Source: Aerophototrophica crusticola
Lineage (GTDB): Bacteria > Pseudomonadota > Alphaproteobacteria > Azospirillales > Azospirillaceae
DNA length: 36,151 bases
Assembly: GCA_001939945.1 (NCBI GenBank)
Contig: MOEB01000041.1
Location: 1-36,151, forward strand
Direction: 5' to 3'
The position numbers and the translations under genes are program-made. The notes under the pieces are model-generated. The model was given only the letters and a program-made list of their open reading frames with translations. It made no database searches and had not been told where the DNA came from. Of the stretch, positions 1 to 36,151 are shown one piece after another (the stretch's first letter is position 1; every line of letters begins with the position of its first letter).

Positions 1-144
1 CGATAGGTAGGCGCCCGCCGCGGCGTCGCCGCCGGGGGCCGCCGGCCACTGGCCCATGGTCGCCAGCACGTCCACGAAGCCGCGGACGCGGGCGTCCGCC
101 GCCGGGGCGGCGGCCTGCGCGTCCAAACTGTCCCGGTAACCCAT
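1..144 (-). CDS. Hypothetical protein, N-terminal fragment (runs off window)
   Basis: An open frame runs from an ATG at 144-142 to the left edge without a stop, giving 48 residues that begin MGYRDSLDAQAAA and are rich in Ala, Gly and Asp. A GGGGGA ribosome-binding sequence lies just upstream of the ATG, which supports this start. The stretch is soluble-looking, with no signal peptide or membrane segment. I do not recognise the family, and the rest of the gene is outside the window. Confidence 0.55.
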   Translation of the reverse strand, partial: MGYRDSLDAQAAAPAADARVRGFVDVLATMGQWPAAPGGDAAAGAYLS

Positions 145-371
145 TCCCGTCCCCCAAAGGCTGGCGTCGGCCCCAGGCTAGGGCGCCTCCCGGAGGCGAT
201 GGTCCCGATCTTGCTGCCCCGGCACGGTCCCGCGGCGCCGTTCCCCAGGGGCACGCGGCAGACTCTGCCGTGGCCCGGCCAGACCCGTTTCCAGCCTGTG
301 GGAAACGGGTCCAGTACGGCGTCAGGCGTGAGGTGAAGGGGCGGTGTTTTGGCACCAGCAGGAGAGCCGCC

Positions 372-590
372 ATGAAGATGTACCGCGGGACGCTGCCGGC
401 CATGCCCGGCGCGGGCGCCCCCTCCCGCCAGTGCTTGGCCCGCCGCATCGTCCGCCAGGACACGCTGGAGCGCCAGGTCCGCCAAGGGGAGGAAGGCCGC
501 AACGCCGCCGCACCAAGCATACGCCGGCAGTTCACAACCAGCGACGCACGCATAAAACTAGGAAGCCTCTACCCATCACCTCAGTGCTGA
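372..590 (+). CDS. Possible small basic protein
   Basis: A 72-codon frame starts at an ATG preceded by AGGAGAGCCGCC, a good Shine-Dalgarno at normal spacing. The product begins MKMYRGTLPAMPG and is Arg- and Gln-rich, with no recognised domain. It is the only plausible gene in the 145-740 interval. Long chance frames are common at this GC content and the last third of the frame looks non-coding, so the call rests mainly on the ribosome-binding site. I see nothing else in the interval apart from the hairpin next to ilvD. Confidence 0.3.
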   Translation: MKMYRGTLPAMPGAGAPSRQCLARRIVRQDTLERQVRQGEEGRNAAAPSIRRQFTTSDARIKLGSLYPSPQC

Positions 591-708
591 CGGAGCACTA
601 ATCTTTCGTTTTCCTCAATCGCCCCCAGATCGGGGTCCGGGGCAGGCTCCGCCGCATCCGCGGCTTGGCTTACGTGAGCATGGGCCCCCGCGGCGGCAGT
701 TGCCGCCG

Positions 709-739
709 GAGCGTGTTTACGGTCAGCGTAAACACGCTC
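709..739 (-). terminator. Hairpin immediately after ilvD
   Basis: A perfect 13-bp inverted repeat (709-721 paired with 727-739, loop GTCAG) abuts the ilvD stop codon at 740-742. Its stem contains GTGTTTACG and CGTAAACAC. No T tract follows on the minus strand, so it is either an imperfect intrinsic terminator or a 3'-end stabilising hairpin. Confidence 0.55.
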
Positions 740-2596
740 TCAGCGCTTCCGCCGCAGCTGTGACACGTCCCGCACTGCCCCCCGGGCCGCGGAGGTGGTC
801 AGGGCGGCATAGGCTTGCAACGCCGCGCTGACGGGCCGCACCCGGTTCTCTGGCTGCCAGGCCGCGTCGCCCCTCGCCTCCATGGCGGCGCGGCGGCGGG
901 CCAGCTCCTCAGGCGCCACGTCCAGGTGGATGACGCGGTTGGGGATGTCGATACGGATGGTGTCCCCCTCCTCCACCAGCCCGATGGTGCCGCCCTCCGC
1001 CGCCTCGGGTGAGGCATGGCCGATGGACAGGCCCGACGTCCCGCCGGAGAAGCGTCCGTCGGTGACCAGGGCGCAGGCCTTGCCCAGGCCCTTCGACTTC
1101 AGATAGCTGGTGGGGTACAGCATCTCCTGCATGCCGGGGCCGCCCTTCGGCCCCTCATACCGGATCAGCACCACGTCGCCGGCCTGGATGCGGTTGCCCA
1201 GGATGGCGGAGACGGCATCATCCTGGCTTTCGAACACCCGGGCGGGGCCGCTGAAGGTGAGGGCGGAGGGGTCCACGCCCGCCGTCTTCACGATGCAGCC
1301 TTCCTCCGCCAGGTTGCCGAACAGCACGGCCAGACCGCCGTCGCGGCTAAAGGCGTGGTCCAGGTCGCGGATCACGCCGCCTGACCGGTCCAGGTCCAGC
1401 TCCTTGTACCGGCGGGACTGGCTGAAGGCGACCTGGGTCGGGACGCCGCCGGGGCCGGCGCGGAAGAAGGTGTGCACGGTCTCATCGCTTGTCCGCTTCA
1501 CGTCCCAGCGGTCCAGCGCCCCGGCAAGCGTGCGGGCGTGGACGGTCGGCACGGTCGTGTCGATCAGGCCGGCGCGGTCCAGCTCCCCCAGGATGCCCAT
1601 GATGCCGCCGGCCCGGTGCACGTCCTCGATATGCACGTTGGCGACGGACGGGGCCACCTTGCAGAGCTGCGGCACCTCCCGCGACAGGCGGTCGATGTCG
1701 GCCATGGCGAAGTCCACCCCCGCTTCCTGCGCCGCGGCCAGCAGGTGCAGCACCGTGTTGGTGCTGCCGCCCATGGCGATGTCCAGGGCCATGGCGTTGG
1801 CGAAGGCGGTGCGGCTGGCGATGGTGCGCGGCAGGGCGGTGGCGTCGTCCTGGTCGTACCAACGGCGGCACAGCTCCACGACCAGGTGCCCGGCCTGGAG
1901 GAACAGCTCTTTCCGGTCGGCATGGGTGGCGACCACCGTGCCGTTGCCGGGCAGGCTCAGGCCCAGGGCCTCTGTCAGGCAGTTCATGGAGTTGGCGGTG
2001 AACATGCCGGAGCAGGAGCCGCAGGTGGGGCAGGCGCTGCGCTCAACCGCCTGCACCTCCTCGTCCGTGTAGCGGTCGTCGGCGGCCACCACCATGGCGT
2101 CGATCAGGTCCACCGCCTTTTGCTCGCCCCGCAGCAGGACCTTGCCCGCCTCCATCGGCCCGCCGGAGACGAAGACCACGGGGATGTTCAGCCGCAGGGC
2201 CGCCATCAGCATGCCGGGCGTGATCTTGTCGCAATTGCTGATGCAGACCAGCGCGTCGGCGCAGTGGGCATTCACCATGTACTCCACCGCGTCGGCGATC
2301 AGCTCCCGCGAGGGCAGGCTGTACAGCATGCCCGCATGGCCCATGGCGATGCCGTCATCCACGGCGATGGTGTTGAACTCCTTCGCCACCCCACCCGCGG
2401 CCTCCACCGCGCCGGCGACCAGTTGGCCCATGTCCTTCAGGTGGACGTGGCCGGGGACGAACTGGGTGAAGCTGTTGGCGATGGCGACGATGGGCTTGCC
2501 GAAGTCGCCCTCCTTCATGCCCGTGGCACGCCACAGCCCGCGGGCGCCCGCCATGTTGCGGCCATGGGTGGAGGTACGGGAACGGAGCTGGGGCAA
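740..2596 (-). CDS. ilvD: Dihydroxy-acid dehydratase
   Basis: IlvD dehydrates 2,3-dihydroxy-isovalerate and 2,3-dihydroxy-3-methylvalerate to the 2-keto acids in valine, leucine and isoleucine synthesis. It is cytosolic and needs an Fe-S cluster and Mg. The 618-residue product is full length (E. coli IlvD is 616) and collinear with the family. The N-terminal [20 protein letters not shown] block, Asp81, the NCDK motif with Cys122 and Lys124, and [11 protein letters not shown] with Cys195 are all visible. The start is a TTG, chosen because the protein aligns with IlvD from its first residues and because AGAGG precedes it by 7 nt. The gene stands alone. No leader peptide or attenuator was seen in the roughly 220 bp upstream. 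Confidence 0.97.
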
Positions 2597-2724
2597 GACG
2601 GGCCTCTTGGCAATCTACGGAAAGGAATGGGCGACGGATTGGATCAGAGATTGCCGGATCGGGCTGGACTGGTGTTATGACATTGCTGCAATGCGGGGCG
2701 GCATGGCGGGGTTGGAGCCAGGGA

Positions 2725-2743
2725 ACACGGATGGACACGGATC
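2725..2743. repeat. ACACGGATGG-type repeat, left copy
   Basis: Two ACACGGAT units in tandem (2725-2732 and 2736-2743). They are the near-exact reverse complement of the TCCGTGT units at 3384-3400, on the other side of the AT-rich membrane-protein gene. Confidence 0.6.
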
Positions 2744-2818
2744 CGCTTCACGGGACATGGAAGGCTCGATAGAAGCTTGGAATCTCAAATGGACGACGCC
2801 CACCCTCCCAGAAAATCT

Positions 2819-3313
2819 CTAGTACTCTTGTCGAGCCATACCTTTTCTCATACTGAAATACAGCAAGAGAGCTTTACTTATCAGGGTCGCCTGTGAACAT
2901 AATGCAAAGAACAAGCATGTAAAATAACTGTAGCCTGAAGCTGAATCGAAAAGTTTCAGTACAAAATCAGTGAACAGATAAATGGCAATCACTCCAATAA
3001 TAAAATCCTGAAGCCAAAAACGCTGCTCAGGTATCCTTCTTGAACGGTTCTCCCTGTTCATAGCCCATAGCAAATGGGATACTTGAAGGACGATGCAGAA
3101 CACGATAGGTAAAACATTGTAAACTTCTTTAGGCAAATGATCAGTATTCTCTGATGCAGATGATGAGATCCAGAAGATATTCATCCCTATCAGGTCATAG
3201 ATCAGTACAATCAGAAACGTTAATGCCGCGATTTTTGCTGCTGGATCAGAAAAATCTCTATCAAATAAATCTCTCTCTGTTTTAGGTTCAAAGTTAAGCC
3301 TGAAACTGATCAT
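2819..3313 (-). CDS. AT-rich four-helix membrane protein, unknown function
   Basis: The product is about 164 residues with four hydrophobic segments near 29-50, 66-85, 103-122 and 129-152, and a short charged N-terminus (FEPKTERDLFDRDF). I do not recognise the family. The ATG at 3313 follows AGAAAGGAA, though that motif sits closer than usual. A TTG at 3349 would add 12 residues but has no ribosome-binding site. Base composition is far more AT-rich than ilvD on one side and fumarase on the other. Imperfect inverted repeats of ACACGGA/TCCGTGT units flank the gene at 2725-2743 and 3348-3400. This suggests a horizontally acquired cassette. Confidence 0.7.
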   Translation of the reverse strand: MISFRLNFEPKTERDLFDRDFSDPAAKIAALTFLIVLIYDLIGMNIFWISSSASENTDHLPKEVYNVLPIVFCIVLQVSHLLWAMNRENRSRRIPEQRFWLQDFIIGVIAIYLFTDFVLKLFDSASGYSYFTCLFFALCSQATLISKALLLYFSMRKGMARQEY

Positions 3314-3347
3314 TTCCTTTCTGCCATTTATGAGATAGGCGTCCGAC

Positions 3348-3400
3348 AATCCGTGTTATTCCGTGTAGCCGACGACGCCAGCGTCCGTGTCCGTCCGTGT
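3348..3400. repeat. TCCGTGT repeat cluster, right copy
   Basis: Four TCCGTGT units in about 53 bp: two near 3350-3366 and two at 3384-3400. They are inverted relative to the ACACGGAT units at 2725-2743. The cluster lies between the membrane-protein gene and the fumarase stop codon. Confidence 0.6.
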
Positions 3401-3463
3401 AAAACTGCACCAACGGCAATCAGGGGCGCGACCTCTCTAGCCGCGCCCCACACAAAGACCGGT

Positions 3464-5080
3464 TCAGTGCGCCCACTCGTCGAAGAAGTCGTTGCCCTTG
3501 TCGTCGGTGACGATGAAGGCGGGGAAGTCCTCGACCTCGATGCGCCAGATGGCTTCCATGCCCAGCTCGGGGAAGGCGATGCATTCCACCTTGCGGATGC
3601 AGTCCTGGGCCAGCCGGGCCGCGGCACCGCCGATGGAGCCCAGGTAGAAGCCGCCATGCTTCTTGCAGGCTTCCTTCACCGCCGGGCTGCGGTTGCCCTT
3701 GGCCAGCATGACGAAGCTGCCGCCCGCCGCCTGGAACTGGTCCACGAAGCTGTCCATGCGCCCGGCCGTGGTAGGGCCGAAGCTGCCGGAGGCGTAGCCG
3801 GTGGGGGTCTTGGCCGGGCCGGCATAGTAGATGGGGTGGTTCTTGAAGTAGTCGGGCAGGCCCTGCCCCTCTTCCAGCGCCGCCCGCAGCTTGGCATGGG
3901 CGGAATCCCGGGCCACGATCAGCGGGCCGGTCAGGGACACGCGGGTGCGGATCGGGTACTGGCTGAGGGTGCGGCGGATTTCCTCCATCGGCCGGGTCAG
4001 GTCGATGCGCACCACTTCCCCGGACAGGTCACCCTCCTGCACCTCCGGCAGGAAGCGGGCGGGGTCGCGCTCCAGCTCCTCCAGGTAGATGCCATCCTTG
4101 GTGATCTTGGCCAGCGCCTGGCGGTCGGCGGAGCAGGAGACGCCGATGCCGATGGGCAGGCTGGCGCCGTGGCGGGGCAGGCGGATCACCCGCACGTCGT
4201 GGCAGAAATACTTGCCGCCGAACTGGGCGCCGATGCCCAGGCCCTGGGCCAGCACATGGACCTGCGCCTCCATCTCCAGGTCGCGGTAGGCGTGGCCGCT
4301 GTCGGAGCCCTGCGTGGGCAGGCCGTCATAGTAGCGGGCGGAGGCCAGCTTGACCGTCTTCAGGTTCTGCTCCGCGCTCAAGCCCCCGATCACCACCGCC
4401 AGATGGTAGGGCGGGCAGGCTGACGTACCGAGGGAGGCGATCTTGTCCTTCAGGAAAGGCACCAGCCGGTCCGGCGCCAACACCGACGGCGTCGCCTGGA
4501 ACAGGAAGGTCTTGTTGGCCGACCCGCCGCCCTTGGCCATGAACAGGAACTTGTAGGCGTCGTCCCCGTCGGCGAAGATCTCGATCTGGCCGGGCAGGTT
4601 GGTGCGGGTGTTCTTTTCCTCGAACATGGAGAGCGGCGCCACCTGGCTGTAGCGCAGGTTCCGCTTCTGGTAGGCGTCCAGGATGCCGCCGGACAGGGCC
4701 GTTTCATCGGCCCCCTTGGTCCAGACCCGCCGGCCCTTCTTGCCCATGACGATGGCCGTGCCCGTGTCCTGGCACATGGGCAGCACACCGCCCGCGGCGA
4801 TGCCGGCGTTTTTAAGAAGATCGAGCGCCACGAACCTGTCGTTTGATGATGCTTCCGGATCCGCCAGGATGGCGCGGAGCTGGGCCAAGTGGCCGGGGCG
4901 CAGCAGGTGGTTGATGTCGATGAAGGCCTGCTCCGCCAACAGCCGCAGCCCCTCCGGCTCCACCTTCAGGATCGTCTCCCCCTCGAACTCGGCGGTGGAG
5001 ACGTAATCGCTGGTGAGCTTGCGATAGGGGGTGGTGTCGGGGCCGAGGGGGAACAGGCTGAAACCGCTGTCCTGCGCCAT
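3464..5080 (-). CDS. fumA: Class I (4Fe-4S) fumarate hydratase
   Basis: Class I fumarase interconverts fumarate and malate in the TCA cycle using an oxygen-sensitive 4Fe-4S cluster. The 538-residue product has the expected length and both family halves: the N-terminal hydratase region to about residue 320 and the C-terminal domain with the SLTGPL and ARDSAHAK motifs. Cluster cysteines are Cys103 (PMCQDTGTA), Cys222 (TSACPPYH) and Cys316 (GVSCSADR). The frame stays open upstream to 5428, but [13 protein letters not shown] is the natural start; the extension is low-complexity and unlike the family. The ribosome-binding site is weak. There is no operon partner. A possible small RNA ends in the opposite direction upstream. 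Confidence 0.96.
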
Positions 5081-5159
5081 GGTGCCGTTTCTTTCGCTGG
5101 GGGACGCCAAACCTGCGGCTTCATACAAAGTTCGGCGCGCGAAGGCGAGGGGGCAGGTT

Positions 5160-5317
5160 GTCTCGGACGCCCAGGATCGGGCGCAGGAACCCAGGGTTGA
5201 GGATGGTTGACAGGCGGCGGTCGGGAGCCCATTCTCTATGTATCGTTCGAACTGCTCATCGGTTTCTCCGATGCGTACCACCCCCCAGGCTATGCTACGG
5301 CCTGGGGGGTTCTTTTT
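5160..5317 (+). ncRNA. Candidate small RNA ending in an intrinsic terminator
   Basis: A strong plus-strand terminator at 5280-5317 has no plus-strand gene upstream; the nearest gene, fumarase, runs the other way. Just before it sits a perfect 6-bp hairpin (5257-5262 with 5268-5273, loop TTTCT). Two adjacent hairpins ending in a U tract are typical of trans-acting small RNAs. The 5' end given is a guess, no promoter was assigned, and I could not match a known RNA family. Confidence 0.25.
5280..5317 (+). terminator. Strong rho-independent terminator
   Basis: An 11-bp perfect stem (5280-5290 ACCCCCCAGGC with 5300-5310) with a 9-nt loop is followed by TCTTTTTT. The T tract is on the plus strand only, so it serves a plus-strand transcript. 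Confidence 0.8.
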
Positions 5318-5363
5318 TGGGGGACGGAGGGGGGCCGCCGGCCCGGCCCCAACCCCCTGCTGC

Positions 5364-5447
5364 TCAAAGCATGACCAGCAGGGCCACCGCAGCCACCAGC
5401 AACTGCGCGAACGCGATTGCCAGCGCATACCGTTCGAATCTACTCAA
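5364..5447 (-). CDS. 27-residue single-span membrane peptide
   Basis: A TTG at 5447 lies 7 nt after a perfect AGGAGG (AAAGGAGG on the minus strand). It opens a 27-residue frame reading roughly (M)[14 protein letters not shown] then [12 protein letters not shown]. The charged N-terminal SRFER followed by about 20 hydrophobic residues gives one transmembrane helix. Size and layout resemble small membrane peptides such as CydX or KdpF accessory subunits, but the sequence matches neither family. No ATG is available. The case rests on the ribosome-binding site and the clean helix. Confidence 0.45.
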
Positions 5448-5734
5448 CCAGATTCCTCCTTTCTGCCCCCTGATTGGGCCCTGGGGACCGGGGTTGCCCC
5501 CGGTTGCTACCCCCGTCGGCCCGCAGCCCCGTCTGCGACCCGGGCCGGTCGGGACCCGTTCGCCGGACTGGCCGGTTTGCCCGGCTCCATCCGGCGCGAT
5601 CACACGGCAGGCTGGCAGGGCGGGCTTATCATACATGTCATGCTAGTATAGGGAATGTGCGGAGTTCGTTCAGTCTCATATCCGTCCTGCGGGGTCGATC
5701 CCAAAGGCGGAAGGTTCGCAGAGGGGGAGGAGGC

Positions 5735-6214
5735 ATGCGCGACGCTGACGCGGTGATCCGCACGGCGACCCTCGCCGACGCCGCGCCCCTGTTCGAGCTG
5801 CACCAGCAATCCGTGCGCGCCTTCTGCGCCGGGGCCTATTCCCCGGCAAACCTGGGCGCCTGGTTCCACGACCGCACGCCGGACATCTACCGGCCTTGGC
5901 TGGAAGAGGGGCGGGTCTGGCTGGCGGAGAGCGGGGGAGGGCTGGTCGGCTTCTGCGGTGCGGTCCCGGGGGAGGTCACGCTGCTCTACATCCGGCCGGA
6001 CCAAGCGGGCCGCGGCTTGGGCACGCGGCTGTTCCACCATGCCTGCGCCCAGGCGGCGGTCGGATATGAAGGGCCGCTGGCGGTCACGGCCCTGCTGAAC
6101 GCGGCTTCCTTCTATGAGCGCCATGGGTTCGTGGCCGTGGGCGAGTCCCATTTCACCCGCGGGGACCCGCTCCTTTATTACCGGACCATCAAGATGCTAC
6201 GGCCCCCGCCCTAA
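5735..6214 (+). CDS. GNAT-family N-acetyltransferase
   Basis: The 159-residue product has the GCN5-related acetyltransferase fold, which moves an acetyl group from acetyl-CoA to an amine. Visible features are an N-terminal IRTATLADAAPLFELH strand and helix, the beta4 segment VTLLYIRPDQAG, the CoA pyrophosphate loop RGLGTRL, and the C-terminal ASFYERHGFVAVGE found in nearly all GNATs. The ATG at 5735 follows GAGGGGGAGGAGG, a very strong ribosome-binding site. The substrate cannot be inferred. The gene is convergent with flgD and their ends overlap by 3 bp. Confidence 0.9.
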   Translation: MRDADAVIRTATLADAAPLFELHQQSVRAFCAGAYSPANLGAWFHDRTPDIYRPWLEEGRVWLAESGGGLVGFCGAVPGEVTLLYIRPDQAGRGLGTRLFHHACAQAAVGYEGPLAVTALLNAASFYERHGFVAVGESHFTRGDPLLYYRTIKMLRPPP

Positions 6215-6861
6215 CCCGCCGACACCACCGCGTCACGGTTGACCTCCACACCGGTGTCTAGGCGCAGCAGGGTCTCGCCGGCGTCGCGGCGGACACGCTT
6301 CACCAGGGCATCGAAGGTGACGGTACTGTCCAGGGCCTTGCCGGCCGCGTTCACGACGCCGATGTCCAGCACATACGGCCCATCGGGCATGGCCGTGCCG
6401 TCGGCAGCCTTGCCGTCCCAGGTGAAGGTCTTGGTGCCCGGTGACGCTTGCACGGGTACCGTGCGAACCAGCCGCCCCTGGTCGTCCAGGATGCGGACCT
6501 CCACCGCCGCGGCCCCGTCGGGCACGGTGTAGCGGGCGGTGAGCTTGCCGTCCTTCAGGCCGACCGTGTTGCCCTCGATCTCCACCTGCTTGCCCAGGTA
6601 GGCCAGGTCCAGCCGGTCGCTGCTGGCCCGCAGTTCCTGGAGCACGTCGGCAAGCTTGCCGTTGGACTGCACCGCCTGCTCGACGGAGGAGAACTGGGCG
6701 AGCTGGCTGACCCATTGGGTCGCGTCCACCGGGGCCATGGGGTCCTGGTTGGCGAGCTGGGCGGTCAGCAGCTTCAGGAAGCTCTGCGTGTCCGTGGTCA
6801 GCCGGGCCTGCGCGGCCTGGGAAGCGGCATCGCCCAGGGTGGTGGGGGTGACGGTGGTCAT
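6211..6861 (-). CDS. flgD: Flagellar hook-capping protein FlgD
   Basis: FlgD forms the cap under which FlgE hook subunits polymerise, outside the cell at the tip of the growing hook. The 216-residue product has the conserved N-terminal segment FLKLLTAQLANQDPMAPVD and the following QLAQFSSVEQ, then the FlgD Ig-like/tudor region (LGKQVEIEG...VEVRILDDQGRLVRTV...FTWDGK). It is encoded 14 bp after fliK on the same strand, so the pair is almost certainly cotranscribed. No other flagellar genes are in the window. Confidence 0.96.
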   Translation of the reverse strand: MTTVTPTTLGDAASQAAQARLTTDTQSFLKLLTAQLANQDPMAPVDATQWVSQLAQFSSVEQAVQSNGKLADVLQELRASSDRLDLAYLGKQVEIEGNTVGLKDGKLTARYTVPDGAAAVEVRILDDQGRLVRTVPVQASPGTKTFTWDGKAADGTAMPDGPYVLDIGVVNAAGKALDSTVTFDALVKRVRRDAGETLLRLDTGVEVNRDAVVSAG

Positions 6862-6875
6862 GGGCGGTTTCCCTT

Positions 6876-8093
6876 TCAGACCTGGATATCGACAAGCCCG
6901 TCCAACCTGCGGGCGATGGGGGCAAGGGGGCCGGGCTCCACCTCGGCTTGGTCGAGTCGGTAGGCGCGGCCACCCTGGGGCGATGGCTGCTGTCCCGGCT
7001 GGTCCTGGCGCGGGGCGTCGCGGAGGGAGAACTGCAACCCGTCGGGCTGGAGCTTCAGCCCGCCCTGCTCCAGCGCCCGCTCCATGCCGCGGGCATCGCG
7101 CTGGAGCAGGTCCAGGGTGGACTGCCGGTCGGCGGCCACCAGGGCGTTGACCTTGCCGTCCTGCACCTCGATCCGCACCTCCACCCGGCCCAGTTCCTCC
7201 GGCGTCAGGCGGAGGGTCAGGGTGGTGGGGCGGCCTTCCGCCAGGGCAGGTTCAAGCTTGGCCATCACTTGGGCGCTGGGGGGCGGGGGGCTCGCGGGGG
7301 CGGGGCGGTGGGGGGCATGGATGGCCTCCCCACCCGGCGCGGCTGGGATGGCAGCAGCACCGGAACCGGCCGGCAGGACGGTGGCCAGCGGCTCCGCCCC
7401 ACCTTCCTTCTTCGTCGGCGCCACCATGACGGGCGCGGGGCGCGCCGGGTCCGCGGCAGGCGCTTGCAGGACGGGCTTCCCGGGACGGGCCGCCGCGGGG
7501 GGTGCTGCCGGGGCGGCCGTCTCCGCCGCCACGGCGGGACTGGCCACAGGGAGGCCGCCGGCAGCCGAAGGCCCGGTCGTCGGCGCAGCTGCCGGCAGGG
7601 TGCCGGCCCCCGCGGGCACGCCCCCGGCAAGCGGCTTTGGGACCTGGGCCGCGCCAGCCGGATCACCGGGGTCCGGCGGCTGGACAGTGACGGGCACCGG
7701 GAGCTGGTCACCTTGCGCTGGAGCGGTCCCGACCGTCCCCGGGGCAGCCGTGGGCATGATGGCGGGACCGGGCACCGCCGCTTGCTGCTGCCCTGGGGCC
7801 GGCGGGACCGGGCCGGCCGCCAGGGCCGTACCCGCCGGCACCGGCACCTCCACCGGCTGCACCGGCAAGGGAAGCTGCACCACGGCGGCCACCAACCCCG
7901 GGTCCCCGTTGGGCGGCGCCTGCCTGACCGGGCGGCGCTGCGGCGGGGCCGGGGCATCTTCGGTCGCTGGAGGCTGATCCCCGGTCACCAGGGCCTCGAA
8001 GCGCGCGGGCGCCGGCGACGCGGCGTCGCGCCCGGGGCGGGCGGGGGCCGGGTCCGCCGGGGCGGGCGGCAGTATGGGGAGGTCGGCGATCAT
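6876..8093 (-). CDS. fliK: Flagellar hook-length control protein FliK
   Basis: FliK is the secreted molecular ruler that sets hook length and triggers the export switch. The 405-residue product has a long Pro/Ala/Gly-rich, low-complexity N-terminal ruler region (about residues 1-280) and a conserved C-terminal switch domain, including TLTLRLTPEELGRVEVRIEV and NALVAADRQSTLDLL and ending near LQPDGLQFSL. The ATG at 8093 (MIADLPILPPAP) is chosen because the longer open frame upstream looks non-coding. The ribosome-binding site there is weak. The gene precedes flgD, a usual neighbour. Confidence 0.92.
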   Translation of the reverse strand: MIADLPILPPAPADPAPARPGRDAASPAPARFEALVTGDQPPATEDAPAPPQRRPVRQAPPNGDPGLVAAVVQLPLPVQPVEVPVPAGTALAAGPVPPAPGQQQAAVPGPAIMPTAAPGTVGTAPAQGDQLPVPVTVQPPDPGDPAGAAQVPKPLAGGVPAGAGTLPAAAPTTGPSAAGGLPVASPAVAAETAAPAAPPAAARPGKPVLQAPAADPARPAPVMVAPTKKEGGAEPLATVLPAGSGAAAIPAAPGGEAIHAPHRPAPASPPPPSAQVMAKLEPALAEGRPTTLTLRLTPEELGRVEVRIEVQDGKVNALVAADRQSTLDLLQRDARGMERALEQGGLKLQPDGLQFSLRDAPRQDQPGQQPSPQGGRAYRLDQAEVEPGPLAPIARRLDGLVDIQV

Positions 8094-8143
8094 GCGGGGT
8101 CCCGTCGGCTTCTCAGGCCCCCACCCTAGCCGCCGCTCTTTAA

Positions 8144-8201
8144 GCCGGGTTTTAAGCGGCCCCTGGCCCCCATCGCTGCATGAAACCAGCTTTAACCCGG
8201 C
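8144..8201. promoter_or_regulatory. Inverted repeat in fliK divergent promoter region
   Basis: GCCGGGTTTTAAGC (8144-8157) is closely mirrored by GCTTTAACCCGGC (8189-8201) about 31 bp away. It lies between the divergent fliK and the small gene at 8242. It could be an operator or a leader hairpin. No sigma-28 or sigma-54 promoter could be assigned with confidence. Confidence 0.3.
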
Positions 8202-8241
8202 CATGGCAGGGTTGGCCCCAAGTCCACCGGAGCCCGTACCC

Positions 8242-8472
8242 ATGCCCCCTGCCCCGCTGACCGCCCGCCGCGCCCAGGTGCTGGAGAGCTGCCGCCAGGC
8301 CGTGGCCGGCTGTGACGAGGCCACCCTGGCAAGGCTGGGCCACCTGTTGGACACCATCGCCGGGGGCGCGTCGCTGGAGGGTTACAGCCTGTCCGCCTGC
8401 CCGTCGCATCCCCTGCCCGACCGCGCGGCCCGCTTGCTGGCCTTGCTGGACCCCGCCATGGGCCAGGCCTGA
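8242..8472 (+). CDS. Small hypothetical protein beside fliK
   Basis: The product has 76 residues and starts MPPAPLTARRAQVLESCRQA. It is predicted mostly helical, with one LARLGHLLDTIAGG helix. The ATG at 8242 has GGAG 8 nt upstream; an in-frame ATG at 8203 would add 13 Pro-rich residues. I recognise no family. Its position, divergent from fliK-flgD, would fit a small flagellar or regulatory protein, but that is only context. It converges on the decayed kinase with a hairpin between the stops. Confidence 0.55.
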   Translation: MPPAPLTARRAQVLESCRQAVAGCDEATLARLGHLLDTIAGGASLEGYSLSACPSHPLPDRAARLLALLDPAMGQA

Positions 8473-8485
8473 GGGACCTCAGGCC
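8466..8485. terminator. Palindrome between convergent stop codons
   Basis: A perfect 9-bp inverted repeat, GGCCTGAGG then GA then CCTCAGGCC, covers the stop codons of the small gene at 8242 and the kinase remnant at 8479. It could act as a bidirectional terminator. No T tract is present and the loop is very short. Confidence 0.35.
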
Positions 8486-8784
8486 CAGGGGCTGCGTCCC
8501 GGGCGCACCAGCACGTCGGGAAGGATGACCGTGCAGCACAGGCCCGCCGGGTCCCACACCCGCTCCAGGCTGCCGGCCGGTTGCAGCCGCACCAGCCGTT
8601 CCAGCAGCACGCTGCCGAAACCACGCCGCCCCGGTCCCGCCAGTCCAGGACCAAACCCGTGCCGGGCTCCTGGGATGTCCGGCAGGGCGTCGGCCAACCC
8701 GCGGGCATCGGCACCGGCCCACTTGGCCAAGCCCCCCAGTTCCCGGTTCGGCTCCGTCGATCCCGTCATGCCGGCTCCGGGCAC
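8479..8784 (-). pseudogene. Remnant of an HWE-type sensor histidine kinase (C-terminal ATPase end)
   Basis: The last 50 residues of this 101-residue frame read like the end of the ATP-binding domain of HWE/HisKA_2 kinases: RRGFGSVLLERLV, then LERVWDPAGLCCTVILP. The preceding beta strand (GLVLDWRDRGG) is readable only in another minus-strand frame covering about 8630-8680, so the two parts are out of frame. The phosphoacceptor H-box and N-box are absent, and the product is much shorter than any functional kinase. I read it as a frameshifted, truncated remnant, with moderate certainty. Confidence 0.5.
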
Positions 8785-8844
8785 CCCTTACAGCCCAAAA
8801 TTGCATCTCACCGTATGGGGTGGCGGGAGACCTGTCCACTTGGC

Positions 8845-9789
8845 CTAGGGGATGAGGAAGCGGCCGAACGCCCGGGGCCCGTCCCCGGTGGGCAGGCGGG
8901 CGGCGACGCTGTCGTTCCCTGTGTCCACCACGGCCAGGATATTGTCGAACCAGCAGGCGACATAAACCCTGTCCCCTGCCGGGTCGGCGGCGATGCCCTC
9001 CGGGTACTCCCCCACCGGGATGGTGGCGGTGACGGACAGGGTCGCCGTGTCCACCACCGACAGGCTGTTGCCCTGCTGGTTGGTGACATAGGCCTTGGCC
9101 CCGTCCGGGGTGACGGCGGCGGCATAGGGATGGGAGCCCACCTTGACCCGGCCCACCTCCACCCGACGCTCCAGGTCAATGACGGACAGGTCGTCGCTTT
9201 CCACGTTGGCCACATAGGCCCGGCGCGCCTCCGGGTCCACGCCGATGCCGAAGGGGTGCCGACCCACCGGGATGGTGGCGGCGACGGACAGGCTTTCCAG
9301 GTCCACCAGCGCCACCTGGTCGGCATCGCGCACGGCCACCAGCGCCTGGCGCCCGCCGGGCAGCAGCGTCACCCCTGCGGGCACGGGCCCCAGGGGGACG
9401 CTGCCCAGGGTGGCCAGCGTGTCACCGTCCAGCACCAGCAGCCGGTTGCCATACCAGTCCGCCACATAGGCGCGGCGCCCGTCCGGATCCGTGTCGATGC
9501 CGACGGCCCCCTGGCCCACGGCCACCCGCGCCGCGAGGCTCCCCGTGGAGGGGTCGAGGCGCGCCACCTCCCCGCTGCCGGGACAGGTGACGAAGACCCG
9601 CCCGCCCGCGGGCGCCACGGCGATGCCGGCCGGTTCCCGGCAGACGGGATGGGTGGCCAGGACCTTGCCCGCGGCGGTGTCCAGCCGGGTGACGCTGCTG
9701 TCCCCCTGGTTGGTCACCCAGGCCTCCGCCCCCGCGGCCGGCCCGGCCAGCAGCACCGCCGCCAGCAGGGCCGGGAAGACGCGGCGCAC
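8845..9789 (-). CDS. Periplasmic YVTN-type beta-propeller protein
   Basis: The 314-residue product has a signal peptide (RRVFPALLAAVLLAGPAAGA, cleavage near residue 21) followed by six to seven blades of about 42 residues. Each blade has the pattern AYVAN...NxLxVxD..T....TIPVG..P.GIA..P. Such propellers often scaffold periplasmic redox systems, and several are linked to PQQ-dependent dehydrogenases. The start is a GTG placed 4 nt after the stop of the MxaD-like gene upstream, so the two are cotranscribed and probably translationally coupled. No dehydrogenase gene is in the window, so the partner is inferred. Confidence 0.85.
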   Translation of the reverse strand: MRRVFPALLAAVLLAGPAAGAEAWVTNQGDSSVTRLDTAAGKVLATHPVCREPAGIAVAPAGGRVFVTCPGSGEVARLDPSTGSLAARVAVGQGAVGIDTDPDGRRAYVADWYGNRLLVLDGDTLATLGSVPLGPVPAGVTLLPGGRQALVAVRDADQVALVDLESLSVAATIPVGRHPFGIGVDPEARRAYVANVESDDLSVIDLERRVEVGRVKVGSHPYAAAVTPDGAKAYVTNQQGNSLSVVDTATLSVTATIPVGEYPEGIAADPAGDRVYVACWFDNILAVVDTGNDSVAARLPTGDGPRAFGRFLIP

Positions 9790-9793
9790 CGGC

Positions 9794-10327
9794 CTATTTC
9801 TCCGCCAGCGCCTTCAGGTTGGCGAGGCCAGCCTGGTAGACGGCCTTCACGGCCTTCTCCGCCGCCTCGTCATTGTACTTCTCCGGCGGGTCGTTGTTCA
9901 TGTAGCCCCGGTAGAAGGCGCCGCGCCATTCCGCCACGGACCCGCCGCCGCCCTCCTTGGCCTTCACCGTCAGGGTGCTGGAATAGTTGGCCACCGGCAG
10001 CACGTCGATGTTCACGTCGGTGATGCGGTAGAAATAGCTCATGCCGGCCGCGTCATAGCGCTCCAGCATCTCCTTGATCTCACCGCCGCCCTTCAGCTTC
10101 AGGGTCCGGGTGGCTTTGTTGGGCTCGTTGCCGCCCTGGGCCTCGGTCTTCTCCACGGCCGGGTGCCAGCCCATGTTCCCGAAATCCTTGACGATGGCCC
10201 AGACCTTCTCTGGCGGGGCGTTGATCTCCACCGTCTCCGCCACCTTGCGGCGGGTGGGGCCATGGGCCTCCGCCGCCAGGGGTGCCAGGGCAAGGCCGAC
10301 GGCAAGGGCATAACAGAGTGGACGCAC
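9794..10327 (-). CDS. MxaD-like SRPBCC-family periplasmic protein
   Basis: The 177-residue product has an N-terminal signal peptide (ALAVGLALAPLAAEAHG) and a START/SRPBCC domain: VAETVEINAPPEKVWAIVKDFGNMGWHPAVEK, then TRTLKLKGGGEIKEML and a C-terminal helix with YQAGLANLKALAEK. This matches the MxaD group, associated with methanol or other PQQ-dependent alcohol dehydrogenases and their cytochrome. The start is the GTG at 10327, preceded by GGGGAGG at 7 nt, which decides it over longer frames. It leads a two-gene operon with the beta-propeller gene. Confidence 0.85.
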   Translation of the reverse strand: MRPLCYALAVGLALAPLAAEAHGPTRRKVAETVEINAPPEKVWAIVKDFGNMGWHPAVEKTEAQGGNEPNKATRTLKLKGGGEIKEMLERYDAAGMSYFYRITDVNIDVLPVANYSSTLTVKAKEGGGGSVAEWRGAFYRGYMNNDPPEKYNDEAAEKAVKAVYQAGLANLKALAEK

Positions 10328-10616
10328 CTGGAAACCTCCCCAAATCCCGGCCGCCCGGCGGCGGCTCTCGCCGGCCCGTCGCTGGGCCTGCTTCTTACCC
10401 CGCCGAGGATAAGGAACGGTGCCCCCGGTGCAAGTGTGGTCATTCGCTCCCAGAACTTTTCCGTCCGGGGTACTGCTGTGGGGGCGGGGCGAGGCTGTCA
10501 CAAACGCTTCACCCCATGAACCGTTCGTCATACGGGACGAATGCGGCGGGGCGGGTCTATCCTTCCTGCCGTTCCCGGGGCCAGGCCCCGGCCGCCCCCA
10601 ACCCGAGGAGGTCCCC

Positions 10617-11042
10617 ATGACCGTGGACGTGAAGTACTGGACCGAGGCCACCGCGACCGGCGGCCGCGATGGCCGTTCCCGCACCGCCGACGGCACCCTG
10701 GACGTGAAGCTGGCCGTGCCGAAGGAGATGGGCGGCCCCGGCGGGGAGGGCACCAATCCCGAGCAGCTGTTCGCCACGGGCTATTCCGCCTGCTTCCTGG
10801 GCGCCATGAAGTTCGTGGCCAACCAGGAGAAGGTCCGCGTGCCGCCGGAGACGACGGTCACCGCCAAGGTGGGCATCGGCCCCCGGTCAGAGGGCGGGTT
10901 CGGCATCGAGGTGGGCCTGACCATCAGCCTGCCTGGGCTGGAGCGGCAGGCGGCGGAAGACCTGGTGCACAAGGCCCACCAGGTCTGCCCCTATTCCAAC
11001 GCGACCCGCAACAATGTGGACGTCAAGCTGACCGTCGCCTGA
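10617..11042 (+). CDS. ohr: Organic hydroperoxide resistance protein (Ohr/OsmC family)
   Basis: Ohr reduces organic and lipid hydroperoxides with a pair of reactive cysteines and is recycled by lipoylated proteins. The 141-residue product has the typical Ohr length and both cysteines, Cys59 (GYSACFLGAMK) and Cys124 (HQVCPYSNATRNN), plus Arg18 and Glu49 in positions used by Ohr. The ATG at 10617 follows CCGAGGAGGTCCCC, a strong ribosome-binding site. No ohrR regulator is adjacent. A GC-rich hairpin follows the stop. Confidence 0.94.
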   Translation: MTVDVKYWTEATATGGRDGRSRTADGTLDVKLAVPKEMGGPGGEGTNPEQLFATGYSACFLGAMKFVANQEKVRVPPETTVTAKVGIGPRSEGGFGIEVGLTISLPGLERQAAEDLVHKAHQVCPYSNATRNNVDVKLTVA

Positions 11043-11051
11043 CCCGGACAT

Positions 11052-11089
11052 GGGGGGCGCTCCTGGCGGGGCGCCCCCCGCAGGGTTTC
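11052..11089 (+). terminator. Terminator-like hairpin after ohr
   Basis: GGGGGGCGC (11052-11060) pairs perfectly with GCGCCCCCC (11071-11079) across a 10-nt loop. A short TTT tract follows at 11086. It begins 10 nt after the ohr stop. Confidence 0.6.
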
Positions 11090-11395
11090 GTAGCCCCGGT
11101 ACCCGCGAATCGGGAAAGCACCACCACCCTGATGCACACTGGACTGACTAATATAAATAGGCACCAGGGCATATACCTTTGCTGATATCGTATCGTAATT
11201 ATAAGACTATCAAATTACCCAGCAATCCCTTTCTAATACCTAAGAGCAAATAGTTGCGTGTTTGCAAGGACACACTTCGCGGCTTCCTGACGATTTCTCG
11301 TTTGTGAACATTGCGTAACCGCTCTTCTACATTCCAACACTCGCCCCAGGGACGCATGGACGTCCTGCCGACCAAAAATGCGAACAGGGGTGGGG
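11090..11395. other. AT-rich intergenic leader upstream of the TonB receptor
   Basis: This stretch has no credible gene. Positions 11140-11330 are clearly more AT-rich than the flanks, as expected for the promoter and 5' leader of the receptor gene. I found no Fur box, riboswitch core or convincing -35/-10 pair by reading. Confidence 0.4.
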
Positions 11396-14300
11396 ATGTT
11401 TTTCGATCACATGAGGGGCCGGGTGGCCCGAGGCGCGCTGCTGTCCGGCGCCGCCCTGGCAGTCCTGGCCGCACCGCCGGCCATGGCGCAACAGGGGACC
11501 GCCGGGCCGGGGACCGAGGCAGCCGCGCTTGAGGAGATCATCGTCACGGGCTCACGCATCCGCCGCCCGAACATCGAGTCCGCGGTGCCGGTCACGTCCG
11601 TGGGCGCGGAGGAGTTCTCGGCCACCGGTGAGGTGTCCGTCGGCGACATCCTGAACGACCTGCCGGCCCTGCGCTCCACCTTCAGCTCGTCCAACTCCAC
11701 CCGGTTCATCGGCACCGCCGGCCTGAACCTGCTGGACCTGCGCGGCCTGGGCACCAGCCGCACCCTGGTGCTGCAGAACGGCCGCCGCCACGTGGGCGCG
11801 CTGGAGGGCAGCAACGAGGTCGACGTCAACATGATCCCCACCGACCTGATCGAGCGGGTCGACGTGGTGACGGGCGGCAGCTCGGCGGTTTACGGTTCCG
11901 ACGCCGTGGCCGGCGTGGTGAACTTCATCCTGAAGGATGATTTCGAGGGCGTGCAGATCCGCGCCCAGAACGGCATCAGCAAGGAAGGCGACGCCAACGC
12001 CTATTTCGTCAGCGCAACGGCGGGCAAGAACTTCGACAACGGCAAGGGCAACCTCGCCCTGTCCATGGAGCACGCCCGCCAGGACGACTTCCGGTTTGAG
12101 GACCGCAACTGGGGCGCCCGCCGCCGCCTGTTCGTCATCAGCGAGCCGACGGCCGGTGAGGCCGGAGGCAGCGATGGCATCCCCGACCGCCTGTTCTACA
12201 ACGACGTCCGCAGCGTGCTGATCAGCGAGGGCGGCACCGTGGTGGCGAGCTGCCCGTCAACCCTGGACCCGGCCAGCGCCGCCTTCCAGCTCCGCTGCAA
12301 GCCCAAGGCCTCCCCCTCCGACCCGAACGTGGCCCGCATCTTCCGGTTCCGCCCCGACGGCACGGTCTCCGAGGCGGATTACGGCAGCATCGACCTGCGC
12401 CCGAACGCCAACAACACCAACGGCGGTGACGGCTCCACCCTGCGGCGCTACGGCCAGCTGCAGCCGCAGATCGAGCGCACCTCCATCAACCTGCTGGCCA
12501 AGTACGAGATCAACCCGGCCTTCGTGCCCTTCTTCGAGGGCAAGTACGTCCGCAACGACGTCATCCAGGAGTCCAGCCCCAGCTTCGACCAGGGCACCCT
12601 GGTGGTCAGCATCGACAACCCGTTCCTGACCCAGCAGGCCCGCGACTTCCTGACCCCGCGCCTTACCGCCGCCCAGTTGGCCAACGGCTTCGCGGTGAAC
12701 CGGAACAACCTGGACCTGGGCATCCGCAGCGAGGATATCGAGCGCACCACCTACCGGGCCGTGGTGGGCGTGCGGGGCGACTTCAACGACGACTGGAGCT
12801 ATGAGGTCGCGGCGAACTATGGCCGGTACGAGAAGACCAACTTCTCCAGCGGCAACCGCATCGAGCAGCGCTTCCAGTTCGCCACCGATGCCGTGCGCGA
12901 CCCGGCCACGGGGCAGATCGTCTGCCGCGTGACCATCGACCCGGCCGCCCGGGTGGCCATCGACCCCTCGCTGGAGCAGTACTTGGCCGGCGACGTGGCG
13001 GGCTGCGTGCCGCTGAACCCGTTCGGCGAGAACGCGTTGAGCCAGGAAGCCCGCGACTACGTCATGACCACCAGCCGGTCGGACGGCAAGCAGGAGCAGT
13101 TCGTCGCCAGCGGCTTCGTCACCGGCGACCTGTCCCAGCTGTTCGAGCTGCCTGCCGGCCCCATCGGCTTCGCGGTGGGTGCCGAGTACCGGCGCCAGAC
13201 CTCCTATGAGGAGTATGACGAGCTGGTCCGCTCGGGTGCCACCTTCCTGAACGCCATCCCCATCTTCGACCCGCCGGCATTCGAGGTGAAGGAGGCCTTT
13301 GGCGAGCTGAACATCCCGCTGCTGAAGGACCTGCCCTTCGCGCAGGAGCTGACCGGCCAGGTGGCCGGCCGCGTGTCCGACTACAAGGGCGCCACCGGTA
13401 CCGTCATCGCCTGGAACGCCGGCCTGACCTATGCCCCGATCGATGACATCCGTTTCCGCGGCAACTACTCCAAGTCGGTGCGCGCGCCCGACCAGTCGGA
13501 GCTGTACTCCGCCGCGTCGCAGAACTTCGCCACCGTCAACGACCCTTGCGACGTGAACTTCATCAGCTCCGGCTCGCCGAACCGCGCCGCGAACTGCGCC
13601 GCGGCCGGCATCCCTGCCGGGTTCATAAACCAGTCCGCCCGCCAGCAGACGCAGGAGATCCTGTCCGGCGGCAACCCGGGCCTGAAGGAGGAGACGTCCA
13701 AGTCCTGGACCATCGGCGGCGTGCTGACCCCCACCTTCGCGCCGGGGCTGTCCATCACCGTCGACTATTTCGACATCAAGGTGGACGACGTCATCGCCTC
13801 GGTGACGGCGCAGCAGATCGTGGACCAGTGCTATGACCTGCAGGGCCTGGACAACGCCTTCTGCGCCCTGATCCAGCGCCGGCCGGCGGGCAGCGTCGAC
13901 CCGCGCACGGGCGAGGCGAACGCGTTCTTCTTCGTGCCGGGCGGCATCCTGCAATCCTCGCTGAACTTCGCCAAGCGCACGGCGAAGGGCGTGGACATGG
14001 AAGCCAACTACACCACCGACCTGGGCGACTTCGGCGACCTGAACCTGAACGGGATCGCCACCTATGTGAAGGAGCGCAACAACTACCCGGACGTCACGGA
14101 CCCGGGCTTCGTCGACCAGATCCTGTACGAGCTGGGCGACCCGCGTTGGACGGCCAGCTTCTCCGCCACGTGGCGGTATGAGGGCTTCACACTCGGCTAC
14201 CAGCTCCAGTACATCGGCAAGCAGGCCATCTCCCCGTCCATCGAGGCTATCCGCTCCGTCCAGGGCCGCCCCCCGACCAACGCCGACTATGCGGACCGGG

Positions 14301-14494
14301 AGTTCTACCCGGATGTGTTCTACCACGACATCCGCCTGGCCTATGACGTGACGGAGCAGGTGAACCTGTACTTCGGCGTCGACAACGTGTTCGACCGCAA
14401 GCCGCCGCTGGACATCACCGGCGTCGGCGAGTTCTCCGGCATCTTTGAGAACAAGGGCCAGTACTTCTACGCCGGCGTCATCGCCAAGTTCTAA
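11396..14494 (+). CDS. Large TonB-dependent outer-membrane receptor
   Basis: The product (about 1032 residues) imports an unknown ligand across the outer membrane using TonB energy. It has a signal peptide (GALLSGAALAVLAAPPAMAQQ), a TonB-box-like EEIIVTGSRIRRPN, a plug domain (VGDILNDLPALRS...LLDLRGLGTSRTLVLQNGRR...DLIERVDVVTGGSSAVYGSDAVAGVVNF) and a long barrel ending in aromatic Phe (FYAGVIAKF). There is no N-terminal STN signalling domain. This architecture is common in sphingomonads and Azospirillaceae, often for saccharides or peptides rather than siderophores. The ATG at 11396 follows AGGGGTGGGG; a start at 11378 is possible. No transporter or degradative enzyme is adjacent, so the ligand is unknown. 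Confidence 0.93.
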   Translation: MFFDHMRGRVARGALLSGAALAVLAAPPAMAQQGTAGPGTEAAALEEIIVTGSRIRRPNIESAVPVTSVGAEEFSATGEVSVGDILNDLPALRSTFSSSNSTRFIGTAGLNLLDLRGLGTSRTLVLQNGRRHVGALEGSNEVDVNMIPTDLIERVDVVTGGSSAVYGSDAVAGVVNFILKDDFEGVQIRAQNGISKEGDANAYFVSATAGKNFDNGKGNLALSMEHARQDDFRFEDRNWGARRRLFVISEPTAGEAGGSDGIPDRLFYNDVRSVLISEGGTVVASCPSTLDPASAAFQLRCKPKASPSDPNVARIFRFRPDGTVSEADYGSIDLRPNANNTNGGDGSTLRRYGQLQPQIERTSINLLAKYEINPAFVPFFEGKYVRNDVIQESSPSFDQGTLVVSIDNPFLTQQARDFLTPRLTAAQLANGFAVNRNNLDLGIRSEDIERTTYRAVVGVRGDFNDDWSYEVAANYGRYEKTNFSSGNRIEQRFQFATDAVRDPATGQIVCRVTIDPAARVAIDPSLEQYLAGDVAGCVPLNPFGENALSQEARDYVMTTSRSDGKQEQFVASGFVTGDLSQLFELPAGPIGFAVGAEYRRQTSYEEYDELVRSGATFLNAIPIFDPPAFEVKEAFGELNIPLLKDLPFAQELTGQVAGRVSDYKGATGTVIAWNAGLTYAPIDDIRFRGNYSKSVRAPDQSELYSAASQNFATVNDPCDVNFISSGSPNRAANCAAAGIPAGFINQSARQQTQEILSGGNPGLKEETSKSWTIGGVLTPTFAPGLSITVDYFDIKVDDVIASVTAQQIVDQCYDLQGLDNAFCALIQRRPAGSVDPRTGEANAFFFVPGGILQSSLNFAKRTAKGVDMEANYTTDLGDFGDLNLNGIATYVKERNNYPDVTDPGFVDQILYELGDPRWTASFSATWRYEGFTLGYQLQYIGKQAISPSIEAIRSVQGRPPTNADYADREFYPDVFYHDIRLAYDVTEQVNLYFGVDNVFDRKPPLDITGVGEFSGIFENKGQYFYAGVIAKF

Positions 14495-14517
14495 GGCACC
14501 GCCAGGCACTTGAGACC

Positions 14518-14550
14518 GGGCCGGCTCCCCCTGGGGGCCGGCCCTTCTTC
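14518..14550 (+). terminator. Terminator of the TonB receptor gene
   Basis: GGGCCGGC (14518-14525) pairs with GCCGGCCC (14537-14544), and CCCC/GGGG extends the stem inwards. TTCTTC follows. It lies between the receptor stop and the convergent photolyase-family gene. Confidence 0.65.
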
Positions 14551-14552
14551 GT

Positions 14553-15755
14553 TCAGGGGAGGTAGCCGAGGTCGGCCACCAGCCGCGGGATCTCCTCCTT
14601 CATCGTGAAGAAGCCCCGGGTGGCGTGCGGCCAGCACGCCAGGTCATGGGCCCGCGGCACCCGGCAAAGGGTGATCCCGTGTCGGGCAAGCCGGGGTTCC
14701 AGCGCGGCCAGCGCATCGGCCGTCCCGCCCACGGGGGCATGGGGCGTCACCACCTGCCGCAGCCCCGCCGACCTGGCCCAGTCCACCACGGCCTCCAGGC
14801 TTTCCGGCCGGGCGGGCTCCAACCCCAGCAACGCGCCCGCCCGTGCGGCCAAGTCACCCAACGCGGCATCCACCCAGGTGATGACCTTGTCCCCCCCGGC
14901 CTGCGCCGGGGCCAGCCGCGTCACCGCCAGGGACTTCAGGCCCCGCGGCAGGTCGAGCCCCACTTCCGGCGCCATGTCCTCCCCATGCAGCAGCAACCCC
15001 GTGGGCACCCCGTCCAGGGGCCGGACCGGTGTCGGCAGCGGCGCGGGCCGTGGGGGTTCCGGCCCCTCCAGCGGTTCGGCCCGCGTCGCCAACCCCTGCG
15101 GGTCGAAGCGGCCACCGGTGTAGTGGCGGATGTTCCAAGGGCGGGCCAGGTAGGTCTTGCCGCGGGTCTGCAAACCGGCCACCCAGCGCCAGGACAGGGT
15201 GTTGCTGGCAGGGTCGCCGTCCAGCAGGTGGGTCATGAACAGGTCCGCCCCCAGTTCCCACGGCAGGCGCAGGGTGAACACCCAGATGCTGGCGAACCAC
15301 ATGCGGGCGTGGTTGTGCAGGTAGCCTTGTGTCTCCAGCTCAGCCACCCAGGCGTCGAAGCAGTCGATCCCCGTCCGCCCGGCCACCGCTTGGTCATGGG
15401 CGCGGGCCAGACCCCCTACCCGTTCCAACCTGTCCCGGGCCGCCACCAAGCCCGCCCCGTAGTCCGCCCAGACCGCGGGCCGCATCTCCAGCCAACCTTT
15501 CCAATAGGTGCGCCAGAGCTGTTCCTGCACGAACTTCCCGGCCTCCAACGGCCCGTGCAGCGCAAGGGCCGCGGCCACGACTTCCCCCTCCGTCACCAGC
15601 CGGCGGCGGACATAGGGGGACAGCAGGGAGACGTTGGAGCGGTCCCCCGGGCCGTGGTCGAAGTTCCGGCAGGCGGCATAGGCCGTCCCGGCATGGGGCA
15701 GGAAGTCGGAAAGGCGGGTCATGCCGGCGGCGCGGCTGGGCGGGAAACTCTGCAT
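14553..15755 (-). CDS. Photolyase/cryptochrome-family FAD-binding protein with permuted domains
   Basis: The first 215 of 400 residues carry the helical FAD-binding domain of photolyases: [14 protein letters not shown] (about 40-53), [19 protein letters not shown] (75-93), [17 protein letters not shown] (144-160), and [20 protein letters not shown] (181-200) followed by [10 protein letters not shown]. In ordinary photolyases an alpha/beta antenna domain precedes this. Here a Rossmann-like segment follows instead (about 250-400), ending [16 protein letters not shown] with GFF and EEIP close behind, much like the close of the usual N-terminal domain. The start at 15755 ([11 protein letters not shown]) has a poor ribosome-binding site but fits the start of relatives as I remember them. 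It could repair DNA or sense light; the sequence does not decide. Confidence 0.85.
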
Positions 15756-16096
15756 GGCCGGAAAGGGTGGGTCGGGTGGGCCGGCCGGCAAGGGGCTTGC
15801 CGCACCGCAACAAAGCGCTTAATAAATCTTTTCTATCGCAAGACAAGGAAAGACGATCCAACAATATTGGTCCTCCTGTCCCAAATGGTGCTTGGCGCCG
15901 GGACTGTCACCATGCCAGGATAACCCAACGGAAGGGCGTGGATTGCGCTTCCGAGAGGACCGGCCCGTCATCCCTCGGCCAAAAAAACAGCCGACCGATG
16001 CTCGCCGGACAGCAAAGCGGACCGACCGGACCGGACCCTCGCCATGGGGGTGCCGAACGAGGCGGTGTGCCCGAGCGACAGGGGAGGACAGCACGC
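15756..16096. other. Intergenic promoter region between photolyase-family gene and gfa
   Basis: This is a divergent intergenic stretch without a credible gene. An AT-rich patch at 15818-15880 probably holds promoter elements. The gfa ribosome-binding site (GGGGAGGA, 16081-16088) lies at the right end. I assigned no operator. Confidence 0.4.
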
Positions 16097-16705
16097 ATGT
16101 TCTGGAACAAGAAATCGACCACGGTGAGCGAGAGCAACATCCACATCCACCCGGCGGTGGACCATGGGGTGAAGCCCGGCGAACCGAACTTCGCCGGCGG
16201 CACCTTGCGCTGCCAATGCACCACCAACCCGGTGGAGGTGGCGGTTTCCGCCAACACCGCGCACAACCATGTCTGCGGCTGCACCAAATGCTGGAAGCCC
16301 GCGGGCGCGGTCTTCTCCCAGATCGCGGTGGTGTCCAAGGACAAGGTCCGGGTCACCGCCAATGCCGACAAGCTGGCCGTGGTGGACCCCGCTGCCGCCA
16401 TCCAGCGCCATGCCTGCAAGGGCTGCGGCGTGCACATGTACGGGCGGATCGAGAACACGGCCCACCCCTTCTACGGGCTGGACTTCGTCCATACCGAGCT
16501 GTCGCCCCAGAAGGGCTGGAGCGCGCCGGAGTTCGCGGCCTTCGTTTCCTCGATCATCGAGTCCGGCTACCCGCCGTCCGGCATGGGCGCCGTGCGGGCC
16601 CGGCTGAAGGAGCTGGGGCTGGAGCCCTATGACGCCCTGTCCCCGCCCCTGATGGACGCCATCGCCACCCACACGGCCAAGGCCAAGGGCGTGCTGGCGG
16701 CCTAA
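16097..16705 (+). CDS. gfa: S-(hydroxymethyl)glutathione synthase (Gfa, formaldehyde-activating)
   Basis: Gfa is reported to promote condensation of formaldehyde with glutathione, the first step of glutathione-dependent formaldehyde detoxification. The 202-residue product has the full zinc-binding set of the GFA fold: Cys39 and Cys41 (RCQC), Cys60, Cys62 and Cys65 (VCGCTKC), and the later CKGCG pair near residues 110-113. The C-terminal [14 protein letters not shown] region belongs to the long Gfa branch. The ATG at 16097 follows GGGGAGGACAGC. No formaldehyde dehydrogenase is adjacent. The MxaD-like operon nearby hints at one-carbon or alcohol oxidation in the same organism. Confidence 0.92.
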
Positions 16706-16732
16706 CGATCCCATTGGGGGAGAAGCGGTAGA

Positions 16733-16763
16733 CGCCCCGGCCGTTCACGCGGCCGGGGCGTTT
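16733..16763 (+). terminator. Terminator between gfa and the aldo/keto reductase
   Basis: A perfect 11-bp stem, CGCCCCGGCCG (16733-16743) with 16750-16760, has a 6-nt TTCACG loop and is followed by TTT. It is located 28 nt after the gfa stop. Confidence 0.75.
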
Positions 16764-16801
16764 GCTATGCTGGCGACAGGCAGAGCCCCGGAGGAACCCC
16801 C

Positions 16802-17638
16802 ATGCGCACCGTGACCCTGACCGACGGCACCCCCGTCCCCGCCCTGGGGCTGGGTACCTGGATGATGGGCGACAGGCCAGCCGACAGAAGGGCGGAGGTG
16901 GAGGCCCTGCGCGCCGGCCTCGACGCTGGCATGACCCTGGTGGACACGGCGGAGATGTATGGCGACGGCCGCTCGGAGGAGCTGGTGGGGGAGGCCATCG
17001 GCGGCCGGCGGGGGGAGGTCTTCCTGGTCAGCAAGGTGCTGCCCAGCAACGCCAGCCGGGATGGCGTGCAGCGTGCCTGCGAGCGCACCCTGAAACGCCT
17101 GGGCACCGACTGCCTGGACCTTTACCTGCTGCACTGGCGCGGCGGCGTGCCCCTGGCGGAGACGGTGGCCGGGTTCGAGGCGCTGCTGGCCGCCGGCAAG
17201 ATCCGCCGCTGGGGTGTCTCCAACTTCGACGTGGCGGATCTGGAGGAGCTGGCGGGGGTGACCGACCTGAAGGCCTGTGCCGCCAACCAGGTGCTTTACA
17301 ACCCGGAGCACCGTGGCATCGAGTTCGACCTGATCCCCTGGCAGGCCCGGCACGGCCTGCCCGTCATGGCCTACAGCCCCATCGGCCAGGGCGGCGCCCT
17401 GCTGCGCTCCCCCGCCCTGGCCGCGGTCGCAAAGCGGCACGACGCCACCCCGGCCCAGGTGGCCCTGGCCTGGGCCTTGCGCCACCCACACCTGTTCGCC
17501 ATCCCCAAGACGGGCAATGCCGCCCGCGCGCGGGAGAACGCGGCGGCGGCCGCCCTCACCCTGGGGGCGGAGGACTGGGCGGAGATCGACGCCGCCTATC
17601 CCCCGCCCCGCCGCAAGCGTGACCTAGCGATGATCTAG
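16802..17638 (+). CDS. Aldo/keto reductase
   Basis: This is an NADPH-dependent TIM-barrel oxidoreductase of 278 residues. The catalytic tetrad is complete: Asp48, Tyr53, Lys78 and His111 in [18 protein letters not shown] and LYLLHWRGG. The RWGVSNF and CAANQVLYN barrel strands and the cofactor motif [14 protein letters not shown] are also present. The ATG at 16802 is preceded by CCGGAGGAACCCC. The substrate is unknown; the sequence resembles the general 2,5-diketo-gluconate/YeaE-like group. Its stop is only 5 bp from the stop of the convergent peptidoglycan-binding gene. Confidence 0.93.
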
Positions 17639-17643
17639 GGGCC

Positions 17644-18516
17644 TCAGCGGCTACCCGGCTGGCCCTGCTGCCCCTGCTGCAACCCGCGCTCCAACTGCCG
17701 GAACAGGCCGGTGGCCAGGTCGCCGGGTTGGCCCTCGGCGCGGGTGTCGGAGCGTTCCAGGTCGGCCAGGAGCTGGCGGGACGGGCGGCCCGTCACCTCC
17801 ATGCCCCGCTGGCGCTGGTACTGCTCGATGGCGGCGGAGGATTGCTGGTCCAGGCGCCCGTCCACCTCGCCCACCTCATAGCCCTTGTCGCGCAGCAGCA
17901 GCTCCGTCCGTTCCGCCATGTCACGGCTGCCGCTGTCATCGCGATAGCCGCGGTCGTCCTCCGCACTGCGGGTGCCGCGACCCTGGTCCTGCCCCTGCAG
18001 GCTGGCCAGGAGCTGGCGGCTGGGCTCACCGGTGACCCGCATGCCGTTGTCCCGCTGGTAGGCGCGGATGGCGGACTGGGTCTCGCTGTTCATCTGGCCG
18101 GTGATCTCGGAGATGGGATAGCCCCGGTTGCGCAGCCCGTACTGCAGGTCGGCCACCGTGTCCCGGTCCAGCGTGCCGCTGCCGCGGTCCTGGTTGCCGG
18201 CATAGCTCCTGTCCTCCTGGAGGCGGGCGTAGAGCTGGGACGAGGGCTCGCCCGTCACCGGCAGGTTGTTGTCGCGCTCATAGGCGCGGATCGCCGCCTC
18301 GGTCCCCGGACCCATGCGGCCGTCGGTGCTGCCGGGGTCGTAGCCCGCCCGGGCCAGGGCCCGTTGCAGGTCGGCGATGCGGCTGTCGCCGCTTTCCTGG
18401 CCGAGGATGGAGCGGGCCCGGTCACCCCAGTTGATGCCGCTGTCGGAGGATTGGGCCTGCGCTCCCAGCGTGGTGCCGGCCAGCAGGGCAAGGCCGAGGA
18501 ATGTGCTGCGGATCAT
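17644..18516 (-). CDS. Secreted protein with three peptidoglycan-binding repeats
   Basis: The 290-residue product has a signal peptide (FLGLALLAGTTLGAQAQ) and three PG_binding_1-type repeats, near residues 45-100, 115-170 and 205-255. Each has the LQ..L...GY..G..DG..G..T..AI..YQRDNG..VTG.PS.QLL pattern. Charged, Gly/Asp/Arg-rich linkers separate them, and a Gln/Gly-rich tail follows. There is no catalytic domain, so it probably anchors to or senses cell wall in the periplasm. ATG 18516 fits the signal peptide start. The neighbouring upstream gene encodes another protein of the same repeat family. Confidence 0.88.
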   Translation of the reverse strand: MIRSTFLGLALLAGTTLGAQAQSSDSGINWGDRARSILGQESGDSRIADLQRALARAGYDPGSTDGRMGPGTEAAIRAYERDNNLPVTGEPSSQLYARLQEDRSYAGNQDRGSGTLDRDTVADLQYGLRNRGYPISEITGQMNSETQSAIRAYQRDNGMRVTGEPSRQLLASLQGQDQGRGTRSAEDDRGYRDDSGSRDMAERTELLLRDKGYEVGEVDGRLDQQSSAAIEQYQRQRGMEVTGRPSRQLLADLERSDTRAEGQPGDLATGLFRQLERGLQQGQQGQPGSR

Positions 18517-18643
18517 GGAAGCCACCGCGTGTCTGTTGCCGATTGGACTTGGCAACAGGAGGTGGCGGGGTGGGTTCCCCCCTGGGGCGAGGCGCGGCCC
18601 CAAGCCCGACAAAGGTCCCAGGCAGCCACCCCGTCAACGTGAA

Positions 18644-18672
18644 AGGCCCGGCGGGGGGTCCCCGCCGGGCCT
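18644..18672 (-). terminator. Terminator-like hairpin between the two peptidoglycan-binding genes
   Basis: A perfect 13-bp stem (18644-18656 AGGCCCGGCGGGG with 18660-18672) has a 3-nt loop. On the minus strand TTT continues from it. It lies 25 bp beyond the stop of the 18697 gene. Confidence 0.7.
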
Positions 18673-18696
18673 GCATCACTAACCCGTCACCGCCGC

Positions 18697-19248
18697 TCAG
18701 CGGTCGCCGCTGGTCCCGGTGGGGCCTTCCGGCGTGTTCTGCGACTGGGTGTTGGCACCGGTGCTGCTGCTGCCCGTCGTGCCCGCGGCGGGAGGCTGGG
18801 AGGTGCTGCCGGACATGCCGGTGTCGCTGCTACCGCCCATGCTGCCCGACGAGGAGCCGCCGCCCAAGCCCACCTCGGGCTCCGCACCCGGCTCGCCCGT
18901 GGCGGAAGCCGCCATGAAGGCGCTCTGGTCGATGCCCAGCGCGGTGATGACATCGGGGCTCAGGTCACCCTGGGCGGACTGCATGCCCTGGGCCTGCTGG
19001 AACTCCTTCAGGGCCGCCTTGGTGTTCGGTCCCCAGACACCGTCCACGGTGACCTGCTGGCCCTTGTCGGACAGCGCCTGCTGGACCTGCTTCACCTGGT
19101 CCTGGGTCAGGTTGGACGGCTTCATCTTGCCCGCGGAAGCGGTGCTTTCCGTGCCGGCCATGTCGCTGCTGGCGGACTGGGCCAGAGCCACCGGGGCGGA
19201 GAAGAGCATCGCGGCGGCCGCGGCGGCGGCCAGCATGTTCGCCTTCAT
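18697..19248 (-). CDS. Secreted single-repeat peptidoglycan-binding protein with Ser/Gly tail
   Basis: The 183-residue product has a signal peptide (MLAAAAAAAMLFSAPVALAQ) and one PG_binding_1-like repeat near residues 45-100 (LTQDQVKQVQQALSDKGQQV, VDGVWGPNTKAALKEFQQAQGM). A low-complexity tail of about 70 residues rich in Gly, Ser and Thr follows. GGGAAGA precedes the ATG at a suitable distance. It lies upstream of a three-repeat relative, but the hairpin between them suggests separate transcripts. Function beyond wall binding is unknown. Confidence 0.85.
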   Translation of the reverse strand: MKANMLAAAAAAAMLFSAPVALAQSASSDMAGTESTASAGKMKPSNLTQDQVKQVQQALSDKGQQVTVDGVWGPNTKAALKEFQQAQGMQSAQGDLSPDVITALGIDQSAFMAASATGEPGAEPEVGLGGGSSSGSMGGSSDTGMSGSTSQPPAAGTTGSSSTGANTQSQNTPEGPTGTSGDR

Positions 19249-19449
19249 GGGAGTCTTCCCTTGGCTGTTGTCGGTTGTGGGGCCCAACAGCCTTTCCCGG
19301 CAGGAATCACGGCCCGACTCCGCGAAGGCCGCAAAAGTCACGAAAAGGCCCCAATTTCAGCAGCTTGAGAGAAGCTGGCCATCCCAGCCCGATGGGGACC
19401 GACGCCCCGGGGCAATACCCGGACACGCCACGTCCGGGAAGGCCCCCCG

Positions 19450-20556
19450 TCAGGACAAGGCCTTCCTCTGCCCCCCGCCGCGCAGCCGTCGCCCATAAGC
19501 CAGCGCCCCATACCCGGACAGCAGCACCAGCCCCACCCCGAATAGCGCCACCGCCAGCCGGTATGCCAGACCCCCCACCCGTCCGGAATGCAGGGGATAG
19601 GCGGTGTTCAGGATTTGGAACCCGGCCGGCAGGGTCGTGGCGTCCAGGGTTGCCAGCACGGCGCCTGACGCGTCTACGCGCAGAGTTGTCCGTCCGTTCG
19701 GGTGCCATTCCGCCGGCTGCCGCAGGCGCAGCTCCACGGCGGCGTTCTTGGCCGTGGGCCAGATGGCGAAGCGGATGGTGGCGTCGGGGAAGCGCTGCCA
19801 CGCGGCGCCGAACACCGCTTCCCAGGCGATGGGCGCGGGCTCCGCCGCCGCGTCGGGCTTGGGCGGCGGGGGTACCGCGGGCATGGGACCGGACGCCCAG
19901 GCCGCCACGGCCCGGCTGCTCTCCGGGAAGGTCAGCGCCACCCCCGTTACCGCTACCAGCAGCAGCGGCAGCGCCAAGGCCAAGCCCAGGTCCCGGTGCG
20001 CGGTGATCAGGGCGGCCCGCCGCGGGTTCTTCGGCCAGACCCGGCACTTGAACTGGCCCCAGGTGGCGGAGGCCAGCACCACGCCGACCACCAGCATCAC
20101 CACCAGCGCCAAGCCGACGAAGCCGATGGCCTTCAGCCCCACATCGTCCAGCAGCAACCGGTGGTGCAGGTCGAACAGCCACTCCATGAACCGGCCGTTC
20201 TCTTCCCACCGGTCCAGCAGCGCGCCCGTCCGCGGGTCCAGAAGGGCGCCGCCCCCGTCGGTCAAGAACACTTGGTCCAGCGGCAGCCGGTCCGTGGCGA
20301 AACGCACCAGCCGCACCTCCCCCGGCAGGGCAGCCGCTGCCGCCCGAGCCCGAACCGCCAACCCCTCCGCCGTCGCCGCCGGCAGGTCCCCCGCCGACGC
20401 CGGCACGGTCAGCCGCACCCAGTCGTCCCGGAAGGCCAGCAGCGTGCCTGAGGCCCCCAGCATGACCAACCAGAGGCACAGGAACAGCCCTGCCCAGGCA
20501 TGCAGCCTTGACAACCAGGGCCGCCAGACGGAGCGGAAGGGCCGGCGGCCCGGCAT
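19450..20556 (-). CDS. PepSY-domain inner-membrane protein, siderophore-uptake partner
   Basis: The 368-residue product is a PepSY_TM (PiuB-like, iron-regulated) membrane protein. Visible parts are the N-terminal FRSVWRPWLSRLHAWAGLFL entry into the first membrane helix, a PepSY-like periplasmic segment around 45-115, the conserved WLFDLHHRLLLDD, a second helix pair near 140-212 with HRDLG between, and a last helix near 335-355. Its ATG overlaps the TGA of the siderophore receptor (ATGA), so the two are translationally coupled. Relatives occur with ferri-siderophore receptors and are thought to help reduce or process iron complexes at the inner membrane. Confidence 0.9.
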   Translation of the reverse strand: MPGRRPFRSVWRPWLSRLHAWAGLFLCLWLVMLGASGTLLAFRDDWVRLTVPASAGDLPAATAEGLAVRARAAAAALPGEVRLVRFATDRLPLDQVFLTDGGGALLDPRTGALLDRWEENGRFMEWLFDLHHRLLLDDVGLKAIGFVGLALVVMLVVGVVLASATWGQFKCRVWPKNPRRAALITAHRDLGLALALPLLLVAVTGVALTFPESSRAVAAWASGPMPAVPPPPKPDAAAEPAPIAWEAVFGAAWQRFPDATIRFAIWPTAKNAAVELRLRQPAEWHPNGRTTLRVDASGAVLATLDATTLPAGFQILNTAYPLHSGRVGGLAYRLAVALFGVGLVLLSGYGALAYGRRLRGGGQRKALS

Positions 20557-22637
20557 CAGAAGCGCACCGACAGGGCAGCCTTGGCCGTGCGCGGCCCGCC
20601 CACCCCCAGCAGGCCGTTGCCGGCGGAGTTCCAGTAGGACCGGTCAGTCACGTTCTCCACCGCCAGCCGCGCCGTGTACTCCCGCCCGCCCAGCTCGAAC
20701 CCGTACCGGGCGCCGAGGTCGAAGGTGGTGTAGCCGTTGACCCAGGCCTGGTTCAGGTTGTTCACGGCCCGCCGCCCCACATGGAATGCCCCCGCCGTCA
20801 GGGCCAGCCCCTCCACGGCCGGGGGACGGTACTCCACGAAGACGGAGCCGGAGAAGCGGGCCGTGTTCTCCGGCCGCTTGCCGATCAGGGCGGTGTTGGC
20901 CGCCTTCTCCAACGTCGCGTCAAGCAGCAGGGCGGATGCATAGACGGACCAATCCCCCGTCACCTCGCCGGTCACGCTGGCCTCCCACCCCTTGTAGCTG
21001 GTGCGGCCGTCCTGGACGAAGCGGCGCTCCGCGTTGGTGAAGGCGCTGGGCCGGTCCACCTCGAACCGGGCGAGGGTCACCAGCAGGCTGTCCAGCGGCT
21101 CCGCCTTCACCCCCAGCTCCCATTGCTCCGACGTGGCGGGGGGCAGCACCTCGTTGGCGTTGACGGCGTTGGCGGGGGCGGTGCCGCCCTCCTCCAGCCC
21201 CTCGATCCAGGTGCCGTACAGGCTGACCCAGGGCAGCGGCTTCACCACCACGCCGACGGAGGGCGATGTCTCGGTCGCCGTGTAGCGGCCATTCTCATAG
21301 TCGCTGTAGCGCAGACCCGCCATCACCTGCAGCCAGTCGCCCAACTCCGCCCGCTCGAAGACATAGGCCCCGCGGTCCTCGATCTTGCTGGGGCTGGTGG
21401 GCAGGGACGGGATTTCCGTCACCGGCACGGGCCGCGGGCTGTAAAGGTTCTGGCCGAACGTCACCTGCCGCTGGCCGGGGGCGTCCTGCTTGCGCTCGTT
21501 GCTGGTGGCGCCGAAGGTCAGGGTGTGACGCACCGGGCCGGTGACCAGGGCGCCGGTCAGCTCCCCCCGCAGGTTCCGATTCTCATAATCCTGGTCGTGC
21601 ACCAGGAAGGCCAGCAACTGCCCCTCCCCGGTCACCAGATTGTAGCTCTGGAACTGGGAAAAGGCGCGGTCGCGCTGGGTGTGGGCCTGCCCGGCCTCCA
21701 GCGTCAGCACCCAGTCCGGGGTGAAGCGCCAATCCACCCGGCCCAGCAGGTTCAGCGCCTCCGCATCGTATTTCTGCCAGGACCCCGCCAGGTTCCGCTC
21801 CGCCGGCGGGATGCTTGGCAGGGTGATGCGCCCGTTCACCGCGGGCAGCAGGGCGATGGCCGCCGGCTCCCCGATGCTCTTCTCGATGTACTCGGCGTCC
21901 AGCTTGAAGGACAGGGTCTCCGTCGGGTTCCAGTCCAGGGCGGCGGAGGCCAGGGCCCGGTCGCCGTCCGCCCCGTCGATGCCGGCGTCCACCCGCCCCG
22001 CCAGGGCGTTCAGCCGCACGCCCAGGGTCCCGTCCTCGCTGGTGCGGCCAAGGTCGGCATGGGCCGTCACCCCGCCATGGCCGGTGGCGGTGACGGTCGC
22101 CGTGGTCAGCGGCTCGGCCGTGGGGCGCTTGGTGGTCAGGTTGACGATGCCGGCGGGGGAAGTGAAGCCGTAGTACAGGGCCGACACGCCCTTCAGCACC
22201 TCCACCCGCTCCTTGTTCTCCAGCGGCAGGTCGATCAGGTTGATGATGGGCAGGGAGCCGTTCAGGCAGTAATTGCCCCGGTTCTCCACCGTGATGCCGC
22301 GGATCGCCAGATTGTCATAGGTGGCGCCGTTGAGCTGAGACCGCGTCACCCCCGCCGTGTTGCGCAGCGCCGTGTGGATGGAGGTGGCGAGCTGGGCATC
22401 CAGCACCTCCCGCGGGACGACGCTCACCGTCAGGGGCGTGTCCAACTGGCGGGCGTTGCGGAAGGTGCCCGCCTGCACGAAGGCCGCGCCATAGCCCGCC
22501 CGGTCGGCGGTGACCACGATCTCCTCCAGCAACGCGTCGTCCGGGGCCTGCTGGGCCATGACCGGGGCGACGGGAAGGGCGGCGGCCAGGGCCAGCAGGG
22601 CGGACAGGCGGCGGGCGGGGCGGGCGGTCTTGGGCAT
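20556..22637 (-). CDS. TonB-dependent siderophore receptor
   Basis: The 693-residue product is an outer-membrane ferric-siderophore receptor. It has a signal peptide (LSALLALAAALPVAPVMAQQ), a TonB-box segment (LLEEIVVTAD), a plug (LDTPLTVSVVPREVL, ALRNTAGVTRSQ, DNLAIRGITVENRGNYCLNG, KERVEVLKGVSALYYG, PAGIVNLTTKRP) and a barrel ending AALSVRF with terminal Phe. The plug matches the TonB-siderophore group. The ATG at 22637 gives a proper signal peptide; the longer frame would start inside the Fur box region. A Fur box lies about 90 bp upstream. The PepSY gene follows with a 1-nt ATGA junction. Confidence 0.94.
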   Translation of the reverse strand: MPKTARPARRLSALLALAAALPVAPVMAQQAPDDALLEEIVVTADRAGYGAAFVQAGTFRNARQLDTPLTVSVVPREVLDAQLATSIHTALRNTAGVTRSQLNGATYDNLAIRGITVENRGNYCLNGSLPIINLIDLPLENKERVEVLKGVSALYYGFTSPAGIVNLTTKRPTAEPLTTATVTATGHGGVTAHADLGRTSEDGTLGVRLNALAGRVDAGIDGADGDRALASAALDWNPTETLSFKLDAEYIEKSIGEPAAIALLPAVNGRITLPSIPPAERNLAGSWQKYDAEALNLLGRVDWRFTPDWVLTLEAGQAHTQRDRAFSQFQSYNLVTGEGQLLAFLVHDQDYENRNLRGELTGALVTGPVRHTLTFGATSNERKQDAPGQRQVTFGQNLYSPRPVPVTEIPSLPTSPSKIEDRGAYVFERAELGDWLQVMAGLRYSDYENGRYTATETSPSVGVVVKPLPWVSLYGTWIEGLEEGGTAPANAVNANEVLPPATSEQWELGVKAEPLDSLLVTLARFEVDRPSAFTNAERRFVQDGRTSYKGWEASVTGEVTGDWSVYASALLLDATLEKAANTALIGKRPENTARFSGSVFVEYRPPAVEGLALTAGAFHVGRRAVNNLNQAWVNGYTTFDLGARYGFELGGREYTARLAVENVTDRSYWNSAGNGLLGVGGPRTAKAALSVRF

Positions 22638-22727
22638 CGGTCTCGGCAGGCTGAAGGGAATTGGCCGCGGCCCCAGTGCGAGAATGCGAACGATTTGCAC
22701 CTTGGCCGCGGCGGCCTGCATCGCCAG

Positions 22728-22746
22728 ATTGAGAATGATTGTCAAT
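22728..22746 (-). promoter_or_regulatory. Fur box upstream of the siderophore receptor
   Basis: ATTGAGAATGATTGTCAAT is a 19-bp inverted repeat (ATTGA-N-AAT-N-ATT-N-TCAAT) that closely follows the classical Fur consensus. It sits 91 bp before the receptor ATG, where it would repress transcription when iron is sufficient. Confidence 0.8.
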
Positions 22747-22800
22747 TCGAAATCGCCGCCCCGGCAGGTTTTCTGCCCGGGTGTGGCCAGTGTCGGGTTC

Positions 22801-22833
22801 GGCATAAGATGAGAAAAGTTGGCATAAGCCGAA
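22801..22833 (-). promoter_or_regulatory. Paired GGCATAAG direct repeats, possible activator site
   Basis: GGCATAAG occurs at 22801 and again at 22821, exactly 20 bp apart, and further matches follow each copy. TTCGGC (22798-22803) and GCCGAA (22828-22833) also form an inverted pair around the site. It lies about 55 bp beyond the Fur box, away from the receptor gene. Two same-face direct repeats are typical of AraC-type activators of siderophore genes. No such regulator gene is in the window. The remaining sequence to 22992 shows nothing else I can assign. Confidence 0.4.
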
Positions 22834-22992
22834 AATGAGTTGTGAATAAAGTCATAGTGCGGGAAGTAACGCCTCAGCAGTTTTCACTGATCTCTTTACT
22901 TCAAGTCCTAGAGACGCCATATTATCCGGGTCGACGCCGCAATTGGCAAAAGATGATATTCCTTTGGCTGGCTTTCTCCGCAGGAGGGCAAT

Positions 22993-23205
22993 ATGGCCGT
23001 ATGGTCCGAGGAAGAAGCTGCCGCGCGCTTCGGCGAGTTGCTCGATGAAGCGACACGAAGCGGGCCGCAGGTGGTCAACAGGGATGGTAAGTCCAATGTC
23101 GTGGTGTTGGACCTTGACGCATTTCAGGCACTTGCGCGTGCCGATGGTCGCTTCAAGGACCTGCTGGCCGCCATGCCGCGCATGAACGACGGGAGAGTAA
23201 AATAG
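22993..23205 (+). CDS. Phd/YefM-type antitoxin
   Basis: The 70-residue product has the Phd/YefM antitoxin layout: a DNA-binding N-terminus (WSEEEAAARFGELLDEATRSGPQVVNRDGKSNVVVLDLDAF) and a short toxin-binding tail ending MNDGRVK. CAGGAGGGCAAT gives a strong ribosome-binding site before ATG 22993. Antitoxins of this type are normally followed at once by a PIN-domain toxin, but no toxin follows here. The best partner is the PIN gene at 24327-24821, which lies about 1.1 kb away on the other strand. Confidence 0.85.
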   Translation: MAVWSEEEAAARFGELLDEATRSGPQVVNRDGKSNVVVLDLDAFQALARADGRFKDLLAAMPRMNDGRVK

Positions 23206-23241
23206 TATTCTACTCAATAGTGTATGATAGCAATTGTACAC

Positions 23242-23331
23242 GAGCGATTGTAAAGCATTCTCAGCACTGCCCAGCCGGCGAGTAAATTACGCCGGGGAGC
23301 GCCGGGATGGGAGTTTGATCTACAATCGCTC
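23242..23331. repeat. Nested inverted repeats downstream of the antitoxin
   Basis: GAGCGATTGTA (23242-23252) is perfectly inverted at 23321-23331. Inside lies a second hairpin, CCGGCG (23275-23280) with CGCCGG (23290-23295) around an AGTAAATTA loop. It sits between the convergent antitoxin and HEPN-like genes and could be a bidirectional terminator, a recombination site or a mobile-element scar. Confidence 0.55.
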
Positions 23332-23359
23332 CCACTCCATCCTGAACAAAGCCTTTTTA

Positions 23360-23926
23360 TCATCTTTGGTTTCCTGAAAGCGGAAAGAACAACTCATTGA
23401 TGCATCCGGCTGTGTAGTGGAGGATCTCCAATGCCATGCCAGGGGTATAAATGGACTGCCGCTCTGCATGGGAGGCCTGATTGCGAAGCTCCCGCGCCGC
23501 CTGCCAGCGCCCCGCGGTCGATTTATCGAACAGCCCGCGTTTGGCAGCCCATTCGATTCGGTCAGCGAAGGTCATCTTTGGTTTCTGACAGCCCGCCAAG
23601 CGGCACCGCGCGTCCAGGGCTGTATCGAGGACACGGAAGAGTTGCTCGGCACCCAAGGTGTACAAAGGGTAGAAGAAGGCGCCGTAGCACAAGGAACCTT
23701 TCGCCACCTCAAAGAGCTTACGAACCTCGAGGGGGGCATGATCTGTCAATTGCACCGCGAGCACTTGGCTGGCAAGGCTCTGCGGAGTAACAGATTGTGT
23801 GAAACTTGGCGCAGTGCACCAAACAAGATTACTGATGGCCTTGTCGGGAAGCAACCAGTTCTCGACAGTCAATCGCTTGAAGCCAAAAGCTTCAACCTCG
23901 TCACCCTCCACATTGTCGGTGCCCAC
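23360..23926 (-). CDS. HEPN-like helical protein
   Basis: The 188-residue product is predicted mainly helical. It contains ARELRNQASHAERQS, in which Arg148 and His153 form the Rx4H signature of HEPN RNases (RN...H form). The helices before it (FFYPLYTLGAEQLFRVLDTAL) and after it (GMALEILHYTAGCINELFF) fit the four-helix HEPN bundle. The start is a GTG at 23926, 9 nt after the stop of the 62-residue gene, which suggests a two-gene operon. HEPN proteins often act in toxin-antitoxin or anti-phage systems. No adjacent MNT nucleotidyltransferase is present. The family call is from the motif and helix pattern only. Confidence 0.65.
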   Translation of the reverse strand: MGTDNVEGDEVEAFGFKRLTVENWLLPDKAISNLVWCTAPSFTQSVTPQSLASQVLAVQLTDHAPLEVRKLFEVAKGSLCYGAFFYPLYTLGAEQLFRVLDTALDARCRLAGCQKPKMTFADRIEWAAKRGLFDKSTAGRWQAARELRNQASHAERQSIYTPGMALEILHYTAGCINELFFPLSGNQR

Positions 23927-23935
23927 CTAATGGCC

Positions 23936-24124
23936 TCAGGAGTTGTTGGTGTCTCGGCCATCAGGCTCCTTGGCCACGCCCTTGAAAGGTTTGCCATCGT
24001 CCTTTACCGCCATGAACTTCCCGTCGCCCTCGTTCCGCTTCTGCCAGAGCCCATCCTCACGTTGGAATTGGGTACGGCCCTTGACGGCACCGCGCCGGAA
24101 GCCCTCGCCCGTGTTCTTTGCCAT
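23936..24124 (-). CDS. Small basic conserved-looking protein, 62 residues
   Basis: The product begins MAKNTGEGFRRGAVKGRTQF and continues with DGLWQKRNEGDGKFMAVKDDGKPFKGV. It is strongly charged, with a WxKR...G+FM.VK pattern that I recall from small uncharacterised bacterial proteins. The ribosome-binding site (GGGATT) is weak. It precedes the HEPN-like gene by 9 nt and is probably cotranscribed with it, so it could be its partner or antitoxin. That role is an inference from position. Confidence 0.6.
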   Translation of the reverse strand: MAKNTGEGFRRGAVKGRTQFQREDGLWQKRNEGDGKFMAVKDDGKPFKGVAKEPDGRDTNNS

Positions 24125-24326
24125 TTGAACAATCCCAGAGCTTGAATTCGTCATTCCCCACGGCTTGATCCCGCACATCGCGTTCATCGGTGCCAGGATG
24201 CAGAATGCCGTAGCCGGTGATGATTGCGGGATCATATACCGGGCAATCTTTGACAGCAATCCGCATAGATGCTGGACGTCCTCTGCCCATGCCCAGCTTC
24301 TACCAAGATTCACGTCTGCTGCTATT

Positions 24327-24821
24327 TCAACGATGCAGCCCGTTCTGGCATTGGACCGCCAAAACGTCATCGGGCTCTGTCGCTGGCCGCAGGAGGTTAG
24401 GAACACGGGGCATGAATGGGTTCACCAAGCCAACACCAAAGCCCTCGAAATGACGGGTATTGCGGGTAGACACAACAAGGCCATGCCGCAGGGCCGACGC
24501 AGCGATCCAGGCGTCGGCTGGCGGCGGTGTCGGGGTGCGGGATGACAGCTCTCCCCAGATCCGGGCCGTTGCCACGTCGATTTTGAGGATCCTGTCGGCG
24601 AAGACGAAGGTGATGGCGGAAAGCCAACCTTGGAGCTGGCGGGCACGGGCGACATTCCGACGACGCACCAGCGCGACACCCTTGGCGATCTCCCCCACCG
24701 TCATCGCGTCAAGGAAGAGTTCCTCGTCAGGTATGGCCGAAAACCATGCGAGCACGTTCACGTCGGGCCTGGGCCGCGAGAGCTCGCTGGCCACATTGTT
24801 GTCCAGGAGATAGCCCAGCAT
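24327..24821 (-). CDS. PIN-domain toxin, VapC/FitB type
   Basis: The 164-residue product has a PIN-domain RNase fold with the acidic metal-binding residues in place: Asp7 (YLLDNNVASEL), Glu44 (TVGEIAKGV), Asp103 (PADAWIAASAL) and the TRNTRHF strand near residue 121. The SELSRPRPD start is typical of FitB/VapC toxins paired with Phd/YefM antitoxins. Nothing antitoxin-sized lies upstream; only 147 bp separate it from the AAA+ gene. About 25 residues after the usual end (LVNPF) look like read-through into unrelated sequence. It is probably the partner of the antitoxin at 22993, split from it by rearrangement. Confidence 0.85.
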   Translation of the reverse strand: MLGYLLDNNVASELSRPRPDVNVLAWFSAIPDEELFLDAMTVGEIAKGVALVRRRNVARARQLQGWLSAITFVFADRILKIDVATARIWGELSSRTPTPPPADAWIAASALRHGLVVSTRNTRHFEGFGVGLVNPFMPRVPNLLRPATEPDDVLAVQCQNGLHR

Positions 24822-24968
24822 GGCCCTACCCCGCCGTTTGGGGTGACGTGGAATGCTATGGTCAGGCCCGCCTCCTGTCCTGCACGCGAAGGTGAGCCCA
24901 TGCGCTCATGGGTGGGACGCCCGGCCCGGGGGGTAGCCCTGCCAGGCCGGACGACACAACCCCATGCA

Positions 24969-26441
24969 CTAATGTTTGGTGACCGCGGAAGCCGCTGTGG
25001 CCAAAGCCCTCAGGACCCCAGCCCTGAGCTGCCTGGGTTGACCTCCACGGGCAAAGGCAGCCCTCAAGCGGGAGACCGCGGCCTCGTCCAACTCCGGCAG
25101 ATGTGCCGGGGAGATGCCGTACTCCGCGGCGACGTCATCCAACACGCCGGACAGGACGATGCCGAAGTCCTCTTGCCTCGGCCGCCCCACCTCGACGATG
25201 CCGAGCCTAGATCGCAGGGCGGCCGGCACCTTGTCGGCGTCATTGGCACAAAGGACCCAGGAAACCCAGGAGATGTCGCAGGTGCAGCCCAGCCCCTCAT
25301 CCGGGAAGACCTTGGCCGTGCCCGGTTCCAGCATGGCAAGCAGGCTGTCCCAGACGGAGCCGTTCGTGCGGCTGGGCGACACCTTGTCTACCTCGTCCAC
25401 CAGCAGGAGAGGATTTGCAACCCTCGCCGAGGCGATCTCGACCACGGGACGGGCAGGCCGGGATTTGGACCAACCCTTGGCCGTACCCTGCAGATCGCGG
25501 CTATCCGAGCTACCGCCGGCGGAGATGATTGCCCAATGAATGCCCGCCAGTTCCGCGAGGCGGCGCACGAAGCGGGACTTGCCAACCCCCGGTGGTCCCG
25601 TGATGAGCATGGGGCGGATTCGGAACGCGCGCACGCCTACGAGGGCAGCCAGGGCAAGGTCGTCCCTGACCCTGTCAATGGCCGGGATCATCCAGGGGAA
25701 TTCAGCCGCAAGCTGCCGATGCAGTTGGCCGGGTGACAGGGCACATTCCCTAAGCGGCAGGGGTGAGCCGAGGGACGCATACTGCGCATCGCAGCTGCCC
25801 AATCGGGGGGCAACGACCAGCGACCCTGGCTGGGTGCTCGCTTGGCATGCCTTGTCCCCTTCTTCTTCCGCCTCTTGGGTGTTGTCGTCAGTCCCCCAAT
25901 CTGCCTCCTCGCCGTCACCGTCCTTGGCCTTGGCCCCCAGCGACAGGCTGGCGCCGAGTGCATTGTGGATGTCGCGGGGGTCGTGGGCCCACTGCATGAC
26001 CTTGTCGGCTACGCGCACAAGCGCCAGCCTGGCAGCCCTCACGACACCCAAAGCCTGTGCCCTGCCCGATCGGAGGTCCCTGTAGACCTCGCATGCGAAC
26101 ATCACCTGTGCGCCCTTCGAACCCTCATGGGCCGCATACCAAAGCCAGCCCCGGCGGAGGATCGGCCCGGTGGAACTCAGGTGCCATAAGCTTGGGTTGC
26201 GCAGCACCACACAGCCGAGCGCAGATGCGCTGTCCACGTCGCCCGCTGCTGCCACGGCTGTCAACTCGCGGACACGAGGCGGGCATTTGCCGTTTGTGGC
26301 CGCCATGAATCCCCGCGTGGCCTCCGCCAACTCGAGAAGACACCTGTCCAACTCGTCCTGCTCCATCTCGAATGGATCGAGGAGCCATAAGCTTGTGATC
26401 GGATGGCGGCCGGCGCCGCCACTCCCTTCTTGATTGTCCAT
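24969..26441 (-). CDS. Lon-type AAA+ ATPase without protease domain, divergent from tnsA
   Basis: The 490-residue product has an N-terminal helical part with Sel1/TPR-like spacing (about 40-155), an acidic linker (175-197), and one AAA+ module. Walker A is GPPGVGKS (282-289), Walker B LLLVDEVDK (346-354), sensor 1 VLCAND, the arginine finger region PAALRSRL, and sensor 2 GGQPRQLR near the end. The GGSSDSRDLQG and LLAMLEP...F.DEGL segments follow the Lon ATPase pattern, but the protein stops where Lon's Ser-Lys protease would begin. GGGGGTGAG precedes ATG 26441. Its place beside the tns operon suggests a role in transposition or cargo defence; neither is shown. Confidence 0.88.
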   Translation of the reverse strand: MDNQEGSGGAGRHPITSLWLLDPFEMEQDELDRCLLELAEATRGFMAATNGKCPPRVRELTAVAAAGDVDSASALGCVVLRNPSLWHLSSTGPILRRGWLWYAAHEGSKGAQVMFACEVYRDLRSGRAQALGVVRAARLALVRVADKVMQWAHDPRDIHNALGASLSLGAKAKDGDGEEADWGTDDNTQEAEEEGDKACQASTQPGSLVVAPRLGSCDAQYASLGSPLPLRECALSPGQLHRQLAAEFPWMIPAIDRVRDDLALAALVGVRAFRIRPMLITGPPGVGKSRFVRRLAELAGIHWAIISAGGSSDSRDLQGTAKGWSKSRPARPVVEIASARVANPLLLVDEVDKVSPSRTNGSVWDSLLAMLEPGTAKVFPDEGLGCTCDISWVSWVLCANDADKVPAALRSRLGIVEVGRPRQEDFGIVLSGVLDDVAAEYGISPAHLPELDEAAVSRLRAAFARGGQPRQLRAGVLRALATAASAVTKH

Positions 26442-27260
26442 GTCTCACCCCCGGCAAGCTGCCGGTGGCCGGGGGCGCATGGCGGCCCCGGCTGGCGCCG
26501 GCACACCACAAGGTCAACTGCGGGAAGCCACGCGGGTCAGGATGGCCGGCATGGGCTTGGTGGCTGCCTTGCCGGCCCTGCTCAGGGCGTGGCCGGGGGC
26601 AGCGGGCCTATGGAGGCACCGCTTCCTGTGCGGACATGTGGTGCCGTGGGGGCACCATGGGGGAAATCCAGGACCATGTGAGACAGCATAGGCGTCGAGC
26701 CTGCCCCTCACAACCACTGCTGGCGGGGCACGACCTGCGGCTTACAGGAACGCCAATCTACCCCTATCGGGCCACATTCCTCTTGCCGTCGAGGGCGGCC
26801 GTCAGCGCAATGAAGAAAACCGTTGTGACATTCGGCTTGGTGTGATTTCATGCCTACATGACGATCGCATACCGCACACGCCCACCCTTTGTTGGACAGC
26901 CGCTCCCGGCTGCGACGGGCGCGCTTGCCTGGCTGCTGGCGATACGGGGCTGACAGCCTGGGTCATTGGCCCAGGCAAATCCCTTGATCCCGGGGCTGGT
27001 CCAGCCCCAGCCTTGGCCCGCAGGCTCGTCATGCCTCCCGAAGCAGTCACATTCCGGACGAAGGCCCATCGTCATCCCCATTCGCCCGGGGCTTGCCGAA
27101 TACCTTGACCGCGGGCCGACAGCGCCCGCCTGCCGCCCGCCATCCGCCATGGGCGGCCGCCCAGCATGACGAAATCGGGTCTTGCCGACAGGAGGTCGGC
27201 TAGGACCAGAGACCTTTCCTGTGGGGAGGTCGCCGGCTGGCATGCCGGAAAGGGGGACCT
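26442..27260. other. Hairpin-rich divergent intergenic region upstream of tnsA
   Basis: I see no credible gene in these 819 bp. They hold several perfect inverted repeats: TGGTGCC/GGCACCA (26639-26657), GCCTGGG/CCCAGGC (26956-26976), GGGGCTGG-T-CCAGCCCC (26992-27008), CCGCC/GGCGG (27144-27156), and a two-part hairpin at 27178-27207. In Tn7 the right end with its TnsB sites lies just upstream of tnsA, so a transposon end may be here. I could not align it with an end on the other side. Confidence 0.45.
27178..27207 (+). promoter_or_regulatory. Two-step hairpin in the tnsA leader
   Basis: An outer pair, GGTC (27178-27181) with GACC (27204-27207), encloses a perfect inner stem, GCCGAC (27184-27189) with GTCGGC (27195-27200), around an AGGAG loop. 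It ends about 53 bp before the tnsA ATG. It could be an operator for a transposition regulator or an RNA attenuator. Confidence 0.4.
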
Positions 27261-27941
27261 ATGCCCAAGCCATGGGAACGATGTGGGCCATTCTCTCCGG
27301 CCCGCCGGGTCGTGACCACGCGGCCTCGCCGCATCGTCGGCTTCATCCCGAGCCTGAAGGCGGGCCGCCTCCTCGCCTGGGAGTCCCAGCTAGAGCGCGA
27401 CTTCATCCTAACCACCGACATGGACCCGGCGGTGACGGGCCTGTGGGACCAACCCGAACGCATCGAGTACCGGCTCGGAAAGACAAGACACACCTACACA
27501 CCCGACTTCCGGGTAGAACGAGATGGCGTGGCTGAGGTCGTCGAAGTAAAGCCCGCCCACTTCGCCGCCCGGCCGGACACCGCGGCCGTCCTCGACACCG
27601 TGGCCAGGGTCGTCCGAGCGAGGGGTGAGAGCTTCACCGTCGTTGGTGAAGAAGAAATCCGCGCGCCGGCCAAGATTGCCAACGCTAGGGCCCTCTTCAT
27701 CGCCTCAAGGCAGTTCCCAACCCCAGGCGAACTGCTCGAATGTGCCGGGGCCGCCGATGGTGGCAAGGCTGCGACGCTTGGCAGCCTGTCGGCCTGCCTT
27801 GGCTATCAGGATCACCTCCAGATCCTGCACTTGGTCGCCCACGGGATCGTGGTCGTCGACATCTCGGAGCCGCTTGGCCCCAACGCGTTGGTGCGCAAGG
27901 TCAGGCTCAGCCCCGCAATGAAAAAGACGGGTGCACCATGA
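27261..27941 (+). CDS. tnsA: Tn7-like transposase endonuclease subunit TnsA
   Basis: TnsA cuts the 5' ends of the transposon so that, together with TnsB, it is excised cleanly (cut-and-paste). The 226-residue product has the restriction-enzyme-like catalytic core: Glu41 (AWESQLERDF), Asp82 (TYTPDFRV) and Glu95-x-Lys97 (VVEVKP). A C-terminal part of about 110 residues follows, including a helical region that in Tn7 contacts TnsC. GGGGG lies just before ATG 27261. The stop overlaps the tnsB ATG (ATGA). Having TnsA means simple insertion rather than the cointegrates of TnsA-less elements. Confidence 0.9.
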   Translation: MPKPWERCGPFSPARRVVTTRPRRIVGFIPSLKAGRLLAWESQLERDFILTTDMDPAVTGLWDQPERIEYRLGKTRHTYTPDFRVERDGVAEVVEVKPAHFAARPDTAAVLDTVARVVRARGESFTVVGEEEIRAPAKIANARALFIASRQFPTPGELLECAGAADGGKAATLGSLSACLGYQDHLQILHLVAHGIVVVDISEPLGPNALVRKVRLSPAMKKTGAP

Positions 27942-29983
27942 GGTTGCCGGTTGCATGTGAGCTGGACCTGGATGGCGTCGCCTACACGGTCGCCGGCAAG
28001 ACTGACGAGGGCTATGTCCAGCTCCAAGCCGACGAAAGCCTGGCTTTCCGGGCGGCCCCGATCGGGGAGCTTCTGGAGGCGTGGGGCCAGGGGCGTCTGA
28101 AGATCTTCAGGCACGGCCGGCCCCGACGGAACCCAGCCTCGCCGGAACCTGCGTTCGACGCCCTGCCGGAGAGATTGCGCTCGGAAGCCAGGAGGGCCGA
28201 AGGCTATGTCAAGGCCCTCCTCGCCGAGTGCCCTGGGTCGTTCACGGAGCGGACGGTAGTGCCGGTGCTCAAGCGGGAAGCCGAACGTCTCGGTGACGAC
28301 CGCGTGCCGAGCTTCTCGACCGCCTACCGCTGGCACCGTAGATGGCGGGACTCAGGCGGGGACATCCGGACCCTCATCCCGGACCACCACCGGAAGGGAA
28401 ACCGCACCCGCCGCGTGTCACCTGGGGTCATCGAGCATACCCGTGAGGTCGTCGAGGAGTTCTGCATGCGTGGCGAGGAATGGTCGCCCAAGTCAATGCA
28501 TCAACTGCTGGCGCATAGGATCGGGCAGGCGAACGCTGTACAGGGCACGGCCCTGCCGGTCCCGGGGATCGGCGTGGTCCGGGCCGAGATGTCGAGGCTC
28601 GACCCCATGGAGGTCGCCACGGCACGGCATGGTCCGGGCGCGGCGAAGAGGCAGTACGTCGCGCGTGGCAAATGCCCCGGGACCTCCAGGCCCCTCGAGG
28701 TGGTCGAGATCGACCACACCCTCCTCGACGTCATGGTGGTGGATCGGCGATACGGGGTGACGCTTGGCCGGCCATGGCTCACGGTCGCGCTGGACCGCCA
28801 CACCCGCCTTCCGGTGGGGATGTGCCTTGGTTTCGAGCCGCCGGGCTATCTGACGGTGATGCGGTGCCTGCGGCACTTGATCATGCCGAAGGGGTATGTA
28901 CGGGAGCGGTTCCCCGACATCGAGGGCGACTGGCCGTGCCATGGCCTGCCGGAGACGATCGTGGTGGACAACGGCAAGGAGTTCCACAGCGAAAGCTTCA
29001 GGGACGCCTGCTCGCGGCTGCGGGTTGCCATCCAGTACTGCGTCGCTGGGGAGCCCTGGCTGAAAGGCAAGGTCGAGCGATTCTTCGGCACGCTGGCAAG
29101 GGACGTGATCCACCGCCTCCCGGGAACCACCTTTTCCAACATCCGGCAACGGGGCGAATACAAATCCCAGGAGCTCGCGCAGGTCACCATCGACGAGCTG
29201 GACCACAAGCTGCACCAGTGGATCTGCGATCTGTATGCGGAAAGTTTCCACACGGGCCTGCTGAAAGCACCTCGGGCCGCGTGGCAGGATGCCCTGTCCA
29301 CCTGGGAGCCCCAGTTGCCAACCGAGCGCGGCGACCTCGACATCCTCGTGGCCGCCGCGACAGAGCGGATGGTACGGCGGGACGGCGTGGAGCTTTGGGG
29401 GCTTGTCTACGGCAGCGAAGGCTTGTCGGAGCTATACAGGAAGCTCAGGGGCAATTCCGCCTCCAAGGTGAGGGTGAAGTACGACCCAGGCTGCATCGAC
29501 AAGGTCTGGGTCGAGGACCGGGAGCGTCACGTCTGGATCGAGGCTAGTGCGACGGATCGGGAGTATGCGCGCGGACTCTCACTTCACCTGCACCAATTGG
29601 TGAGGCGGAAGGCCGTCGCTGACGGCAAGGGCCGCATCAGGATCAGCGCACTCGCACGGGCACGCACCAAGCTTGCCGAAGCCACCGAAGCGCAGCTGCA
29701 GCGTAAGGGTGGTGCCAAGGCGGCCCGCGCCGCTGGCCACGGGCCGTCCAGGGATGCGCCCGCCAACAGGGCCTCCGGACCCGACACGGCAGCTGCCAAA
29801 CCGCCGCCGGGCGGTGGGCCGAGCGGAAGCAAGACGGCACTGCCTCCAGACCCTGGTGGCGGGCCAAACCCACCCAGCCACTCGCGGGAGGATCAAGTAG
29901 GTCCGGTGCCTCGGGATGAGGAGATGGGAAGTGAAGAGCTCGGGGTGACGATGGTGCCCCCGCGCTGGGGTCGGTCACGGTGA
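27938..29983 (+). CDS. tnsB: Tn7-like DDE transposase TnsB
   Basis: TnsB binds the transposon ends, cuts the 3' strands and joins them to the target. In the 681-residue product the N-terminal half holds helix-turn-helix DNA-binding segments (for example VPSFSTAYRWHRRWRDSG, 123-140). The RNase H-fold core has the DDE triad Asp259 (VVEIDHTLLDV), Asp344 (IVVDNGKEFHS) and Glu380 (KGKVERFFGTL). A beta-barrel domain follows to about 590. The last 90 residues are a Pro/Gly/Ala-rich linker ending EELGVTMVPPRWGRSR, which may be the TnsC-binding hook. Start ATG 27938 overlaps the tnsA stop; the longer open frame upstream is a shadow of tnsA. Confidence 0.93.
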   Translation: MRLPVACELDLDGVAYTVAGKTDEGYVQLQADESLAFRAAPIGELLEAWGQGRLKIFRHGRPRRNPASPEPAFDALPERLRSEARRAEGYVKALLAECPGSFTERTVVPVLKREAERLGDDRVPSFSTAYRWHRRWRDSGGDIRTLIPDHHRKGNRTRRVSPGVIEHTREVVEEFCMRGEEWSPKSMHQLLAHRIGQANAVQGTALPVPGIGVVRAEMSRLDPMEVATARHGPGAAKRQYVARGKCPGTSRPLEVVEIDHTLLDVMVVDRRYGVTLGRPWLTVALDRHTRLPVGMCLGFEPPGYLTVMRCLRHLIMPKGYVRERFPDIEGDWPCHGLPETIVVDNGKEFHSESFRDACSRLRVAIQYCVAGEPWLKGKVERFFGTLARDVIHRLPGTTFSNIRQRGEYKSQELAQVTIDELDHKLHQWICDLYAESFHTGLLKAPRAAWQDALSTWEPQLPTERGDLDILVAAATERMVRRDGVELWGLVYGSEGLSELYRKLRGNSASKVRVKYDPGCIDKVWVEDRERHVWIEASATDREYARGLSLHLHQLVRRKAVADGKGRIRISALARARTKLAEATEAQLQRKGGAKAARAAGHGPSRDAPANRASGPDTAAAKPPPGGGPSGSKTALPPDPGGGPNPPSHSREDQVGPVPRDEEMGSEELGVTMVPPRWGRSR

Positions 29984-30000
29984 TCCGGGAGTGACGAACG

Positions 30001-31020
30001 ATGGTGATGACCAATGGCGGGGCGCGGGCCGACTTGGTGGTGGACGGGCGCGAGGCGATCACCAGGTTGCGGTCGGCGGTGATCGGGCATTCCCGGCTGG
30101 TGAAGGCGGAGCGCCACCTCCGTGACCTGCATGCGGAAAACCGAACCGCGGATGAGCAGCGGTGCATCCTCATCTGTGGGGACACCGGCAGCGGGAAGAC
30201 CAGCCTGCTCCGCCGCTTTTCCCTTCCCTTCCAGGAGCGGGTCACCCCGGAGGCGGACATCCTACCAGTGCTGCAGGTGGTCTGCCCGGCCAAGTGCACC
30301 ATCAAGTCGCTTGCGGAGACGATGCTGGTGCAGCTGGGGGACCCTCGGCCCGGGTTGGGTACCGTGCCCTCCCTGACGCGCCGCGTCCTGACCTTGCTGG
30401 AAGGCCGCGGGGTGGAGATCGTGCTGCTGGATGAGTTCCAGCAGCTGGTTGACCACAGGACAGAGCGTGTCGCGGTGGAGGTGTCGGACTGGGTGAAGAG
30501 CCTGTTGAACGGCGGCCCATGCCCGATCGCGTTGGTTGGCATGCCGGGGGCGGAAAGGGTGCTCGACGCCAACCCGCAGCTCGCGCGACGCTGCATGGCT
30601 CGGGTGGGGCTCACGGAGTTCGACCCGGGGAGTGAGCAAGACCGCCTGGAATTCAGGAACATCCTGGGGCGGTTGGAGAAGGTGCTGGACCTGCCCCAAT
30701 CCTCCGGGCTCCACCGGGCTGACCTTTCCTTGAGGATCCAGGTGGCGACGGGCGGCTTGTTGGGCGGTGTCGCGGCGCTGCTCTCCAATGCCCTGCGGCT
30801 GGCGGAGGACAGGAGAATGTCTTGCCTTGACCAGCTGGTGCTCCGGGACGCGCACGAGCAGTCGCGACCGCTGGGACGGCGACACTGGCAGAACCCGTTT
30901 GACCTTGACCAGCCCGAGCCCGTGGTCGCGGGCCCCGAACTGGTCAATGGCCAGCCCAACAGGGAGACGCGCCTGCGGAAACGGAAAAGCTCGCCCGCAT
31001 TCGCCGAGGAGGGCGTCTGA
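30001..31020 (+). CDS. tnsC: Transposition AAA+ regulator TnsC (TniB-like)
   Basis: TnsC is the ATPase that links the target-selection protein to the TnsA/TnsB transposase and enforces target immunity. The 339-residue product has Walker A GDTGSGKTS (60-68), Walker B IVLLDEFQQL (140-149), and a sensor-1-like ALVGMPG. RxLARRC-type residues follow, near ANPQLARRCMARV. Its C-terminal 50 residues are basic (RETRLRKRKSS) and could bind DNA or TniQ. It starts 17 bp after tnsB and its TGA overlaps the tniQ ATG. Length and motifs are closer to TniB than to E. coli Tn7 TnsC, which is longer. Confidence 0.92.
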   Translation: MVMTNGGARADLVVDGREAITRLRSAVIGHSRLVKAERHLRDLHAENRTADEQRCILICGDTGSGKTSLLRRFSLPFQERVTPEADILPVLQVVCPAKCTIKSLAETMLVQLGDPRPGLGTVPSLTRRVLTLLEGRGVEIVLLDEFQQLVDHRTERVAVEVSDWVKSLLNGGPCPIALVGMPGAERVLDANPQLARRCMARVGLTEFDPGSEQDRLEFRNILGRLEKVLDLPQSSGLHRADLSLRIQVATGGLLGGVAALLSNALRLAEDRRMSCLDQLVLRDAHEQSRPLGRRHWQNPFDLDQPEPVVAGPELVNGQPNRETRLRKRKSSPAFAEEGV

Positions 31021-32357
31021 TGGCCAACGCGAACACCAAGCTCCGATCTGCGCCGCTGCACCTGAGGGTCACGCCGTACCCCGACGAGCCGCTCCTGGGC
31101 TTCGTGGCCCGGCTGGCGGAGCGCAACGGCCTGGACGCGACCACCTGGGTCTACGAGATGGTTGGCTGGCGTCGCACGCTCCTGGACGTCAGCAACGAGC
31201 CGCTGGGATTGCTCTCGGCCATCTCGGGCGTCGCGGAGGAGCGGCTGGCCTGGGCTGCGCAAGGCAGCACCGGCGAGGGGAACCGACGCCGGTTCTTTGG
31301 GGACACGGTGTACCGTGACCAACTCTTCTACTTCCGCCGGCGGGTCTGCACGGCCTGCTTCGCTGAGGCTCCCTACCAGCGGGCGGCCTGGATGCTGGAC
31401 GGGCAGGACTGGTGCCCGAGGCACCGGGTGCGCCTCAGGTGCGCCTGCCACATGTGCGGCATCGACTACAGCTGGTGGATCCCCTGCGTACGGACCTGTG
31501 CCGCCTGCGGCGCTGACCAGGCCGGGGCAGCAGCCCAACCAGCCCCGCCAGGCATTTCCGGCTTCCTCGATGAAGTCGGGAGGCGCCTTGAAGCGGCGTG
31601 CGACGGGGGCGACCTGGAAGTCTGGGGGTTGCCGCTGCGCGACGCCTTGAGGCTTTGGCGTTTCCTGGGCCGGCTCGACGATATCGCCGACGGGGGGCGC
31701 GGGGATGACGGGACGCCTCGGGACTTGTCGTTCCTGGCCCGCGGGCATGCCTTGGCCGCGGCCTGGCCGAACGGGTTCTTCGACCTGCTGGACCGGGCCA
31801 GGGCGAGGGCCAAGCTGGAGAATTGGGGGCGGCAGGCCCAGAGGAACCATGGGGTGCACAAGGAGTTCGGCGTCACCTTCTGGAGCGCGCTCGGCGCCGT
31901 AAGGTCGAACCCTGTGCTGCGGGGGATCATCTTTCCGGCGCTGGAGACGTACCAAGCCAGTGCCCGCTTCCACATGTGGCGCAAGAAGGCGGTGAAGGCT
32001 GGGTCCAGCGCCATTGAGACGGCGACGATCCCGCTGACCAGCGTGGCCCGCTCCCTGCGCTTGGTCGGCCCGACAGTGCGGGCATTGTGTGAGACGCTTG
32101 GAATTCAGGTCCATACGATCCCGGCAAAAGGCCGATGGAGCGAGTATTCCTTTATTAACAAGGAAGATCTTGGGAAGCTGAAAGAAATGGCGCAGCACAT
32201 GTGCTCACGCAGAGAGGCTTCAAGAATGTTGGGGGTCAAGGAAGTAGAGATGGAAGGGATTTGCACGGCGGGTATGTTGAAGGCTTATCCGGGTGAGAAT
32301 GGAAGGCAGCCAAAGTTTGATAGGCGTGAGGTGAGGGCTTGGTGTTGCTCGGAATGA
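31020..32357 (+). CDS. tniQ: Target-selection protein TniQ (TnsD-like)
   Basis: TniQ/TnsD proteins choose the insertion site and recruit TnsC. The 445-residue product has an N-terminal TniQ domain (LRVTPYPDEPLLGFVARLAERNG). Zinc-binding clusters follow: Cys110/Cys113 (VCTACF), Cys132/His135 (WCPRH), and Cys143/Cys146 with Cys156, Cys160 and Cys163. A long helical region and a C-terminal helix-turn-helix-like segment (SRREASRMLGVKEVEM) complete it. The length suits a sequence-specific TnsD-like selector better than the short TniQ of CRISPR-guided elements. From about 32100 the codons become clearly AT-rich, unlike the first 1,080 bp, so the DNA-reading end may come from another source. The ATG overlaps the tnsC stop. 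Confidence 0.9.
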   Translation: MANANTKLRSAPLHLRVTPYPDEPLLGFVARLAERNGLDATTWVYEMVGWRRTLLDVSNEPLGLLSAISGVAEERLAWAAQGSTGEGNRRRFFGDTVYRDQLFYFRRRVCTACFAEAPYQRAAWMLDGQDWCPRHRVRLRCACHMCGIDYSWWIPCVRTCAACGADQAGAAAQPAPPGISGFLDEVGRRLEAACDGGDLEVWGLPLRDALRLWRFLGRLDDIADGGRGDDGTPRDLSFLARGHALAAAWPNGFFDLLDRARARAKLENWGRQAQRNHGVHKEFGVTFWSALGAVRSNPVLRGIIFPALETYQASARFHMWRKKAVKAGSSAIETATIPLTSVARSLRLVGPTVRALCETLGIQVHTIPAKGRWSEYSFINKEDLGKLKEMAQHMCSRREASRMLGVKEVEMEGICTAGMLKAYPGENGRQPKFDRREVRAWCCSE

Positions 32358-32554
32358 GTTGGCGCGACAAACTCACGGTTCCAATCGGTTTGATGGCCAG
32401 TTCACTCGCCAGAGAGCAGACTGCTTCACTGCGATAAATTTCAATGCACACAGTTTCAGCTCACGCTCTACGCCACCTCCTGCATATGCGGCTTGCGCTA
32501 CGTGCCTCCGCTAAGCATAATACGAAAGGGTTATTCTTATCTCAAAGGGTAGTC

Positions 32555-33511
32555 ATGAGCGGCGCCGCATCATTTAGTTTGTATCTAGACCTTGACAGTG
32601 GGACTAAGCCCGACATTGAGAATGTAGCTCGCGCTGCTATAGCTTTGTCCAGAGCTATTAAAGAAGTTGGATTGATTCTTGACCCACAAGTCGCTTTGAG
32701 GGTTGAACTCGTTAGCGGAACCGAAGGAAGCCTTAGTATTGATGCAGTCCTAAGGGTAGTACAAAACTTAATGGCGAGTTCTGAAAGCGCAAAAACTAGT
32801 GAATTACTCACACTGAAAGCAGCAATCATATTGATTGCGTGTTGGTTTGGCATGCAAACACTCCAATATACTTACGAACAGGTCCTGGACGCTATTCTTG
32901 AAGAAATCACAGATGCGGAAATTAAAAAGAGTAAAGCTACAGCAGAGAGTTGCGCCGCAAAGGTCATAGAAGTGATTGAAAAGAAAGAAGCTGAGAAACA
33001 TGTCAGGGAAGTCTATAGAAATCTTGCAAAAGATGCTTCCATCCAAGGAGTAGGAATATCTTTCATTCCAGGGGTCAGGCCTTCTGAACTCGTTCCACGG
33101 TCTGAAATGGAGGTTCGTTCAGCAGTGGTTCGCGACACAGCAAATCAAAGGCGAGACAGAGAAGATGTCATTAAAGCCACTTTGCTTAGTCCATTTTTAG
33201 AAGACGCTAATCGGCGCTGGAAGTTTAAAACAAGAGAAGGCGAGTTCGGAGCTTCAATGGAAGATATGGAATTTCGTAGTTTACTATTAAATGGGAGATC
33301 CAATATAGTTATTGCGGCCGGTATTGAAATGGAGTTGCTTGTCGAGACTCGCGAGGAGCTACGCGATGGCGCTTGGCATGTTCGCGAGCGAATTGTTCGG
33401 GAGGTGAGAGGATTGTCAGTACCGATGAAACAAACAAGCTTTGATCTATCGCCAGCTGATTTGTCTAAGGCGGAAACAAATCAGAATAAAGATGATCAGG
33501 GCAATCACTGA
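32555..33511 (+). CDS. AT-rich gene for a single-span protein, unknown function
   Basis: The 318-residue product has an N-terminal alpha/beta-looking segment (FSLYLDLDSG, VALRVELVSGTEGSL), a hydrophobic stretch near 84-103 (TLKAAIILIACWFGMQTL), a charged helical region (DAEIKKSKATAES, 120-165) and a C-terminal part of mixed strands. I recognise no family. ATG 32555 follows AAAGGGTAG; the upstream in-frame Met at 32444 has no ribosome-binding site. The base composition is AT-rich, like the end of tniQ just before it. Its position behind the tns operon suggests transposon cargo, possibly defence-related, but nothing in the sequence proves that. Confidence 0.75.
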   Translation: MSGAASFSLYLDLDSGTKPDIENVARAAIALSRAIKEVGLILDPQVALRVELVSGTEGSLSIDAVLRVVQNLMASSESAKTSELLTLKAAIILIACWFGMQTLQYTYEQVLDAILEEITDAEIKKSKATAESCAAKVIEVIEKKEAEKHVREVYRNLAKDASIQGVGISFIPGVRPSELVPRSEMEVRSAVVRDTANQRRDREDVIKATLLSPFLEDANRRWKFKTREGEFGASMEDMEFRSLLLNGRSNIVIAAGIEMELLVETREELRDGAWHVRERIVREVRGLSVPMKQTSFDLSPADLSKAETNQNKDDQGNH

Positions 33512-33640
33512 TGCAAATTCAAAACCGACTTCTATGCGAACATACTCTATCCCGAAATACAGGGCGAGAACTAAGGATATGGGCACGATCCAATTAAGGC
33601 GGCCCTTATACCTCCGATCCCGTTCGCCTGATATCTGCAT
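33446..33640 (-). CDS. Small two-helix membrane protein
   Basis: The 64-residue product starts MQISGERDRRYKGRLN and has two membrane helices (WIVPISLVLALYFGIEYV and FASVIALIIFILICF) with charged ends. GAGGGAGA lies about 7 nt before the ATG; a GTG two codons upstream is possible. It is AT-rich and its 3' end overlaps the convergent 318-residue gene by 66 bp. I do not recognise it. Small paired-helix proteins of this kind can be toxins, phage-defence effectors or accessory subunits. Confidence 0.55.
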   Translation of the reverse strand: MQISGERDRRYKGRLNWIVPISLVLALYFGIEYVRIEVGFEFASVIALIIFILICFRLRQISWR

Positions 33641-33819
33641 ATCCACTCTCCCTCATTATCATAGACCACTCTCCAGCCCCGCTCAAGTCGTTCGAAATGC
33701 ACCCGGGCTGCGACCCTCACAGAGGCGCGCTGGGGCTTCATAAAGGAAATAGTGCCTGCGCAGCGCGTCAAAGTATTGGCTTTGGTCCACACGCGGCTGA
33801 CAACCGATCTACTCCTCAT
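33571..33819 (-). CDS. Possible small protein, third frame of the LexA-box operon
   Basis: An 82-residue frame starts at an ATG that overlaps the 88-residue gene's stop by 11 bp. Its middle reads like a real protein (VHFERLERGWRVVYDNEGEWICRYQ), but its last third overlaps the membrane-protein gene and looks like read-through into AT-rich DNA. It may be the truncated end of a gene cut by insertion of the AT-rich segment. Confidence is low. Confidence 0.35.
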   Translation of the reverse strand: MRSRSVVSRVWTKANTLTRCAGTISFMKPQRASVRVAARVHFERLERGWRVVYDNEGEWICRYQANGIGGIRAALIGSCPYP

Positions 33820-34075
33820 GGCGGCCCGCCGTCGGCAGCAGGTCCGGGAAAGCCGCGGCAAGCGCCAAGGCTTCCGCCTCCGTCGCCAAGCAGACGCGGT
33901 GGCAGGGCACACGACGGCCATTGCCCGCCTGCGTCGTCGCCGGCACCGATACTGGTGTCTTCCAGCCCAGCTTGGCCTCCAACCACTCATTGATGGCGTT
34001 GAGGCGTTGCCCGAACCCGCCGTCCGGGACGGGGAAGTCCACGTGCCAAGGGAGAGACGTGGCCCACTCCCGCAT
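33809..34075 (-). CDS. Hypothetical protein, second gene of the LexA-box operon
   Basis: The 88-residue product starts MREWATSLPWHVDFPVPDGG and has a compact, soluble look: NAINEWLEAKLGWKTPVSVP, then HRVCLATEAEALALAAAFPDL, where a strand and helix would sit. No family is recognised. The ATG at 34075 is the first in-frame Met beyond the preceding gene; the ribosome-binding site is weak. It lies 31 bp after the LexA-box gene on the same strand and is likely cotranscribed, so it may be SOS-induced. Confidence 0.55.
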   Translation of the reverse strand: MREWATSLPWHVDFPVPDGGFGQRLNAINEWLEAKLGWKTPVSVPATTQAGNGRRVPCHRVCLATEAEALALAAAFPDLLPTAGRHEE

Positions 34076-34106
34076 GAATCGGCCCCGGGTGCGCGGCGAC
34101 ACCGGA

Positions 34107-34316
34107 TCACCCACCTGCCCGAGGCGGGCAGGCCTGGAGCCGCGCGGGGAGGACCTCCAGGCTGGCGACATGGGTCGCTTCCCCTTCTCCGACATGGTCC
34201 CGGAATCGTGAGGCGACGCGCACCCTGTCGCCATAGAGCCACGTTGTGTCCGCCAACAGCGTCGAATCGTCCTCTGGTGCCTGCCCGCTCACGAGCAGCG
34301 TGATGATGCCCGACAT
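34107..34316 (-). CDS. Small protein under a LexA box
   Basis: The 69-residue product begins MSGIITLLVSGQAPEDDSTL and continues LADTTWLYGDRVRVASRFRD. It is acidic at first, then basic, with no membrane segment. CCAGGAGGACGACC gives an excellent ribosome-binding site before ATG 34316. A GTTC-N7-GTTC LexA box lies about 42 bp upstream, so expression is probably induced by DNA damage. I do not recognise the family. A second small gene follows on the same strand. Confidence 0.7.
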   Translation of the reverse strand: MSGIITLLVSGQAPEDDSTLLADTTWLYGDRVRVASRFRDHVGEGEATHVASLEVLPARLQACPPRAGG

Positions 34317-34357
34317 GGTCGTCCTCCTGGGTGCAAACCTTGGGTACAGGATTTCAT

Positions 34358-34372
34358 GTTCCTTGTTTGTTC
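34358..34372 (-). promoter_or_regulatory. Alphaproteobacterial LexA (SOS) box
   Basis: GTTCCTTGTTTGTTC is an exact GTTC-N7-GTTC, the LexA operator of alphaproteobacteria. It lies about 42 bp upstream of the 69-residue gene and overlaps a possible promoter (TTGAGA, then a 17-bp spacer, then AATCCT on the minus strand). An exact 8-base match with the right spacing and placement is good but not conclusive evidence. Confidence 0.7.
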
Positions 34373-34434
34373 TCAAGCGGGTTTGTCGGTTGGGTAGCTG
34401 ACGGCGGGCGACCCGCAGAACCTGGGGGCCGAGC

Positions 34435-34566
34435 ATGAGCAGCCCTTTCTGCCTGGGCGCGTTCATGGGCCAGGCTCACCTTGTTGCCTTGATGCGGGAC
34501 TTGGATGTGCGCGACAAGTCGCACGCCGTGGCGGTCACGTCGCAGTTGGCGTTGCAGGCGCCCTAG
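34435..34566 (+). CDS. Doubtful 43-residue frame
   Basis: This frame starts MSSPFCLGAFMGQAHLVALM and ends VTSQLALQAP. It has no clear ribosome-binding site and no recognised family. It fills the gap between the LexA-box operon and luxR and may be a gene remnant. It is listed only because nothing else is visible there. Confidence 0.15.
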   Translation: MSSPFCLGAFMGQAHLVALMRDLDVRDKSHAVAVTSQLALQAP

Positions 34567-34577
34567 GCACGGCCACC

Positions 34578-35357
34578 CTAGACGTCGATCAGCCGGAGCT
34601 GCACGGCCCGCACCGCGGCGGCGGTGCGGTTGCTGGCGCCGAGCTTGGCCATGGCGGCGCGCACGTGGGTCTCCACGGTCTCGGCGGAGATGCCCAGGAT
34701 CGCCGCGATCGCGGCGGTGGTCTTGCCGCGCGCCGCCCAGGAGAGCACGTCGCGCTCGCGGTCGGTGAGGCGCGCCGCGGCCAGCGGGCGGCCCTCGCCG
34801 TCCAGGGCGCGGAAGCCCTGGGCCGGGTCCGGCCAGACGAAGTCCACGGCCCGCTCCTGCCAGTAGATCAGGAAGACGTGCAGCGCGTGCCGGTGGCGGG
34901 CGAGCAGCGCCTCGAACTCGGGCCGCGGCTCCTTCCAGAACAGCGCCGTCAGGGCGGAGCGCGGGCGGCCGAGCGCGTCCACCGAGTGGAACGGCACCAC
35001 GTAGCCCTCGCGGTAGCCGTGGTCCCGGGCGGCGTCCATGGCGCGCAGGGCCAGCGGCGCGGGCCCGGGCCCGCGCGGCGGCAGCGGCACGTCGCCCCAG
35101 GCGAAGGGCAGCCGGCGGCGGCGCGCGGCCGAGACCATGGGGTCGCCGTCCACCAGGTTGTTGTCGCGGTAGCAGCGCTGCCAGGCGTCCGGGCAGGTGC
35201 CGTGGAAGAACGGCGCGGCAGCGTCCGGGCGCCCCGTGTCCAGGTGGTTGAAGCTCTCGAAGCCCAGCGGCCCGATCGCCCGCTGGAGCAGCGCCGCCAG
35301 CTCCGCGAGCGTGCCCGCCTGCTGGACCTCGCCGATGAGGTGGTCAAGGTCGATCAC
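34578..35357 (-). CDS. luxR: LuxR-family quorum-sensing regulator
   Basis: The 259-residue product is a two-domain acyl-homoserine-lactone-responsive transcription factor. The autoinducer-binding domain shows the conserved residues in DAWQRCYRDNNLVDGDPMV (Trp59, Tyr63, Asp70, Pro73) and Trp87 (FAWGDVP). The C-terminal LuxR helix-turn-helix is LTDRERDVLSWAARGKTTAAIA, then TVETHVRAAMAKLGASNRTAA. The GTG at 35357 has GGGGAGG 6 nt upstream and is preferred over an ATG five codons earlier, which has no ribosome-binding site. It is divergent from the synthase gene. No clear lux box was found in the 87 bp between them. Confidence 0.92.
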   Translation of the reverse strand: MIDLDHLIGEVQQAGTLAELAALLQRAIGPLGFESFNHLDTGRPDAAAPFFHGTCPDAWQRCYRDNNLVDGDPMVSAARRRRLPFAWGDVPLPPRGPGPAPLALRAMDAARDHGYREGYVVPFHSVDALGRPRSALTALFWKEPRPEFEALLARHRHALHVFLIYWQERAVDFVWPDPAQGFRALDGEGRPLAAARLTDRERDVLSWAARGKTTAAIAAILGISAETVETHVRAAMAKLGASNRTAAAVRAVQLRLIDV

Positions 35358-35444
35358 ACGAATCCTCCCCATTTCCCGGGATGGCGCCCAGGCCGGGCGG
35401 GACGCTCTGATGCGCCCGCCTTGGATTGCAGGAGGCCTAGGCTG

Positions 35445-36077
35445 ATGGACGACCTAGCATATACGAAACGCGTCGCCGGACGCGAATTCCGGGTGCTGGC
35501 ATTCACCGTGGGGAGCCACACGGACCTGGTGTGGCAGACACTGCGCTTGCGCAAGCGCATCTTCGTGGACGGCCTGGGCTGGCCGCTGGCGGTGCGCGAC
35601 GGGGCCGAGCGCGACCAGTTCGACCGGCGCGACACGGTCTACGGCGCAGTGGTGGAGGCCGGCGCCCCGGTGGCCTGCTGGCGCATGCTGCCCACCACGG
35701 GGCCCTACCTCCTGGCCGAGGTCTTCCCGCACCTCGCCGGCGGGCACCCCCTGCCGCGCTCGCCGCGCGCCTGGGAGATCAGCCGGTTCGGCGCCGACCC
35801 GGCGCACCCGGCGCCGGATGCCTGCACCAAGGAGCTGCTCGCGCTGATGCTGGCCCTCGCGCGGCAGCGTGGGATCGAGACCGTGTGCGCGGTGACGGAC
35901 GAGGCCTTCGAGCGGGTGCTGCGCCGGGCGGGCCTCCGGCTGTTCCGCTACGGCACGGGGCCCGGCCCGGGCGAACGCGGCGCGCTGGTGGCGGGGGGGC
36001 TGCACGTGGCCGAGCAGGCGCCGCCGCGGGCGCCGCAGGCACGGCAGGCCGGGCGCGACCTGGGGGAGGCGGCCTGA
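35445..36077 (+). CDS. luxI: Acyl-homoserine-lactone synthase (LuxI family)
   Basis: LuxI enzymes make N-acyl-homoserine lactones from S-adenosylmethionine and an acyl donor. The 210-residue product has the invariant set: Arg37, Phe40 and Trp46 (LRKRIFVDGLGW), Asp57 and Asp60 (ERDQFD), Arg80 (ACWRML), and Glu111-x-x-Arg114 (WEISRFG). The C-terminal tail beyond about residue 190 is Pro/Arg-rich and unrelated to the fold. ATG 35445 follows GGAGGCCTAGGCTG. The stop overlaps the next gene's ATG (TGATG), so the two are coupled. The acyl chain cannot be read from the sequence. Confidence 0.93.
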   Translation: MDDLAYTKRVAGREFRVLAFTVGSHTDLVWQTLRLRKRIFVDGLGWPLAVRDGAERDQFDRRDTVYGAVVEAGAPVACWRMLPTTGPYLLAEVFPHLAGGHPLPRSPRAWEISRFGADPAHPAPDACTKELLALMLALARQRGIETVCAVTDEAFERVLRRAGLRLFRYGTGPGPGERGALVAGGLHVAEQAPPRAPQARQAGRDLGEAA

Positions 36078-36151
36078 TGTTCGGCGACCTGCGCGCCTTC
36101 CTCGCCGACCCCCTCGCCCTGGTCCTGGAGCGCGGCACGGCAACGGCGGGG
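36077..36151 (+). CDS. Gene coupled to luxI, N-terminal fragment (runs off window)
   Basis: An ATG at 36077-36079 overlaps the luxI stop (TGATG) and GGGGGAGG lies upstream. The visible 25 residues begin MFGDLRAFLADPLALVLERG. This is too short to name a family. The coupling suggests that its function is tied to signal synthesis or to the quorum-sensing response. Confidence 0.6.
   Translation, partial: MFGDLRAFLADPLALVLERGTATAG

Follow-up and report, generated by a model that had tools for sequence, protein, structure and literature searches.

A large Tn7-like element in Aerophototrophica crusticola, with its probable ends on two contigs and a composition break within tniQ

The tns operon and its four proteins

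The stretch of DNA analysed in this work (the window; 36,151 nucleotides, contig C265) contains tnsA, tnsB, tnsC and tniQ as a single intact operon on one strand (27261-32357), and this operon is only the core of a much larger element (Table 1). When the junctions between the genes are read directly, they consist of an ATGA overlap, within which the start of TnsB lies (27938), a 17-bp spacer and a TGATG overlap. Above the Pfam cut-offs, TnsC matches TniB (8.9e-26) and TniQ the TniQ family (1.2e-15), and TnsB carries the Pfam domains rve (integrase core) and Mu-transpos_C. The match of TnsA to TnsA_N of Pfam (3.7e-5, 24.6 bits) is below the gathering score of 26.5 bits, as is that to the NCBIfam TnsA model NF033179 (66.1 bits, cut-off 110), and the identity of this protein rests also on its conserved residues and its position in the operon. 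Among the rows matching at E < 1e-6, with the copies L050 and L065 excluded, the TnsA residues E45, D82, E95 and K97 are kept in 75, 76, 73 and 75 of 77 rows, respectively, and G65, K66 and D144 of TnsC in 82/82. In TnsB, D259, D344 and E380 are invariant (5/5 rows), and the same is true of C110, C113, C132, H135, C143, C146, C160 and C163 of TniQ (36/36 rows); from family knowledge, we take these residues of the four proteins to be the catalytic and zinc residues. With regard to membership in the Tn7-like group, a TnsB DDE transposase, a TnsC ATPase and a TniQ/TnsD protein are all present, and the TnsA endonuclease is recognised by motif and position though it scores below both cut-offs. The first-pass annotation, which had described a Tn7-like module of four genes with ATGA, 17-bp and ATG/TGA junctions and with intact motifs in all four proteins, is upheld by the re-reading of coordinates and junctions, by the conservation of the key residues across relatives and by the agreement of families, structure matches and motifs.

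In the predicted structure of TniQ (31 rows; mean pLDDT 84.4, pTM 0.68), we read a helical core followed by two putative C-terminal winged-helix modules at about residues 336-391 and 394-445. Its best structure matches are TniQ chains of I-F3 systems (6.1e-08 and weaker) and a TnsD chain (8.7e-05), with TM <=0.48 over long alignments, and its tail matches BldC and Xis, weakly by E-value (0.2-0.8) and with TMt of 0.72-0.84.

Table 1. Features of the element in the window (positions in the window; C307 is another contig of the same genome)
Feature	Position	Strand	Basis or remark
5-bp target-site duplication GCCAG	22786..22790	.	second copy C307:34447-34451, same genome
Likely tnsA-side (right) end, terminal TGTCGGGT, TnsB-type 20-bp sites at about 22797, 22817, 22839	22791..22858	+	weight matrix (PWM), ends of relatives
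DUF4145/HepT-like protein, weak	23363..23926	-	family match below cut-off
PADLOC candidate PDC-S38	23936..24406	-	E 2.4e-20, residues 95-147
PIN-domain (VapC-like) protein	24327..24821	-	family match
AAA+ ATPase, Lon-like ATPase module, no protease domain matched	24969..26441	-	family match
tnsA, endonuclease	27261..27941	+	family match, conserved residues, operon position
tnsB, DDE transposase, 681 aa	27938..29983	+	rve, Mu-transpos_C; best PDB match Tn6677 I-F3 TnsB, 8.8e-74
tnsC, AAA+ regulator	30001..31020	+	TniB; best PDB match Tn6677 TnsC, 1.4e-31
tniQ/tnsD, target selector, 445 aa	31020..32357	+	TniQ family, conserved Cys/His, model
3' part of tniQ, putative exchanged tail	32073..32357	+	GC3 0.57 vs 0.88 upstream
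LAPAL-family protein NF053583, low-GC	32444..33511	+	67.1 bits vs cut-off 60; PADLOC candidate PDC-S42, 1.3e-5
LuxR-type autoinducer-binding regulator	34578..35372	-	cargo by position, if mate end right
Autoinducer synthase (LuxI-type)	35445..36077	+	cargo by position, if mate end right; contig ends at 36151

Probable ends, insertion site and cargo

The likely tnsA-side end of the element, which carries TGTCGGGTTCGGCATAA and TnsB-type sites, lies at window position 22791, 4.5 kb to the left of tnsA, and its probable mate, with TGTCGGGTACGGCATAA and TnsB-type sites, lies at C307:34446. The junction in the window reads GCCAG/TGTCGGGT, and that at C307:34446 reads ACCCGACA/GCCAG. The ends and the duplication, for which the first-pass annotation had proposed a search, could thus be located, the window end by means of a weight matrix built from the sites at the ends of relatives and the mate by looking in the genome for the duplication next to the terminus. 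When the window was scanned with the matrix, the third-best match (22797, 15.1 bits) and a weaker neighbour (22817) were directly inside the terminal octamer at 22791. A single site of 15.1 bits is within chance, as the best matches in 30 shuffles of the window had a mean of 11.6 and a maximum of 19.3 bits; since a lone end site is thus no better than a shuffled best, the case rests on array, terminus and duplication jointly. With a matrix free of the window and C307 sites, the top-three score of the array was matched by 1/2000 shuffles for the right end and by 0/2000 for the left. The duplication joined to TGTCGG occurs at 30 places in the genome itself, and C307:34446 alone has several TnsB-type sites (inward sites of 21.3, 19.2 and 18.4 bits), the next best place having a single site of 10.4 bits, where the matrix scoring these places included two window sites. 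The 17-mer without the duplication has two exact matches in the 6.06 Mb of genome sequence, viz. window 22791 and C307:34446, with GCCAG standing outside both of them on the two contigs; one further match was found at 2 mismatches, and a reversed control gave one match at <=2 mismatches. Across position 22800, the GC content changes from 0.69 to 0.51 (600-bp bins on either side).

The terminal octamer, or a near form of it, also opens the ends of L096, L109, L117 and L051, and L038 has TGTCGGTT at both ends. Both ends with matching 5-bp duplications are seen in L117 and L107 (2/20 loci tested, the far end of some lying outside the fetched stretch); a candidate left end in L066 was dropped (5/12 matches). 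At the right end of the window element, the sites are about 20 bp apart, and the left end has one terminal site and three further in; for Tn7, a section of PMC8649781 gives three left and four right TnsB sites. No mate end was found to the right of the operon within the window by terminal-repeat or matrix searches. Candidates from blind searches for terminal repeats and duplications were rejected, shuffled sequence having reached equal scores and, in a second search, nothing having clustered, and the ATGACGA repeats upstream of tnsA were dropped as end sites (11 in the window, 0 to the right of the operon).

The insertion spot is intergenic, between a gene for a TonB siderophore receptor and yceI. 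On the left, the element is flanked by the DNA upstream of the receptor gene (minus strand); the longest ORF of this gene overlaps the transposon end by 15 bp, but relatives align to it only from residue 92, and by eye, a stem-loop lies just before the insertion. In the right flank, yceI (C307:34573) is followed by cytochrome b561. The earlier view that no homing site is evident from the flanks does not hold, because the ends and the 5-bp duplication place the insertion in the receptor/yceI spacer. The two flanks were not seen side by side in any of the 11 genus genomes searched, own included: G001, G003, G006 and G010 have a useful length of the yceI side, and G002, G005, G006 and G008 have good receptor matches, those in G006 being on a different contig from the yceI side. 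The LuxR/LuxI genes were rejected as a flank for finding an empty site, since they are misleading for this purpose and belong to the interior of the element, provided that the mate end is correct.

The element extends beyond the right edge of its contig. Its part in the window, from 22791 to the contig end at 36151, amounts to 13,361 bp, and C307:1-34446 adds 34,446 bp. If C265 and C307 belong to one insertion, as we infer, the element would be at least 47.8 kb, with a gap remaining between the contigs in which a cas locus or a second selector could lie. Because of this gap, and since the contig ends at window 36151 and C307:1 share no exact overlap, the contiguity and length are to be read as a reconstruction, in which the TnsB-site arrays of the two ends and the two copies of the duplication are present on two contigs.

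Among the ORFs scanned, a subset of those in the window and C307:1-34446, cargo genes are seen in the window (Table 1) and in the C307 part. The latter has Shango proteins (SngC 2.5e-261, SngB 2.8e-178, SngA 2.6e-87), Zorya-type proteins (ZorA2 3.7e-94, ZorB2 2.7e-95), an N6-methylase, a ThiF plus JAB protein, a UvrD helicase with PD-(D/E)XK and M78 domains, a second M78 peptidase, a tail-collar/lectin protein and others. Defence cargo of this type is named in the title of PMC8649781. If both contigs are one insertion, the element would thus carry a defence island and a LuxR/LuxI pair. A short ORF just inside the end (22993-23205, plus strand) is by eye a candidate Phd/YefM-like antitoxin, and LuxR/autoinducer synthase pairs similar to that at 34578-36077 are seen at other places in the genus genomes G004 and G010.

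Read from the operon and its motifs, the two matching end arrays, the duplication and the cargo genes, the locus is most probably a Tn7-like transposon of large size that moves by cut-and-paste, is protein-targeted and CRISPR-free, appears intact and may be active. By homology to Tn7 and CASTs, TnsB would bind the arrays of sites at the two ends and, together with TnsA, would excise the element, and TnsC would connect TnsA/TnsB to TniQ, which may bind target DNA via its two C-terminal winged-helix modules; insertion between the siderophore-receptor gene and yceI would then have left the GCCAG duplication. What appeared as a module of four genes would thereby become a delimited mobile defence island, and the end motifs of relatives offer a way to locate Tn7-like ends across contigs.

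Relatives of the element and the tail of TniQ

Relatives were collected by an alignment-based scan with one genome per species, and the best 80 of 368 loci were used. When the window proteins served as queries at E 1e-5, a complete set of the four genes, in order and on a single strand, was seen in 41 of these best 80 of 368, whereas 26 are without a detected TniQ, 4 are without a detected TnsA and 9 lack more than that. A single-protein scan of genome contigs found no relatives, and a viral scan gave 7 distant loci. In 21 of the best 80 of 368, gyrB is found on the tnsA side and strand, viz. L051, L052, L066, L068, L069, L072, L075, L076, L079, L093, L094, L096, L100, L106, L107, L109, L113, L115 (a partial match), L117, L120 and L122, and the same is seen in L041 from the plasmid collection. 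Outside their downstream parts, these loci look CRISPR-free, and most lie a few bp after the stop codon of gyrB. As a raw count, a TGTC occurs 2 to 40 bp after this stop in 19 of the 21 loci read (20 of the 80 plus L041; L115 excluded), that of L107 not being its terminus, which lies 61 bp after the stop. The ribonucleotide reductase gene nrdB is present in 5 loci, and it is on the tnsA side in 4 of the best 80 of 368 (L061, L062, L063 and L084, the match in L084 being only 39% identical), since the copy in L124 is on the opposite strand, past tniQ.

Within the open-access literature, we found no paper in which gyrB is named as an insertion site of Tn7-like, TniQ or TnsD elements, and the site may be unpublished or filed otherwise. 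Its paralogue is parE. In the main texts of PMC10293859, PMC8649781 and PMC11406308, gyrB is unmentioned, PMC12452197 uses it for typing, and PMC11406308, a 2024 review, describes some I-F3 CASTs with a parE-targeting TnsD.

In the TnsB tree (92 rows), the window stands alone on a long branch. The nearest row by path is the gyrB-site element L051 (36% identity), and the next nearest are L064 and the nrdB-side loci L061-L063. The I-F3 CAST rows group with L119 and L128, away from the window, and the gyrB rows do not make up a single clade (3 changes needed). The tree has quick support, and with its long branch and unusual letter make-up the exact place of the window is unsure.

Some further loci may be mentioned. 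In L098 (Thalassospira; 2825-4144 onward), the TniQ/TnsD gene is broken and its tail continues in another frame, due to which its short TnsD was rejected as a natural parallel to the TniQ of 445 aa. A second, distant TnsABC set is present in the same genome as the window (L036, G000:C13; TnsB 31-33% identical). The Tns regions of L034 and L037, from genus species G010 and G005, are 91% identical over 5.6 kb, with shared stretches of 69-77% around them. In the TnsABC element L040, on an Azospirillum oryzae plasmid, TniQ is matched twice, by ORFs of 280 and 517 codons.

The tniQ gene of the window shows a drop in GC3 from 0.88 to 0.57 at codon 351, which was reached by 0/2000 shuffles. A tail beyond the codon-351 column is present in 31 of the 36 TniQ/TnsD genes compared. 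The window gene has the steepest GC3 fall at this column (0.31, against 0.17 for the next gene) and also the highest break score (20.0). Other breaks reached by 0/100 shuffles lie elsewhere than the window junction, viz. L126 (17.1, codon 104, in an ORF that begins ahead of the probable start of the gene), L080 (7.8, codon 264) and L100 (6.5, codon 86). Within the operon, tnsB shows a milder composition break (12/1000 shuffles as high), and tnsA and tnsC none. The low-GC stretch continues from the tniQ tail through the LAPAL cargo gene to about 33700. No donor was found for the tail or the LAPAL gene in plasmids, nor for the tail in viral contigs in a scan for close relatives.

The composition break at codon 351 suggests an exchanged target-recognition tail. 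We tentatively propose, as a possible course of events, a target switch in which a gyrB-type TnsD core, up to about codon 350, acquired a foreign tail and cargo of lower GC content (32073 to about 33700) that moved the element from gyrB to the intergenic site. The main rival to this exchange is truncation, in which a gyrB-site transposon lost its distal TnsD modules, leaving a copy that is stranded or of low specificity. The position of L051 in the tree and the location of the element away from gyrB are in accordance with it, as is the fact that TniQ is colinear with the gyrB-site TnsD to residue ~430, about 200 residues of their tail being absent, with no convincing continuation downstream (best tblastn E 0.06; none by profile). 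However, both end arrays and a clean duplication are present, so that the element did insert at the receptor/yceI site, TniQ ends in a well-modelled second winged helix, and the GC3 change precedes the end of the gene, which an exchange fits better than a simple loss; truncation thus appears rather unlikely. The tail exchange is a new reading, and the protein-targeted Tn7-like transposon is a known kind. If true, the exchange would mean that a target-recognition module was replaced in nature and that the junction can still be recognised, and it would be a testable case in which a protein-guided transposon may change its target through the tail of TniQ. The gyrB-site relatives, whose many TnsD proteins apparently share a target, offer a natural set for comparison.

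A Tns operon that is defective or domesticated and lies immobile in a defence island would agree with the lone long TnsB branch and with the lack of any close copy among the loci found; however, the conserved residues and the two matching ends with a perfect duplication are retained, and in the TnsB phylogeny, which the first-pass annotation had proposed, the window lies among elements several of which have paired ends, with no recognised domesticated ones, making this explanation very unlikely.

A CRISPR component was sought at several levels. In the window, the ORFs scanned included no cas gene, and neither an Rfam match nor a repeat array was seen. Triple repeats of the CRISPR type were found neither in the window nor in C307:1-60000. 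The scanned proteins of the window and C307:1-34446 included no Cas effector set, and Cas names came up only through SngC, which cross-matches Cas3 helicases weakly (2.4e-12 at best). The cas effector genes and array by which a CAST is recognised were thus not seen among the ORFs scanned or by the repeat scan in the window and C307:1-34446, a scope that ends at the assembly gap. A CAST whose cas genes and array lie in the gap between window 36151 and C307:1, with TniQ as a Cascade adaptor, would suit the solved structures closest to TnsB, TnsC and TniQ and the matches of TniQ to PADLOC TniQ models labelled I-F (7.3e-17, 2.3e-11), but it is highly improbable, as in the I-F3 elements compared a 2.1-kb gene (hypothetical in L138, Csy2 in L139) and csy3 come after tniQ, where the window has low-GC cargo instead, the repeat and effector searches gave nothing, and the I-F3 TnsB rows group apart. 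The gene families and the repeat scan therefore bear out, for the scanned parts, the earlier statement that no cas gene or array is visible, and TniQ is the likely selector, as that annotation had proposed. A single selector of 445 aa is of a known kind, because in sections of PMC10293859 (Faure and others) 2,905 loci have a single TniQ/TnsD protein, and these proteins are described as having the same core, extended to different degrees at the C terminus, with intermediate sizes being hard to assign.

Comparison with known systems

The large, protein-targeted transposon that we favour can be compared with four known kinds of elements. The prototype Tn7 shares with it TnsABC together with a TnsD/TniQ protein, the 5-bp duplication and the asymmetric end arrays. 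However, the window element is not flanked by glmS, it does not occupy the 3' end of a conserved gene in the way that Tn7 does, no TnsE is present among the scanned ORFs, and its TnsB is distant (1.4e-19). Tn6022, with TniQ and TnsF at comM, is likewise CRISPR-free and has a shorter TniQ of 369 aa, according to a section of PMC10293859, whereas in the window the gene after tniQ is LAPAL/PDC-S42 rather than a TnsF-like recombinase and the site is intergenic and not comM. The type I-F3 CASTs (Tn6677, PseCAST) provide the closest solved TnsB, TnsC and TniQ, but the window element is without cas genes seen beside tniQ and without an array in the examined parts, and it has the extra C-terminal winged helices. 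The gyrB-site elements of Alphaproteobacteria (L052 from Skermanella stibiiresistens and L051 from a Rhodospirillales MAG) share with the window the operon tnsA-B-C-tniQ/tnsD, and they resemble it in their TGTC termini, tandem TnsB-type sites and TnsB proteins of 34-39% identity. However, L052 and L051 lie a few bp after gyrB and have TnsD genes of 642 and 649 codons, whereas the window, in which a search for gyrB gave no match, carries an element with a TniQ of 445 aa that is inserted elsewhere, between the TonB receptor gene and yceI.
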